From NCBI RefSeq assembly GCF_001999905.1, contig NZ_CP019640.1, positions 1,106,501-1,170,500 of the forward strand: DNA of 64,000 nucleotides. The letters run 5' to 3'. Positions within the stretch are counted from its first letter, which is position 1. Every line of letters starts with the position of its first letter. Shown one piece after another: positions 1 to 64,000 of this stretch. The notes beneath the pieces are model-generated. The model saw only the letters and a program-made list of their open reading frames with translations. It ran no database searches and was not told the DNA's origin. A program made the position numbers and the translations under genes. Source of the stretch: Planococcus lenghuensis. Its GTDB lineage: Bacteria; Bacillota; Bacilli; Bacillales_A; Planococcaceae.

Positions 1-205
1 ATGCGCCGGCTTTTTCGATTTCATCAATGGAAGCCTCACCGCTGACAGCGACTTTAGCGGCACCGAAATTCACTTTTGCTTCCCTTACCCCGGGAAGGTT
101 TTGCACATTCCGCTCAAACTGAGCGGCACAACTGGCTCAGGATAAACCTTGAACGCGATAAACTGTGCGATTCTGTTCATTGATGGTTGCCGTATTAGCT
201 GCCAT
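1..205 (-). CDS. cadA: CadA-type heavy-metal P-type ATPase, N-terminus only, with in-frame UGA
   Basis: This would be the Cd/Zn/Pb efflux P1B-type ATPase of the inner membrane. Only the first 68 codons are in the window; the rest lies beyond position 1. The start ATG at 205-203 overlaps the end of cadC by 11 bp, the usual cadCA arrangement. Translation gives a heavy-metal-associated (HMA) domain: VYRVQGLS, then UGA at 139-137, then [11 protein letters not shown] and an ending KVNFGAAKV. In CadA proteins the UGA position is the first Cys of the metal-binding CxxC. The frame is otherwise intact on both sides and keeps family residues, so decay is not advanced. It may be a selenocysteine codon (a hairpin follows), a recent one-base nonsense mutation or a sequencing error. 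A GTG at 106-104 could start a form lacking the motif, but it has no good ribosome site. Confidence 0.75.
110..126 (-). promoter_or_regulatory. SECIS-like hairpin just after the cadA UGA
   Basis: On the minus strand, 10 nt after the UGA codon, CCGCTC (126-121) and GAGCGG (115-110) form a perfect 6-bp stem around the loop AGTTT. The loop begins 16 nt after the UGA and has G in its second position. Bacterial SECIS elements have a short stem-loop within the coding sequence about this distance after UGA, with G in the first two loop positions. The fit is suggestive; a stem of this size can arise by chance. Confidence 0.4.
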
Positions 206-563
206 GGATTCCCGCCTCCTTTCGGTGATCAAGGGCGATGAGGAGCAATTGCCGGATATGATCATCATCCAGGGAATAAAAGGCGAGCTTGCCGTCTTTC
301 CGGTGTTTGGCAAGTCCCATTGTCTTCATCGCCCGGAGATGATGGGAAGCGGTAGCGACGGATGAACCGATGATGTTTGCAATATCACATACACATAATT
401 CATCTTCTTCACATAGAGCGAATGCAATCTTTGCACGGTTTTCATCACCAAGGACCTTGAAGATTTTTGCCATTCCAGTGATGTCTTCCTGTTTAATCCG
501 GTCTTGGGTCCGGGCAACCACTTCTTCATTAAAGCAATACACTTCACAGCTGTCTTTTTGCAC
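195..563 (-). CDS. cadC: CadC, ArsR/SmtB-family metal-sensing repressor
   Basis: Winged-helix repressor that leaves DNA when it binds Cd, Pb or Zn, controlling the cadA gene behind it. From the GTG at 563 the product is 122 aa, the length of the plasmid-type CadC. An in-frame ATG at 581 exists, but the strong AAGGAGG at 578-572 lies inside that extension and 8 nt before the GTG, so the GTG is preferred. Family features seen: N-terminal DSCEVYC, ENRAKI, the metal-site motif ELCVCDIANI, the recognition-helix region SSVATASHHLRAM and the C-terminal DDDHIRQLLLIALDHRKE. Four Cys (near residues 6, 10 and in LCVC) match the thiolate metal site of CadC. It forms an operon with the overlapping cadA. 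Confidence 0.93.
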   Translation of the reverse strand: MQKDSCEVYCFNEEVVARTQDRIKQEDITGMAKIFKVLGDENRAKIAFALCEEDELCVCDIANIIGSSVATASHHLRAMKTMGLAKHRKDGKLAFYSLDDDHIRQLLLIALDHRKEAGIHGS

Positions 564-581
564 CTCAAGCACCTCCTTCAT

Positions 582-636
582 TCAAATGAATATTTGATTA
601 TGACTTCATCTTACCGCAAAACATGCTATCATTCAA
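582..636 (-). promoter_or_regulatory. cadC promoter with CadC-type operator
   Basis: Reading leftward, TTGAAT (636-631) and TAAGAT (613-608) are separated by 17 nt. Immediately downstream is the inverted repeat TCAAAT-gaat-ATTTGA (582-597), which resembles the published CadC/CzrA operators built on TCAAAT half-sites. A bound repressor would cover the transcription start. A further ATTCAAAT half-site overlaps the -35. Confidence 0.65.
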
Positions 637-680
637 ATGTAGATTAGAATATCCGTTTTATTTAATCAGAAGGAGGACAT

Positions 681-1166
681 ATGCTGAAAAAACTGTTCAC
701 TATCAACCTTTGGCAATCCATATTGATTGTCACTTTTTTCAGTCTGCCGCTGTTCCTGTTCATTGGTACAATGGATGGCGGGTTCAGACAGGCATTGTTT
801 GCAGGCAGGGCAGCGGCAGTCTATTTCCTGCTGTCTTTTGTATTATATCTCCTTCTCTATGCCATCAGTCATATGCCGAGAAGCCGGGCGCACAGAAAGC
901 TGGTCATCTTCACCCGCATCTACATACGTTTTCATATTTCCTTTGCCGTAATTGGAACTGTGCTGATTACCGGGCATATTCTGTATATGACCATGCTGCC
1001 TTTGACAATTGTTTCCCTTGCCGGATTTGCGGCGCTTGTTGCTTTGCTGCCTCTTTTGTATACCGGCTATTTGCGGAAACGGAAGTCTTCCGGCAGGCGG
1101 CGACGCTTCCACAGGTATACTGCCTTTGTGTTTGCTGTATTGGTGTTCGTCCATTTGGTCATTTAG
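681..1166 (+). CDS. small four-to-five-helix membrane protein, probable di-heme b-type cytochrome
   Basis: 161 aa, very hydrophobic, with ATG preceded by GGAGG. Helices lie roughly at residues 13-29, 43-63, 84-104, 106-128 and 145-161. Two helices carry paired histidines with identical spacing: H85 and H99, and H144 and H158 (H-x13-H in both). This tetra-His arrangement is the di-heme ligand pattern of ferric reductase/NADPH-oxidase-like transmembrane domains (PF01794 type). No FAD or NAD(P) domain is attached, so any electron-transfer partner is elsewhere. The gene sits between the cad and cop genes, so a role in metal reduction or redox defence is possible but inferred. The loop around 133-144 is strongly basic (RKRKSSGRRRR). 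I do not recognise a named family. Confidence 0.7.
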   Translation: MLKKLFTINLWQSILIVTFFSLPLFLFIGTMDGGFRQALFAGRAAAVYFLLSFVLYLLLYAISHMPRSRAHRKLVIFTRIYIRFHISFAVIGTVLITGHILYMTMLPLTIVSLAGFAALVALLPLLYTGYLRKRKSSGRRRRFHRYTAFVFAVLVFVHLVI

Positions 1167-1221
1167 CACAAGAAGGGAATGGAGGACAACATGAGGCAGG
1201 CATGCTTACCGGTTAAAGGAG

Positions 1222-1262
1222 TTGACAATGTAATAAATGAGGAGTAAGATACGGGTATAGGG
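1222..1262 (+). promoter_or_regulatory. csoR-copZ promoter with CsoR-like operator
   Basis: TTGACA (1222-1227) and TAAGAT (1245-1250) are spaced by 17 nt. The -10 is followed directly by two GGGTATA repeats within ATACGGGTATAGGGTAT, including the inverted repeat ATAC-GG-GTAT. CsoR operators are GTAT/GGG-rich imperfect inverted repeats over the start site, so autorepression relieved by Cu(I) is likely. Confidence 0.6.
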
Positions 1263-1289
1263 TATATAAAACATTAAAGAGGTGGCTCC

Positions 1290-1568
1290 GTGGAAAAAAC
1301 AACCATTCAGCCGAACAAGCAGCAGCTGCTCAACCGCCTGAAACGCATTGAAGGGCAAGTGCGCGGTGTCCACCAGATGGTGGATAATGACCGGTATTGT
1401 GTGGACATTCTGCACCAGATCAGTGCGATTCAATCCGCCATGAATAAAGTATCGCTGGCACTCCTTGAAGATCATGCGCATCATTGTGTGATGAATGCTG
1501 TTCAGAATGGGAACGGGGACGAAGCAATCAGCGAACTGATGGATGTCATGAAAACGATGACTAAGTAA
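1290..1568 (+). CDS. csoR: CsoR, copper-sensing transcriptional repressor
   Basis: Cytoplasmic all-helical repressor that binds Cu(I) and releases the cop promoter. 92 aa from a GTG start at 1290, preceded by AAGAGGTGG. The Cu(I) ligand set is complete: Cys37 in RYCVDIL, and His62 and Cys66 in EDHAHHCV, as in characterised CsoR proteins. The N-terminal LLNRLKRIEGQVRGV signature is that of the CsoR/RcnR family. The Cys-His-Cys pattern separates it from nickel (RcnR) and persulfide (CstR) sensors. First gene of the copper operon, 20 bp before copZ. Confidence 0.95.
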   Translation: MEKTTIQPNKQQLLNRLKRIEGQVRGVHQMVDNDRYCVDILHQISAIQSAMNKVSLALLEDHAHHCVMNAVQNGNGDEAISELMDVMKTMTK

Positions 1569-1588
1569 AAAAACGGGAGGAATTTATC

Positions 1589-1792
1589 ATGAACGAAACA
1601 TTGAAAGTACAAGGAATGTCTTGCGGTCATTGCGTCAATGCTGTAGAAACAAGCGTGGGAGAACTTCAAGGCGTCTCCAATGTGAAAGTGGACCTCGATA
1701 AAGGGGAAGTTGCAGTTGCTTACGACAACAGCACCACGTCACTTGCGGAAATTAAAGAAACAATCGAAGATCAGGGATACGACGTCGTCTGA
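1589..1792 (+). CDS. copZ: CopZ copper chaperone
   Basis: 67-aa single HMA domain that carries Cu(I) to the N-terminal domains of CopA. Metal motif GMSCGHC at residues 9-15 and the usual ending DQGYDVV. ATG preceded by GGGAGGAATTT. It lies between csoR and copA, as in other Bacillales; copA also seems to have its own promoter in the following gap. Confidence 0.95.
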   Translation: MNETLKVQGMSCGHCVNAVETSVGELQGVSNVKVDLDKGEVAVAYDNSTTSLAEIKETIEDQGYDVV

Positions 1793-1806
1793 TCGGGCAT
1801 AGATCA

Positions 1807-1835
1807 TTGAGAGAGATCGTACCAGGGGGTATGGT
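1807..1835 (+). promoter_or_regulatory. second CsoR-controlled promoter, directly before copA
   Basis: In the 96-bp gap between copZ and copA, TTGAGA (1807-1812) and TATGGT (1830-1835) are spaced by 17 nt. The spacer and -10 contain TACC-AGGG-GGTA (1820-1831), close to the B. subtilis copZA CsoR operator with its central GGGGGTATGG. Repressor bound here would sit between -35 and -10. A looser ATACCCC lies at 1854-1860. Confidence 0.55.
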
Positions 1836-1888
1836 CTTTCTTTGAATTGAAAATATACCCCTGTTATGTATGGATAGGAGGGACGGAC

Positions 1889-4309
1889 ATGGCAACTCAG
1901 GAAAAAACATTCCAAATCAGCGGCATGACATGCGCAGCCTGCGCCAATCGAATTGAAAAAGGCTTATCGAGAATGGAAGGCGTTGAAAAGGCGAACGTCA
2001 ATTTGGCATTGGAGCGATCAACGATTGTATATGATCCTGAAAAACGAAATGTGCAGGATTTTAAGGAAAAAGTGGAGAAGCTCGGATACGGCGTAGTGGA
2101 AGAAAAAGCGGAATTCGATGTAACGGGTATGACATGTGCAGCCTGCGCCGCCAGAATTGAGAAGCGGCTTAATAAGATGGAAGGCGTCTCACATGCCAAT
2201 GTCAATCTGGCGCTTGAGACAGCCGTCGTGGAGTATGATGCAGCTCAAGTAAAAGCGGCTGACATGATGGAAGTCGTCAAAAAACTGGGGTATGGACTCG
2301 TCGCCAAACAGGACAACCAGGAGAAACTGGATTATAAAGAGCAGGAGATCCGAAAGCAGACAAGACGCTTTGTGCTGTCACTTATCCTGACGCTGCCGCT
2401 GATCTGGACGATGGTTGCACATTTCGAGTTCCTGTCATTCCTGTACGTGCCGATGTTCCTCTTGAATCCATGGGTACAGTTTGCTTTTGCGGCACCGGTG
2501 CAGTTCATCGTTGGGGCCCGTTTTTATGAAGGCGCTTATAAAGCGCTTCGCAGCGGAAGTGCCAATATGGACGTGCTCGTCGCATTGGGGACAAGTGCCG
2601 CCTTCTTCTATAGCTTCTATTTGACGATTGAATGGACGCTGGCTGGAAGCGTCGGCATGGCGGAACTTTATTATGAAGCTTCGGCTGTGATCATTACACT
2701 TATTGTGCTCGGCAAACTCTTTGAAGCGCGGGCAAAGGGCAAAACAAGCCAGGCCATTCAGAAACTGCTTGGTCTGCAGGCGAAGACTGCCCGTGTGATT
2801 CGCGATGGAGAACAAGTGGAAGTGCCGGTTGAGCAAGTGGCGGCTGGAGATATTCTCCTTGTTAAACCGGGCGAAAAAATCCCGGTTGATGCTGAAGTGC
2901 TTGAAGGACGATCGGCTGTGGATGAATCGATGCTGACAGGCGAAAGTGTGCCGGTCGATAAAGCGGCAGGGGATGCCGTCATTGGTGCCACCATCAATAA
3001 AAACGGTTCGCTGACGTTAAAAGCGGTAAAAGTCGGCAAAGATACAGCACTTGCACAGATTGTGAAAGTAGTGGAAGATGCACAGGGCTCAAAGGCGGAT
3101 ATCCAGCGGCTTGCCGACCGGATATCCGGCGTGTTTGTTCCTGTAGTGGTCGGGTTTGCAGCAGTTACGTTCCTGGTCTGGTTCTTTATTGTAGCGCCAG
3201 GAAATTTCAGTGCAGCATTGATTCCGACCATTTCCATTCTCGTTATTGCCTGTCCATGTGCACTCGGTCTTGCAACACCGACGTCCATCATGGCCGGCTC
3301 CGGCAGGGCTGCAGAGATGGGTCTGCTGTTTAAAGGCGGCGAGTATTTGGAAAATACCCAGTCAATCGATACGATTGTTTTAGACAAAACCGGTACGGTG
3401 ACCAAAGGCGAACCGGCGTTGACTGATGTTTCCGTCACAGCCGATTTTACGGAAGAAGAAGTGCTGCGGCTGATCGGTTCCGCCGAAAACGCTTCTGAGC
3501 ATCCGCTTGCTCAGGCAATTGTGAACGGTGTAAAGGATCGGGGAATCACACTTGCACAGCCGACAGACTTTGAAGCATTGCCAGGCTATGGAATCCGGGC
3601 AGTCGTGGAAGGCAAAGAATTATTTGCCGGCACAAGAAAGTTGCTGACAGAGCAGGCGATCGAAATTGCGGAAGCCGAAAATCTCATGGAAGAATTGGAA
3701 CGTGAAGGGAAAACGGCGATGCTGCTTGCCGTTGATGGAAAAGTGGCAGGTGTCATTGCCGTGGCTGATACGATCAAAGAAACTTCGAAAGAAGCGATCA
3801 GCCGGCTTCAAAAACTGGGACTGCAAGTCATCATGCTGACGGGTGACAATAGCCGGACTGCTCAAGCGATTGCGAAGCAAGTCGGCATTACAGAAGTGAT
3901 TGCGGAAGTGCTGCCGGAACAGAAAAGCGAACAGATTAAGAAACTCCAGGCCACTGGTAAGAAAGTTGCGATGGTTGGGGACGGTATTAACGATGCACCG
4001 GCTCTTGCCACAGCGGATATCGGCATGGCTGTTGGCACCGGTACGGACATCGCGATTGAAGCGGCGGACGTGACATTGATGCGCGGAGATCTGAACAGCG
4101 CAGCAGATGCAGTCATCATGAGCCGGAAGACGATGCGCAATATCAAGCAAAACCTGTTCTTTGCGTTCATCTATAACACAATCGGGATTCCGATTGCAGC
4201 AATCGGCCTGCTTGCTCCATGGGTGGCCGGCGCTGCAATGGCGTTCAGTTCTGTATCTGTTGTGCTGAATGCCTTACGTCTCCAACGAACAGATCTTGCA
4301 AGACACTGA
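1889..4309 (+). CDS. copA: CopA, Cu(I)-exporting P1B-type ATPase
   Basis: Pumps Cu(I) out of the cytoplasm using ATP. 806 aa from ATG 1889, chosen because AGGAGGG lies 6 nt before it; upstream codons are not family-like. Two N-terminal HMA domains carry GMTCAAC at about residues 12-18 and 80-86. Eight membrane segments follow, with the ion-binding CPC at 455-457, the actuator TGES loop, the phosphorylation site D499 in DKTGT, the nucleotide-binding SEHPL and the hinge GDGIND around D698. Full length for a Bacillales CopA. It receives copper from CopZ. A symmetric terminator follows the stop. Confidence 0.97.
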
Positions 4310-4320
4310 AACCTCCTGAA

Positions 4321-4361
4321 AAAATCCCTGCAGGCAGAGAATCTTGCCTGCAGGGATTTTT
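4321..4361. terminator. bidirectional terminator between copA and the convergent Csp gene
   Basis: AAAATCCC...GGCA (4321-4336) pairs perfectly with TGCC...GGGATTTT (4345-4360), with A-run and T-run on opposite sides, so it can stop both copA and the leftward gene. Confidence 0.85.
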
Positions 4362-4389
4362 GGTGGTTCCGTTTTGGTGGTTCCGGTAA

Positions 4390-4722
4390 TTATGCGATTG
4401 TTCTGCAGGCTTCTGCACAGCGGCGGCAAGCTTCCGCACAGCGCATGCAATGATCGTGGTGTCCGTGTTTTTCACATTCATCCGCACAGGTATCACAGAC
4501 TTCCGCACAATAGCCGGCAAGCCGGACATGGAATTGCGAGTTTCTGGCGACGGCTTGTTCAGTGAATGCACATGTGTCTGCGCAGTCCCGTGCCAGCCGG
4601 ATTGCATTTGAAAGCATATCCAAATGCTCCGTATCATTCAGGCATTCATCAAAGCAAATATTGCAATGCAGTGAGCAGTCATGCAAGGCCTGGATCAATT
4701 CCTGATGATGTTCATGTGCCAT
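4390..4722 (-). CDS. Csp-type four-helix copper-storage protein (DUF326)
   Basis: 110 aa with 15 Cys, many spaced CxxxC along helices, as in cytosolic copper-storage proteins (Csp3-like) that line a four-helix bundle with thiolates to hold Cu(I). Typical stretches: HEHHQELIQALHDC, CFDECL, CADTCAFTEQAVARN, CAEVCDTCADEC and a final CxRCAEAC repeat, with His-rich HGHHDHC. The ATG at 4722 has GGAGG 6 nt upstream; a longer frame to 4761 has no such site. No signal peptide, so cytosolic. Convergent with copA; functionally it would buffer copper handled by CopZ/CopA. Confidence 0.9.
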   Translation of the reverse strand: MAHEHHQELIQALHDCSLHCNICFDECLNDTEHLDMLSNAIRLARDCADTCAFTEQAVARNSQFHVRLAGYCAEVCDTCADECEKHGHHDHCMRCAEACRRCAEACRTIA

Positions 4723-4757
4723 CAATATCCCTCCACTTATAGTTTTTAATAGAATTA

Positions 4758-4913
4758 TCATGCGGCGTTTCTGCAGACTTCCGCTTACTCTTTACAAGGC
4801 TCATATTCAGTGAATGCACAGGCAACAGCACATTCAAGGTTCAGTCCGATACATTCGGCCATCATTCAAGCTGCGATGCAATCACGCAGAACTTAAATCA
4901 ATTCATCCTGTTT
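4758..4913 (-). pseudogene. decayed second copy of the Csp/DUF326 gene
   Basis: Reading leftward from 4913, one frame gives KQDELI, stop (TAA 4895-4893), VLRDCIAA, stop (TGA 4868-4866), MMAECIGLNLECAVACAF, TEYEPCKE, stop (TAA) and AEVCRNAA. These are recognisable DUF326 blocks in the right order. The segment that normally carries CxxCFxACL is deleted, and so is most of the C-terminal Cys repeat. Three in-frame stops and two deletions make it a dead paralogue of the intact copy just downstream. The rest of the gap to 5075 contains only AT-rich sequence with a possible -10 (TAAGAT, 5027-5032) for the next gene. Confidence 0.75.
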
Positions 4914-5075
4914 AGTTTTCTGTCTTCCCTTTCTCGGGGAATTTAAACTGAAAGTTCAGAATGTAAAGAATTCTAATTTGCAGGAAGTATTCATCACCGC
5001 TTCATACTTTCTTCAAATTTATCATGTAAGATAGCAACAGTGGAACAGCTGTTAGATGCAGAGGAGGCAATCAAC

Positions 5076-6116
5076 GTGAGAAAAATATCAAAGGCACTGT
5101 TGATCGGAGTAACGACGATGAGTTTGGCAGCATGCACAGAGACTGAAGAAGCCGTACAGACAGAAGAAGTTGCTGCAGAAGAAGAAAATGAAAACGAAGT
5201 TACAGAAGAAGTCGAAGAAGCTGAAGCCGAAACAGAAGAAGTTCAGGAATCAGCTGAGGTGGCGGCGGAACAAGTAACACCGGAAGAAAGCGAGATTGAG
5301 CTGACGCATATTCATGGGCTTGGAATCACCGAAGAGGAAGGGGCTCTGTATGTACCTTCCCATCATGGTTTGATGGTGTTTAAAGAAGGCGTCTGGAGTG
5401 CGGCAGAAGGGGAAACGCACGATTATATGGGATTCGCCATGGTTGATAATGGCTTCTACACGAGCGGGCACCCGGGAGAAGGTTCAGAGCTGGCCAATCC
5501 GTTCGGTGTCAGCCGGTCAACGGATATGGGCCAAACACTTGAAATGCTTGATCTGTATAAAGAAATTGATTTCCATGTGATGGATGTCGGCTATGACTCC
5601 CATGCCATTTATGTCGTGAACCCGCAGCCGAATTCCCGGATGGATCAGGCAGGTATCCATTATTCGATAGATGATGCGGAGACGTGGACTTACAGTGCAG
5701 CAGAAGGGCTTGAGGGTCAGCTGATGTCGATCGGCGTACATCCGGCTGACGAAGCGGTAGTGGCAGCCGGAACGGATCAAGGGGTATTTGTATCAGAAGA
5801 CTACGGCCAATCCTTTGAAGCGATCTCCGATGTGCCGACGACGGCCGTTACATTTTCTCCTGAAGGAACATTATTCACCGGTGGAGTGACGAATGCTTTT
5901 ACATTGACAGCGTTCGATATTACTACAGGGGAACAGACCGATTTTGCAATTCCTGAACTATCCGGTCAGAATGCGATTGGCTACATTGCAATCAATCCGC
6001 AGAATGAGCAAGAGATTTACTTCTCGACGTTTGAAAAGGACATCTATTTGTCAGAGGACGGCGGAGAAACATGGACGCAAATTGCAGATAAAGGCATTGG
6101 AATCGACTTCCGCTAA
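5076..6116 (+). CDS. Asp-box/BNR-repeat lipoprotein (F510_1955-type 'glycosylhydrolase' family), copy 1
   Basis: 346 aa from GTG 5076, preceded by GAGGAGG. The signal peptide ends in the lipobox MSLAAC (Cys20), so it is a lipid-anchored extracellular protein. A very acidic linker (about residues 21-75, mostly E, T, V, A) leads into a beta-propeller-like domain that starts with HIHGLG. Asp-box motifs are STDMGQT, SIDDAETW, SEDYGQS and SEDGGETW. Database names call the family a glycosyl hydrolase, but I see no catalytic evidence. Conserved His and Met ([27 protein letters not shown]) and its place behind the cop operon suggest extracytoplasmic metal handling. It is paralogous to the gene at 6930. 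Confidence 0.8.
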   Translation: MRKISKALLIGVTTMSLAACTETEEAVQTEEVAAEEENENEVTEEVEEAEAETEEVQESAEVAAEQVTPEESEIELTHIHGLGITEEEGALYVPSHHGLMVFKEGVWSAAEGETHDYMGFAMVDNGFYTSGHPGEGSELANPFGVSRSTDMGQTLEMLDLYKEIDFHVMDVGYDSHAIYVVNPQPNSRMDQAGIHYSIDDAETWTYSAAEGLEGQLMSIGVHPADEAVVAAGTDQGVFVSEDYGQSFEAISDVPTTAVTFSPEGTLFTGGVTNAFTLTAFDITTGEQTDFAIPELSGQNAIGYIAINPQNEQEIYFSTFEKDIYLSEDGGETWTQIADKGIGIDFR

Positions 6117-6135
6117 AGAAACTGCAGTCTCATAA

Positions 6136-6171
6136 AAATAAGGACAGCCGGAAATTCCGGCTGTCCTTATT
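6136..6171. terminator. bidirectional terminator
   Basis: Near-perfect palindrome with arms containing GGACAGCCGG and CCGGCTGTCC, flanked by AATAA and TTATT. It lies between two convergent genes. Confidence 0.8.
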
Positions 6172-6181
6172 ACTGTCCTCA

Positions 6182-6643
6182 TTACTCGTCTTCCTCTTCT
6201 TCAAGATCATCGATCAATTTTTTCATTTTTGCAATCTCTTCGCGCTGGGCTTTAATGATATCCTGAGCCAGTTGTTCAACGCGCGGATCCGAAATTTCTG
6301 CCCGTTCACTGGTCAGAATCGCAATGGAATGATGGGGAATCATCGCTTGCATGTAGTCCACGTCATCGATTGTCGCTTGATTGCGTGCGAGCCAAAAAGA
6401 CCCGATAATCAGAAGGGCGCTTACGGCGTAAATGGCTATGTTCATTTTCTTGTTTGTATACATATGCCGCATAAATGCCAGCATGACAATGGCCATGACG
6501 CCGCCCATATAAACTGCCATGTAAGTTCTCATTTCACTGAAAAATATATGATCCCATCGGTAAACGGTTGAATACATCAATCCGTACATTATGACGGTTG
6601 CTGTCAACACCATCGCAAAAAATACTAAGTATTTTTTCTTCAT
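6182..6643 (-). CDS. DUF305-domain membrane protein
   Basis: 153 aa; ATG at 6643 with AAAGGAGTG upstream. Three transmembrane helices (about 5-25, 42-60, 68-87) precede a C-terminal DUF305 segment with the hallmark MQAMIPHHSIAI near residues 98-109 and a helical, acidic tail (KLIDDLEEEEDE). DUF305 is a ferritin-like helical domain found in copper-tolerance proteins such as CopM. The Met/His cluster is a plausible copper ligand. It is transcribed toward the lipoprotein at 5076 and away from its paralogue at 6930. Confidence 0.85.
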   Translation of the reverse strand: MKKKYLVFFAMVLTATVIMYGLMYSTVYRWDHIFFSEMRTYMAVYMGGVMAIVMLAFMRHMYTNKKMNIAIYAVSALLIIGSFWLARNQATIDDVDYMQAMIPHHSIAILTSERAEISDPRVEQLAQDIIKAQREEIAKMKKLIDDLEEEEDE

Positions 6644-6830
6644 TATCAGTTACACTCCTTTCTTTAAAATAGATTTTACTAGAATAATAATTTAATTATT
6701 CATTTCCCTTAGAGAGATCAATTAAACAAAAGTTGTGCCGCGGTTTTCTGCAGGATTAATATTCAGCTGGTTTAACCTAAGGGTCCGGTCTGTGCCGAAA
6801 GGCGGTTCCCGTCACAGAATTTCCCCAGTT

Positions 6831-6852
6831 TTTCTGTCATTCAGCACAGAAA
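6831..6852. promoter_or_regulatory. inverted repeat in the divergent intergenic region
   Basis: The 286-bp gap between the divergent DUF305 and second lipoprotein genes (6644-6929) contains TTTCTGT (6831-6837) and ACAGAAA (6846-6852), an exact 7-bp inverted repeat with 8-nt spacer. TTAAGAT lies a few bases downstream (6857-6863), possibly a -10. The regulator is unknown. Nothing else recognisable was seen in the gap. Confidence 0.35.
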
Positions 6853-6929
6853 TCGGTTAAGATAAGGGATGGTCAAAAGTCTGATGAATTTATGTGTAAG
6901 AGTGGAAGTGAAAGAGGGGTCAAGAAACC

Positions 6930-7952
6930 ATGAAGAGAAAGCTGATCGTGTTGCTAACGCTGGCAGCAGCATTGATCTCCGGCTGTTCCAATTTAGAAGC
7001 GGCAGACGAAGAAACAGCATCTGAAATCACGTTTGTTAAAGAAGAGAGAACCGATGCAGCGGTCGCTGCTGACAGCAACAGTAGTCAGCGTCAAACAGAA
7101 GCGGAACCGGTAACTGTAGAGAGCGGAATAGCCATGCAGCACGTTCATGGCTTAGGTGTATCCGGGGATGGGACTGAAGTATATGTCCCGGCACATGCCG
7201 GACTGAAAATATACAAAAGCGGAAGATGGACAGAGACCAGTGGGGCGTTGCATGATTACATGGGCTTTTCCATGGTGGATGACGGATTCTACAGCAGCGG
7301 TCATCCGGGGGAAGAGTCGGATTTAGCTGATCCTTTCGGTATTGTCCGTTCTGTTGATATGGGAGAATCGCTGGTTCTGCTTGATCTGTATGAAGAAGTG
7401 GATTTTCACCTAATGTCTGCAGGTTATTATTCCCATGTAATATATGCTGTAAATCCGAAGCCGAATTCCCGAATGGAAGAAGCGGGAATTTACTACTCAA
7501 CTAACGATGCGCAAACATGGAAAAAAAGCGGTGGAGAAGGCCTGAAAGGTCAGTTAGTCACGATTGATGTTCATCCGGATGATGAAGCCATCGTTGCCAT
7601 TGGAACAGACCGGGGCGTTTTTGTTTCGGTAAACCATGGTCAGGACTTCAAGGCGGTGACGGACGCACCGGTCTCAGCGATCGCATTTTCCCCACAAGGG
7701 AATTTGCTGGCAGCCAGTGAATCTGATTCTCCTGGACTGCAAGTGATCGATCTAAAGACAAAAAAAGGGAGTGTTCTGCCCTTGCCGGATTTAGCAGAAG
7801 GAAATGACATCAACCACCTGGCGGTCAATCCGGAGAATGACGGAAATGTCGTTTTTTCAACCATAGAAAGTGATATCTATATTTCTGAGGATAGCGGCAC
7901 AAGCTGGACCAAGATTGCACACAAAGGAAATGCATTGGATTTGAAGCAATAG
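6930..7952 (+). CDS. Asp-box/BNR-repeat lipoprotein, copy 2
   Basis: 340 aa; ATG 6930 with AAAGAGGGG upstream. Signal peptide with lipobox LISGC (Cys19). The propeller domain is plainly paralogous to the protein at 5076: [37 protein letters not shown]. Asp-boxes are [22 protein letters not shown] and SEDSGTSW. The linker is shorter and less acidic than in copy 1. Conserved His/Met positions are shared by both copies. An intramolecular or substrate role cannot be read from the sequence; metal-related function is inferred from position only. Confidence 0.8.
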
Positions 7953-8001
7953 ATGTTTTCAAGAAGATAGAGATACAATAACCTCAAAATACAAGTACTG
8001 C

Positions 8002-8033
8002 AAACCGCCCCTAATAATAGAGGTGGTTTTTTT
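8002..8033 (+). terminator. terminator after the second lipoprotein gene
   Basis: AAACCGCC pairs with GGTGGTTT (one G-T pair) around an AT-rich loop, followed by a run of T. Confidence 0.75.
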
Positions 8034-8036
8034 GTT

Positions 8037-8082
8037 AAAACATACGTTCGCTTTTCATTCGAGCTTTTTTCGGGCATATGAT
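8037..8082 (+). promoter_or_regulatory. uvrBA promoter with LexA (SOS) box
   Basis: AAAACATACGTTCG (8037-8050) matches the Gram-positive LexA box CGAACRNRYGTTCG at 12 of 14 positions. TATGAT at 8077-8082 is a likely -10, with a weak TTCATT -35 17 nt upstream. Excision-repair genes are standard SOS targets in Bacillales. Confidence 0.6.
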
Positions 8083-8118
8083 ACACTAAAGGCATTGAAA
8101 CAGAACGGGGGAACACCG

Positions 8119-10110
8119 ATGAAACAGGAATTTAAACTGCAGGCACCGTACGAGCCGGGAGGCGATCAGCCGCAAGCTATCGAGCAGCTGGTCGAGGGCG
8201 TGACGAATGGAAAACGCCATCAGACCCTTCTGGGTGCCACAGGAACAGGTAAGACGTATACAATTTCAAACGTGATCCAGGAAGTGAAAAAACCGACACT
8301 GGTTATCGCCCATAATAAAACGCTTGCCGGCCAGCTTTACAGTGAATTCAAGGAATTCTTTCCAGATAATGCCGTCGAGTATTTTGTGAGTTATTATGAT
8401 TATTATCAGCCGGAAGCTTACGTGCCACAATCGGATACATTTATAGAAAAAGATGCAAGCATCAATGACGAGATTGATAAATTACGTCACTCAGCGACAA
8501 GCTCACTGTTTGAACGGGACGATGTCATCGTCATTGCTTCGGTTTCCTGCATTTACGGTCTCGGTTCCCCGAAGGAGTACCGGGAACTTGTCGTTTCGCT
8601 CCGGACGGGCATGGAGATCGAGCGGAACCAGCTGCTGCGTAAATTGGTGGATGTGCAATATGAACGCAACGACATCAATTTCATCCGCGGAACGTTCCGC
8701 GTGCGTGGTGATGTAGTGGAGATCTTCCCGGCTTCACGCGATGAACGCTGCATTCGCATCGAGTTCTTCGGCGATGAAATCGACCGGATCCGGGAAGTGG
8801 ATGCGCTGACCGGTGAAATTCTGGGCGACCGGGAACATGTTGCCATTTTCCCTGCGTCTCACTTCGTCACCCGCGAGGAAAAAATGGTGAAAGCCATTGA
8901 AAATATCGAGCAGGAACTGGAAGAGCGCCTGGCTGAACTGCGGGCGGAAGACAAGCTGCTGGAAGCTCAGCGGCTGGAGCAGCGGACCCGCTATGACCTT
9001 GAAATGATGCGGGAAATGGGCTTCTGTTCAGGAATCGAAAACTATTCCCGTCATTTGACTCTCCGGCCGGCAGGTGCGCAGCCGTATACGCTGATTGATT
9101 ACTTTCCGGAAGATTTTCTGCTCGTGGTGGACGAGAGTCACGTGACCTTGCCGCAAGTGCGCGGCATGTTCAATGGCGACCAAGCGCGGAAGAAAGTGCT
9201 GGTGGACCACGGATTCCGTCTGCCGTCGGCGATGGATAACCGGCCGCTGACGTTCGATGAATTCGAAAAGCATATCAGCCAGTCTATTTTCGTATCCGCG
9301 ACTCCCGGGCCATATGAACTCGAACATACACCTGACATGATCGAGCAGATCATCCGGCCAACCGGGCTGCTGGATCCGGAAGTGACTGTGCGGCCATCAA
9401 AAGGCCAAATTGATGATTTGCTGGATGAGATTCAGATTCGGACAGCCCGCAACGAACGAGTGCTTGTCACTACGCTGACAAAAAAGATGTCCGAAGATCT
9501 GACCGATTACTTGAAAGAAGCAGGCATTAAAGTGAATTATCTTCATTCAGAGATCAAAACCCTTGAACGCATCGAGATTATCCGGGAACTCCGGATGGGC
9601 ACATACGATGTGCTGGTCGGTATTAACCTGCTACGGGAAGGGCTTGATATTCCGGAAGTATCGCTTGTTGTTATACTGGATGCAGACAAAGAGGGGTTCC
9701 TCCGCTCGGAGCGGTCACTGATTCAGACGATTGGACGGGCAGCGAGGAACTCCAACGGTCAAGTCATTCTTTATGCCGATAAAATAACTGACTCCATGCA
9801 AAAAGCGCTGGATGAAACGGCACGCCGTCGTTCGATTCAGCAGGAGCATAATGAAAAGTATGGTATCACACCGACAACGATCAATAAGAAAATCCGTGAT
9901 GTGATCCGGGCTACAGTGGCGGCAGAGGAAGAGGAAACATATCTTTCCAAAGTCTCCAAAGCTGCTGCCGGCAAGAAATTGAATAAAACGGAACGCAGAC
10001 AGCTGGTGGATCTGCTGGAACAGGAAATGAAAGAAGCGGCACGGGCGCTGGACTTTGAGCGGGCTGCCGAACTTCGCGATACCGTGCTTGAACTGAAAGC
10101 GGAAGGGTGA
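8119..10110 (+). CDS. uvrB: UvrB, excinuclease ABC subunit B
   Basis: Damage-verification helicase of nucleotide excision repair; it is loaded onto lesions by UvrA and recruits UvrC. 663 aa from ATG 8119, giving the typical start [17 protein letters not shown]. Walker A GATGTGKT lies near residues 40-47. The beta-hairpin region [13 protein letters not shown] clamps DNA. Helicase motif DESH and motif VI (QTIGRAARN) follow. The C-terminal UVR domain ([20 protein letters not shown]) contacts UvrA and UvrC. First gene of the uvrBA operon; uvrA follows with 5 bp between the frames. Confidence 0.98.
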
Positions 10111-10115
10111 AGCCG

Positions 10116-12998
10116 ATGAAGAACCAAGTAATTCGTATACAGGGCGCCCGCGCCCATAATTTAAAAGATATCGATGTGGAAATTCCGCGTGATCAACTTG
10201 TCGTAATGACCGGACTTTCGGGGTCAGGAAAATCTTCACTTGCGTTTGATACGATTTATGCTGAAGGGCAGCGCCGGTATGTGGAGTCACTGTCCGCCTA
10301 TGCCCGGCAGTTCCTTGGTCAAATGGATAAGCCGGACGTCGATTTGATCGAAGGGCTGTCGCCGGCCATTTCCATCGATCAGAAGACCACGAGCCGTAAT
10401 CCGCGTTCGACAGTGGGTACAGTGACCGAAGTTTATGACTATCTGCGGCTTCTGTTCGCCCGTGTCGGAAAGCCGGTCTGTCCGATTCATGGTATTGAGA
10501 TTTCATCGCAGACAATTGAGCAAATGGTGGATCGACTGCTGGAATATCAGGAACGGACACGCATGCAGATTCTCGCGCCGATTGTGTCCGGCCGGAAAGG
10601 GACGCATGTCAAACTCCTTGAAGACATTAAAAAACAAGGATATGTCCGTGTGCGGGCAGATGGGGAACTGCGGGATCTCGATGACAATATCGAGCTGGAT
10701 AAAAACAAAAAGCACACAATCGAGGTGGTCATTGACCGGGTGGTTATAAAAGAAGGGGTGGCTGCACGGCTCAGTGACTCGTTGGAATCCGCCCTTCGCC
10801 TGGCTGATGGCCGGGTGCTGGTGGATGTAATGGACCATGAAGAGCTGTTGTTCAGTGAGCATCATGCCTGTCCGATCTGCGGTTTTTCAATCGGTGAATT
10901 GGAACCCCGGATGTTTTCATTCAACTCCCCTTTCGGTGCCTGTCCGGAATGCGACGGTCTTGGCATGAAGATGGAAGTGGATCCTGACCTTGTCATGCCG
11001 GATAAATCGCGGACACTGCGGGAGCATGCGGCCGCTCCGTGGGAACCGACAAGTTCCCGGTACTACCCTGAACTTTTGCAGGCAGCCGCAAAGCATTTCG
11101 GCATCAATATGGATGTCCCGGTAAATGAGTTGCCGGAAGAAGAACTGCAGATTATCCTGCACGGTTCCGGAAAAGAAAAAATCCGTTTCCGCTATGAAAA
11201 TGATTTTGGGCAAATCCGCGATAACCATATTTATTTTGAAGGAGTCATTCCGAACGTGGACCGTCGTTTTCGGGAAACCGCTTCAGACTGGATTCGGGAC
11301 CAGATGGAGAAATACATGGCTGAACAGCCTTGTCCGGCGTGCCATGGCTATCGCCTGAAACCGGAATCCCTGGCTGTCAAAGTCGGTAGCCTCCATATTG
11401 GACAAGTAACGGAATTCTCGATTACAGAAACAGCTGCATTTTTCGATGGACTTGAGCTGTCAGAGAAAGATATGCAGATCGCCCGGCTGATTTTACGGGA
11501 GATTCAAGAACGGGTTGGCTTTCTCATCAATGTCGGGCTTGATTATCTGACGCTCAGCCGAGCTGCCGGCACACTGTCCGGCGGGGAAGCGCAGCGCATC
11601 CGCCTCGCAACGCAGATCGGTTCGCGTTTAACCGGCGTTCTTTATATTCTGGATGAGCCATCGATCGGTCTCCATCAGCGCGACAATGACCGGCTGATCG
11701 CTACATTGAAATCGATGCGGGATATTGGCAATACGCTGATCGTTGTTGAGCATGATGAAGATACGATGATGGCAGCCGATCACTTGATTGACATAGGGCC
11801 AGGTGCAGGTGTGCATGGAGGCGAAATTATCGCTGCCGGTACGCCGCAGGAAGTGATGGCCAATGAAGCCTCTATCACCGGGCAGTATTTGAGCGGCAAA
11901 AAGTTCATCCCGCTGCCACAGAACCGCCGCAAGTCAGATGGCCGTTCAATTTCGATCAAAGGTGCCAGCGAGAATAATTTGAAAAATGTTAACGTGGATA
12001 TTCCGCTTGGTGTCTTCACTGCTGTTACTGGCGTATCCGGATCCGGGAAAAGCACATTGATCAACGAGATTCTCTATAAGTCTCTTGCTCAGCAGCTAAA
12101 CCGGGCAAAAGTGAAACCCGGTGCTCATAAATCCGTCAAAGGCATAGAAGCACTAGAAAAAGTGATTGATATCGACCAGTCACCGATCGGCCGGACACCC
12201 CGTTCGAACCCGGCCACATATACAGGTGTATTTGACGATATCCGCGACGTATTTGCTTCAACAAATGAGGCGAAAGTGCGCGGGTACAAAAAAGGCCGGT
12301 TCAGCTTTAATGTCAAAGGCGGGCGCTGCGAAGCCTGCCGTGGAGACGGCATCATCAAGATTGAAATGCATTTTCTGCCGGACGTTTATGTTCCATGTGA
12401 AGTGTGCCATGGCAAACGCTACAACCGGGAAACACTGGAAGTCGCCTATAAGGGCAAGAACATTGCCGACGTGCTGGATATGACAGTGGAGGATGCACTT
12501 GATTTCTTCACTAACATTCCGAAAATCAGCCGCAAACTGCAGACGATTGTGGATGTTGGTCTTGGTTATATTAAATTGGGCCAGCCGGCGACAACGCTAT
12601 CCGGGGGTGAAGCACAGCGGGTGAAATTGGCATCTGAACTGCATAAGCGATCAAACGGAAAATCTTTCTATATCCTTGATGAACCGACGACAGGGCTGCA
12701 TGTGGATGATATTGCCCGGTTGCTCAACGTATTGCAGCGGCTGGTGGAAAACGGCGATACTGTGCTGACAATCGAGCACAATCTCGATGTCATTAAGACT
12801 GCGGATCACATTATCGACCTTGGTCCGGAAGGCGGTGATCGGGGAGGTTCCATCCTCGCGACAGGCACACCTGAAAAAATTGCCGGCACTGAAAATTCAT
12901 ATACCGGTCATTATTTAAAGCCCGTGCTTGAGCGTGACAGACAACGGATGCGGGATCAGCTGAAAAAGGCGGAACATGAGAAAGAACCGGTCAAGTGA
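10116..12998 (+). CDS. uvrA: UvrA, excinuclease ABC subunit A
   Basis: Dimeric ABC-type DNA damage sensor. 960 aa from ATG 10116; a GTG at 10107 in the same frame is possible, but the ATG fits the AAGGGTG ribosome site and homologues better. Two ATPase modules: Walker [10 protein letters not shown] near the N-terminus and GVSGSGKST in the second half, each with an ABC signature (LSGGEAQR). Zinc sites are CPICG...CPECDG and CEACRGDG...CEVCHG. The insertion domains and the ending are of normal length. Cotranscribed with uvrB. Confidence 0.98.
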
Positions 12999-13057
12999 AA
13001 CCTTTACTGCTGCAAAGCGTAGTAAGTAATTGAATAGAGCATGAGGAGGAAGAAATA

Positions 13058-14239
13058 ATGGGAGACGAGAGACAGCGCATTTTAGATATGGTCGAAAATG
13101 GAACAATCACTGCACAGGAAGCCGTGGATTTACTGAAGGCAATGGAAAGCAGCAAAGAACCCGTCAGCGATCCATTTGGCGGCCAAAATGACTATCGCGA
13201 AAAACAGGGAAAATCAAAATTCAGCCCGGATGAATTGATCCGCAAGCTGGCAAAAGATTTTTCGCGCGACTTCTCCCGTGATTTCTCCAAGGACTTCAAA
13301 CGGGATTATTCCAGCGACTTCAACCAATTCGGTGACAAGATGATGCGGTTTATGCAGGACTCACTCGGCAAGCTGAAAACAATGGATTTGGAGTCCCCGT
13401 TTGGAGAAGCGTATAGCTTTACGCAGAGTTTCACTGAAACGAATGCCAATATCGAAGAGATTATCGCTGACATTTCGAATGGCCAACTGGAAATTTTCCC
13501 TGTATCAGGTGATGAAGTGAGAGCCGAATGTACAGTGAAAGCTTACCGGGCTGAATCGGAAGAACAGGCGAGGCAGGATTTCTTTGATAAGTTCGTCTTT
13601 GTGGCTGACGGAACGAAAGTCCGGATTATCAGCGATTTGAAAACGACGCAAGTGAATGTAGTTCTCTATGTTCCTGAAAAAGCGTATGAGCAAGTGACAG
13701 CCCGGCTCTTTAACGGCGGTTTTGTCATGAAGCGACTTGATGCTGAAAAGGTCCAGGTTAAAACGGCGAATGGAAAGATCGAATTGAAGAGCGGCCGGAT
13801 AGAGGATATGGAATTGGAGACAGCAAATGGAGCGATTCAGGTCCAGGAAGTAGCCGGACGGAATCTGGATGCAGAAACATTGAATGGCCGGATTTATATC
13901 GACGGGGATCTTGAGGCCATTGAAGCGAAATCGCTGAACGGTAATGTAGTGATCACAACCAGAAGCGATAAGGCCCGCAAACTTGAAGGGAAAACCGTTG
14001 CCGGGAACATTGAATTGTATGTTCCGCAGCATTTACCGTTAAAAGGCGAAGTCACCTCCAATTTGGGGCGGATGGACGTTTTCCTGGACGATGCAGAACG
14101 GGTGCGCGAGCAGGAACAATTCCTCCAGAAATCAGTGAAGTTCACGAAGAACACAGAAGGCAGTGAGGAAATCCCGTTGCTTATCTATGGAGAGACAAAG
14201 ACCGGATCTGTGCTTGTCCGCTATTTCACAACGATATAA
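13058..14239 (+). CDS. yvlB: YvlB-like DUF4097 protein with N-terminal SHOCT-like helix
   Basis: 393 aa; ATG preceded by GAGGAGGAAG. The N-terminal 30 residues (RQRILDMVENGTITAQEAVDLL) form a short SHOCT-like helical segment. A low-complexity stretch of DFSRDFSRDFS-type tetrapeptides occurs at about 67-90. The C-terminal two thirds are a DUF4097 beta-helix built of short repeats such as KTANGKIEL, ETANGAIQV, ETLNGRIYI, KSLNGNVVI. In B. subtilis yvlB also lies beside uvrA, in a locus with the phage-shock-type PspC protein YvlC; here neither yvlA, yvlC nor yvlD follows. Function is unknown, presumably in the cell-envelope stress network. Confidence 0.85.
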   Translation: MGDERQRILDMVENGTITAQEAVDLLKAMESSKEPVSDPFGGQNDYREKQGKSKFSPDELIRKLAKDFSRDFSRDFSKDFKRDYSSDFNQFGDKMMRFMQDSLGKLKTMDLESPFGEAYSFTQSFTETNANIEEIIADISNGQLEIFPVSGDEVRAECTVKAYRAESEEQARQDFFDKFVFVADGTKVRIISDLKTTQVNVVLYVPEKAYEQVTARLFNGGFVMKRLDAEKVQVKTANGKIELKSGRIEDMELETANGAIQVQEVAGRNLDAETLNGRIYIDGDLEAIEAKSLNGNVVITTRSDKARKLEGKTVAGNIELYVPQHLPLKGEVTSNLGRMDVFLDDAERVREQEQFLQKSVKFTKNTEGSEEIPLLIYGETKTGSVLVRYFTTI

Positions 14240-14246
14240 TATAAAG

Positions 14247-14276
14247 AAAAAAGCCCCTGGCAACCGGGGCTTTTTT
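14247..14276. terminator. bidirectional terminator
   Basis: AAAAAAGCCCC (14247-14257) pairs with GGGGCTTTTTT (14266-14276) around an 8-nt loop, between convergent yvlB and the amidase gene. Confidence 0.9.
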
Positions 14277-14296
14277 GCATTTTGAGTTTACGAAGA

Positions 14297-14863
14297 TCAA
14301 CAGCAGTGCGGGGGTTCCTCTCCGGCAGCATAAGCAATAAGTGCCGCTGAAACAGCAGTGGCGCATGAAGTCCGGTATTTTGATGATTTCAGCAATGCCA
14401 ATTCTTCCAGGTTGGTCATAAAACCGCATTCAACAAGCACTGCCGGCATGACAGTTTCCCGTAACAGCATAAAATTGGCCCGTTTCACACCGCGGTCCCG
14501 CCGTTTTACTGCTGCGATCAATCGGGTGTGAATTCCTGATGCCAACCGGGCAGAAGCAGCCAGCGGTTTCGTATAAGTGTACGTTTCAATACCGGCGACT
14601 GGATTGAAGCCCGATCCAAAGGCATTGGCGTGGATGGAGACCAGCACTTCACCTTTCAGGCGATTTGCCAGCTGTACCCGTTCAGCCAATGGCACGTCAC
14701 GTTCCGGCTGGTGTGTAAAAAGAACAACATGACCAGCAGCGGCTAATTGCCGTTTAACTTGAACAGCCACCTCTGCATTGAACTGGAATTCGCGCAGGCT
14801 GCCATCGGGCGAACGCTTTCCAGGTGTTGCAGGGCCATGTCCTGCATCAATGATAATTTTCAT
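14297..14863 (-). CDS. N-acetylmuramoyl-L-alanine amidase (Amidase_3), stand-alone catalytic domain
   Basis: Zinc amidase that cleaves the MurNAc-L-Ala bond of peptidoglycan. 188 aa, start at 14863 with AAGGAGGAGAT upstream. Zinc and catalytic residues are in place: His9 (DAGHG), Glu25 (LREF), His78 (SIHANA) and catalytic Glu145 (VECGFMTN). No signal peptide and no cell-wall-binding repeats are visible, so it resembles spore- or phage-type cytoplasmic amidases that leave the cell by another route or at lysis. The product ends in EEPPHCC. Not part of an obvious operon. Confidence 0.9.
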   Translation of the reverse strand: MKIIIDAGHGPATPGKRSPDGSLREFQFNAEVAVQVKRQLAAAGHVVLFTHQPERDVPLAERVQLANRLKGEVLVSIHANAFGSGFNPVAGIETYTYTKPLAASARLASGIHTRLIAAVKRRDRGVKRANFMLLRETVMPAVLVECGFMTNLEELALLKSSKYRTSCATAVSAALIAYAAGEEPPHCC

Positions 14864-15038
14864 TTCATCTCCTCCTTTCCTTCATAGATAGTCGGAAGAG
14901 GGGAAGAAAGAGACAAGGGACTGGTCTGTCCGGCTGGAAAACAACGATTTGGAGGACGATTTTTTTCGAAAGTATGTTAAAATAAGGCGTAGATTTGCAG
15001 AAAGCAATACAGCGAACAGCTGGGGAAAGAGGGCAAAT

Positions 15039-15965
15039 ATGGACCAGGTATCAGTAAATCAAGTTATGGATATGTTCAACCTCACACTGGTCAGTGGGCA
15101 GGAAGGGATCGGCAGGCACATCACGGTGAGTGACCTTTCACGGCCAGGGCTGGAAATGGCTGGTTATTTCACGCATTATCCGGCGAATCGTGTTCAGCTT
15201 CTCGGAAAAACAGAGCTTTCATTTTTTTCGATGCTCGAGCAGGATGAGCGGCGTTCCCGCATGATGAAGCTCTGCACGGTTGAAACACCGGCTGTCGTTG
15301 TGGCGCACGGTGAGGAAGTGCCGTCTGAATTGATCACGGCGTCAAATAAAAAACATGTACCTGTTCTCACTACATCCATGACCACCACCCGCTTCTCGGG
15401 CCGACTTACGAATTTTCTGGAAAGTCAATTGGCACCGACAACAGCTGTGCATGGCGTGCTGGTGGATGTGTATGGAATCGGCATTCTGATTACGGGGAAA
15501 AGCGGTGTCGGAAAAAGTGAGGCTGCTTTGGAATTGGTGAAAAAAGGGCATCGACTTGTTGCGGATGACTGCGTGGAAATCCGGCAGGAGACAGAGAATC
15601 TGCTGGTTGGAGGAGCGCCGAAACTGATTGAACATTTGCTCGAAATTCGGGGAATCGGGATCATTGATGTTATGACATTATTTGGAGCAAGTGCAATTCG
15701 TACACAAAAACGGATTTCACTTGTGATCGATTTAGAAATATGGGATGGCGGCAAGACCTATGATCGTCTTGGATTGGAAGAGGAAAAAACAAAGATTATC
15801 GATACGGAATTGACAAAACTGACAATTCCGGTAAGACCGGGCCGAAACTTGGCTGTCATTATTGAAGTGGCTGCCATGAATTACCGGTTGAAGCGCATGG
15901 GCGTCAATGCAGCTGAAGATTTTTCCAAGCGGCTTGATAATGTGATTTCAAATAACCCCATGTAA
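15039..15965 (+). CDS. hprK: HprK, HPr kinase/phosphorylase
   Basis: Phosphorylates and dephosphorylates Ser46 of HPr and Crh, the central switch of carbon catabolite control. 308 aa from ATG 15039, preceded by AAAGAGGG; the upstream frame is not conserved. Walker A GKSGVGKS is at 153-160. His138 in AVHGVLVD, the DDCVEI loop and the family signature [12 protein letters not shown] are all present. The substrate Crh is encoded 10 kb downstream in this window. The gene heads the hprK-lgt-yvoD-ppaX-yvoF cluster seen in B. subtilis. Confidence 0.98.
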
Positions 15966-15985
15966 GTAATAGAGAGGAGCACCAC

Positions 15986-16804
15986 ATGAATTTCATACTT
16001 GCTGCAATTGACCCGATCGCAGTTTCACTCGGGCCGATTGATGTCCGCTGGTACGGGGTCATTATCGTTACCGGCATTATTCTTGCTTATCTTCTTGGGC
16101 AGCGGGAGATGGTCAGACGGGGGTTCGACCAGGACTTCCTGACGGATATGCTGCTGTGGGCAGTCCCGCTCTCCATATTGGGAGCTCGCCTTTATTATGT
16201 GATTTTCAAATGGGAATATTACAGTCAGAATCCCGGTCAGATTTTCCAAGTGTGGGAAGGCGGATTGGCAATTCACGGTGCAATCATTACTGCAGTAATC
16301 GTCGCCTATTTGTTTACCAAAAAACGGAATGCGCCATTCTTTAAAGTGGCAGACATTCTTGCGCCAAGCCTGTTGCTTGGACAGGCAATCGGACGCTGGG
16401 GCAACTTCATCAATCAGGAAGCGCATGGCGGGCCGGTAACACGGAACTTTTTGGAGAATCTTTTGATTCCGGACTGGATTATCAATCAGATGTACATAGA
16501 CGGGTCGTATTACCATCCGACGTTTCTGTACGAATCACTTTGGAATTTCCTGGGGGTCCTTATCATGGTGTTGCTGCTGCGGCGATTGAACTTGGTAAGG
16601 GGAGAAATCTTCTTTTTTTATTTGGCCTGGTATTCGATCGGCCGATTCTTCATTGAAGCGATGCGGACAGACAGTCTGATTCTTGAACTGTTTGGCGGAT
16701 TGCGCGCTGCGCAGGTGATTTCAGTTGTCATTATTCTGATTGCTGCCGGTTTTGTTATTGCACGGCGGGTTACCCTCAAAAAACCCGCTCATTACCTCGA
16801 TTGA
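15986..16804 (+). CDS. lgt: Lgt, prolipoprotein diacylglyceryl transferase
   Basis: Membrane enzyme that moves diacylglycerol from phosphatidylglycerol to the lipobox Cys, the first step for lipoproteins such as the two at 5076 and 6930, MetQ and the protein at 53032. 272 aa with about seven helices. The Lgt signature [14 protein letters not shown] and the GGLAIHG and YHPTFLYES motifs are clear. RBS AGAGGAG. It starts 20 bp after hprK. Confidence 0.97.
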
Positions 16805-16826
16805 TCGGAAGGTGGATTCGCATTAT

Positions 16827-17762
16827 ATGTCAACGTTAAAAAACGGCATCGCCGCAGGTCTCCGGACAACCTGGTCGCTTGGTAAAGTTATTTTTCCAGT
16901 GACTCTCATCGTCGTGATGCTGCAGTATACACCGGTTTTGCCATTCATCATAGAGTTTGTTGCTCCCTTTATGAACATATTCGGATTAAGCGGAGATGCG
17001 GCAATTCCGCTGGTTCTCGGGAATGCGCTGAATCTGTATGCCGGCATCGCCGGGATTCTGTCGCTGGATTTGACGGTGAAGGAAGTCTTCATATTGGCTG
17101 TGATGCTGTCGTTTTCTCACAACCTGTTTATAGAGACTGGTGTCGCACTGAAAGTAGGCGTGAAACTTTGGGTGGTGCTGCTCGTTCGGTTCGGATTGGC
17201 AGCTGTTTCCGCGATTGTAATCAATCTTGTGTGGCAGGGCGGGTCTGAAACGGCACAGTATGGACTGGCGCCGACTCAGGAAGCCATCCCTGCCAACTGG
17301 TTTGAAATTTTCCTTCTGGGGCTGGAAAAAGCGACATTCGGCGTTTTGCAATTGGCGATGATCGTTATTCCGCTGATGATTGCATTGCAATTCCTGAAAG
17401 AACGGGGCTACCTTGGCCGGTTTGCTTCACTGCTTGAACCATTTACCCGGATGCTCGGTATTCAGAAGAATGCTTCCACAACCATTGTGGCCGGACTGCT
17501 GATCGGTCTTGCAATGGGGGCAGGTGTGATGATCCAAGCTGTACAGGAAGATGGAGTCAGCCGCAAAGATGCCACACTTGCCTTCATCTTTCTGGTTGCC
17601 TGCCATGCAGTGATAGAAGACACATTGATTTTCATCCCACTGGGCATACCTGTATGGCCGCTCTTGTTGTTGCGGGTCAGCACAGCACTTATCCTGACGA
17701 TAACGGTTGCCTGGTTTTGGCGCAGGGCAGATGCAAACAAGAAAGAGGTGGCGACCGCATGA
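16827..17762 (+). CDS. yvoD: YvoD-like nucleoside-recognition (Gate) domain membrane protein
   Basis: 311 aa, six or more membrane helices, with two Gate-type blocks, one containing GLRTTWSLGKVIFPVTLIVV near the N-terminus and one around LEKATFGVLQLAMIVIPLM. Such proteins resemble halves of the spore-maturation proteins SpmA/SpmB and nucleoside permeases, but substrate and role are unknown. ATG at 16827 lies 12 nt after AAGGTGG, a slightly long spacing. The stop overlaps the ppaX start (ATGA). Same position in the B. subtilis hprK operon. Confidence 0.8.
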   Translation: MSTLKNGIAAGLRTTWSLGKVIFPVTLIVVMLQYTPVLPFIIEFVAPFMNIFGLSGDAAIPLVLGNALNLYAGIAGILSLDLTVKEVFILAVMLSFSHNLFIETGVALKVGVKLWVVLLVRFGLAAVSAIVINLVWQGGSETAQYGLAPTQEAIPANWFEIFLLGLEKATFGVLQLAMIVIPLMIALQFLKERGYLGRFASLLEPFTRMLGIQKNASTTIVAGLLIGLAMGAGVMIQAVQEDGVSRKDATLAFIFLVACHAVIEDTLIFIPLGIPVWPLLLLRVSTALILTITVAWFWRRADANKKEVATA

Positions 17763-18412
17763 CTAATGCTTTTCAAGCATTGCTGTTTGATTTCGATGGC
17801 ACGCTGCTTGATACGAATGAATTGATCGAACAGACCTTCCTTGGCGTGCTGGATGAATTTTTTCCCGGCCGTTACACATCCGAAGATGTAATTTCTTTCA
17901 ATGGCCCTCCATTGCACGAAACATTCAAAGCCGTTGCCCCGGAACAGACAGAACAGCTCATCAAGGCGTACCGTGAACTGAACCAGGAATTACATGACGA
18001 TCTTGTGAAGGAATATGATGGTGTCCGGGAAACGGTCAGGCTCTTGAAAGCACGAGGGCACAAGCTGGCGATTGTTTCGACAAAACGCCGTTCAGTGATT
18101 GAACGGGGACTAGCTCTCATGGACTTGGGTGATGTATTTGACCTGATTATCAGTCTTGATGATGTTACGCATGCAAAACCGCACCCGGAACCGGTTCAGC
18201 TGGCTCTTGAGAAGCTTGGTGTACAGGCGGAACATGCGCTGATGATTGGGGATAACTCACATGATATTGAAGGGGGCCAAAACGCGGGAGTCCGGACCGC
18301 TGGCGTCGCCTGGTCTGCAAAAGGCGAAGTATTCCTTGCTCGGTTCAATCCGGACTTCATGCTGACACACATCTCAGATCTGCTGGACATCAGCAAGGAG
18401 CGGGTGCGATGA
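17759..18412 (+). CDS. ppaX: PpaX, pyrophosphatase of the HAD family
   Basis: Hydrolyses inorganic pyrophosphate produced when HprK dephosphorylates P-Ser-HPr by phosphorolysis, which explains its place in the hprK operon. 217 aa from ATG 17759, overlapping the yvoD stop. HAD motif I DFDGTLLDT (residues 10-18), motif II VSTKRR, motif III with Lys in HAKPHPEP and motif IV IGDNSHDIEGG are complete. The stop overlaps the next start by 4 bp. Confidence 0.95.
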   Translation: MTNAFQALLFDFDGTLLDTNELIEQTFLGVLDEFFPGRYTSEDVISFNGPPLHETFKAVAPEQTEQLIKAYRELNQELHDDLVKEYDGVRETVRLLKARGHKLAIVSTKRRSVIERGLALMDLGDVFDLIISLDDVTHAKPHPEPVQLALEKLGVQAEHALMIGDNSHDIEGGQNAGVRTAGVAWSAKGEVFLARFNPDFMLTHISDLLDISKERVR

Positions 18413-18930
18413 GAAGGACAGAACGCTATCCGGTGAGCGGCAGTAATTCACTTTGGCAAATTTATCGGACCGTATCTTTTTGGAAAGTTGCTCGAAACTT
18501 TGCCGTAATCCAAGTAGGCCGGTATACGCCATGGTTGTCAGTGAAGAATTGGCTGTACCGTACGTTTCTCGGTATGGAAGTCGGCAAGCAAACAGCCTTC
18601 GCCTTGATGGTCGTGCCGGATGTTATGTTTCCGGAACGTATTTCTGTGGGAGATAATTCGGTCATCGGCTTCAATACGACTCTGTTGGCACATGAATACT
18701 TGATCGAGGAATACCGGCTCGGAGACGTGGTGATTGGCAATAATGTAATGATTGGAGCCAATACGACTGTGCTTCCCGGTGTATCAATCGGTGATGGGGC
18801 CATTGTATCGGCGGCCACGCTCGTAAATCAGGATGTACCACCGGGAGCCTTTGCCGGCGGAAATCCGATGAAGATCATTTATACAGCGGAAGAAATGGCT
18901 GAACGCCGTACCGCATCCCTGAAAGCATAA
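18409..18930 (+). CDS. yvoF: YvoF-like left-handed beta-helix acyltransferase
   Basis: 173 aa, ATGA overlap with ppaX. After an N-terminal helical part, hexapeptide repeats begin near residue 80 (ISVGDNSVIGFNTTLL, VVIGNNVMIGANTTVL, VSIGDGAIVSAATLV). They end in the typical GNPMKIIY. Such proteins transfer acetyl or acyl groups from CoA; the acceptor is unknown. Last gene of the hprK cluster; its final codons form the left arm of the terminator. Confidence 0.88.
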   Translation: MRRTERYPVSGSNSLWQIYRTVSFWKVARNFAVIQVGRYTPWLSVKNWLYRTFLGMEVGKQTAFALMVVPDVMFPERISVGDNSVIGFNTTLLAHEYLIEEYRLGDVVIGNNVMIGANTTVLPGVSIGDGAIVSAATLVNQDVPPGAFAGGNPMKIIYTAEEMAERRTASLKA

Positions 18931-18948
18931 CGCTTCAGGGATTTTTTT
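18915..18948 (+). terminator. terminator of the hprK-yvoF operon
   Basis: ATCCCTGAA (18915-18923) pairs with TTCAGGGAT (18934-18942), followed by seven T. It overlaps the last codons of yvoF. Confidence 0.88.
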
Positions 18949-18963
18949 GTTGACTCTGAAGTA

Positions 18964-18972
18964 TGTTATAAT
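18964..18972 (+). promoter_or_regulatory. extended -10 promoter for the TPR gene
   Basis: TGTTATAAT is a perfect -10 with the TGn extension. A TTGACT at 18950-18955 is only 11 nt away, too close for a -35, so the extended -10 probably carries recognition. Confidence 0.5.
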
Positions 18973-19026
18973 GAACCGATAGACAGACAGGGGAATTGAA
19001 TTTACAAACGGACGGGAGGTTCAAAA

Positions 19027-21569
<2,543 letters not shown>

Positions 21570-21570
21570 T

Positions 21571-21624
21571 TTAACTTGTTCTTAACAATACTGTAATCGT
21601 TATGACATGTAAACGAGGTATAGT
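21571..21624 (+). promoter_or_regulatory. 11-bp direct repeats resembling a PhoP box, with a -10
   Basis: TTAAC (21571-21575), TTAAC (21582-21586) and the weaker TAATC, whose extended GTAATC starts at 21593, recur every 11 bp. TATAGT, a likely -10, lies at 21619-21624, and a strong terminator follows at 21667. PhoP sites in Bacillus are TTAACA-like repeats with 11-bp periodicity. No phosphate gene follows, so the assignment is weak. Confidence 0.3.
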
Positions 21625-21666
21625 AAGAGTAGTAATTGACCCCCTTTTTAATAGTAAGACTTTGAA

Positions 21667-21706
21667 AGGCCGTTTGCCGGCATGCCCGGCAGACGGCCTC
21701 TTTTTG
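21667..21706 (+). terminator. terminator after trxB
   Basis: AGGCCGT (21667-21673) pairs with ACGGCCT (21693-21699), with inner pairing TGCCGG/CCGGCA, then CTTTTT. Confidence 0.85.
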
Positions 21707-21778
21707 CTTTCCTTTTTACGGCACGCCCGGAACACTGTATAATAGGGATTAGTTTACGAGAGATGCGGAGTGTCGAAT

Positions 21779-22267
21779 GTGCAGCGAATTGCAAATCTAT
21801 TAGTGATACAAGACGGACAGGTATTGCTATTAAAGAAACCAAGACGCGGTTGGTATGTCGCACCGGGCGGTAAAATGGAGCCGGGAGAGTCGATTTATGA
21901 AGCAGCGGTCCGTGAATTTACAGAAGAAACAGAAGCAGTGCCAGTCGGGACTCATTTAAAAGGCGTTTATACAATGGTTATTAAAGAAGATGGAAAAGTG
22001 ATTGACGAATGGATGCTTTTTACTTTTGCAGCCAGCGGATTGCTCGGAAGACCGGCTGAGGAAAATAGAGAAGGCGTGCTTGAATGGCATCCGGTTTCCA
22101 GCTTACAAACCTTGCCGATGGCTGAAGGCGACCGGACAAATTTACTGTTTGCTGCTCATCAGGCGGGGACGCAATATGGAACATTTACTTACACACCGGA
22201 TTTTTCACTCATCCGGGAAACGATTCAGTATTCGGATGGAGGAGTGAAAGCCAATGGGACCGACTGA
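21779..22267 (+). CDS. yvcI: Nudix hydrolase (YvcI-like)
   Basis: 162 aa. GTG 21779 is chosen because GGAG ends 8 nt before it and the product then starts MQRIANLLV like homologues; a GTG at 21770 in the same frame lacks a site. The Nudix box is GGKMEPGESIYEAAVREFTEETEAV, with the EFTEET metal-binding core. Substrate unknown (a nucleotide diphosphate or similar). TATAAT at 21738-21743 is the likely -10. It overlaps rapZ by 14 bp and opens the yvcI-rapZ-yvcK-whiA-crh operon. Confidence 0.9.
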   Translation: MQRIANLLVIQDGQVLLLKKPRRGWYVAPGGKMEPGESIYEAAVREFTEETEAVPVGTHLKGVYTMVIKEDGKVIDEWMLFTFAASGLLGRPAEENREGVLEWHPVSSLQTLPMAEGDRTNLLFAAHQAGTQYGTFTYTPDFSLIRETIQYSDGGVKANGTD

Positions 22268-23135
22268 TCAACAAACAGAGCTGATTATCATAACGGGTAT
22301 GTCAGGAGCAGGCAAGACCGTGGCTATCCAGAGTTTTGAAGACTTAGGCTTTTTCACAATTGATAATCTGCCGCCCGAACTGCTGCCGACTTTCCTGCAG
22401 CTGATGAGGGATTCAGGCAAGTCAATGAAACGGGTTGCAGCGGTGATGGATCTCCGTGGCGGCAATTTTTTTGACAGCCTGCTTGATGCAACTGAAAAAC
22501 TTGAAAATGATCCGCATGTCTCCCTTCAGATTGTGTTTTTAGATGCTGATAACCAAACACTTGTAAGCCGCTATAAGGAAACAAGGCGCTCGCACCCGCT
22601 ATCCAGCGGGGGACTTGTACTGGAAGGTATCAAAAAAGAACGGGACATGCTGATGGAACTGCAGGGGAAAGCCCGGTATATCTATAATACGACAGGTATG
22701 AACCCGCGGGAGCTGAAAGAGCGGATCACTGCTGATTTTGGTGCGTCGGAAGAAAATGTTTTCACGATTAATGTCATGTCATTCGGGTTTAAACACGGCA
22801 TTCCAATAGATGCCGACCTGGTTTTTGATGTGCGTTTTCTGCCCAATCCCTATTATATTGAAGAGCTGAAACCACAGTCAGGTCTGGATAATCCGGTTTC
22901 GGAATATGTGCTCGAGCAGCAGGAGACTCAGGAATTGATCGGTAAGTTGACTGATCTTTTTGAGTTTATGATTCCGCAGTATAAACGGGAAGGGAAAGCG
23001 CAGCTGACCATTGCATTCGGCTGTACCGGCGGTCAACATCGGTCGGTGACATTAGCGGAATACTATGGAAAAATACTCGGAAGTACGGATCGGACAATTG
23101 TAACTCACCGGGATGTTAAGACAAGGAAGGCGTGA
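22254..23135 (+). CDS. rapZ: RapZ/YvcJ nucleotide-binding protein
   Basis: 293 aa P-loop protein. Walker A GMSGAGKT near residue 15, DNLPPELLP, and a C-terminal domain with FGCTGGQHRSV. In E. coli RapZ controls GlmZ sRNA decay; the Gram-positive YvcJ binds and hydrolyses GTP and affects competence, and its RNA role there is not established. RBS GGAGGAGTG lies inside the end of yvcI. Confidence 0.95.
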   Translation: MGPTDQQTELIIITGMSGAGKTVAIQSFEDLGFFTIDNLPPELLPTFLQLMRDSGKSMKRVAAVMDLRGGNFFDSLLDATEKLENDPHVSLQIVFLDADNQTLVSRYKETRRSHPLSSGGLVLEGIKKERDMLMELQGKARYIYNTTGMNPRELKERITADFGASEENVFTINVMSFGFKHGIPIDADLVFDVRFLPNPYYIEELKPQSGLDNPVSEYVLEQQETQELIGKLTDLFEFMIPQYKREGKAQLTIAFGCTGGQHRSVTLAEYYGKILGSTDRTIVTHRDVKTRKA

Positions 23136-23139
23136 TAGC

Positions 23140-24105
23140 ATGGAACGACTCACTCCCCAAAAGAAAGTTGTAATTATTGGAGGGGGCACAGGCCTGTCCA
23201 CGCTGTTACGGGGACTGAAAGAATTGGATCTGGATTTAACTGCAGTGGTAACCGTTGCGGATGACGGCGGAAGCTCCGGCCGATTAAGGAGCGCATTGGA
23301 TATACCGGCTCCGGGGGATATACGGAAAGTAATGGCGGCTTTGTCTGATGTGGAACCGCTTGTGGAAGAGATGTTCCAGTTTCGCTTCCGGCAATCCGTC
23401 GATCTCAGTGGTCATTCACTCGGCAATCTGATGCTCGCAGCATTGACTGAAATCACCGGCGATTTCGCCCATGCCGTGAGGGAGATGAGCCGTGTGCTGA
23501 ACATCAAAGGGACAGTGCTGCCTGCTGCCAATCAGATTGTCACCTTACATGCAGAATTGATGGATGGCACGATTGTAAGCGGTGAATCCAAGATTCCGAG
23601 CTATATGCAGCCGATCAGACGGGTCTACATTGATCCGCCGAATGCCCGGGCACTTCAGGACTCTGTGAAAGCCATAATGGCGGCAGATGTAATCATGATT
23701 GGACCCGGATCCCTGTATACAAGTATTCTGCCAAATCTGCTTGTGACGGATATTCAAAAAGCGGTACTTGATTCAAAAGCAAAGAAGCTGTACATTTGTA
23801 ATTTGATGACGCAAGCAGGGGAAACACTCGATTATACATCCGCCGATCATGTTCGGGTCCTTTATGAGCATGTCGGTTCCTCTTTTCTGGATGGCATTTT
23901 GCTGAACATGGCGCAAGTGCCGCCGAAAACGGCAGAACGCTACAGATTGGAAAAAGCGGCTCCAGTTATGTTTGATGTGGATCGGCTCACCAGTCTTGGT
24001 CTGGAAGTATACCGGGAAGACATCGCATCGATTCAGGAAGGGTCTGTCCGGCATGAACCAAAGAAAGTAGCAGAATGGCTGTACAATTATGCGCTCCGTC
24101 ACTGA
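23140..24105 (+). CDS. yvcK: YvcK/GluVK-type protein (CofD-like family)
   Basis: 321 aa from ATG 23140 (RBS AAGGAAGGCG), placing VVIIGGGTGLSTLLRGL at the N-terminus. Other family motifs are VTVADDGGSSGRLR and SGHSLGNLM. YvcK binds UDP-GlcNAc and is needed for growth on gluconeogenic carbon and for cell shape in B. subtilis; it resembles CofD phosphotransferases but is not a cofactor F420 enzyme. Its neighbours are conserved throughout Firmicutes. Confidence 0.95.
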   Translation: MERLTPQKKVVIIGGGTGLSTLLRGLKELDLDLTAVVTVADDGGSSGRLRSALDIPAPGDIRKVMAALSDVEPLVEEMFQFRFRQSVDLSGHSLGNLMLAALTEITGDFAHAVREMSRVLNIKGTVLPAANQIVTLHAELMDGTIVSGESKIPSYMQPIRRVYIDPPNARALQDSVKAIMAADVIMIGPGSLYTSILPNLLVTDIQKAVLDSKAKKLYICNLMTQAGETLDYTSADHVRVLYEHVGSSFLDGILLNMAQVPPKTAERYRLEKAAPVMFDVDRLTSLGLEVYREDIASIQEGSVRHEPKKVAEWLYNYALRH

Positions 24106-24150
24106 CTCAGAGAATGAGTCAGTAAATGAATGAGAGAGAGGGGGAGTGGT

Positions 24151-25098
24151 ATGTCGTTCGCTTCTGAGACAAAGAAAGAACTGACACAAGTGGAAGCAGA
24201 TGATTGCTGTGGAAGAGCTGAGTTATCAGCGCTCATTCAAATGAACGGCGTGCTGTCTTTTTCAGATCGTAAGATGAGTCTGGATATTCAAACTGAAAAT
24301 GCTGCGATTGCCCGTCGTATTTATACATTCCTGAAACGGTTTTATCCCTATACGGTAGAGTTGCTGGTTCGTAAGAAAATGCGGCTGAAAAAGAATAACG
24401 TCTATATTTGCCGACTGCGTGAGGGGGCGAAGCACGTACTTCAGGATTTAGGGATTCTTTCAGATGAATTCGGATTCCGGCGTCATATAGACCCTGAACT
24501 GATCCGCAAGAAATGCTGTAAGCGGGCTTATTTAAGGGGGGCTTTCCTTGCGGGCGGATCGGTCAATAATCCTGAAACGTCTTCTTATCATCTTGAGATT
24601 TACTCGCTGTATAAGGAACACGCAGAAGCATTGGCGAAGCTGATGAACGTGTTTCATCTGAATTCCAAAACCATTGAACGAAAGAAAGGCTTTGTGACTT
24701 ACCTGAAAGAAGCAGAGAAAATAGCGGATTTTCTAAGCGTTGCAGGCGCTCACATGGCTCTTCTGAAATTTGAAGATGTACGCATTATCCGGGACATGCG
24801 GAACAGCGTGAACCGGCTTGTGAACTGTGAGACCGCAAATTTAAATAAGACAATCGGAGCAGCAATCCGTCAAGTGGAAAACATCCGTTACATCGACGAT
24901 ACAATCGGAATTGACCAGTTGCCGGAACGGCTCCGTGAAATTGCCCGGCTCCGTGTCGAGTATCAGGATGTCACCTTGAAGGAATTGGGGGAGATGGTAT
25001 CGGCCGGAACCGTCAGTAAGTCCGGTGTTAATCACCGGCTTCGGAAAATTGATGAAATTGCAGAAGCGCTGAGACGGGGAGAAGCGGTTCAGCGCTGA
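24151..25098 (+). CDS. whiA: WhiA, DNA-binding protein with LAGLIDADG-like fold
   Basis: 315 aa from ATG 24151, RBS GGGGGAG. It starts [13 protein letters not shown], typical of WhiA. The N-terminal homing-endonuclease-like domain ([15 protein letters not shown]) lacks catalytic residues. The C-terminal helix-turn-helix ([19 protein letters not shown]) binds DNA. In Bacillus it influences cell division and chromosome segregation; in actinomycetes it controls sporulation. Confidence 0.96.
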
Positions 25099-25160
25099 CC
25101 GGACTTTTCTTCTGAGAGAAAGTCCGATATGATAAGTTAAGATGCCAAGGAGGCTTTGGA

Positions 25161-25418
25161 ATGACAGAAAAACAAGTGACAGTCCAATTGAAGGCTGGTC
25201 TGCAGGCCAGACAGGCAGCGCTTTTTGTGCAGGAAGCAAACCGCTATAATGCGGATGTCTATCTGGAAAAAGAAGAGAAGAAAGTAAATGCAAAGAGCAT
25301 TATGGGGATTATGAGTCTGGCCATCAGCCGAGGGACAGAAGTTATCATTTCGGCAGACGGTTCTGACGAAGAATCAGCGGTTGAGGGACTTGCAGCACTC
25401 GTAGAAAACAACGGCTGA
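25161..25418 (+). CDS. crh: Crh, catabolite-repression HPr-like protein
   Basis: 85 aa HPr paralogue. The PTS active-site His15 is replaced by Gln15 (KAGLQARQAA), so it cannot accept phosphate from enzyme I. The regulatory Ser46 (NAKSIMGI) is kept, and is phosphorylated by HprK to act as a CcpA corepressor. The Gln15/Ser46 pair identifies Crh rather than PtsH. RBS AAGGAGG. Last gene of the yvcI operon. Confidence 0.96.
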   Translation: MTEKQVTVQLKAGLQARQAALFVQEANRYNADVYLEKEEKKVNAKSIMGIMSLAISRGTEVIISADGSDEESAVEGLAALVENNG

Positions 25419-25423
25419 ACCAA

Positions 25424-25460
25424 AAAAAACGGAAGCGATTAAAATCGCTTCCGTTTTTTT
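25424..25460. terminator. bidirectional terminator between crh and clpP
   Basis: AAAAAACGGAAGCGATT and AATCGCTTCCGTTTTTTT form a perfect long stem with a 2-nt loop plus flanking A and T runs, between convergent genes. Confidence 0.92.
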
Positions 25461-25465
25461 GACTT

Positions 25466-26065
25466 TTACTTATTGTCTTCAAGTTTATTGCGTGTAATAA
25501 TCTGATCGACAAGTCCGTACTCAAGTGCACGCTCAGCTGTCATGAAGTTATCGCGGTCTGTATCGCGGGAAATCACTTCAAGGGGCTGACCTGTACGGTC
25601 TGATAGGATCTGGTTCAGTTTTTCGCGCAGGAATAAAATTCGTTTTGCTGCGATTTCAATTTCCGTTGCCTGGCCTTGAGCGCCGCCGAGTGGCTGATGG
25701 ATCATGACTTCCGCATTCGGCAGTGCATAGCGCTTGCCTTTTGTGCCGGCTGCCAGCAGGAACGCGCCCATTGAAGCAGCCATACCAATGCAGATTGTCT
25801 GGACGTCCGGACGGATGAACTGCATGGTATCATAAATAGCCATTCCGGCTGTGATGCTGCCGCCAGGGCTGTTAATATAAATCGAAATTTCTTTCTCCGG
25901 ATCTTCTGCTTCAAGGAACAGCAACTGTGCCACAATTGAATTTGCCACATTGTCATCAATACCGCTGCCAAGCATGATGACGCGGTCTTTCAGAAGACGT
26001 GAATAAATGTCATATGCACGCTCGCCGCGGCTTGTCTGTTCAATTACTGTAGGAATAAGATTCAT
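25466..26065 (-). CDS. clpP: ClpP, proteolytic subunit of the Clp protease
   Basis: Serine protease forming a tetradecamer with ClpX and ClpC for regulated protein turnover. 199 aa. The catalytic triad is Ser98 (GMAASMGAF), His123 ([10 protein letters not shown]) and Asp172 (DRDNF). ATG 26065 with GGGGAGG upstream. The CtsR box and sigma-A promoter in the 180 bp before it point to heat-shock control. Confidence 0.98.
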
Positions 26066-26136
26066 GGATGTGTAGCCTCCCCATCGATTTGTTTTGCTAA
26101 ATTCACTTCTTCGCTGAGTGTTTCAGCTGTATTCTT

Positions 26137-26167
26137 ATGATACACATTAACGTCAATAAAGGTCAAA
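26137..26167 (-). promoter_or_regulatory. clpP promoter with CtsR box
   Basis: Reading leftward, TTTGACC-TTT-ATTGACG (26167-26151) matches the tandem-heptad CtsR operator TTTGACCnnnTTTGACC at all but two positions. TTGACC also serves as a -35, with TATCAT (26142-26137) 18 nt downstream, so the repressor covers the -35. Confidence 0.8.
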
Positions 26168-26191
26168 TTTAAAGATTTTCGAAATTACACC

Positions 26192-26220
26192 TTGCAAAGA
26201 ATCGATATTCTTTGTATACT
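26192..26220 (+). promoter_or_regulatory. tRNA-Arg promoter
   Basis: TTGCAA (26192-26197) and TATACT (26215-26220) with exactly 17 nt between, ending 21 nt before the mature tRNA. Confidence 0.75.
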
Positions 26221-26241
26221 AGAAAAGTCGTTAAGAGACAT

Positions 26242-26313
26242 GCCCTCGTGGTGTAATGGATAACACGTAAGATTCCGGTTCTTGAGATGGGGGTTCGATT
26301 CCCTCCGAGGGTA
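26242..26313 (+). tRNA. tRNA-Arg (anticodon CCG)
   Basis: 72-nt cloverleaf. Acceptor arm GCCCTCG/CGAGGGT (one G-T end pair) with discriminator A, D stem GTGT/ACAC, anticodon stem TAAGA/TCTTG with loop TTCCGGT (CCG at 26275-26277), T arm GGGGG-TTCGATT-CCCTC. It reads CGG. CCA is not encoded and must be added. It stands alone with its own promoter and terminator. Confidence 0.95.
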
Positions 26314-26316
26314 TAC

Positions 26317-26354
26317 AAAAAGCGCTTTTCTGCCAGCCGGAAAAGCGCTTTTTT
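26317..26354 (+). terminator. terminator after tRNA-Arg
   Basis: AAAAAGCGCTTTTC and GAAAAGCGCTTTTTT pair around a 9-nt loop, ending in T-run. Confidence 0.88.
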
Positions 26355-26380
26355 CATGTGGAAGGAAAGCAGGTGAAGCT

Positions 26381-26611
26381 ATGCTGGTGTTTTATACAAA
26401 AAAGAATTGCGGCTTGTGCGAAGAAGCGGAACGGATGCTGGAGCTGATCAAAGAAGATTTTCCAATTGAATACCGGAAAGTGGATATCGAACAGGATGAA
26501 CAGCTGCACGAGAAATACATGCTGATGATTCCGGTTATTGAACAAGAAGACAAGGTGCTGCTGTACGGAAATATCGGCTATGTTGATTTGCTGGAGGCGC
26601 TAAAACTGTAA
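26381..26611 (+). CDS. glutaredoxin-like thiol-disulfide protein
   Basis: 76 aa from ATG 26381 (AGGTGAAGCT upstream). Thioredoxin-fold start MLVFYTKKNCGLCEEAER with the CxxC motif Cys10-Gly-Leu-Cys13, and the cis-Pro loop in MLMIPVIE. It matches the short glutaredoxin/DUF836-like proteins found next to cggR in Bacillales relatives. Redox partner unknown. Confidence 0.85.
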   Translation: MLVFYTKKNCGLCEEAERMLELIKEDFPIEYRKVDIEQDEQLHEKYMLMIPVIEQEDKVLLYGNIGYVDLLEALKL

Positions 26612-26638
26612 GAGGAGAATTCATCGATTAATTTAACT

Positions 26639-26826
26639 ATATAAGTTGCGGTAAACATTCACCATCCCGTCCGGCAACGGAAGGAGTAAGAGGAGGCTTG
26701 GCCGTTCGTCCGCGGCAAACGGTTTTGACTGCGACGAGCTTGCGCAGGAGCAAGCGAGCTTTTACGGTCTGAATGCCGGTCTTGAAAAAATGTGAATTCT
26801 TTAGATCAACTTATATACCGGCATTC
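26639..26826. repeat. structured intergenic repeat with terminal inverted repeats (MITE-like)
   Basis: This 354-bp gene-free region before cggR holds a 178-bp element bounded by ATATAAGTTG (26639-26648) and CAACTTATAT (26807-26816), with further pairing ATTCAC/GTGAAT inside. Internal hairpins are CCGT-ACGG near 26669, CCGTT-AACGG near 26703-26722 and GCTTGC-GCAAGC at 26738-26755. A second 10-bp inverted repeat, GAATGCCGGT (26771-26780) and ACCGGCATTC (26817-26826), crosses the boundary and excludes the first pairing. The GC-rich core (GGAGGCTTGGCC, TCCGCGG, GCGCAGGAGC) resembles short intergenic repeats that I recall as abundant in Bacillaceae and Planococcaceae genomes. No coding potential seen. 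Confidence 0.55.
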
Positions 26827-26840
26827 ATTTGTCTGCCTCT

Positions 26841-26870
26841 GAAGTGCTGCGTCTGCAGCGCTTCTTTTTT
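26841..26870 (+). terminator. terminator upstream of cggR
   Basis: GAAGTGCTGC (26841-26850) pairs with GCAGCGCTTC (26855-26864) with one G-T pair, then six T. It ends transcription from the glutaredoxin side. Confidence 0.85.
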
Positions 26871-26871
26871 G

Positions 26872-26944
26872 TTGCATTTTTTCAGTCTATTCGATAGACT
26901 GAAAGTGACGGGACAGAAATAACCATAGCGGGACAAAAAACGTC
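26872..26944 (+). promoter_or_regulatory. cggR-gap promoter and CggR operator
   Basis: TTGCAT (26872-26877) and TAGACT (26895-26900) are 17 nt apart. Downstream, CGGGAC at 26909 and 26929 form direct repeats exactly 20 bp apart, with half-site remnants AACC and CGTC at the expected +12 offsets. This reproduces the B. subtilis layout CGGGAC-N6-TGTC-N4 twice. CggR bound here blocks elongation and is released by fructose-1,6-bisphosphate. A palindrome CAGTCTAT-tcg-ATAGACTG (26883-26901) overlaps the -10. Confidence 0.8.
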
Positions 26945-26965
26945 CAGGAGAACGGGGTGGTTTTT

Positions 26966-28033
26966 ATGAATCCTGTGTCTGATGCGCAACAGAAGTTGCT
27001 TCCCGAAATGACGGAGCTGCTGAAAAAAAGATATTCCATTTTAAGTGCCGTACAGCTGGAAGGCCCGATCGGCCGCCGGGCACTCAGTGAAATGGTCCGG
27101 CTGACTGAGCGTGATGTCCGGAAGGAAACTGATATTCTGCGGAATCAGAATCTCCTTATCATTCAAAATGGCGGCATGGCAATTTCACAAGAAGGCATCA
27201 GTGTTCTGGAGCGGCTGAAGGAAACGATGCGGCAATGGAGCGGGTTGTCTGACATGGAATCTGCGTTGGAAACTGTTCTTGGGATTTCACGGGTCGTAAT
27301 CGTGCCACAGGACAGTGATGAAATCGCAGCGGTACAGACTCAGATCGGCCGTGAAGCCGCGCGGTATCTTGAAAGCCGGTTTACAGAGTTTAAACGCATT
27401 GCAGTCACTGGAGGAAGCACAATGGCTGCGGTAGCAGATGAACTGAAAACGGAAAAGCCGGACAGCCAGCTGGAATTCATCGCCGCCCGGGGTGGCCTCG
27501 GTGAAGATGTCCTGCACCAGGCCAATACGATTGCATCCGCTTTTGCCAAAAAAACAGGTGCTTCCTGCCGAACATTGTATTTGCCGGATCATCTCAGTGC
27601 CGAAGCCTATGAAATGATGATGCGTGAACCGTTTATCCGGGAAATGAATACCCTTTATGATAAAGCTGAAATCATTGTCCATGGAATCGGTGATGCACAG
27701 GAAATGGCCGCGCGGCGCCGATCAACTCCGGAAGAGCTGAAAGTGATTTTGGATGGCGGTGCAGTCGGGGAATCGTTCGGTTATTATTTCAACGAGTCCG
27801 GTGAAGTAGTTTACCGGATCCGTACAGTGGGTATTCAATTGGAGCAGCTCAAAAAAGTTCCGGTCATCCTGGCGGTGGCCGGCGGGAAAACGAAAGCGAA
27901 GGCTATTCTGTCTTATATGAAACACGCGCCAAAGCAAACCATTCTCTTTACAGATGAAGGTGCTGCTGAAGCAATGCTTAAAAAATATAATTTAACTGGA
28001 GGAAACAGACATGACTTTAAAATTAGCGATTAA
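26966..28033 (+). CDS. cggR: CggR, central glycolytic genes regulator
   Basis: SorC/DeoR-family repressor of its own operon, relieved by fructose-1,6-bisphosphate. 355 aa from ATG 26966, beginning MNPVSDAQQKLLPEM like B. subtilis CggR; a GTG at 26957 is an alternative. The N-terminal winged helix (IGRRALSEMVRLTERDVRKE) is followed by the sugar-phosphate-binding domain with TGGSTMAAVA, IAARGGLGED and GGAVGES. The reading frame runs 23 bp into gap, giving a short non-family tail (GGNRHDFKISD); this is an unusual overlap that may couple translation. Confidence 0.96.
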   Translation: MNPVSDAQQKLLPEMTELLKKRYSILSAVQLEGPIGRRALSEMVRLTERDVRKETDILRNQNLLIIQNGGMAISQEGISVLERLKETMRQWSGLSDMESALETVLGISRVVIVPQDSDEIAAVQTQIGREAARYLESRFTEFKRIAVTGGSTMAAVADELKTEKPDSQLEFIAARGGLGEDVLHQANTIASAFAKKTGASCRTLYLPDHLSAEAYEMMMREPFIREMNTLYDKAEIIVHGIGDAQEMAARRRSTPEELKVILDGGAVGESFGYYFNESGEVVYRIRTVGIQLEQLKKVPVILAVAGGKTKAKAILSYMKHAPKQTILFTDEGAAEAMLKKYNLTGGNRHDFKISD

Positions 28034-29015
28034 CGGTTTCGGCCGTATTGGACGTCTTGTATTCCGCAATGCACTCAAACATGATGAAATCGAAGTGGTC
28101 GCAGTCAATGACCTGACTGACGCAAAAATGCTTGCACACCTGCTGAAGTACGATTCTTCACACGGAACATATGACGCGGAAGTATCTGCTGATAATGGAA
28201 ATCTTATCGTTAACGGCAAACAAATCCGCGTATATTCTGAAAAAAATCCTTCACAGATTCCATGGAAAGATCATGATGTGGATGTAGTGGTTGAATCAAC
28301 AGGTTTCTTTACAACTGAAGCGGACGCATCGAAGCATCTGGAAGCTGGCGCGAAGAAAGTCATCATTTCTGCTCCTTCCAAAGATGCAAAAATGATTGTC
28401 ATGGGCGTCAACGATAAAGACTACAATCCGGAAGAGACGGATGTCATTTCAAACGCTTCATGTACTACAAATGGACTTGCGGGGATTGCGAAAGTCTTAA
28501 ACGACAGCTTTGGACTGAACCGTGCAATCATGACAACAATCCATTCATACACAAACGACCAGATCCTGCTTGATTCACCGCACAAGGACTATCGCCGTGC
28601 ACGTTCTGCTGCCCTGTCGATGATCCCGACTACTACCGGTGCAGCATCAGCAGTAGGTAAAGTTCTACCTGAGCTTCAAGGTAAACTGGACGGGATGGCA
28701 ATCCGCGTTCCGACACCGAACGTTTCTCTTGTAGACTTGACGGCTGAACTTGATAAGGATGTAACTGCAGAAGACGTGAACAACGCACTGAAAGCGGCGT
28801 CTGAAAATGAATTGAAAGGTTACCTGGATTACAGTGAACTTCCGCTTGTGTCCACTGACTATAATGGTAATCCTGCCTCTTCAACAGTTGACGCACAATC
28901 CACGATGGTCCTCGAAGACCGCATGGTAAAAGTGCTGGGCTGGTATGACAACGAATCCGGTTATTCCGCACGCTGCATCGACCTTGCGCTTCTGATGTAT
29001 AACAAAGGACTGTAA
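28011..29015 (+). CDS. gap: Gap, glyceraldehyde-3-phosphate dehydrogenase (glycolytic, NAD type)
   Basis: 334 aa; RBS TGGAGG. The Rossmann start INGFGRIG, NAD-selective Asp34 in VNDLTD, catalytic Cys151 in SNASCTTN and His178 in TTIHSY are all in place. Its place behind cggR marks it as the glycolytic GapA type rather than gluconeogenic GapB. First enzyme of the gap-pgk-tpiA-gpmI-eno operon. Confidence 0.98.
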   Translation: MTLKLAINGFGRIGRLVFRNALKHDEIEVVAVNDLTDAKMLAHLLKYDSSHGTYDAEVSADNGNLIVNGKQIRVYSEKNPSQIPWKDHDVDVVVESTGFFTTEADASKHLEAGAKKVIISAPSKDAKMIVMGVNDKDYNPEETDVISNASCTTNGLAGIAKVLNDSFGLNRAIMTTIHSYTNDQILLDSPHKDYRRARSAALSMIPTTTGAASAVGKVLPELQGKLDGMAIRVPTPNVSLVDLTAELDKDVTAEDVNNALKAASENELKGYLDYSELPLVSTDYNGNPASSTVDAQSTMVLEDRMVKVLGWYDNESGYSARCIDLALLMYNKGL

Positions 29016-29071
29016 ACCGGTAAATCATGGCGTTAGCCAAGAGGAACCTCTATAATGAAAGAGGGTAAGAG

Positions 29072-29101
29072 GAGCAGGGGACATTACCCTGCTCTTTCTT
29101 T
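29072..29101 (+). terminator. possible partial terminator between gap and pgk
   Basis: GAGCAGGG (29072-29079) pairs with CCCTGCTC (29087-29094), then TTTCTTT. In Bacillus the gap transcript is more abundant than the downstream genes; a leaky stop or processing site here would do the same. A TATAAT at 29051-29056 may be an internal promoter, but its -35 is poor. Confidence 0.55.
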
Positions 29102-29130
29102 ATGAATAAATCGAATGGAGGGTTTGGAGA

Positions 29131-30312
29131 ATGCAGAAAAAAACCATGCAGGATGTAGATGTGAAAGGAAAACGGGTGTTTTGCCGCGTTGACTTCAATG
29201 TACCGATGGAAAATGGTGAAATCACGGATGATACACGGATCCGTGCCGCTGTTCCGACAATCGAGTATCTCGCAGAGCAGGGGGCAATCGTAATTCTCGC
29301 AAGCCATCTCGGACGTCCAAAAGGCAAAGTCAATGAAGAGATGCGGCTGACAGCTGCTGCCAGAAGATTGAGTGAATTGCTTGGCAGGGAAGTCGCAAAA
29401 CTTGATGAATCGACCGGAGACAGTGTCCGTGAATCCACCAGCCGCATGAATGGAGGAGACATCATCCTTCTGGAGAATGTCCGATTCCATGCCGGCGAAG
29501 AGAAAAATGATCCGGAACTCGCAAAAGAATTCGCATCACTGGCTGATGTGTATGTAAACGATGCATTCGGTGCCGCTCACCGTGCCCATGCATCAACTGC
29601 GGGAATCGCGGAACACATCCCGGCAGTAGCGGGATTCCTGCTTGAGAAGGAGCTGGACGTGCTTGGCAAAGCGCTGTCTGATCCAGAACGGCCGTTCACA
29701 GCCATTATTGGCGGATCTAAAGTAAAAGACAAAATCGGCGTCATTGATAATCTGCTGGAAAATGTCGATAACCTGCTTCTCGGCGGCGGACTGACGTACA
29801 CATTCATCAAAGCGCAGGGAAAAGAAGTAGGCAAGTCGCTGCTGGAAGAAGATAAGCTGGACCAGGCCCGGTCATTTATAAAGAAAGCGGAAGAAAAAGG
29901 CGTAAAGCTTTACATGCCGGTCGATGTAACGGTAGCTGATGATTTCTCCAAAGATGCCAATACGAAAGTGGTTAGCATTGACGAGATTCCGGCGGACTGG
30001 GAAGGTCTTGATATCGGACCGGAAACAATCAAGCAGTATGCAGACATCATCAAGGATTCGAAGCTCGTCATCTGGAATGGGCCGATGGGTGTGTTTGAAT
30101 TGAAACCATTTGAAGCGGGCACTCGAGGAGTTGCTGAAGCGATGGCGGAAACAGAAGGCTATACGGTGATTGGCGGCGGTGATTCAGCAGCCGCAGTTGA
30201 AAAATTCGGTCTTGCGGAAAAAATGGATCATATCTCGACCGGTGGCGGCGCTTCCCTTGAATTCATGGAAGGAAAAGAACTGCCGGGCGTTAGCGCTTTG
30301 AATGATAAGTGA
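29131..30312 (+). CDS. pgk: Pgk, phosphoglycerate kinase
   Basis: Makes ATP from 1,3-bisphosphoglycerate. 393 aa; TGGAG before ATG. The substrate-binding signature RVDFNVP occurs near residue 20, with SHLGRPKG and the nucleotide-binding GGGDSAAA close to the C-terminus. It overlaps the tpiA upstream region; translation start of tpiA is 15 bp after its stop. Confidence 0.98.
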
Positions 30313-30326
30313 AAGGGGAGAGACAG

Positions 30327-31088
30327 ATGAGAAAACCGATTATTGCCGGAAACTGGAAAATGTATAAAACCCACGAGGAAGCAAAGCGATTTGCCGCAGA
30401 AGTCAGAGGGCTTGTACCGGATGCTGGACAAGTGGACGCTGTTATTTGCGCACCTGCTTTATTCCTTGAGCAATTGGTGACTGAAACAAAAGGGCAAAAC
30501 CTGCACATTGGCGCGCAGACAATGCACGAAGAAGATTCCGGTGCATTCACCGGAGAAATCAGCCCGGTGCAGCTAAAGGATATCGGCGTGGAATATATTA
30601 TTATCGGGCATTCAGAACGCCGCCAGTACTTCAATGAAACAGATGAATCCGTCAACCGGAAAGTGAAAGCTGCACTCGCACATGGACTCGTGCCGATTAT
30701 GTGCGTGGGTGAAACGCTGGAGCAGCGTGAGAATGGCGATACCAACCGGGTTGTACAGGAACAGGTTAAGGCAGGTCTTGCAGACATTTCTGCAGCTGAC
30801 GTACAAAAAACCGTAATCGCCTATGAGCCGATCTGGGCCATTGGAACTGGAAAAACAGCAACAGCGGAGGACGCAAACACCGTATGCCAGGTGATCCGCG
30901 AAAAAGTGGCCGAACTGTCCGGACAGGAATCAGCAGATGCAGTGCGGATCCAGTACGGCGGCAGTGTAAAGCCAGCGAACATACAAGAATTGATGGGCAT
31001 GGAACATATTGATGGGGCACTTGTCGGCGGTGCGAGCTTGGAATCTGAATCGTTCCTGAAGCTGCTGGAGGCGGGCGCCAATGCCTGA
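30327..31088 (+). CDS. tpiA: TpiA, triose-phosphate isomerase
   Basis: 253 aa from ATG 30327 (RBS GGGGAGAG); a GTG 18 bp upstream overlaps pgk and is less likely. Active-site motifs: AGNWKMYKT with the catalytic Lys, IIGHSERR with His and [11 protein letters not shown] with the catalytic Glu. Phosphate loop YGGSV and ALVGGASL. The stop overlaps gpmI by 8 bp. Confidence 0.98.
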
Positions 31089-32607
31089 AGCACAGACACC
31101 TGTAGCATTGATCATTCTGGATGGATACGGCTGCCGTGAAGAACAGTCCGGTAATGCGGTCGCCCAAGCAAACACACCGGTGTTTGATAGGCTCTGGAAT
31201 ACGTATCCGCATGCGCATCTGAAAGCATCCGGTGAAGCTGTCGGCCTGCCGGAAGGTCAGATGGGGAACTCGGAAGTCGGTCATTTGAACATCGGTGCCG
31301 GAAGAATCGTCTATCAGAATTTAACGCGGATCAATAAGTCGATCCGGGACCGGGAGTTCTTTGACATTGAAGCTTTCCTGTCTGCAGTTCGGCATGTAAA
31401 GGAGAACGGATCAGCCCTTCATTTGATGGGGCTGCTGTCGGATGGCGGTGTGCACAGCCATTACAGCCATCTGTTTGCACTGCTTGAACTTGCAGCTGCC
31501 CATGGACTTGAAGAAGTATACGTGCATGGCTTTTTGGACGGACGGGATGTCGGGCCGAAAACAGCGTTGCAATATATCGAAGAGACTGAAGAAGTCATGG
31601 AAAAAACCGGTGTTGGCCGGTTCGCTTCTATCAGTGGCCGCTATTATGCAATGGACCGGGATTTGCGCTGGGAACGTGTCGAGAAAGCATACAATGCAAT
31701 GACTGGCGGACCGAGTGAGCAGGCTCCTTCTGCAGCGGCGGGAGTCCGGTATTCATATGATCTTGGCGTGACGGATGAATTTGTGATCCCATTTCAGGTT
31801 GTGGAAGAGGGAGGACGGCCTGGTGCCATCAAAAACGGCGACGCAGCCATTTTCTTTAACTTCCGTCCGGATAGAGCCATTCAATTGTCCGGCGCACTGA
31901 CCCAGCCGGGTTTCACTGGCTTTGAACGCGAACTGTTGAAGAATTTTTCATTCACCGGATTTACCCACTATAGTTCAGAGTTGGAGATGGGGGTAGCATT
32001 CGGGAAAGAGAACCTGGAAAACACGCTCGGGGAAACACTTGCTGTAAATAATCTGCGTCAGCTGCGGATTGCAGAGACCGAAAAGTATCCACATGTCACT
32101 TTCTTTATGAGCGGCGGTCAGGAAGAGAAGTATCCCGGCGAAGGGCGTATTCTGATCAATTCGCCGAAAGTCGCTACGTATGATCTGCAGCCGGAGATGA
32201 GCGCATTTGAAGTGACAGATGCGCTTGTGCAGGAAATCGAATCCGATAATTATGATGCAGTGATCTTGAATTTTGCTAATCCGGATATGGTAGGGCACAG
32301 CGGTCTGCTGGAACCGACGATCAAGGCGGTAGAGACGGTCGATGAATGCCTCGGAAGGATTATTGAGGCATTGCAGGCAAAAGGCGGTTCTGCAATCGTG
32401 ACAGCGGATCATGGGAACGCAGATGAAGTTGTAACGATGGAAGGGCAGCCGATGACAGCCCATACAACGAATCTCGTGCCTGTTATCGTTACAAAGGACG
32501 GGGTAACGCTCCGCAAAGACGGCATTCTCGCTGATCTCGCACCAACGATGCTTAAATTGGCAGGCGTAAAACAGCCGGCCGAAATGACAGGGAAATCATT
32601 ATTTTAA
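31081..32607 (+). CDS. gpmI: GpmI, 2,3-bisphosphoglycerate-independent phosphoglycerate mutase
   Basis: Mn-dependent alkaline-phosphatase-fold mutase. 508 aa, starting inside the end of tpiA. Metal ligands Asp14 (ILDGYG) and nucleophile Ser64 (GNSEVGH) are present, as is the second metal site in VTADHGNAD and the HTTNLVP ending. Its Mn and pH dependence in Bacillus ties it to spore metabolism, but the organism's sporulation state cannot be read here. Confidence 0.97.
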
Positions 32608-32618
32608 CTTAAATCTAA

Positions 32619-33923
<1,305 letters not shown>

Positions 33924-33941
33924 TTGGAATACGTTTGGTAA

Positions 33942-33964
33942 AGGGGCAGGATTTTCCTGCCCCT
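33942..33964 (+). terminator. hairpin after eno
   Basis: AGGGGCAGGA and TCCTGCCCCT form a perfect 10-bp stem with a 3-nt loop. The following sequence is only moderately T-rich, so it may also stabilise the 3' end. Confidence 0.7.
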
Positions 33965-33965
33965 A

Positions 33966-33994
33966 TTGTCATTTCATCATCATTTTGCTAAAAT
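33966..33994 (+). promoter_or_regulatory. secG promoter
   Basis: TTGTCA (33966-33971) and TAAAAT (33989-33994) separated by 17 nt, just after the eno hairpin. Confidence 0.65.
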
Positions 33995-34032
33995 AGGATT
34001 ATTGTGATTATCTTTGTCAGGAGGTGGAATTT

Positions 34033-34260
34033 ATGCACGAACTGCTAATGATCTTGCTTATAATCGTGTCAATTTCGTTAATCGTGGTAGTTTTATTGCA
34101 ATCAGGAAAAAGTGCAGGCCTTTCGGGCGCCATCTCCGGCGGAGCGGAACAGCTTTTTGGCAAACAGAAAGCACGCGGCGTCGATCTCGTGCTGCACCGG
34201 GTAACGATCGTGCTTGCAGCGCTGTTTTTCATATTGGCTATTGCTGTAACAAAAGTGTAA
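34033..34260 (+). CDS. secG: SecG, preprotein translocase subunit
   Basis: 75 aa with two membrane helices (about 3-21 and 53-72), completing the SecYEG channel. The middle loop [18 protein letters not shown] is the SecG hallmark. ATG 34033 has AGGAGGTGG at the right distance; an in-frame GTG sits within that site. Confidence 0.96.
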
Positions 34261-34270
34261 AACTGACAAT

Positions 34271-34308
34271 AAAACGCCTGACCATTCGCTGGTTGGGCGT
34301 TTTCTTTT
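34271..34308 (+). terminator. terminator after secG
   Basis: AAAACGCC (34271-34278) pairs with GGCGTTTT (34296-34303), the inner part also pairing ACC/GGT, followed by CTTTT. Confidence 0.75.
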
Positions 34309-34332
34309 CATTTCTGGAACAGGAGGAGAATT

Positions 34333-35079
34333 ATGCGGATTACACCACCCAAACCCTTTTTCTTTAAAGCTGGACCACGGGCAGTACTGCTGCTTCACGG
34401 ATTTACCGGCAACTCAGCTGATGTGCGGATGCTGGGACGCTTTCTTGAAAAAAAAGGCTATACGACACTCGCCCCGCATTATGAAGGTCATGGCGTTGCT
34501 CCGGAGGAACTGATCCATACCGGTCCGGCAGACTGGTGGCAAAATGTCATTGATGCATACGAACAGCTGAAAAGTGAAGGATATGAAGAAATTGCCTTGG
34601 CCGGATTATCACTTGGCGGTGTATTTTCATTAAAATTAGGGTATACAGTGCCCGTAAAGGGTATTGTGACAATGTGTTCACCTATGACGATGAAGACGAC
34701 CGATCTGATGTATGAAGGGGTAAAAGAGTATGCCCGGGATTTTAAAAAATATGAAGGCAAAGATCAGGATACCATAGAACGGGAAATGGCGGAGTTTGAG
34801 AAGACGCCGATGGAATCACTGCCTGAACTCCGCGAATTGATCAAAGATGTGCGCACTCATGTTGACCATGTGTATGCACCGCTGTTCGTTGTTCAAGGCA
34901 GCAAAGATTCGGTCATTGATCCTGATTCAGCAAATGTAATTTATGAAGGAACGGAGTCATTGGATAAACACATAAAATGGTACGAGAAGTCCGGACATGT
35001 AATTACGCTTGGACCTGAAAAAGAGCAATTGCATGAAGATATTTTCGAATTTCTTGAATCGCTTGAATGGACGGTATAA
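34333..35079 (+). CDS. est: carboxylesterase of the Est30/YvaK type
   Basis: 248-aa alpha/beta hydrolase. Nucleophile elbow GLSLG with Ser93, acid Asp192 (SKDSVID) and His222 (SGHVIT) form the triad; the oxyanion region is LLHGFTGN. Close in layout to the Geobacillus thermophilic carboxylesterase Est30. No signal peptide, so cytoplasmic; natural substrate unknown. It sits between secG and rnr as in B. subtilis (yvaK). Confidence 0.94.
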
Positions 35080-35167
35080 TTCCATTGGAAAAGCGATCAT
35101 TCAAGCCAGCTGCGTTAAATCGCAGCAATTACATAGTCCGTACTGCGCGGAAAAAGGAGGAACTTGC

Positions 35168-37504
35168 ATGAGTCGACAAGAAGGATCACTGGAACAGCGA
35201 TTATTAGATTTTATGCGAAAAGATGCATACAGTCCGCTGACCGTTCAGGAAATCGAAGAGCAATTCGGTTTTGAGGATGCGGACGAATTCAAGGAATTGG
35301 TAAAAACATTGGTCAGACTGGAAGGACAAGGGCTGTTAGTCCGCTCGCGGGCGAACCGCTATGGTGTACCGGAACGCATGAACCTGATGCGCGGGAAATT
35401 TATCGGCCATCAGCGCGGCTTTGGTTTTGTGGCGCCTGAAGAATCCGGCATGGATGATGTCTTCGTGCCGCCGACCGAAGTGAATGGCGCTATTAACGGC
35501 GATAAAGTGTTGGTTCGGGTATCTGAATCTTCGTCTGGTGACCGCCGGGAAGGGACCATTGTCCGGATTCTGGAGCGGGGAACTACAAAAGTCGTCGGGA
35601 CATTTCAGGCAAACCGCGGCTTTGGTTTTGTGGTGCCTGATGATAAAAAACTGAATATGGATGTCTTCATTGCAAAAGATGATACGCTCGGTGCTGTAGA
35701 CGGCCATAAAGTAGTTGTCGAAATTACTGGCTGGCCGGAAGGGCGGATGTCTGCTACAGGCATCGTCACACAGATTCTCGGCCATAAAAACGATCCGGGC
35801 GTCGATATTCTGTCCATTATCCATAAACATGGAATTGAAACTGAATTTCCACCGGATGTGCTGGCGGAAGCTGAAGCGATTCCTGATGAGATTGACCCGG
35901 CTGACTTATCAGACCGGCGGGATCTCCGAGATGAAATGATTGTCACCATCGATGGAGCCGATGCGAAAGACCTGGATGATGCTGTCCAAGTGAAAAAGCT
36001 CGACAACGGAAATTATAAATTGGGCGTCCATATTGCAGACGTCAGCCATTATGTGAAGGAAGGCTCTGCCATCGACCGGGAAGCATTCGACCGGGCGACC
36101 AGTGTGTATTTGACTGACCGGGTCATTCCGATGATTCCGCACCGGCTGTCAAACGGTATTTGTTCATTGAATCCGCGTGTTGATCGTCTGACGCTGTCTT
36201 GTGAAATGGTGATGAACAGCAGCGGTGAAGTTGTGTCGCATGAAATTTTCCAAAGTGTCATCAAGACTGATGCCCGAATGACTTATAAAGAAGTATATGA
36301 AATCCTGGAAGAAGACAACCAGGAATTGAAAGAGCAGTATGCCGATCTCGTACCGATGTTTGAACAAATGCGGGATCTGGCGGCTATTCTCCGTAATAAG
36401 CGGATGGACCGCGGAGCAATCGACTTCGACTTCAAGGAATCTAAAATTATCGTTGATGAAGATGGCTATCCGGTGGATGTGGTCGTGCGGGAGCGGACCG
36501 TCTCCGAGCGCTTGATCGAGGAATTCATGCTGGCGGCCAATGAGACGATCGCTGAACATTTTCACTGGATGGATGTACCGTTTCTGTACCGGATCCACGA
36601 AGAACCGAAAGCGGAAAAACTGCAGCGTTTCTTCGAGTTTGTTACTAATTTCGGTATTGTCGTGAAAGGTACCAGCAATCAGGTTCATCCGCGCGCCTTA
36701 CAGGAGATTGTGGATTCTATAGAAGGCACACCGGAAGAGCCGGTCATTTCAACGATGCTTCTGCGTTCCATGCAACAGGCGAAGTACAGCGAAGACAGCG
36801 TTGGCCATTTTGGCTTGTCGACAGAATTCTATACACATTTCACATCACCGATCCGCCGCTATCCCGATTTGATCGTGCACCGGTTGATTCGCACGTATCA
36901 TATAAATAAGGATTTATCTGCGGGTACACGAGCTCACTGGGATGCAAACATGCCGGAAATCGCGCAGCATACATCCGATCGGGAGCGTAGGGCTGTAGAT
37001 GCCGAACGGGACACGGACGCATTGAAGAAAGCCCAGTATATGGCGGATAAAATCGGAGAAGAATTCGAAGGTATTGTCTCTTCTGTTACTAACTTTGGAA
37101 TCTTCGTCGAGCTGCCGAACACCATCGAAGGACTGGTTCATGTCAGCAATTTGACGGATGATTTCTACCGGTTCGACGACCGCCAGATGATGATGATCGG
37201 TGAACGCACCAAGAAGCAGTTCCGGATCGGTGATGAAGTCACTGTGCGTGTCTTGGATGTTAAACCGGAAGAAGCATCGGTCGACTTTGAAGTGGCCGGC
37301 ATGAAACCGCGTGAACGTCGTGAACGGAAGGATGCACCTAAAGTCATCCGGACTTCCAGCCAGGGAGGCGACGGAAAAGGCGATAAGGGCGGCAAAGGCC
37401 GGAAAAAGGATGGGGAAGACGGACGTCCGAAAAAAGGCAAGAGCCAGAAAAAGAAATTCTATGAAGATGCTGCAAAGAAACCAAAGCGCAAAAAGAAAAA
37501 GTAA
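35168..37504 (+). CDS. rnr: RNase R, 3'-5' exoribonuclease
   Basis: 778 aa from ATG 35168 (RBS AAAGGAGGAA). N-terminal winged helix, then two cold-shock-like repeats (GFGFVAPEE and GFGFVVPDD). The RNB catalytic domain has the Asp-rich site [12 protein letters not shown]. An S1 domain ([17 protein letters not shown]) and a Lys/Arg-rich tail after residue 710 complete it. RNase R degrades structured RNA and non-stop mRNA released by tmRNA-SmpB, encoded immediately downstream. Confidence 0.97.
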
Positions 37505-37555
37505 ACAGGGGGCGGCAGAATGCCGCCTCCCTTCTTAATGGAGAGGTGAGAATAA

Positions 37556-38020
37556 ATGCCAAAAGGTGAAGGGAAACTTCTCGCCCAGAACAAGCGGGCG
37601 AATTTCGACTATGCGATAGAAGAAACCATTGAAGCCGGAATTGTGCTGAATGGAACAGAAATTAAATCTGCCCGGAACGGCAAAGTGCAGATTCGGGATG
37701 CGTTTGTCCGCATCCGCGGAGGGGAAGCATGGATTTCCAATATGCATATCAATCCATATGAGCAGGGAAACCAGTTCAATCATGATCCGCTGCGTGCTCG
37801 GAAACTGCTGCTGCATAAAAAGCAGATTAATACGCTGATCGGGAAAGTACAGCGGGAAGGTGCTACCATTGTGCCGATCAAGATGTATTTGAAGAACGGG
37901 TATGCAAAAGTGCTGATCGGTGTCGGTACCGGAAAGAAAAAGTATGATAAACGGGAAGATTTGAAAAAGAAAGACGCCAACCGTGCGATTGCCCGTGCAA
38001 TGAAAGACCGGCTCAGATAA
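37556..38020 (+). CDS. smpB: SmpB, tmRNA-binding protein
   Basis: 154 aa; RBS GGAGAGGTG. OB-fold start [31 protein letters not shown], and the basic C-terminal tail [20 protein letters not shown] that enters the empty A-site and mRNA channel. Encoded 104 bp before its RNA partner ssrA. Confidence 0.98.
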
Positions 38021-38029
38021 GCAGACTGC

Positions 38030-38058
38030 TTGAAACCGCCGGGATTCTATTCTATAAT
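38030..38058 (+). promoter_or_regulatory. ssrA promoter
   Basis: TTGAAA (38030-38035) and a consensus TATAAT (38053-38058) with 17-nt spacing. The precursor would carry a leader of about 60 nt, including the hairpin ATCTGC/GCAGAT, before the mature 5' end at 38125. Confidence 0.75.
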
Positions 38059-38124
38059 AAGAATATACACGTTACATCTGCTGTTTCTGGCAGATGGCCG
38101 TGGCGCAACCTCTGATAATATATA

Positions 38125-38474
38125 GGGGACGTTACGGATTCGACAGGAATGGTCCAAGCTTGGACTGCGCGTCGGAGGGCTCGGCTCCGTATCAACGGCA
38201 CAAATAGTAACTGGCAAAAACCAAAACCTCGCTTTCGCAGCGTAAGCTAGCGTAGCAGTCTGCCTGTCCATCACCCATGTGGATCTGCAGACTTCAACTT
38301 AAGTGGGATACGGTAGGCGGTGCGATCCGAGCCGCCTGCAAGAGATCAGTGGATTAGTGCCTGTGACGCCTGCTTACTGGCAGATCAGTGCACGAACCTT
38401 TAATAAGTAAGCTATGCGCGTAGACGTTCAAGTACAGGAGTTTCTGGACGCGGGTTCGACTCCCGCCGTCTCCA
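38125..38474 (+). ncRNA. ssrA: tmRNA (ssrA)
   Basis: About 350 nt. The 5' end GGGGACGTTACGGATTCGAC and the 3' end with the T arm GGGTTCGACTCCC and GTCTCC form the tRNA-like domain; the discriminator A is at 38474 and CCA is not encoded. The tag frame runs 38213-38245: GKNQNLAFAA then TAA, so with the charged Ala the tag is AGKNQNLAFAA. The ending LAFAA suits ClpXP. The tag is shorter than the common Bacillus one by four residues. It rescues stalled ribosomes together with SmpB. Confidence 0.96.
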
Positions 38475-38483
38475 TAGTGAGTC

Positions 38484-38518
38484 AAAGCCCCGCTGCTGAA
38501 AGCAGCGGGGCTTTTTTT
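38484..38518 (+). terminator. ssrA terminator
   Basis: AAAGCCCCGCTGCT and AGCAGCGGGGCTTT form a perfect 14-bp stem with a GAA loop, then T-run. The 170 bp between it and the next gene hold no clear signal. Confidence 0.93.
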
Positions 38519-38688
38519 AGTTCTGTTTGTTTAAGTAATTCAAGTATTTCTTCTATACCAGTAAAATAATTAACAGAGTTTTTCAATCTTTCGTGGCTCG
38601 AATCTATTTCTTGACAGTGGCTTCTGATATCTAGTAGCCTGAACAATTGGGTCTTCATTATTCGTGATTTATTATTAAAGGAGGAAAT

Positions 38689-40182
38689 ATGAAAAAAATA
38701 ACGAATGTTTTCTGGGTTTCTGTCGCACTCGTATTATTGGCTGTCGGTTACGGAGCAATTGCGCCGACAAGTTTTGAAGAAGCAACGAGCAACCTGCAGG
38801 GTGCCATCACCACTTCGGTCGGCTGGTATTATCTGCTGATTGTCTCAATCATGGTTCTGTTCTGCCTGTTTTTCCTGATCAGTCCGATGGGTCAGATCCG
38901 GTTAGGGAAAGATAAGGAAAAACCCGAGTATTCGATGGTTACGTGGCTGTCCATGCTATTCTCAGCAGGGATGGGAATCGGCCTTGTGTTTTGGGGTGCG
39001 GCTGAGCCGCTGGCGCATTACGCGGTGAATCCGGCAACTGCTGAACCCGGCACTGCAGAAGCTTTTCGTGAGTCCATGCGCTTCACGTTTTTCCATTGGG
39101 GGATTCATGCGTGGGCCATTTATGCTGTAGTAGCAATGGCGCTTGCGTACTTCCAATTCCGCAAAGGAGAACCAGGATTGATTTCCTCAACGCTGAGACC
39201 GATTTTTGGAGACAAAATGAAGGGGCCTTGGGGTGTACTGGTTGATGTTATCGCCGTATTTGCTACCGTTGTTGGTGTTGCCACCACTCTTGGCTTCGGT
39301 GCGATTCAAATCAATGGCGGTTTAGCATTCTTGATAGATGGGATACCCGGGGATAGCTACCCTGTTCAAATTATTATTATTGCTGTCGTAACTGTTCTGT
39401 TCATGTTTTCTGCGTGGACAGGCTTGAGCAGAGGCATCAAGTACTTGTCGAATACCAATATGGTGCTGGCACTTACTTTGCTTGCACTGGTCATTATCTT
39501 GGGGCCGACTCTGCTGATTTTCAATACATTCACAGACTCAATCGGAAGTTATATTCAAAATCTGCCGCGGATGAGTTTCCGGGCTGCGCCGGTTGATCCG
39601 GACCAGCGGGCATGGATTGATGGCTGGACGATTTTTTATTGGGCATGGTGGATCTCCTGGTCACCATTTGTAGGTATTTTTATCGCCCGTGTATCAAGAG
39701 GGCGGACAGTCCGGCAATTCCTTGCTGGTGTCCTGCTCGTGCCGACTGTTATCAGTTTCCTATGGTTTTCTGCATTCGGTTCAACTGCCATCACTGTGCA
39801 AAACAGCGGTATTGATCTGACAGAATTGCTGACAGAAGAAACACTGTTTGCAGTTTTCGGTCAGCTGCCGTTCGGTATACTCTTATCGATTGTTGCCGTA
39901 CTGCTGATTACAACGTTTTTCGTTACATCTGCTGACTCGGCGACATTTGTGCTGGGTATGCAGACAACGAATGGTTCACTGCAGCCGCCGAATGCCATCA
40001 AACTGACATGGGGATTGGCGCAGTCTTTAATTGCGGTTATCCTGCTGTCCGCTGATGGTCTGAATGCACTGCAGAGTGCGCTCATTATAGCGGCACTGCC
40101 ATTCTCGATCATCATGCTGCTGATGATGGTATCTTTCTATAAAGCGATGAGCCTGGAATATCAGGCAACTAAACGGAAGTAA
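38689..40182 (+). CDS. BCCT-family transporter (glycine betaine/choline type)
   Basis: 497 aa with twelve membrane helices. BCCT signatures [18 protein letters not shown] near residue 93 and [22 protein letters not shown] near 315 contain the Trp cage for trimethylammonium substrates. RBS AAAGGAGG. Na+ coupled uptake for osmoprotection is the family role; the exact substrate (betaine, choline or carnitine) cannot be told. Short tails, unlike the regulatory C-terminus of BetP, suggest an OpuD/BetL-like protein. Confidence 0.93.
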
Positions 40183-40195
40183 GATGAGGACCTTA

Positions 40196-40224
40196 GAAAA
40201 GCCGCCCAAATCGGGCGGCTTTTC
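40196..40224 (+). terminator. terminator after the BCCT gene
   Basis: GAAAAGCCGCCC (40196-40207) pairs with GGGCGGCTTTTC (40213-40224) around AAATC. Confidence 0.85.
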
Positions 40225-40270
40225 ATTTATAATTGGAATAAGCGACTTAATTATTGGAGGATCTTTAAGA

Positions 40271-41173
40271 ATGAATAAACCACATATATTGTTAGTTGAC
40301 GGTATGGCTGTCCTGTTCCGGAATTATTTTGCGACAGCAGCTGTAAATCAGTTTATGCGCACACCTGAAGGACTGGCGACGAATGGCGTACAGGGATTTG
40401 TCCGTCACGTACTGACAGCAAAGACACTGATGAAACCGACCCATATGGCCGTGTGCTGGGACATGGGCGCCATTACATTCCGCAATGATCTGTTTGATGG
40501 CTATAAAGCCAATCGGCCGGCGCCGCCTGAAGATATGGTGCATCAATTCGATTTAGCAAAAGAAATATCTGAACAGCTTGGCTGGCAGAACTACGGAAAA
40601 GTGGGAATTGAAGCGGATGATTTCATCGGTTCATTTACGGAACAGTGGAAGGGTGATGTGAAGATCACCATCATCAGCGGGGATAAGGACCTGCTGCAGC
40701 TGCTGTCGCCGGATGTCAGGGTTTCATTCATGAAAAAAGGCTTCCATGTCTATGATCATTACACGGAAGCCCGGTTTCGGGAAGAGTATGAAATTGAGCC
40801 GATCCAATTTGCGGATGTAAAAGCGTTCATGGGAGATGCCAGTGATGGCTACCCGGGTGTAAAAGGAATTGGACCGAAACAAGCATTGCAGTTCATCAAG
40901 GCGTACGGAAGCGTGGAAGGCGTGCTTGAAGCGATCGATGACTTGAAGCCGGGGCAGCGAAAGAAAATTGAAGATCAGCTTGATATGCTGCATTTATCAA
41001 AAGAACTGGCGGAAATCCGCCGGGATATTCCACTGGATGTACAGCTGGCTGATTTGCTGATGCCGACTTATTCAGCCGAATTGGTTTCCATACTTGAGCA
41101 GCGGGGGCTGGGCCTCGTCGCCCGGCATATAGAAAAAATATCCGGTGCTCCTGTCGAAGATCCGTTTGCTTAA
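40271..41173 (+). CDS. 5'-3' exonuclease (PolI-like FEN domain, YpcP type)
   Basis: 300 aa from ATG 40271, RBS TTGGAGG. Homologous to the N-terminal nuclease of DNA polymerase I: LVDGMAVLFRNYFA, metal-binding VCWDMG, KANRPAPPE, EADDFIGS and ISGDKDLLQLL. The helix-hairpin-helix PGVKGIGPKQALQ follows. Probably removes RNA primers or flaps. Its stop overlaps the stop of the convergent gene by 4 bp. Confidence 0.92.
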   Translation: MNKPHILLVDGMAVLFRNYFATAAVNQFMRTPEGLATNGVQGFVRHVLTAKTLMKPTHMAVCWDMGAITFRNDLFDGYKANRPAPPEDMVHQFDLAKEISEQLGWQNYGKVGIEADDFIGSFTEQWKGDVKITIISGDKDLLQLLSPDVRVSFMKKGFHVYDHYTEARFREEYEIEPIQFADVKAFMGDASDGYPGVKGIGPKQALQFIKAYGSVEGVLEAIDDLKPGQRKKIEDQLDMLHLSKELAEIRRDIPLDVQLADLLMPTYSAELVSILEQRGLGLVARHIEKISGAPVEDPFA

Positions 41174-41688
41174 GAAAGGGAGTCAACAGGAACGATTTTC
41201 ACGAAAGACAACACATCCCGGTTTCGTTTCCACGAAGTCTTCCGAAGCCGGCTTTCTCTGCCGCGCCCCCCGTTATCATGAAAGAAAAGGGTGACATCAT
41301 CTTCTTCATCATGGAAGCCGACCAGCGGAACCCAATGATAGCGGTATGCCGGTTTCTGGAACCAGCGGAATGAAAAATGTTTATCAAATTTCATGGCAAC
41401 CGGCCGACCGGCCAGAAGTTCCTGTTTGACATCCTCCAGCGAAACAGCTTTTGCTATGTGATAGCGGGAACCGAGCGACCTGCGGAGCCGGCGAATCATC
41501 CGCCAAGTGAACAGCCCGATTCGCGTGCCGCCGATCTGTTTATAAAAATCGTCGACTACAATTTGGTTTTTTTCATGATGCTGCAGAATGACTGCCACAG
41601 TGACAGGGCCACAGGCTGATCCCTGCAGCCGGGGGTGAATGGCAGCGTCATATTGCGACTGGCCGCGGAAAGGAATAAGTGTTTCCAT
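41170..41688 (-). CDS. C39-like papain-fold cysteine peptidase homologue
   Basis: 172 aa from ATG 41688 (weak site GGCGGTG). The Cys region GSACGPVTVAVIL (Cys26), His118 in YRYHWVPLVGF and Asp138/Asn139 in FFHDN match the order of the C39-like peptidase fold (Peptidase_C39_2). No signal peptide or ABC domain, so unlike bacteriocin-processing exporters. Substrate unknown. An in-frame TTG at 41754 would add 22 residues and is less likely. Confidence 0.75.
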   Translation of the reverse strand: METLIPFRGQSQYDAAIHPRLQGSACGPVTVAVILQHHEKNQIVVDDFYKQIGGTRIGLFTWRMIRRLRRSLGSRYHIAKAVSLEDVKQELLAGRPVAMKFDKHFSFRWFQKPAYRYHWVPLVGFHDEEDDVTLFFHDNGGRGRESRLRKTSWKRNRDVLSFVKIVPVDSLS

Positions 41689-41888
41689 GTGGTTCACCGC
41701 CTGATTAAAAGTATTTCCTGCTTTTACAATAAGGAAAAACACCGTTTTATTCAATAAGGAAGACCTGCAGAAAAATTCAAAAAAGAGAAAAGGTTTTTTC
41801 CTATACTGCGGTCAGTTATGAATGCTAGAATAGTACCATATACGGATGTACTATTGTGCGGTCGTTGGCCGTCGTGGGAGGTAAGGAC

Positions 41889-42809
41889 ATGGTTGAAGAA
41901 ACAATGAGAGATTTTTTTCTGTTTTTATCGAAAAACAAAGCGATGACAAAAGCGGCTAAGAAGTACGGTCATCAGTTCGGAGCAAAACGTTTCGTTGCAG
42001 GTGAATCAATTGAGGAAGCGGTACGTACGATCAAAAACCTCAATGCAGAGGGCCTTCCTGTCACAATCGATTACCTCGGTGAATTCGTTGACTCGGTTGA
42101 GGAAGCAAAACACATGGCGGATAACTGCATCGAGGCGATTCATGCGATCGGCCGTGAACACCTCGACTCTCAGATGTCTCTAAAACTCACGTCGATGGGG
42201 CTTGATATCTCGGATGAAGTTGTCTTGAACAATATGCGGCGTATTCTTGACGCTGCTACTGAAGAAAATGTGTTTGTGACAATCGATATGGAGGATTATG
42301 AACGCTGTGGCAAGACACTCGACGTTTTTAAGCAGCTGAAGTCCGAATACGAGAATATTGGTACTGTCATCCAAGCGTACCTGTACCGCACAGAAAAGGA
42401 TGTCGAAGAGCTGGATGCATACAATCCAAACCTGCGCCTTGTAAAAGGGGCGTATAAAGAATCTGTGGAAGTGGCATTCCCGGTTAAAGCGGATGTTGAT
42501 GAGAACTTCAAGAAAATCATCAGAATGCACTTGCTGAACGGCAATTATACAGCGATCGCGACGCACGATGATGCGATCATTGAATATACGAAAGCGCTTG
42601 TAAAAGAACACGATATTCCGCTGGACCGGTTTGAGTTCCAGATGCTTTATGGAATCCGGATTGACCGGCAGCGTGAACTTGCCGCAGAAGGATATAAGAT
42701 GCGTATTTATGTGCCTTATGGAACAGACTGGTACGGCTATTTCATGCGCCGTCTCGCAGAACGACCGGCAAACGTTGCTTTTGTGGCGAAAGGCATAATT
42801 AAGAAATGA
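41889..42809 (+). CDS. fadM: proline dehydrogenase (FadM/YusM type)
   Basis: FAD enzyme oxidising proline to pyrroline-5-carboxylate. 306 aa from ATG 41889, RBS GGGAGGTAAGG. Beta/alpha barrel with VTIDYLGE near residue 60, LRLVKGAYKES and the C-terminal FAD-contact sequence RIYVPYGTDWYGYFMRRLAERP. As in B. subtilis it stands just upstream of fadN but ends in its own terminator. Confidence 0.94.
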   Translation: MVEETMRDFFLFLSKNKAMTKAAKKYGHQFGAKRFVAGESIEEAVRTIKNLNAEGLPVTIDYLGEFVDSVEEAKHMADNCIEAIHAIGREHLDSQMSLKLTSMGLDISDEVVLNNMRRILDAATEENVFVTIDMEDYERCGKTLDVFKQLKSEYENIGTVIQAYLYRTEKDVEELDAYNPNLRLVKGAYKESVEVAFPVKADVDENFKKIIRMHLLNGNYTAIATHDDAIIEYTKALVKEHDIPLDRFEFQMLYGIRIDRQRELAAEGYKMRIYVPYGTDWYGYFMRRLAERPANVAFVAKGIIKK

Positions 42810-42813
42810 CCAG

Positions 42814-42847
42814 AACCGGCCGGGTAAATTCCCTGGCCGGTTTTTTT
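42814..42847 (+). terminator. terminator after fadM
   Basis: AACCGGCCGGG and CCCTGGCCGGTT pair with one bulged T, followed by seven T. Confidence 0.88.
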
Positions 42848-42928
42848 GCCGATTAAATATTGCGAAAAAATGAAATATGAATTACACTTAATGGCATAAC
42901 GATCCATTTATTTTTTTTGGTGTAAAAA

Positions 42929-42946
42929 TGAATGAGTGTTCATTCA
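42929..42946 (+). promoter_or_regulatory. FadR operator of the fadNAE operon
   Basis: TGAATGAGTGTTCATTCA is a near-exact copy of the Bacillus FadR site TGAATGAnTAnTCATTCA, 21 bp before fadN. The TetR-type FadR represses beta-oxidation until long-chain acyl-CoA releases it. TAAAAAT just upstream may be the -10. Confidence 0.85.
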
Positions 42947-42967
42947 AAAATTTGGGAGGGCTTGACT

Positions 42968-45352
42968 GTGGCGTATCAAATCAAAAAAGCGGCTGTTCTG
43001 GGATCAGGAGTCATGGGGTCCGGAATCGCGGCACATCTTGCGAATATCGGAATTCCGACATTGCTGCTGGATATTGTACCGAAAGAACTCGCAGCCAATG
43101 AAGAGAAAAAAGGACTGACACTTGAAAGCGGGGAAGTCCGAAACCGGCTTGCACAAGGAGCGCTTAAAAAACTAGGGAAACAGAAACCGGCACCGCTTGC
43201 TGCAAAAAAGAATCTGCAATTGATCACGCCGGGCAACCTGGAAGATGACCTCGATCAATTGAATGAAGTGGACTGGATTATTGAAGTCGTTGTCGAGAAT
43301 CTCGATATCAAAAAGGACTTATATGAAAAAATTGATCAAGTGCGAAAACCGGGAACGATTATCTCATCCAATACGTCCGGTATTTCAATTGAAGCAATGG
43401 CGGAAGGACGCTCAGAAGATTTCCGGAATCATTTTCTCGGTACCCATTTCTTCAACCCGCCGCGTTACCTGAAGCTATTGGAAATTATTCCGACGCAGGC
43501 GACAAAGCCGGAAGTCGTGGAATTCATGACGACGTTCGGGGAAGATGTCCTTGGGAAGGGCGTTGTGCTTGCAAAAGACACCCCGAATTTCATCGCTAAC
43601 CGCATCGGTACTTACGGGTTGCTGATTACAGTCCGTGAAATGGTCAATAGAGGGTACTCTGTCGGTGAAGTAGATTCAGTGACCGGGCCGCTGATCGGAC
43701 GCGCTAAATCGGCAACTTTCCGAACACTCGATGTCGTGGGATTGGACACATTCCTGCATGTTGCCAAGAACGTGCACGATTTGACGGAAGGCGAGGAGCA
43801 GCAAGTATTCAAAGCGCCGGACTTCTTGAAGAAAATGGTGGAGAATGGCTGGCTCGGCGCGAAATCCGGACAAGGGTTTTTTAAGAAGGAAGGCAAGGAG
43901 ATCCTGGAGCTGGACCCGCAGACATTCGAATATTCACCCGCCAGAAAATTGAAAACGCCTTCACAGGAAGCTGCCAAACAGCAAAAGGGGCTTGCGGCAA
44001 GAGTCCGGACGCTCGTTTATGCGGATGACCGCACAGGTGAACTGCTCTGGAATATCATGTCGCCGACACTCCGTTACTCGGCGGAACTGCACGGCGAAAT
44101 AGCGGATGATATCGTGGCCATCGATAATGCAATGAAATGGGGCTTCGGCTGGGAACAGGGGCCGTTTGAGGTCTGGGATGCCATCGGTGTTCAAAAATCG
44201 GTTGAGAAAATGAAAGAAGAAGGACATAGCGTTCCGGCGTTCGTTCAAGCACTGCTCGACAAAGGGTTCGATTCTTTTTATAAAGAGGAGAATGGCGACC
44301 TTTATTACTTTACGGGGACAGACTATGCCCCGGTGCCGTTCAATGAAAAGGCAATCAACCTGAAGCGTTATAAGAAAAAGCACGGGGTGATCAAATCGAA
44401 TGCCGGGGCAAGCCTGATCGATCTTGGGGACGAAATTGCCCTGCTGGAGTTCCATTCCCAGTCGAATGCCATTGGACCGGATATTGTTCAGATGATCAAT
44501 TTCGCTGTGGAAGAAGTCGAAAAGAATTATAAAGGGCTTGTCATTGGTAACCAAGGAAAGAACTTCTGCGTCGGCGCCAATCTCGGCATGATTCTGATGG
44601 AAGCGCAAGACGATAATATTTTTGAGCTGGACTATACGGTCCGCGCATTTCAGAATGCCATGCTCAAGATTAAATACAGCGAGAAGCCGGTTGTCGCAGC
44701 ACCATTCGGCATGACCCTTGGAGGCGGTGCGGAAGTCTGTCTGCCGGCCGCACACATCCAGGCATCAATGGAGACATATATGGGACTTGTTGAAGCGGGC
44801 GTCGGACTGATCCCCGGCGGTGGCGGCAACAAAGAACTGTACGCTAAGCATTTAAAAGGATTGCCGAATAATGTTGCATTGGATTATACAAATATCGCAG
44901 CCAATGTGTTTGAAATGATTGCCACGGCAAAGGTTTCCACTTCAGCCGAAGAAGCGCGGGAAAATAATTTCCTGAATTTTACGGATGGAATCAGCGCCAA
45001 CAGCGATCATTTGATCTATGATGCCAAACAGGCGGCACTTGGTCTGTTCGAAGGCGGTTACAAGCCGCCGGCCCGGGAAAAGATCCCGGTGGCCGGAGAA
45101 CCGGGCTATGCAGCCATGCTGCTCGGTGCACAAGGCATGCTGGAATCGAAGTACATCAGTGAATATGATTTGAAAATCGCAAAAAAGCTTGCTTATGTTC
45201 TGGCAGGCGGCAAATTGCCATATGGCACTGAAGTGGATGAGCAGTACTTGTTGGATCTGGAACGGGAAGCATTTTTAAGTCTTGTTGCCGAACCGAAATC
45301 CCAGCAGCGCATGCAGCATATGCTGCTGAAGGGCAAACCGCTGCGCAATTGA
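42968..45352 (+). CDS. fadN: FadN, 3-hydroxyacyl-CoA dehydrogenase/enoyl-CoA hydratase
   Basis: 794 aa from GTG 42968 (RBS GGGAGGG). The N-terminal half is the NAD-dependent dehydrogenase: GSGVMGSGIAAHLA, FNPPRYLKLLEIIP, NFIANRIG. The C-terminal part (from about residue 480) is a crotonase domain with GKNFCVGANLGM and TLGGGAEVCL. The order is the reverse of E. coli FadB and typical of Bacillus FadN. First gene of fadNAE. Confidence 0.96.
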   Translation: MAYQIKKAAVLGSGVMGSGIAAHLANIGIPTLLLDIVPKELAANEEKKGLTLESGEVRNRLAQGALKKLGKQKPAPLAAKKNLQLITPGNLEDDLDQLNEVDWIIEVVVENLDIKKDLYEKIDQVRKPGTIISSNTSGISIEAMAEGRSEDFRNHFLGTHFFNPPRYLKLLEIIPTQATKPEVVEFMTTFGEDVLGKGVVLAKDTPNFIANRIGTYGLLITVREMVNRGYSVGEVDSVTGPLIGRAKSATFRTLDVVGLDTFLHVAKNVHDLTEGEEQQVFKAPDFLKKMVENGWLGAKSGQGFFKKEGKEILELDPQTFEYSPARKLKTPSQEAAKQQKGLAARVRTLVYADDRTGELLWNIMSPTLRYSAELHGEIADDIVAIDNAMKWGFGWEQGPFEVWDAIGVQKSVEKMKEEGHSVPAFVQALLDKGFDSFYKEENGDLYYFTGTDYAPVPFNEKAINLKRYKKKHGVIKSNAGASLIDLGDEIALLEFHSQSNAIGPDIVQMINFAVEEVEKNYKGLVIGNQGKNFCVGANLGMILMEAQDDNIFELDYTVRAFQNAMLKIKYSEKPVVAAPFGMTLGGGAEVCLPAAHIQASMETYMGLVEAGVGLIPGGGGNKELYAKHLKGLPNNVALDYTNIAANVFEMIATAKVSTSAEEARENNFLNFTDGISANSDHLIYDAKQAALGLFEGGYKPPAREKIPVAGEPGYAAMLLGAQGMLESKYISEYDLKIAKKLAYVLAGGKLPYGTEVDEQYLLDLEREAFLSLVAEPKSQQRMQHMLLKGKPLRN

Positions 45353-45377
45353 TCGAGAAACTGAAGGAGGAACTATC

Positions 45378-46553
45378 ATGCGAGAAGCAGTAATTGTGGC
45401 CGGCGCACGGACGCCGGTCGGAAAAGCGAAAAAAGGTTCCCTGGCTACGGTACGTCCGGATGATTTTGGGGCATTGACAGTCCGGGAGACATTAAAGAGA
45501 GCAGGGGGCTATGACGGGCCAATCGATGATCTGATCATTGGTTGTGCCATGCCGGAAGCGGAACAAGGGATGAATATCGCACGCCCGATTGGTGCGTTGG
45601 CAGGTCTTCCGGACACCGTGCCGGCGGTGACAGTCAACCGCTTCTGTTCATCCGGTCTCCAGACGATTGCTTATGCGGCAGAACGCATTATGATCGGCTC
45701 TGCACAGGCGGTTCTTGCCGGCGGCGTTGAATCGATGAGTATGGTGCCGATGATGGGAAATGTTATCCGGCCGAATTCGAAGCTGGCAGAAGATGCCCCT
45801 CAATATTATATGAGCATGGGGCATACGGCTGAGCAAGTGGCTTCAAAATATGATGTCAGCCGGGCGGATATGGATGCCTTTGCTGCTCAGTCTCATGATC
45901 GGGCAGGTTCAGCGATCAAAGGCGGAAGGTTTGACCCTTCCATCGTGCCAGTTGAAGTGACGAAGCGGTACATTGATGAAAATAACCGATTGCAGGAGAA
46001 GACCTTCATATTTAAGACGGATGAAGGCGTGCGGCCGGGAACGACCGCTGAAACCCTTGGTGGATTGCGTGCGGCATTCTCTGCCCGCGGCAGTGTCACA
46101 GCTGGCAACTCCTCTCAAACGTCAGATGGAGCAGGCACGGTTCTTGTCATGGATCGGGAGAAAGCGGAAGCACTCGGACTGAAACCGATTGCGAAATTCC
46201 GTTCTTTTGCAACAGGCGGTGTACCGCCGGAAGTGATGGGGATCGGCCCGATTGTGGCTGTGCCGAAAGCACTCGAAATTGCGGGTCTTTCGATAGAGGA
46301 CATCGATCTTTGGGAATTGAATGAGGCTTTTGCTTCCCAGTCATTGGCGGTTATCCGGAAACTCGGGCTTGATATGGATAAAGTGAATGTGAATGGCGGC
46401 GCCATTGCGCTCGGCCATCCGCTCGGCGCAACCGGAACGATTTTGACACTTCGTCTCATGGATGAACTTAAACGGCAGGGCAAGCAATTTGGCGTTGTAA
46501 CGATGTGTATCGGCGGCGGTATGGGTGCTGCTGGCGTATTCGAAATGCTATAA
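45378..46553 (+). CDS. fadA: FadA, acetyl-CoA acyltransferase (3-ketoacyl-CoA thiolase)
   Basis: 391 aa; RBS GAAGGAGG. Nucleophile Cys90 in NRFCSSGLQT, catalytic His in GHPLGATG and the second Cys in MCIGGGMG. Removes acetyl-CoA in the last step of each beta-oxidation round. Starts 26 bp after fadN. Confidence 0.97.
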   Translation: MREAVIVAGARTPVGKAKKGSLATVRPDDFGALTVRETLKRAGGYDGPIDDLIIGCAMPEAEQGMNIARPIGALAGLPDTVPAVTVNRFCSSGLQTIAYAAERIMIGSAQAVLAGGVESMSMVPMMGNVIRPNSKLAEDAPQYYMSMGHTAEQVASKYDVSRADMDAFAAQSHDRAGSAIKGGRFDPSIVPVEVTKRYIDENNRLQEKTFIFKTDEGVRPGTTAETLGGLRAAFSARGSVTAGNSSQTSDGAGTVLVMDREKAEALGLKPIAKFRSFATGGVPPEVMGIGPIVAVPKALEIAGLSIEDIDLWELNEAFASQSLAVIRKLGLDMDKVNVNGGAIALGHPLGATGTILTLRLMDELKRQGKQFGVVTMCIGGGMGAAGVFEML

Positions 46554-46582
46554 GCAAAATATACGATATGGAGTGATCAATA

Positions 46583-48370
46583 ATGGCAGAAACAGCAAAC
46601 AAAGGTGTTATTAAAGGCGGAAGCTTTTTGATTGATGACGTGGATGTATCCCGCGTCTTCACACCGGAAGATTTTACGGAAGAGCATAAAATGATTGCTA
46701 AGACGACAGAGGATTTCGTGGCAAAACAAGTGATGCCGGTTCACGAAAAACTGGAGAACCATGAATTTGAATACTCGGTAAAACTGCTGAAGCAGGCAGG
46801 CGAGCTCGGTCTTCTTGGCGCTGATGTGCCGGAGCAGTACGACGGCCTTGGTCTGGATAAAGTGGCTTCCGCACTCATCGCTGAAAAAATGTCTGTCGCT
46901 GGCGGATTTTCCATCTCGCATGGCGCGCATGTGGGCATCGGCTCACTGCCGATCGTTCTCTTCGGGAACGACAGCCAAAAAGAAAAGTATTTGCCGAAGC
47001 TTGCGACAGGTGAACTCCTTGCTGCTTATGCATTGACAGAGCCAAGCTCAGGATCTGATGCATTGGGTGCCAAGACCACAGCAAAGCTGAATGAGGCGGG
47101 CACTCACTACGTGCTGAACGGTGAGAAACAGTGGATTACGAATGCGGGATTCGCAGATGTTTTTATTGTTTATGCAAAAATTGATGGTGACAAATTTTCA
47201 GCATTCATCGTTGAACGCAAATTCCCGGGTGTATCAGTCGGGCCGGAAGAAAAGAAAATGGGCATCAAATCATCTTCAACGCGCACTTTGATCCTGGAAG
47301 ACGCGGAAGTGCCGGTTGAGAACTTGCTCGGCGAAGCTGGACGCGGCCACGTCATCGCGTTCAATATCCTGAACATCGGGCGCTACAAGCTCGGCGTGGG
47401 TACCATCGGTGGTTCGAAACGCGCCATGGAAGTGACGATTCCGTATACGAACCAGCGTCAGCAGTTCAAGACACCGATCTCGTCATTCAACCTGACACGT
47501 GAAAAGCTGGCGACGATGGCAGCCCGTCTGTACGCCGTTGAAAGCTCCGTCTATCGGACGGTCGGCTTATTTGAAGACCGGATGAGCCAGTTCAGTGATG
47601 AAGAGCAAGGAAACGGCAGTCTTGTCGCTGAATCGATTGCCGAATACGCAATCGAATGCTCCCTGAATAAGTTCTTCGGCACAGAAGTGCTGGATTATAT
47701 CGTCGATGAAGGAGTCCAGCTTCATGGCGGTTACGGATTCATGCAGGAGTACGAAATTGAACGCGCCTACCGGGATTCCCGCATCAACCGGATTTTTGAA
47801 GGGACGAACGAAATCAACCGTCTGCTGGTGCCGGGCACATTGCTCCGCAAAGCCATGAAAGGCGAATTGCCGCTTCTGCAGGAAGCTGAAAAACTGCAGG
47901 GTGAACTGCTGACGATGATGCCGGAAGAAATCGGCGTTGAGGCGCTTGAACAGGAAAAGTACCTATTGAAAAATGCGAAGAAAATCGCCTTGCTGGCTGC
48001 CGGACTGGCTGCACAGCGCTACGGTACGAAACTGGAAAGCGAACAGGAAGTACTTGTGAACATTGCTGACATCGTCTCGAATGTCTATGCAATCGAATCG
48101 GTTGTGAAACGGACTGAAAAAGCGATTCAGAATACCGGCATTGAAAAAGCTCAGCAGAAATTGCTGTACACGCAAATTTTCACACAGGAAGCATTCGATG
48201 CCATTGAAAAAGATGCGAAAGAAACATTGATTGCAGCTGCTGATGGTGACAACCTGCGCATGATGCTGTCGGCTCTCCGCAAGCTGACACGCTCTACCCC
48301 GTATAATGTCATTGCAAAAAAGCGGGAAGCGGCTGTTAAATTGATCGAGGCAGAAAAATATATCGTTTAA
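46583..48370 (+). CDS. fadE: FadE, acyl-CoA dehydrogenase
   Basis: FAD enzyme for the first step of beta-oxidation. 595 aa, longer than the classical 380-aa enzyme because of a C-terminal helical extension, as in Bacillus FadE. Motifs: AYALTEPSSGSDA, QWITNAGFADVF, LHGGYGFMQEYEIER and RIFEGTNEINR. Last gene of fadNAE. Confidence 0.96.
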   Translation: MAETANKGVIKGGSFLIDDVDVSRVFTPEDFTEEHKMIAKTTEDFVAKQVMPVHEKLENHEFEYSVKLLKQAGELGLLGADVPEQYDGLGLDKVASALIAEKMSVAGGFSISHGAHVGIGSLPIVLFGNDSQKEKYLPKLATGELLAAYALTEPSSGSDALGAKTTAKLNEAGTHYVLNGEKQWITNAGFADVFIVYAKIDGDKFSAFIVERKFPGVSVGPEEKKMGIKSSSTRTLILEDAEVPVENLLGEAGRGHVIAFNILNIGRYKLGVGTIGGSKRAMEVTIPYTNQRQQFKTPISSFNLTREKLATMAARLYAVESSVYRTVGLFEDRMSQFSDEEQGNGSLVAESIAEYAIECSLNKFFGTEVLDYIVDEGVQLHGGYGFMQEYEIERAYRDSRINRIFEGTNEINRLLVPGTLLRKAMKGELPLLQEAEKLQGELLTMMPEEIGVEALEQEKYLLKNAKKIALLAAGLAAQRYGTKLESEQEVLVNIADIVSNVYAIESVVKRTEKAIQNTGIEKAQQKLLYTQIFTQEAFDAIEKDAKETLIAAADGDNLRMMLSALRKLTRSTPYNVIAKKREAAVKLIEAEKYIV

Positions 48371-48378
48371 GTTTCAAA

Positions 48379-48406
48379 GAAAACGCAGCCAGTGTGCTGC
48401 GTTTTT
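48379..48406 (+). terminator. terminator of fadNAE
   Basis: GAAAACGCAGC (48379-48389) pairs with GCTGCGTTTTTC (48396 onward). Confidence 0.8.
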
Positions 48407-48445
48407 CTCCTTTCTGCTACACTATTAAAGAAAGGAGTGAGCAAG

Positions 48446-48799
48446 ATGGTGACATTTTATTCGTATCCGAAATGCAGCACATGCCGCAAAGCAAAAAAAT
48501 GGCTGGACAATCATGAAGTGGCCTATGAAGAGATACATATTGTGGATTCGCCGCCTTCTAAAGAAGAGATCCGGGCCTTCTATCAAAAGAGCGGTCTGGA
48601 TTTGAAGAAGTTTTTTAACACCAGCGGCATGAAGTACCGGGAGCTTGGTCTGAAAGATCGGTTGAAAGACATGGGTGAGGAAGAGCAGCTGGAGTTGCTG
48701 GCATCGGACGGCAAGCTGATAAAACGGCCGTTAGTCGTTAGCGGAGATCAGGTGACTGCAGGATTTAAGGAAGAGACATTCAGCCAGGCTTGGAAATGA
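48446..48799 (+). CDS. yusI: ArsC/Spx-family thiol protein (YusI type)
   Basis: 117 aa from ATG 48446, RBS AAAGGAGTG. Thioredoxin-like fold with Cys10-Ser-Thr-Cys13, the Spx-like CxxC, and the family ending KRPLVVSGDQVTAGFKEE. ArsC arsenate reductases of this fold and the regulator Spx share this layout; it lacks clear evidence for either function. Same location in B. subtilis after the fad genes. Confidence 0.9.
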   Translation: MVTFYSYPKCSTCRKAKKWLDNHEVAYEEIHIVDSPPSKEEIRAFYQKSGLDLKKFFNTSGMKYRELGLKDRLKDMGEEEQLELLASDGKLIKRPLVVSGDQVTAGFKEETFSQAWK

Positions 48800-48865
48800 A
48801 AGTTGTATTTCCAGTAGGGATATGGCAAACTGAAGCTGTAAGAGTACATAGCTGGAGGTGTTTGG

Positions 48866-49246
48866 ATGAGCGTACCAACAGAACTTCGTTATTCAAAAGA
48901 ACATGAATGGGTGAAAGCTGAAAACGGGACTGCCCGGATTGGCATCACACAGTTTGCACAGGAAGAATTGGGAGATATCGTATTTGTTGAGCTTCCTCAA
49001 GTGGGCGATGAATTGACTAAAAACGAACCATTCGGCAGCGTCGAATCGGTAAAAACAGTTTCTGAGCTGTATGCACCTGTAAGCGGCAAAGTCGTTGAAG
49101 TGAACAGCGGGCTGGAAGACAGTCCTGAACAGGTCAACGAATCGCCATATGAGCAGGCGTGGATGGTTGTGGTGGAACTTTCAGATGAAACGGAACTGGA
49201 AGAGCTGATGGATTCAGATGCTTACAATGAAATGATTGCAGGATAA
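48866..49246 (+). CDS. gcvH: GcvH, lipoyl carrier protein of the glycine cleavage system
   Basis: 126 aa; RBS CTGGAGG. Lipoylated Lys63 in [12 protein letters not shown]. Besides glycine cleavage, GcvH in Bacillus is the lipoyl relay that feeds LipL-dependent modification of the dehydrogenase E2 subunits. No other gcv gene is in the window. Confidence 0.97.
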
Positions 49247-49247
49247 T

Positions 49248-49275
49248 AAAAAAGCGCTGATTTCAGCGCTTTTTT
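49248..49275 (+). terminator. terminator after gcvH
   Basis: AAAAAAGCGCTGA and TCAGCGCTTTTTT form a perfect 13-bp stem with a 2-nt loop. Confidence 0.9.
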
Positions 49276-49398
49276 CCGTTCCCAGAAAGAACTGGAGGCA
49301 AACAAGTTTCTTTACTTCGATATCAAGGTATTGTATAACATAAGATGCTGCCTGAGTAATGAGCCATTTGAATGTCGTTCATGTAGGAAGTGGAGAAA

Positions 49399-49725
49399 AT
49401 GGATAAAGTGATCATTGTCGAAGGACGCTCGGACAAGACGAGAATCGAGCCGCTCATCGCTGAACCGGTGACGATTCTCTGCACGAACGGCACTGTAAGC
49501 GCAGTCCGGCTTGAGGAATTACTTGCTCCTTATGAGGGATTGGATCTGATTGTGCTCGTGGATGCGGACAAGTCTGGGGAATCACTTAGAAAACTGTTCA
49601 AAAAGGTGTTCCCGGAAGCGCGTCATGCCTATATCGACCGGTCTTACAAAGAAGTGGCGGCAACACCGGTCCGGATTCTTCTGGACGTGCTGATTGGTGC
49701 TAATGTCCGAGTGAATACGCTTTAA
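49399..49725 (+). CDS. yusF: toprim-domain protein (YusF type)
   Basis: 108 aa from ATG 49399 (AGGAAGTGG upstream); a GTG at 49390 is too close to that site. The toprim core is complete: IIVEGRSDKTRIE with the Glu and LVDADKSGE with the DxD pair, as in RNase M5 and primases. The fold binds Mg and acts on nucleic acids, but a substrate for this short family is unknown. Confidence 0.88.
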   Translation: MDKVIIVEGRSDKTRIEPLIAEPVTILCTNGTVSAVRLEELLAPYEGLDLIVLVDADKSGESLRKLFKKVFPEARHAYIDRSYKEVAATPVRILLDVLIGANVRVNTL

Positions 49726-49741
49726 ACTGAAGGTGAAGCAG

Positions 49742-50053
49742 ATGGAAGAATGGACCCACCAGGAGTGGATGAAAACAAAAAATAAAAGCAGATATACTGC
49801 GTTTTATTTATATACACCAATGTGCGGAACTTGTCAGGTGGCTTCCCGGATGCTGCATATAGTCAAGGAAATGCTGCCGTCTCTGACACTCGGTAAAGCA
49901 AACCTGAACTACGTCCAGGAAGTAGCGGAGTTGTATCAAGTGGAAAGTGTTCCTTGTCTGCTGCTGACTAAAGACGGCAAATTGCAGGAAAAGGTCTATG
50001 CGTTTCAATCCGTACCTTTTCTTTATGAAAAACTAAAAACGTTTGACAGATAG
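49742..50053 (+). CDS. yusE: thioredoxin-like protein (YusE type)
   Basis: 103 aa from ATG 49742 (GAAGGTG upstream). Redox motif Cys-Gly-Thr-Cys in YTPMCGTCQVASRM and cis-Pro in VESVPCLLL. Cytoplasmic. Overlaps the -35 of the following methionine promoter at its 3' end. Confidence 0.9.
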   Translation: MEEWTHQEWMKTKNKSRYTAFYLYTPMCGTCQVASRMLHIVKEMLPSLTLGKANLNYVQEVAELYQVESVPCLLLTKDGKLQEKVYAFQSVPFLYEKLKTFDR

Positions 50054-50071
50054 TTCCCTGCCTGATATATT
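50043..50071 (+). promoter_or_regulatory. promoter of the SAM-riboswitch met operon
   Basis: Consensus TTGACA (50043-50048) and TATATT (50066-50071) spaced by 17 nt. The -35 lies within the last codons of yusE. Confidence 0.8.
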
Positions 50072-50107
50072 GGTGTTCTGACTGAGACAATTTACAATTT
50101 CATATCG

Positions 50108-50276
50108 TTTCTTATCAAGAGAGGTGGAGGGATGTGCCCGATGAAGCCCGGCAACCGTCATGCAAATGAAATGGTGCCAATTCACACAAAACGAAAGTTT
50201 TGGGAGATGAGAGAACGGGTACTTATATTAAATTAAAGTTGCCCTTCTGCTCATAACAACGAGCAGGAGGGCTTTT
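50108..50276 (+). promoter_or_regulatory. SAM-I (S-box) riboswitch with transcription terminator
   Basis: The S-box core is plain: CTTATCAAGAGAGGTGGAGG, then GCCCGATGAAGCCCGGCAACC, a variable P3 arm with ATGAAATGGTGCCAATTC and a closing GAGATGAGAG near 50206. The intrinsic terminator follows: GCCCTTCTGCTC (50241-50252) against GAGCAGGAGGGC (50261-50272), then T-run. SAM binding favours termination, so methionine uptake is switched on when SAM is low. Confidence 0.96.
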
Positions 50277-50303
50277 ATTATGGTAAACAGGAGTGTCTTG
50301 CAA

Positions 50304-51329
50304 ATGATTGAGTTGAAGAACCTGACGAAGCGGTTTCAGACGGATAAAGGCGTTCTCACCGCTGTGGATGATGTCAGTCTGTCCATTTCAAAAGGAGAGA
50401 TATTCGGCATCATCGGATATAGCGGCGCCGGAAAAAGCACGTTGATCCGGCTGCTCAATGGGCTTGAAAAACCCACTGCCGGTTCGGTGGATATCCAGAA
50501 TAGAAAGATTTCAGCAATCCGGGGAGTTGAATTGCGGAAAGCGCGCCAGAAAGTCAGCATGATTTTTCAGCACTTTAACTTGCTGTGGTCACGCACTGTT
50601 AAAGAGAATATTGAGTTCCCCCTTGAAATCGCAGGTGTATCCAAGACTGAGCGCAATGCCCGGGCATTGGAATTGATAGAACTGGTGGGCCTGACCGGCC
50701 GGGAGAATGCCTATCCGTCCCAGCTTTCTGGCGGTCAGAAGCAGCGTGTGGGCATTGCCCGCGCGCTCGCAAATGATCCGGAGGTATTGCTGTGTGATGA
50801 AGCGACTTCTGCCCTGGATCCACAGACAACCGACTCCATCCTCGATCTGCTTGTAAGCATTAATGAACGGTTGGGCCTGACCATTGTGCTGATCACCCAT
50901 GAAATGCACGTAATCCGGAAGATCTGTCACCGGGTGGCGGTCATGGAAGCCGGTAAAGTGGTTGAACTTGGAGATGTGCTGAGTATTTTTCAAATGCCGC
51001 GTGAACAGATCACCAAGCGATTTGTCGCGCAAGTGACGGAAGCGGAAGATGCAAGTGAAACCATCCGCCATCTTCGGGAAATTTATCCGGCCGGCGAACT
51101 GGTCAAGCTCGGATTCATCGGCGATCAGACAGAACAGCCGGTTCTGACAGAACTGATCCGGAAGTTTCCTATTGAAGTCAACATCGTGCAGGGGAATATT
51201 TCCCGTACGCAACGCGGAGCTTACGGAACGCTTATGTTGCAGCTGAAGGGTTCTGAAGAGGAGATCCGGGCAGCGATTGCGTTTCTGGAAGACCGGAACG
51301 TCCGGACGGAGGTGATGACGGGTGTTTGA
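50304..51329 (+). CDS. metN: MetN, methionine ABC transporter ATPase
   Basis: 341 aa from ATG 50304, the family length and start (MIELKNLTKRF); an ATG at 50280 and TTG at 50298 are in frame but less likely. Walker A GYSGAGKST, ABC signature QLSGGQKQRVG, Walker B LLCDEATSALDPQ, and the C-terminal NIL domain (about 265-341) that binds methionine and inhibits the pump. Controlled by the SAM riboswitch before it. Confidence 0.97.
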   Translation: MIELKNLTKRFQTDKGVLTAVDDVSLSISKGEIFGIIGYSGAGKSTLIRLLNGLEKPTAGSVDIQNRKISAIRGVELRKARQKVSMIFQHFNLLWSRTVKENIEFPLEIAGVSKTERNARALELIELVGLTGRENAYPSQLSGGQKQRVGIARALANDPEVLLCDEATSALDPQTTDSILDLLVSINERLGLTIVLITHEMHVIRKICHRVAVMEAGKVVELGDVLSIFQMPREQITKRFVAQVTEAEDASETIRHLREIYPAGELVKLGFIGDQTEQPVLTELIRKFPIEVNIVQGNISRTQRGAYGTLMLQLKGSEEEIRAAIAFLEDRNVRTEVMTGV

Positions 51330-51990
51330 AACATTTTTACCAAACGTGGATTGGGCAGATATGTGGGAAGCAACGGTTGAAACACTCTACATGACGGCCA
51401 TGGCCACATTTTTCACATTTGTGTTCGGTTTACTGCTGGGTATTCTGCTGTTCCTGACAAGCCCACACCAAGTATGGGCTAATAATATTGTGAACTGGTT
51501 GACAGGCGCGTTCGTCAATATCTTCCGGTCGATTCCATTCATTATCCTGATTATTCTGCTGATTCCGTTTACGCAGATTCTTATTGGAACGATTCGCGGA
51601 CCTAATGCAGCTTTGCCTGCATTAATCATTGGTGCTGCGCCATTCTATGCCCGAATGGTACTGATTGCTCTCCGGGAAATCGACAGAGGAGTGATCGAGG
51701 CCTCCCGGTCGATGGGTGCGACAACGGGGACCATTATCCGGAAAGTGCTGCTTCCGGAATCGATGCCGGCTCTCGTATCCGGAATTACTGTAACGGCCAT
51801 TGCGTTGGTCGGGTATACAGCAATGGCTGGCGTCATCGGTGCCGGCGGCCTTGGAACTTTGGCCTTTCTCGATGGATTCCAACGAAGCCGGGAAGATGTT
51901 ACGTTGACAGCTACCGTGCTGATTCTGATTATTGTATTTATCATCCAGTATATCGGGGATTTTACTGCGTCCCGCTTAGACAAACGCTAG
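51322..51990 (+). CDS. metP: MetP, methionine ABC transporter permease
   Basis: 222 aa, five membrane helices, GTG start overlapping metN by 8 bp with GGAGGTGATG upstream. The EAA loop that docks with MetN is GVIEASRSMGATTGTIIRKV. Called metI in E. coli. Confidence 0.96.
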   Translation: MFETFLPNVDWADMWEATVETLYMTAMATFFTFVFGLLLGILLFLTSPHQVWANNIVNWLTGAFVNIFRSIPFIILIILLIPFTQILIGTIRGPNAALPALIIGAAPFYARMVLIALREIDRGVIEASRSMGATTGTIIRKVLLPESMPALVSGITVTAIALVGYTAMAGVIGAGGLGTLAFLDGFQRSREDVTLTATVLILIIVFIIQYIGDFTASRLDKR

Positions 51991-52052
51991 TTTCGGATTT
52001 GATCCGTTATTATAGACTATAAAAGAAAAAACAAAAGGAGAGTTACTAACTT

Positions 52053-52862
52053 ATGAAGAAATTTGTAGCAGGAACTGTATTGAGCGGACTGGCATTGGCC
52101 GGCTGCGGAGCAACCGGAGCAGATGAAGAGACGGAAGTGCTGACAGTAGGCGCGTCAAACGTCCCACATGCGCTCATCCTTGAAGAAGCGGCACCGCTTC
52201 TGGAAGAACAGGGCATTGACTTGGAAATTGAAACGTATCAGGATTACATTTTGCCAAACCAGGATCTCGATTCCGGTGAAATAGATGCAAACTATTTTCA
52301 GCATGTTCCATATCTGGAATCACAGATAGAAGACTTCGGATATGAATTCGCCAACGCTGGCGGCATCCATATCGAGCCGATCGGCGTCTACTCACAGGAA
52401 TATGATTCACTTGATGAGTTGCCTGATGGGGCGACAATCCTGATGAGCAATTCAGTTGCCGATCATGGCCGCATTTTAGCAATGCTGGAAGCGCAAGGCT
52501 TGATTACATTGGCGGAAGACGTTGAAAAAACGGAAGCTGAAGTAAGTGATATCGTGGAAAATCCGAAGAATCTGGTCTTTGATGCTGATTATGAAGCGGC
52601 ACTTCTCGTGCAATTATATGAGGCCGGCGAAGGTGATGCTGTTCTCATCAACTCTAATTATGCGATCGATGCGGGATTGAACCCGATGGAAGATGCCATT
52701 GCACTTGAAGATTCCGATTCGCCTTATGCAAATATCATTGCCACACAAGCTGGAGACGAGAATAGCGAAAATATCCAGGCACTTGTGGACGTGCTGAAAT
52801 CTGATGAGATTCAGGACTTCATTATCGAAGAATGGGGCGGCGCTGTCGTGCCGGTTGAATAA
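52053..52862 (+). CDS. metQ: MetQ, methionine-binding lipoprotein
   Basis: 269 aa; RBS AAAGGAGAG. Signal peptide with lipobox LALAGC (Cys18); Lgt-dependent anchoring. NlpA-type binding fold: LTVGASNVPHALILE, DANYFQHVPYL, ILMSNSVADHGR, LINSNYAIDAG. Delivers D/L-methionine to MetNP. Confidence 0.96.
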   Translation: MKKFVAGTVLSGLALAGCGATGADEETEVLTVGASNVPHALILEEAAPLLEEQGIDLEIETYQDYILPNQDLDSGEIDANYFQHVPYLESQIEDFGYEFANAGGIHIEPIGVYSQEYDSLDELPDGATILMSNSVADHGRILAMLEAQGLITLAEDVEKTEAEVSDIVENPKNLVFDADYEAALLVQLYEAGEGDAVLINSNYAIDAGLNPMEDAIALEDSDSPYANIIATQAGDENSENIQALVDVLKSDEIQDFIIEEWGGAVVPVE

Positions 52863-52879
52863 TTGTAAAACAGAAACGG

Positions 52880-52927
52880 GGCTGCCCCGAAAGGTCATGA
52901 ATTGAGACTTTTCGGGCGGCCTTTTTT
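52880..52927 (+). terminator. terminator of metNPQ
   Basis: A long stem: GGCTGCCC...GAAAG against CTTTTCGGGCGGCC with a loop of about 14 nt, then six T. Confidence 0.8.
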
Positions 52928-53031
52928 GATTAAATTGTTAATTCTTTCAATTTTGTGAATGCTGTACTGTTGGATTTTCCTGTGATAATATGGATATGAT
53001 GTAACAATATCGTACGAAGGGGGGATTTTGC

Positions 53032-53637
53032 ATGAAAAAACTATTAGCAGTAGGCGTCGCAGCTTCATTAGTACTTGGTGCATGTGCTGAAGAAGAACCG
53101 ACGGAAGAACTAACGGAAGAAGAAGTGGAAGAAACGACTGATCAGGTGGTCGAAGAAGAGACCGCTGAAGAAGAAGTCGTGGAAGAAGAAGCGACGGAAG
53201 AGGAAGTTGTAGAGGAAGAGGCAGCTGGAGAAGATGTAGCTCCTGAACTCGTCACTTTCTATCTAAATGTATCCCAGACAATCAATGCTGCTGATGCAGA
53301 CTTGAATGCATTTGAAGCAGCCGCTGCCGATCCGGAAGTGCCGGCTGAAGAAGTGGAAGCTCTAAGAGAAGCGGCGATCGCTTCAGCTGACGCTGCAGCT
53401 GCAGCAGTGGAGGGTATTGAAATCCCTGAGACGCTTTCTGCAGAACAGGCAGAACTTGAGGAAGCTTTAACAGCTGTCCAAGAAGCATACGTTATGAAGT
53501 CCGAAGCTCTGACAGCAGGAGAAACAACATTTGAAGAAGCAAACGCTCGCTTTACTGAAGCGGATGAAATCTTCAATAGCGTTCTTGAAGAATACGGTCT
53601 TGCAGCATCCAGCCTTTTAAATGAAGTAAGCGGCTGA
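53032..53637 (+). CDS. acidic lipoprotein of unknown function
   Basis: 201 aa; RBS AAGGGGGGA. Lipobox VLGAC (Cys18). Residues 20-70 are a Glu/Val/Thr repeat (EEEVVEEEATEEEVVEEE) much like the linker of the lipoprotein at 5076. The remaining 130 residues are predicted long helices rich in Ala and Glu (ADADLNAFEAAAADPEVP, AAIASADAAAAAVEG), suggesting an extracellular coiled or helical bundle. No enzyme motif. Flanked by its own terminator; not linked to metNPQ. Confidence 0.8.
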   Translation: MKKLLAVGVAASLVLGACAEEEPTEELTEEEVEETTDQVVEEETAEEEVVEEEATEEEVVEEEAAGEDVAPELVTFYLNVSQTINAADADLNAFEAAAADPEVPAEEVEALREAAIASADAAAAAVEGIEIPETLSAEQAELEEALTAVQEAYVMKSEALTAGETTFEEANARFTEADEIFNSVLEEYGLAASSLLNEVSG

Positions 53638-53644
53638 TCACAGG

Positions 53645-53671
53645 AAGCCTGACTTTTGTCAGGCTTTTTTT
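53645..53671 (+). terminator. terminator after the acidic lipoprotein gene
   Basis: AAGCCTGAC and GTCAGGCTT pair around TTTT, followed by T-run. Confidence 0.87.
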
Positions 53672-53811
53672 AATTGTGCTTAGCAGCAATGCTGGCAGCA
53701 AGTTAGGTAAAAAGGTTTAAATTGCCGTAGACATGTGTAATCGGCAAAAAATAAGGGTATACTTATAAATGAAAGATTCACATTATTTAACCAGATTGAA
53801 AGGGATGATTC

Positions 53812-54012
53812 ATTATTAGTTCTTCACAGTTTGAACGCACTGAGAAGATGGAACAGGCATTCAGAAGCAAGCACGGATTTGGGATGGATGAGTATCAGAA
53901 AAATCCTGAACTGATCATTGAAGTTGAAAAAAAGCGGGAGCAGGATTATGCCCAAGAACAGCGAATCGTCTCTAATTTAGAACGACAAGTTCACCGTGAT
54001 GATATCGGATAA
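53812..54012 (+). CDS. small charged protein, probable AUU start
   Basis: An open frame of 66 codons gives ISSSQFERTEKMEQ, FRSKHGFGMDEYQKNPELI, IEVEKKREQDYAQEQ and RIVSNLERQVHRDDIG. Composition is protein-like, helical and charged. No ATG, GTG or TTG exists at its head: the upstream stop TGA (53806) is followed by TTC-ATT-ATT-AGT. AAAGGG (53799-53804) is correctly spaced for ATT 53812 (7 nt) or ATT 53815 (10 nt). The only in-frame ATG (53848) has a poor site and would give 54 aa. A strong terminator follows. Function unknown. Confidence 0.6.
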   Translation: MISSSQFERTEKMEQAFRSKHGFGMDEYQKNPELIIEVEKKREQDYAQEQRIVSNLERQVHRDDIG

Positions 54013-54020
54013 ACATTTAT

Positions 54021-54054
54021 AAGGAGTCAGTGCCTACAGGCACTGACTCCTTAT
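54021..54054 (+). terminator. terminator after the small protein gene
   Basis: AAGGAGTCAGTGCC and GGCACTGACTCCTT form a perfect 14-bp stem around TACA, then ATT. Confidence 0.88.
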
Positions 54055-54173
54055 TGGCATTCATTCTCAATTGGTTAAAATGAATGAAAAGTAAATCTTC
54101 TTTTTCAAAACAGGGAAAGTTAAATAAAACAGCGGGAAATCTTTACTTTTGCAAGAATTTCCGCTGTTTTTCT
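54054..54173 (+). ncRNA. candidate small RNA transcription unit
   Basis: TTGGCA (54054-54059) and TAAAAT (54076-54081) with 16-nt spacing form a promoter. About 90 nt downstream a terminator stem AAAACAGCGG...AAAT with AATTTCCGCTGTTTT (54156-54170) ends in T-run. No open frame of useful size lies between. The transcript would include CUUCUUUUUC, a pyrimidine tract that could pair with ribosome-binding sites. It may be nothing more than a spacer with fortuitous signals. Confidence 0.4.
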
Positions 54174-54188
54174 ATTTGTCTCAAAGAT

Positions 54189-54231
54189 TTGCTACTGACG
54201 GGTATTTCAGTTAAAATTAGAATGATACTAA
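54189..54231 (+). promoter_or_regulatory. suf operon promoter with operator-like inverted repeat
   Basis: TTGCTA (54189-54194) and TAAAAT (54212-54217) with 17-nt spacing. Immediately downstream is TTAGAATGATACTAA (54217-54231), a 7-1-7 inverted repeat with one mismatched pair. It resembles PerR/Fur boxes (11 of 14 positions to TTATAATnATTATAA). A repressor here would cover the start site. A direct repeat of TTAGAATG follows at 54233-54240. Confidence 0.55.
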
Positions 54232-54278
54232 TTTAGAATGGTTTTTCCGTTCAACATACAATTAATGGAGGTATAAAT

Positions 54279-55055
54279 ATGTCAACTTTGGTTATCAAGG
54301 ACCTGCACGTTGAGATTGAAGGCAAAGAGATTTTGAAAGGTGTAAACCTTACGATAAATACAGATGAAATTCATGCAATTATGGGTCCGAACGGGACAGG
54401 GAAATCCACACTCGCTTCAGCGGTCATGGGGCATCCGAAGTATGAAGTCACTTCGGGCTCTGTAACAATCGACGGTGAAGATGTACTTGAAATGGAAGTT
54501 GACGAGCGGGCGCAGGCTGGCCTTTTCCTTGCAATGCAATATCCGAGTGAAATCACAGGCGTAACCAATGCGGATTTCCTTCGCTCTGCCATCAACTCAC
54601 GCAGAGAAGAAGGCGATGAAATTCCGCTTATGAAGTTCATCCGTGAACTGGATAATAAAATGGACATGCTTGAGATGGACCAGGAAATGGCACAGCGTTA
54701 CCTCAACGAAGGATTCTCCGGCGGTGAAAAAAAACGCAACGAAATTCTTCAGCTCATGATGATTCAGCCGAAGTTTGCCATTCTTGATGAAATTGACTCC
54801 GGTCTCGATATCGATGCGCTGAAAGTCGTCTCCAAAGGCATAAATGAAATGCGCAGTGAGAATTTCGGCTGCCTGATCATTACGCATTACCAGCGTCTCC
54901 TGAATTACATCACACCGGATCACGTGCATGTCATGATGCAGGGACGCGTCGTGAAATCAGGCGGTCCCGAACTCGCGCATAAGCTCGAAAGTGAAGGGTA
55001 CGACTGGATCAAAGAAGAACTTGGAATCGAAGACGAAACAGTAGGCCAAGCATAG
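54279..55055 (+). CDS. sufC: SufC, Fe-S assembly ATPase
   Basis: 258 aa; RBS ATGGAGG. ABC-type ATPase without membrane partners: Walker A GPNGTGKST, signature FSGGEKKRNE, Walker B ILDEIDSGLD. Powers the SufBCD scaffold. First gene of sufCDSUB, the main Fe-S pathway of Bacillales. Confidence 0.97.
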   Translation: MSTLVIKDLHVEIEGKEILKGVNLTINTDEIHAIMGPNGTGKSTLASAVMGHPKYEVTSGSVTIDGEDVLEMEVDERAQAGLFLAMQYPSEITGVTNADFLRSAINSRREEGDEIPLMKFIRELDNKMDMLEMDQEMAQRYLNEGFSGGEKKRNEILQLMMIQPKFAILDEIDSGLDIDALKVVSKGINEMRSENFGCLIITHYQRLLNYITPDHVHVMMQGRVVKSGGPELAHKLESEGYDWIKEELGIEDETVGQA

Positions 55056-55072
55056 TCGGAGGGGAGAGACGA

Positions 55073-58030
<2,958 letters not shown>

Positions 58031-58051
58031 TAATAGAATGGGGGAACGATC

Positions 58052-59449
58052 ATGGCGAAGAAAATGCCGGAAATCGGTGATTACAAATACGGTTTCCATG
58101 ATAAAGATGTTTCAATTTTCCGTTCAGCCCGTGGACTGACGAAAGAAATCGTTGAAGAAATTTCCCGGATGAAATCAGAACCGGAATGGATGCTCAATTC
58201 CCGCCTGAAAGCACTGGAATTGTTTTATTCCATGCCGATGCCGCAATGGGGCGGAGATCTTGGCGGTCTGAATTTTGATGAAATCACATATTACGTGAAA
58301 CCATCGGAACAGACTGAGACTTCATGGGATGAAGTGCCGGAAGAAATCAAGCGGACATTTGATAAACTGGGCATTCCGGAAGCCGAACAGAAGTACTTGG
58401 CTGGTGTGTCTGCGCAATATGAATCAGAAGTGGTTTATCACAATATGAAAGCGGACCTTGAGGATATGGGTATTGTCTTCAAGGATACGGATACAGCACT
58501 TCGCGAGAATGAAGACTTGTTCAAGCAGTATTGGGGAACAGTTATCCCGGCTGCTGATAATAAATTTGCTGCACTCAATACAGCTGTCTGGTCGGGTGGA
58601 TCGTTCATCTATGTACCGCCGGGTGTGAAAGTGGATACGCCGCTGCAGGCTTATTTCCGCATCAACTCGGAGAATATGGGGCAGTTCGAGCGTACGCTCA
58701 TTATTGTTGACGAAGGCGCTAGTGTTCATTACGTCGAAGGTTGTACAGCACCTGTATATACAACAAACTCGCTTCATAGTGCGGTTGTTGAAATAATCAT
58801 TAAGAAAGACGCCTACTGCCGTTACACAACAATTCAGAACTGGGCGAACAACGTCTATAACCTCGTGACAAAGCGTGCGACATGCGATGCCAACGCTACG
58901 ATGGAATGGATTGACGGCAATATCGGATCCAAGCTGACGATGAAATATCCGGCTGTTTTCCTGAAAGGGGAAGGTGCACGCGGTATGACATTGTCCATCG
59001 CGATTGCCGGTAAAGGCCAGCACCAGGATGCTGGAGCTAAAATGGTCCACCTGGCACCGAACACGTCGTCAACGATCGTTTCGAAGTCCATTTCGAAACA
59101 GGGTGGTAAAGTTTCGTATCGGGGGATTGTGCATTTCGGCCGCAAAGCGGACGGAGCGCGTTCAAACATCGAATGTGATACATTGATCATGGACAATCAG
59201 TCGACTTCCGACACGATTCCATACAATGAAATCCTGAACGATAACGTATCGCTGGAGCATGAAGCGAAAGTTTCCAAAGTCTCTGAAGAACAGCTCTTCT
59301 ATCTGATGAGCCGCGGTATTTCTGAGCAGGAAGCGACAGAAATGATCGTCATGGGCTTCATCGAGCCGTTCACAAAAGAACTGCCAATGGAATATGCAGT
59401 TGAAATGAACCGTCTCATCAAGTTCGAGATGGAAGGATCCATCGGTTAA
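58052..59449 (+). CDS. sufB: SufB, Fe-S scaffold subunit
   Basis: 465 aa; RBS GGGGGAACG. Conserved core [13 protein letters not shown] with the sulfur-accepting Cys, [14 protein letters not shown] and the C-terminal [19 protein letters not shown]. Forms SufBC2D, on which clusters are built. Confidence 0.97.
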
Positions 59450-59460
59450 TTGAAGGACCG

Positions 59461-59486
59461 ACCCGGCCGAGTGCCGGGTTTTTTTT
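59461..59486 (+). terminator. terminator of sufCDSUB
   Basis: ACCCGGC (59461-59467) pairs with GCCGGGT (59473-59479), then a T-run of eight. Confidence 0.87.
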
Positions 59487-59599
59487 GTGCCAAAAAGGGG
59501 GAAATACTACCAATGGGACACAGCGGAAGAGACGTTCACGGAATCTGCCGAAGTTCCAATACTTTATGATAAAATGAATCTGACACAGGAGGCGGAAAA

Positions 59600-60463
59600 A
59601 TGCTCTATACAGGACTTACCGGATGGGGAGACCATCCGATCGTATATGATCCGGAATCCAAAAAGACGGACAAATTAAAGGATTACAGTACTCATTTTCC
59701 GATTGTGGAGCTGGACTCTTCGTTTTATGCCGTCCAGCCTGAACGGAATATCCGCAAGTGGATTTCAGAGACTCCGGATAATTTTCAATTTGTTGTAAAA
59801 GCGTACCAGGGAATGACGGGCCATCAGCGCGGGAAAATTCCTTTTGATTCGCGCGAGGAGATGTTCGAGGCATTCCGTTTATCCATGGGTCCCTTGAAAG
59901 AAGAAGGGAAACTTGGCATGATTCTGATGCAGTATCCGCCGTGGTTTGATTGCAAAAAGGAAAATGTGGCGGAAATCCGGGATGCGGCAGAAAAGCTCCA
60001 AGGCTTTGATGTGGCCGTCGAATTTCGCAACCAGACATGGTATTCGCCGGAATTCAGGGAAAAAACGATTGCTTTTCTGAAAGAGAACCGGCTGATCCAT
60101 TCGGTATGTGATGAACCGCAGGCGGGAGAAGGATCGATTCCGTTTGTGCCAGTCAGTACACGAGAGGATAAGGTCCTTGTCCGGCTGCATGGCCGGAATA
60201 CAGCCGGTTGGAAAAATACAGGTGGCGATGGTGATAAATGGCGCAAAATCCGGTATCTCTATGATTACTCGGAAGAAGAGCTCAAATGGCTGAGCCGCAA
60301 AGTGAAGCAGCTTGAAGAAGAAACAAAATCAGTTTACCTGATCTTTAACAATAATTCGGCCGGCAATGCAGCGCCGAATGCCAAACAATTTCAGCAGCTG
60401 CATGGCTTGGAGCCGAATGGATTGGCCCCTAAACAGCTGGGATTGTTCGAAGGGGACGATTGA
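59600..60463 (+). CDS. yunF: DUF72 protein (YunF type)
   Basis: 287 aa; ATG 59600 with CAGGAGG upstream. TIM-barrel DUF72 family: GLTGWGDHP, VELDSSFYAVQP, MGPLKEEGKLGMILMQYPPWF, VEFRNQTW, VLVRLHGRN and the ending YLIFNNN...GNAAPNA. Members bind sulfate or nucleic acid in structures, but no activity is settled. TAAAAT at 59569 may be the -10. The stop overlaps yunE (TGATG). Confidence 0.92.
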   Translation: MLYTGLTGWGDHPIVYDPESKKTDKLKDYSTHFPIVELDSSFYAVQPERNIRKWISETPDNFQFVVKAYQGMTGHQRGKIPFDSREEMFEAFRLSMGPLKEEGKLGMILMQYPPWFDCKKENVAEIRDAAEKLQGFDVAVEFRNQTWYSPEFREKTIAFLKENRLIHSVCDEPQAGEGSIPFVPVSTREDKVLVRLHGRNTAGWKNTGGDGDKWRKIRYLYDYSEEELKWLSRKVKQLEEETKSVYLIFNNNSAGNAAPNAKQFQQLHGLEPNGLAPKQLGLFEGDD

Positions 60464-61266
60464 TGGAATATGCTCTGTTAGCCGGCATCGGCATGCTGTC
60501 GGGCATTATCGGGGCGCTGATTGGCCTGGGCGGCGGCGTTATTATAGTTCCCGCCCTTTTGGCGCTGTTTCCGGAACTTTCCCCGCAGAAGGTGGTCGGG
60601 CTATCTGTCATTACCATGATTTTTACCGGCTTATCTTCTGTTCTTTCCTATATTAAGGTTAAGACCGTCGACTACCGGAGCGGATTCATCTTTTTTGCAG
60701 GCAGTGCACCTGGAACAGTCGTTGGCGCATTCATCAATAAAAATATCGATCTGCCTTCATTCAACCTGTATTTTGGTCTGTTGCTTGTTTTATTGTCGGC
60801 CCTGTTGCTGCTTAGAGGCCGGTTAAAACCTGTCCGCTGGTTCATGGCGCATGGGACCGAGCGGACATTTACCGATAAGCAGGACCAGACTCATACATAT
60901 GGCTATCCGATCTGGTTTGCGCTGCTGTTGACGTTTGCTATCGGCTGTGCGTCCGGTTTATTCGGAATCGGCGGGGGATCCATTCTTGTCCCGGCCATGA
61001 TTTTGCTGTTTCTGTTTCCGCCGCATGTCGCTGTCGGTACTTCCATGCTGATGGTATTCTTATCAGCGGTCATAAATTCGGTCACCCACATCTCACTAGG
61101 CAATGTCACGTGGCTGTATGCAGCCGCTTTAGTGCCGGGCGCTTATATCGGTGCAAAAATCGGTGCTGCTTTGAATCAGCGGCTGAATTCCGATGCGCTT
61201 GTTAATGTCCTGCGATTTGTCTTGCTGATTTTCGGTGTCCGATCTATCTTCAAAGGAATTTGGTGA
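60463..61266 (+). CDS. yunE: TauE/SafE-family sulfite or sulfonate exporter (YunE type)
   Basis: 267 aa, about eight helices in two repeats, each with a Gly-rich signature: GALIGLGGGVIIVPALLALF and CASGLFGIGGGSILVPAMIL. ATG 60463 has AGGGGA at correct distance. Family members move sulfite, sulfoacetate or related anions; substrate not known here. Confidence 0.92.
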   Translation: MEYALLAGIGMLSGIIGALIGLGGGVIIVPALLALFPELSPQKVVGLSVITMIFTGLSSVLSYIKVKTVDYRSGFIFFAGSAPGTVVGAFINKNIDLPSFNLYFGLLLVLLSALLLLRGRLKPVRWFMAHGTERTFTDKQDQTHTYGYPIWFALLLTFAIGCASGLFGIGGGSILVPAMILLFLFPPHVAVGTSMLMVFLSAVINSVTHISLGNVTWLYAAALVPGAYIGAKIGAALNQRLNSDALVNVLRFVLLIFGVRSIFKGIW

Positions 61267-62606
61267 TTGTCTTGAATGAAACGATACACATTTATCATAC
61301 GAATGATCTCCACAGTCATTTTGAACATTGGCCGCGTATTCATGCTTTTCTTCAGGAACGTAAACGCTGGCACGAGAAAGAGGGGGAAGTATGTCTTCTG
61401 CTGGATATTGGAGACCATATTGACCGCTCTCATCCCTATACAGAAGCAACAGCCGGCCTGGGAAACGTTGAAATGCTGAACGACTCTCATTACGATGCTG
61501 TCACAATCGGGAATAACGAAGGCATTACACTGTCCAAAAAAGAACTGAATCTTCTTTACACACAAGCGGATTTTGACGTGATTGTCGGGAATCTGTTCCA
61601 TCCTGATGGAGAGCGGCCAAACTGGGCAAAACAGCATCATATTCTGACGACAGCAGGCGGCACGAGGATCGGATTGATTGGCGCCACTGCAGAATTCACG
61701 CCATTCTACGAACGGCTCGGCTGGAAAGTGACACCTGGAAGAGAAGCACTCATTGAAGCGGCAGCAGCTATCAGAGCAGAGGCGGATATCATTATTTGCT
61801 TATCTCATCTTGGCATCAGGGAAGATGAAATTCTGGCAGCTGAAAGTAATGACATTGATATTATTCTTGGCGCACACACACATCATGTTTTTCATGAAGG
61901 AAAGCAGATCGATGCAGTCCTGCTCGGGGCAGCGGGAAAGTTTGGTGCATATATCGGCCATGTGACAATTGAAGGCGAACATAGCAGCCGGGCGCGGCTT
62001 GTTGAAACGGCATCCTTACCGGAAGCGGAGCCGGAGTTCAATCACCGATTGCTTTCCTACGGGAAAGACATGCTGAGTGATCCGGTTTTTTCCAATCGGC
62101 GTCTGTTAAAGGCGGAATGGTTCAAGGACTCGGAAATGGCGGATGAGTTCGCTGAAGCGCTTCTATTGTTTTCCGGTGCTGATTGTGCCATGTTCAATGC
62201 CGGAATCTTCATGAAAGACTTAAAAGAAGGGATTGTGACCCGATTTGATTTCCATCAATTACTGCCACATCCGATCAATCCATGTCTGATTGAATTGTCG
62301 GGTGCGGAGCTGCGGGAAATCTATCTCGAATCATTAAACAGCGAGTGGCCGGAGATTCAACTGAAAGGCCTCGGTTTCCGGGGAACGGTGATGGGCAAGA
62401 TGATTCACCGGGAATTGCAGATGAACGGCCATACGCTTGAAGTGCAAGGGAATGCGGTTCAACCGGATCACACATACCGATTGATCACGCTTGATATGTT
62501 CACGTTCGGTCATTTCTTTCCATCGCTGAAGCGGGCGCAGAAGACGTATTTTATGCCGGAGTTTCTGCGGGACGTATTTGCACTGTATTTTCAAAAGCGA
62601 TTCTAA
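61263..62606 (+). CDS. yunD: YunD-like bimetal metallophosphatase (5'-nucleotidase/UshA family)
   Basis: 447 aa if started at GTG 61263 (AAAGGA 5 nt before); TTG 61260 and TTG 61272 are in-frame alternatives. Metal motifs: YHTNDLHSHFE, LDIGDHIDRS, VTIGNNEG, CLSHLG and GAHTHHVF. C-terminal 5'-nucleotidase domain with MFNAGIF and GFRGTVMGKM. No signal peptide, unlike secreted UshA, so a cytoplasmic nucleotide phosphatase is likely. Overlaps yunE by 4 bp. Confidence 0.92.
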   Translation: MIVLNETIHIYHTNDLHSHFEHWPRIHAFLQERKRWHEKEGEVCLLLDIGDHIDRSHPYTEATAGLGNVEMLNDSHYDAVTIGNNEGITLSKKELNLLYTQADFDVIVGNLFHPDGERPNWAKQHHILTTAGGTRIGLIGATAEFTPFYERLGWKVTPGREALIEAAAAIRAEADIIICLSHLGIREDEILAAESNDIDIILGAHTHHVFHEGKQIDAVLLGAAGKFGAYIGHVTIEGEHSSRARLVETASLPEAEPEFNHRLLSYGKDMLSDPVFSNRRLLKAEWFKDSEMADEFAEALLLFSGADCAMFNAGIFMKDLKEGIVTRFDFHQLLPHPINPCLIELSGAELREIYLESLNSEWPEIQLKGLGFRGTVMGKMIHRELQMNGHTLEVQGNAVQPDHTYRLITLDMFTFGHFFPSLKRAQKTYFMPEFLRDVFALYFQKRF

Positions 62607-62615
62607 CGAAAAGAC

Positions 62616-62915
62616 TTGATTAATCGGAGAGCACCTGATAACATATTGAAGAATTGAATAGTGATGGGTAGAGGCTGCAACATTCATCAGTACCGCATGC
62701 GAGGATGACAACAATGACCATGTGGGAAAGGGAGGTTTGCCGAAGCTGATCGTCCGGAGTCACCGGAGGTCGGGCTGGGGCCATTCTGAATAAGAATGGC
62801 ACTGTCATTTGTGCGGGAAGATGCGCATGAATGGAGAGCTACAGACCGGTGCTGGACTATGCCCCGGTGACGGAAAAGCCGACTGCCTCTCTACAGGATG
62901 CAGCCGGCTTTTTGC
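62616..62915 (+). promoter_or_regulatory. lysine riboswitch (L-box) with promoter and terminator
   Basis: The 349-bp gap before the transporter is a regulatory leader. Promoter TTGATT (62616-62621) and TAACAT (62639-62644), 17-nt spacer. L-box core from about 62660 to 62850: GGGTAGAGGCTGCAACATTC, CAGTACCGCATG, GGGAAAGGGAGGTTTGCCGAAG, GGAGTCACCGGAGG, GGGCTGGGGCC, GGCACTGTCATT and the closing ATGGAGAGCTAC. Terminator AAAAGCCGaCTGC (62874-62886) with GCAGcCGGCTTTTT (62900-62913). Lysine would promote termination. Confidence 0.88.
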
Positions 62916-62955
62916 GTTTCTGTTTATCTGTCACAACAACAGGAGGAATTATTAC

Positions 62956-64000
62956 ATGGAGAACACAATCTTTTCAATCCTGCCGCCAATATTGGCAATC
63001 GCAATGGTACTGCTTACACGGCGCGTGCTGTTGTCGCTTGGCGTCGGGATTCTCGCAGCTGCACTGATTCTTGGTTCGTTTGCACCCGGGGCTTCAGCAG
63101 AAGCTCTCTGGAGCTCGTTTGCTGTAACGTTCTGGGATGGCGGATTCAATGCCTATAATGTCTATATCATTTTATTTTTACTGCTGCTCGGGATTATCAC
63201 TGCATTTGTCAGTCTGTCAGGCGGCAGCCGGACATTTGCAGACTGGGCAGCTGCACGGGTTAAATCACGCCGCGGCGCTAAACTGCTGACCGTGTTTCTA
63301 GGCATCTTAATTTTCATCGATGATTATTTCAATGCACTGGCAGTTGGCCAGGTTTCCCGGCCGATCACAGACCGCTACAAGATCTCCAGAGCAAAGCTTG
63401 CTTACTATATCGACTCAACAGCAGCACCGGTCTGTGTGGTCTCTCCGGTCTCCAGTTGGGGAGCGGTTATCATTGGAATGGTTGGCACGATTCTGGCCGG
63501 CCAGACATTGCTGGATTATACTGCGCTTGAAGCGTTCCTATGGATGGCGCCGATGAACTTTTATGTTATTGCAGCTCTGGCTATTGTATTCTTTACTGCG
63601 TTTTCCGATACTGATCTCGGCGAAATGAAGAAACATGAAGAACGGGCGCTGACTTCAGGGGAACTTTATGATCCTGCCAAACCTATTCCAGGTGAACTGA
63701 AGGAAGAATTTCCGGAGCATGGCCACGGGAAAGTGCGCGATCTCGTACTGCCGATTGTACTGCTGATTGCCGGTACTGTGGCTGCGATGCTGTGGACCGG
63801 TTATCAGAACGGCGGTCAGGTGCTGGATGTTTGGGTCATGTTTGAAAATACGGATGTACCGGCTTCACTCCTCGCCGGCGGACTTGCGGGAGCATTGACT
63901 GCAATCGGGCTCTATGCCCTGCAGATCGGCCGTAACAGCGAAGCTAAACCTGTCTGGATCGGAAAAGGCATCTGGGCAGGGATCAAGTCCATGTGGACAG
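62956..64000 (+). CDS. lysW: NhaC-family transporter, probable lysine importer (LysW type), 3' end missing
   Basis: The frame is open from ATG 62956 (RBS AGGAGGAATT) to the window end, 348 codons. At least eight hydrophobic helices. NhaC-like motifs: FLGILIFIDDYFNALAVGQV and STAAPVCVVSPVSSWGAVIIG. Annotation by similarity alone would call it a Na+/H+ antiporter, but the lysine riboswitch directly upstream places it in the lysine regulon, where NhaC-type LysW is a predicted lysine transporter. A His-rich loop (EHGHGK) joins the two halves. Confidence 0.85.
   Translation, partial: MENTIFSILPPILAIAMVLLTRRVLLSLGVGILAAALILGSFAPGASAEALWSSFAVTFWDGGFNAYNVYIILFLLLLGIITAFVSLSGGSRTFADWAAARVKSRRGAKLLTVFLGILIFIDDYFNALAVGQVSRPITDRYKISRAKLAYYIDSTAAPVCVVSPVSSWGAVIIGMVGTILAGQTLLDYTALEAFLWMAPMNFYVIAALAIVFFTAFSDTDLGEMKKHEERALTSGELYDPAKPIPGELKEEFPEHGHGKVRDLVLPIVLLIAGTVAAMLWTGYQNGGQVLDVWVMFENTDVPASLLAGGLAGALTAIGLYALQIGRNSEAKPVWIGKGIWAGIKSMWT

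Follow-up and report, generated by a model that had tools for sequence, protein, structure and literature searches.

The cadA gene of Planococcus lenghuensis, which encodes a heavy-metal pump, almost certainly carries a selenocysteine (Sec) codon: judging from its sequence and that of its relatives, an in-frame UGA would be decoded by SelB and tRNA-Sec under the guidance of a hairpin located inside the gene itself. Conservation of the UGA, its link with SelB, the hairpin found in Bacilli and the interleaving of Sec and Cys forms argue together for a conserved selenoprotein gene, and not for a nonsense mutation or a read error.

The cadA gene and its in-frame UGA

The window analysed is a stretch of 64,000 nucleotides (G000:C1:1106501-1170500) within the 4.15-Mb genome of P. 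lenghuensis, and the features that concern us here lie at its left edge, all of them on the minus strand:

Window 1..205, minus strand: 5' part of cadA, with its ATG at 205..203 (translation and profiles); the gene runs past the window edge to G000:C1:1104567
Window 137..139, minus strand: UGA for the predicted selenocysteine 23, which opens the UxxC motif of the HMA domain (frame translation; same codon UGA in 41 of 146 homologous rows)
Window 128..130, minus strand: TGT, the Cys that closes the UxxC motif (frame translation; Cys in the displayed UGA rows)
Window 110..126, minus strand: SECIS-like hairpin with a 6-7 bp stem, loop AGTTT/GTT and G at 119 (sequence, folding energy, covariation)
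Window 195..581, minus strand: ArsR-family regulator with a CadC-like ELCVCDI motif (translation; Pfam HTH_5, 4.4e-13)

The whole cadA (L010:2567-4705, minus strand) comprises 712 codons plus the final stop, for a predicted protein of 712 residues with U23, and the only stop inside its frame is the UGA at codon 23, the remainder being open up to codon 712. As the original prediction held, this UGA (139..137) replaces the first Cys of the CadA CxxC motif, and the second Cys is intact. The protein scores above the cut-offs of TIGR01525 for heavy-metal P-type ATPases (619 bits, cut-off 346.25) and of TIGR01512 for cadmium-family P1B ATPases (535 bits, cut-off 313.5), and below those of the ZntA models NF008262 (653 bits, cut-off 1005) and NF033775 (563 bits, cut-off 1240). 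A Pfam scan, run with C substituted for U, revealed the HMA (residues 15-64), E1-E2_ATPase and Hydrolase domains. The gene thus shares its domains with the CadA/ZntA-type Cd/Zn/Pb ATPases, and shows 59-69% identity to named Cys homologues, but differs from those CxxC pumps in that its HMA motif starts with a UGA instead of a Cys codon. Two more profiles match the HMA region weakly, namely the UxxU metal-binding protein NF041115 (26.8 bits, below the cut-off of 95; 74 positions) and the MerTP fusion NF033556 (22.4 bits, below the cut-off of 180; 186 positions), neither of which is a profile of a full ATPase.

There is no second close CadA in the genome, where the remaining matches are 30-40% identical, so that with a stop arising by accident the cell would lose this pump. 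A P1B ATPase match at G000:C1:2057473-2058899 is split in two pieces (query 117-483 and 491-605) in different frames, and is possibly a frameshifted pseudogene. Automatic annotation would be expected to truncate UGA-containing cadA genes at codon 23, or to place their start too late, in both cases hiding the metal-binding domain.

Selenocysteine machinery in the genome

As noted originally, the window itself has no sel genes. These are found elsewhere on the same contig, about 0.9 Mb from cadA, where tRNA-Sec, selA, selB and selD all occur. The tRNA-Sec at C1:2009425 (63.1 bits, cut-off 47) is the sole match above the cut-off, and ARAGORN also calls a tRNA-SeC (tca); SelB reaches 383 bits (cut-off 242) and SelA 490 bits. 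The original prediction had named the lack of selA, selB or tRNA-Sec as one possible refutation of the selenocysteine reading, which is supported by the presence of all three.

Other genes of this genome also carry an in-frame UGA. One of them is selD (L011:11237, plus strand), with the context SLSSKGG-U-GCKIGPEDL. Directly 3' of selA lies a thioredoxin/AhpC-TSA-like gene (L011:4875-5630, minus strand; G000:C1:2004875-2005630) with the context WASW-U-RC, whose product shows a weak TPR match and 117 bits to NF041054, under the cut-off of 300. From its sequence, this thioredoxin-like gene is likely a second selenoprotein. A hairpin is predicted after the UGA of both genes. The one formate dehydrogenase alpha match above the cut-off has no in-frame stop. 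As a point against Sec in CadA, selD and the thioredoxin-like gene might by themselves suffice to maintain the machinery.

The UGA in homologues and its association with SelB

Homologues came from 101 relatives, 80 named loci and a draw of 299 genomes across the phylum. From the relatives we fetched the 30 best matches together with the other listed matches that had a stop, and from the 299-genome draw 18 further listed UGA matches and 20 hand-chosen places, 19 of which were matches without UGA. This gave 146 distinct rows covering the motif, 41 in which codon 23 is UGA and 105 in which it is TGT or TGC (144 rows without two Cys rows, L001 and L136, that are paralogues); the UGA rows were deliberately sought, so their number is no measure of natural frequency. 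In the UGA rows, the in-frame UGA falls at the first CxxC position, opposite Cys in the homologues. Twenty-five of them belong to Bacilli, including Indiicoccus, Bacillus infantis, Neobacillus niacini, Evansella clarkii, two Aquibacillus, Salinibacillus, Sediminibacillus and Mesobacillus, and the other 16 to further classes of the phylum.

A single base change would be enough to turn an ordinary CxxC cadA into the observed gene, either by nonsense mutation or through a sequencing error, and most rows do keep Cys at codon 23. We nevertheless give this explanation hardly any credit. The codon is the identical UGA in all 41 rows, every one of them from a SelB-positive genome, and the rest of the P. 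lenghuensis frame is open. A read error is implausible, since the UGA is shared by Indiicoccus explosivorum (L053/L013), a relative of the same genus with about 75% identity, as well as by 39 further rows.

SelB was found above its cut-off in 41 of 41 genomes with the UGA form, compared with 33 of 101 genomes with the Cys form (Fisher p 2e-15, a figure that ignores kinship and row selection). Among the 101 relatives, which were not chosen for the trait, SelB occurs in 22, and a UGA-CadA is present in 15 of these and absent in the other seven; among the matches listed, no UGA-CadA was found in the 79 SelB-negative relatives. A comparison of phylogenetically independent pairs was not significant (median p 0.125), with few informative pairs and none opposite in direction.

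UGA readthrough is known in bacteria, and the codon might in principle be read as Trp or Cys through a suppressor tRNA or leaky decoding. This is very improbable: the genome has a tRNA-Sec with anticodon tca, and both the tie with SelB and the hairpin downstream fit Sec insertion. A Mycoplasma-like reassignment of UGA was rejected, since the gene has a single UGA and this is tied to SelB.

A UGA so early in the gene could also have another meaning. Under low selenium it would end a 22-residue leader, an HMA-less pump would then be made from a downstream start, and the codon would mainly work as a selenium-dependent regulatory switch. P1B pumps are able to work as transporters when the N-terminal domain is missing. 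The UGA rows, however, retain the HMA sequence past the UGA, second Cys included, and the read-through product therefore seems to be under selection, so that we regard the leader as improbable and prefer the reading of the UGA as Sec.

A few rows depart from the common pattern. In two homologues (from G382 and G177) the UGA lies elsewhere in the gene and codon 23 specifies Cys; a SelB search of their genomes at E 1e-60 found no match. One UGA-CadA (L129, from G066) contains an additional in-frame TAG, and may be a decaying copy or reflect a sequencing error. In an uncultured Planococcus, a Cys-form CadA (L118) shows an in-frame stop six residues ahead of its CxxC (NVY*LRNLSC), and an adjoining CadA copy on the same contig (L120) lacks such a stop.

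A hairpin downstream of the UGA

The hairpin of the P. lenghuensis gene, CCGCTC-AGTTT-GAGCGG (window 126..110, with A120 and T116 as a possible seventh pair), starts 10 nt 3' of the UGA and lies inside the coding sequence. Bacterial SECIS elements obey a rule of spacing from the UGA and of a G in the loop, and this gene follows it, with a hairpin just 3' of the UGA and a G early in the loop. The description given in the original prediction holds for the 10-nt distance, the 6-bp stem and the AGTTT loop with its G; the 16 nt stated there for the G applies to the base that opens the 5-nt loop, and 17 nt separate the UGA from the G itself (window 119).

The folding energy of the sequence after codon 23 was compared with that of synonymous-codon versions encoding the same peptide with the gene's own codon usage. 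For P. lenghuensis cadA, a 30-nt stretch gave p = 0.02 (0.023 in a repeat), and a 42-nt stretch gave p = 0.12, which is not significant. The weight of the hairpin evidence is in the family-wide result rather than in this one gene. At 30 nt, a first run returned p<0.05 for 24 of 25 Bacilli UGA rows compared with 4 of 84 Cys rows. In a repeat with 1000 versions this level was reached by 23 of the 25 UGA rows from Bacilli and 5 of the 16 from other classes, compared with 3 of 103 Cys rows. When all rows were run with 300 versions, the same threshold was passed by 29 of 41 UGA rows against 2 of 104 Cys rows at 30 nt, 22 against 3 (of the same 41 and 104) for a 33-nt stretch, and 23 against 8 at 42 nt, where the P. 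lenghuensis gene is among the 18 UGA misses. A control stretch beginning 60 nt downstream gave 4 of 41 UGA and 4 of 104 Cys rows. The structural signal is thus strong in Bacilli and thin in the other classes, whose hairpin may be longer or differently positioned.

Covariation was analysed for the hairpin type of the window and for a second type; a third type is that of the GTTCG...CGAAC rows. In the 10 rows with the window's type, 97.1% of cells are paired and three of the seven pairs are altered on both sides; the covariation score was reached by 0 of 500 shuffles, and the number of pair types by 126 of 500. The second type (8 rows) showed a weaker covariation, its five measures being reached by 28, 28, 24, 24 and 61 of 500 shuffles; with 24 shuffles at the covariation score, this is a moderately positive result beside the weak signal outside Bacilli.

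Altogether, the sequences support that the hairpin is under selection, at least in Bacilli, in a way that the peptide does not account for. An excess over coding need that appears in the Bacilli UGA rows and not in Cys rows is a further argument against an accidental stop, and the homologues do not show the uniform Cys without a conserved stem that would have spoken against the original prediction. That the hairpin signal is carried by the Bacilli rows does not affect the odds of the Sec reading, which is carried by the position of the UGA and by SelB.

Interleaved Sec and Cys forms

UGA-bearing rows lie scattered among Cys rows on the tree. We built a 50-row tree from the 25 Bacilli UGA rows and 25 hand-chosen Cys rows, omitting the first 80 residues, and a single clade of the UGA forms was rejected on it (p-AU 1.2e-05). 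The best tree has 10 changes between UGA and Cys, at least 8 of them forced by starred branches. A FastTree of 145 rows, which retained the HMA columns and carries a warning of long branches meeting, shows 15 changes, at least 10 forced; the change counts on both trees cannot separate gain from loss.

The most instructive pair of the two forms is that of Halalkalibacter okhensis (L063; Cys, SelB present) and Evansella clarkii (L069; UGA). Over 2139 nt their genes reach 98.9% identity, and of the 23 differences three fall in codons 23-25; the 599 nt upstream of the gene are 79% identical. In the Cys copy the hairpin sequence is largely preserved, its closing arm being altered once, and this row provides one of the three significant folds among the Cys rows. 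Taken together, this suggests that Cys may recently have replaced Sec. This natural pair offers a clean basis for asking what selenium contributes at a metal-binding site.

Relation to known selenoproteins

The original prediction presented Sec in such an ATPase as remarkable, and this overstated its novelty. The UxxC cation-transporting ATPase already stands among the predicted selenoprotein families (PMC9312934, PMC13188914, PMC5029168), so that P. lenghuensis cadA would be a member of a kind of selenoprotein predicted before. In the available text of these and related surveys, the family is tallied in 2016 at 32 proteins in 25 organisms (PMC5029168), one sequence is recorded in ocean data (PMC2398784), three selenoproteins are counted in Bacillales in 2006 (PMC1794560), and the roles of such ATPase selenoproteins in heavy-metal detoxification are said to need further investigation (in one of PMC9312934 and PMC13188914). 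The portions available of PMC12013277 and PMC1242214 gave no match to ATPase or cadmium.

Like the UxxC cation-transporting ATPase E1-E2 family, whose named example is ABB15669.1, CadA is a P1B ATPase of TIGR01525 with UxxC. Unlike what the published accounts of that family contain, as far as their available text goes, it occurs in Bacilli as a CadA with an in-gene hairpin and with interleaved Sec and Cys forms. The family was reportedly first described in 2007. Among the open-licence PMC matches listed, we found no paper on a Sec-containing CadA in Bacilli, on its spread in Bacilli, on a codon-controlled test of the hairpin or on Sec/Cys pairs; members from Bacilli may be listed in the 2007 report or in supplementary tables, such as those of the 2016 survey. 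A family known mainly as an entry in lists of predicted selenoproteins thus gains strong sequence evidence and natural Sec/Cys pairs.

A possible role for selenocysteine in the pump

We infer Sec incorporation, the metal specificity of the pump and the benefit of the Sec form. The protein would be a P1B ATPase of the CadA type, with UxxC in place of CxxC in its N-terminal HMA metal-binding domain, and tRNA-Sec and SelB would insert Sec at the UGA as directed by the hairpin 10 nt downstream. Both motif residues of an HMA domain are metal ligands, and the selenolate would for this reason most likely tune soft-metal binding (Cd, Pb or Hg) by the regulatory domain of the pump, Sec acting as a metal ligand rather than as a catalytic redox residue.

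The main alternative for the role of Sec, a variant that shares its decoding, is a redox switch in which a selenenylsulfide with the second Cys would disarm the metal-binding domain on oxidation. Many predicted redox selenoproteins carry UxxC as their motif (PMC13188914, in its available part). In CadA, however, the motif lies in an HMA domain with two metal-binding residues, and we consider the switch possible but unlikely.

A tentative proposal extends this role to the whole of Bacillota: the regulatory domain of a soft-metal efflux pump would use Sec to bind metal and not for redox catalysis, so that selenium supply would set cadmium/zinc export. If true, cells with selenium would make a pump with a higher-affinity sensor site, and in cells without it translation would halt at codon 23. 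The recurrent swaps between Sec and Cys would in that case follow the chemistry of metals and selenium in the habitat.

Neighbouring genes

Upstream of cadA lies the gene of the ArsR-family regulator, the 3' end of which overlaps the cadA start. The order cadC-cadA is the usual one, and the CadC-like regulator suggests that expression may be induced by metal. Among rows with enough flank, 15 of 25 UGA rows (the other 10 lack it) and 74 of 83 Cys rows have a CadC-like motif in the 900 nt upstream.

To the right of cadA, window 1290-7952 appears to be a copper-handling neighbourhood, whose frames we take by translation to be a CsoR-like regulator, a CopZ-like chaperone, a CopA-like ATPase and a Cys-rich protein (4390-4761, minus strand). 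The CopZ-like small frame (GMSCGHC) and the CopA-like ATPase (GMTCAAC twice) have ordinary cysteines in their motifs. Also by translation, window 6182-6643 (minus strand) presumably encodes a DUF305-like protein, and 5040-6116 and 6930-7952 presumably correspond to two paralogous lipoprotein-like frames with a HIHGLG/HVHGLG motif.
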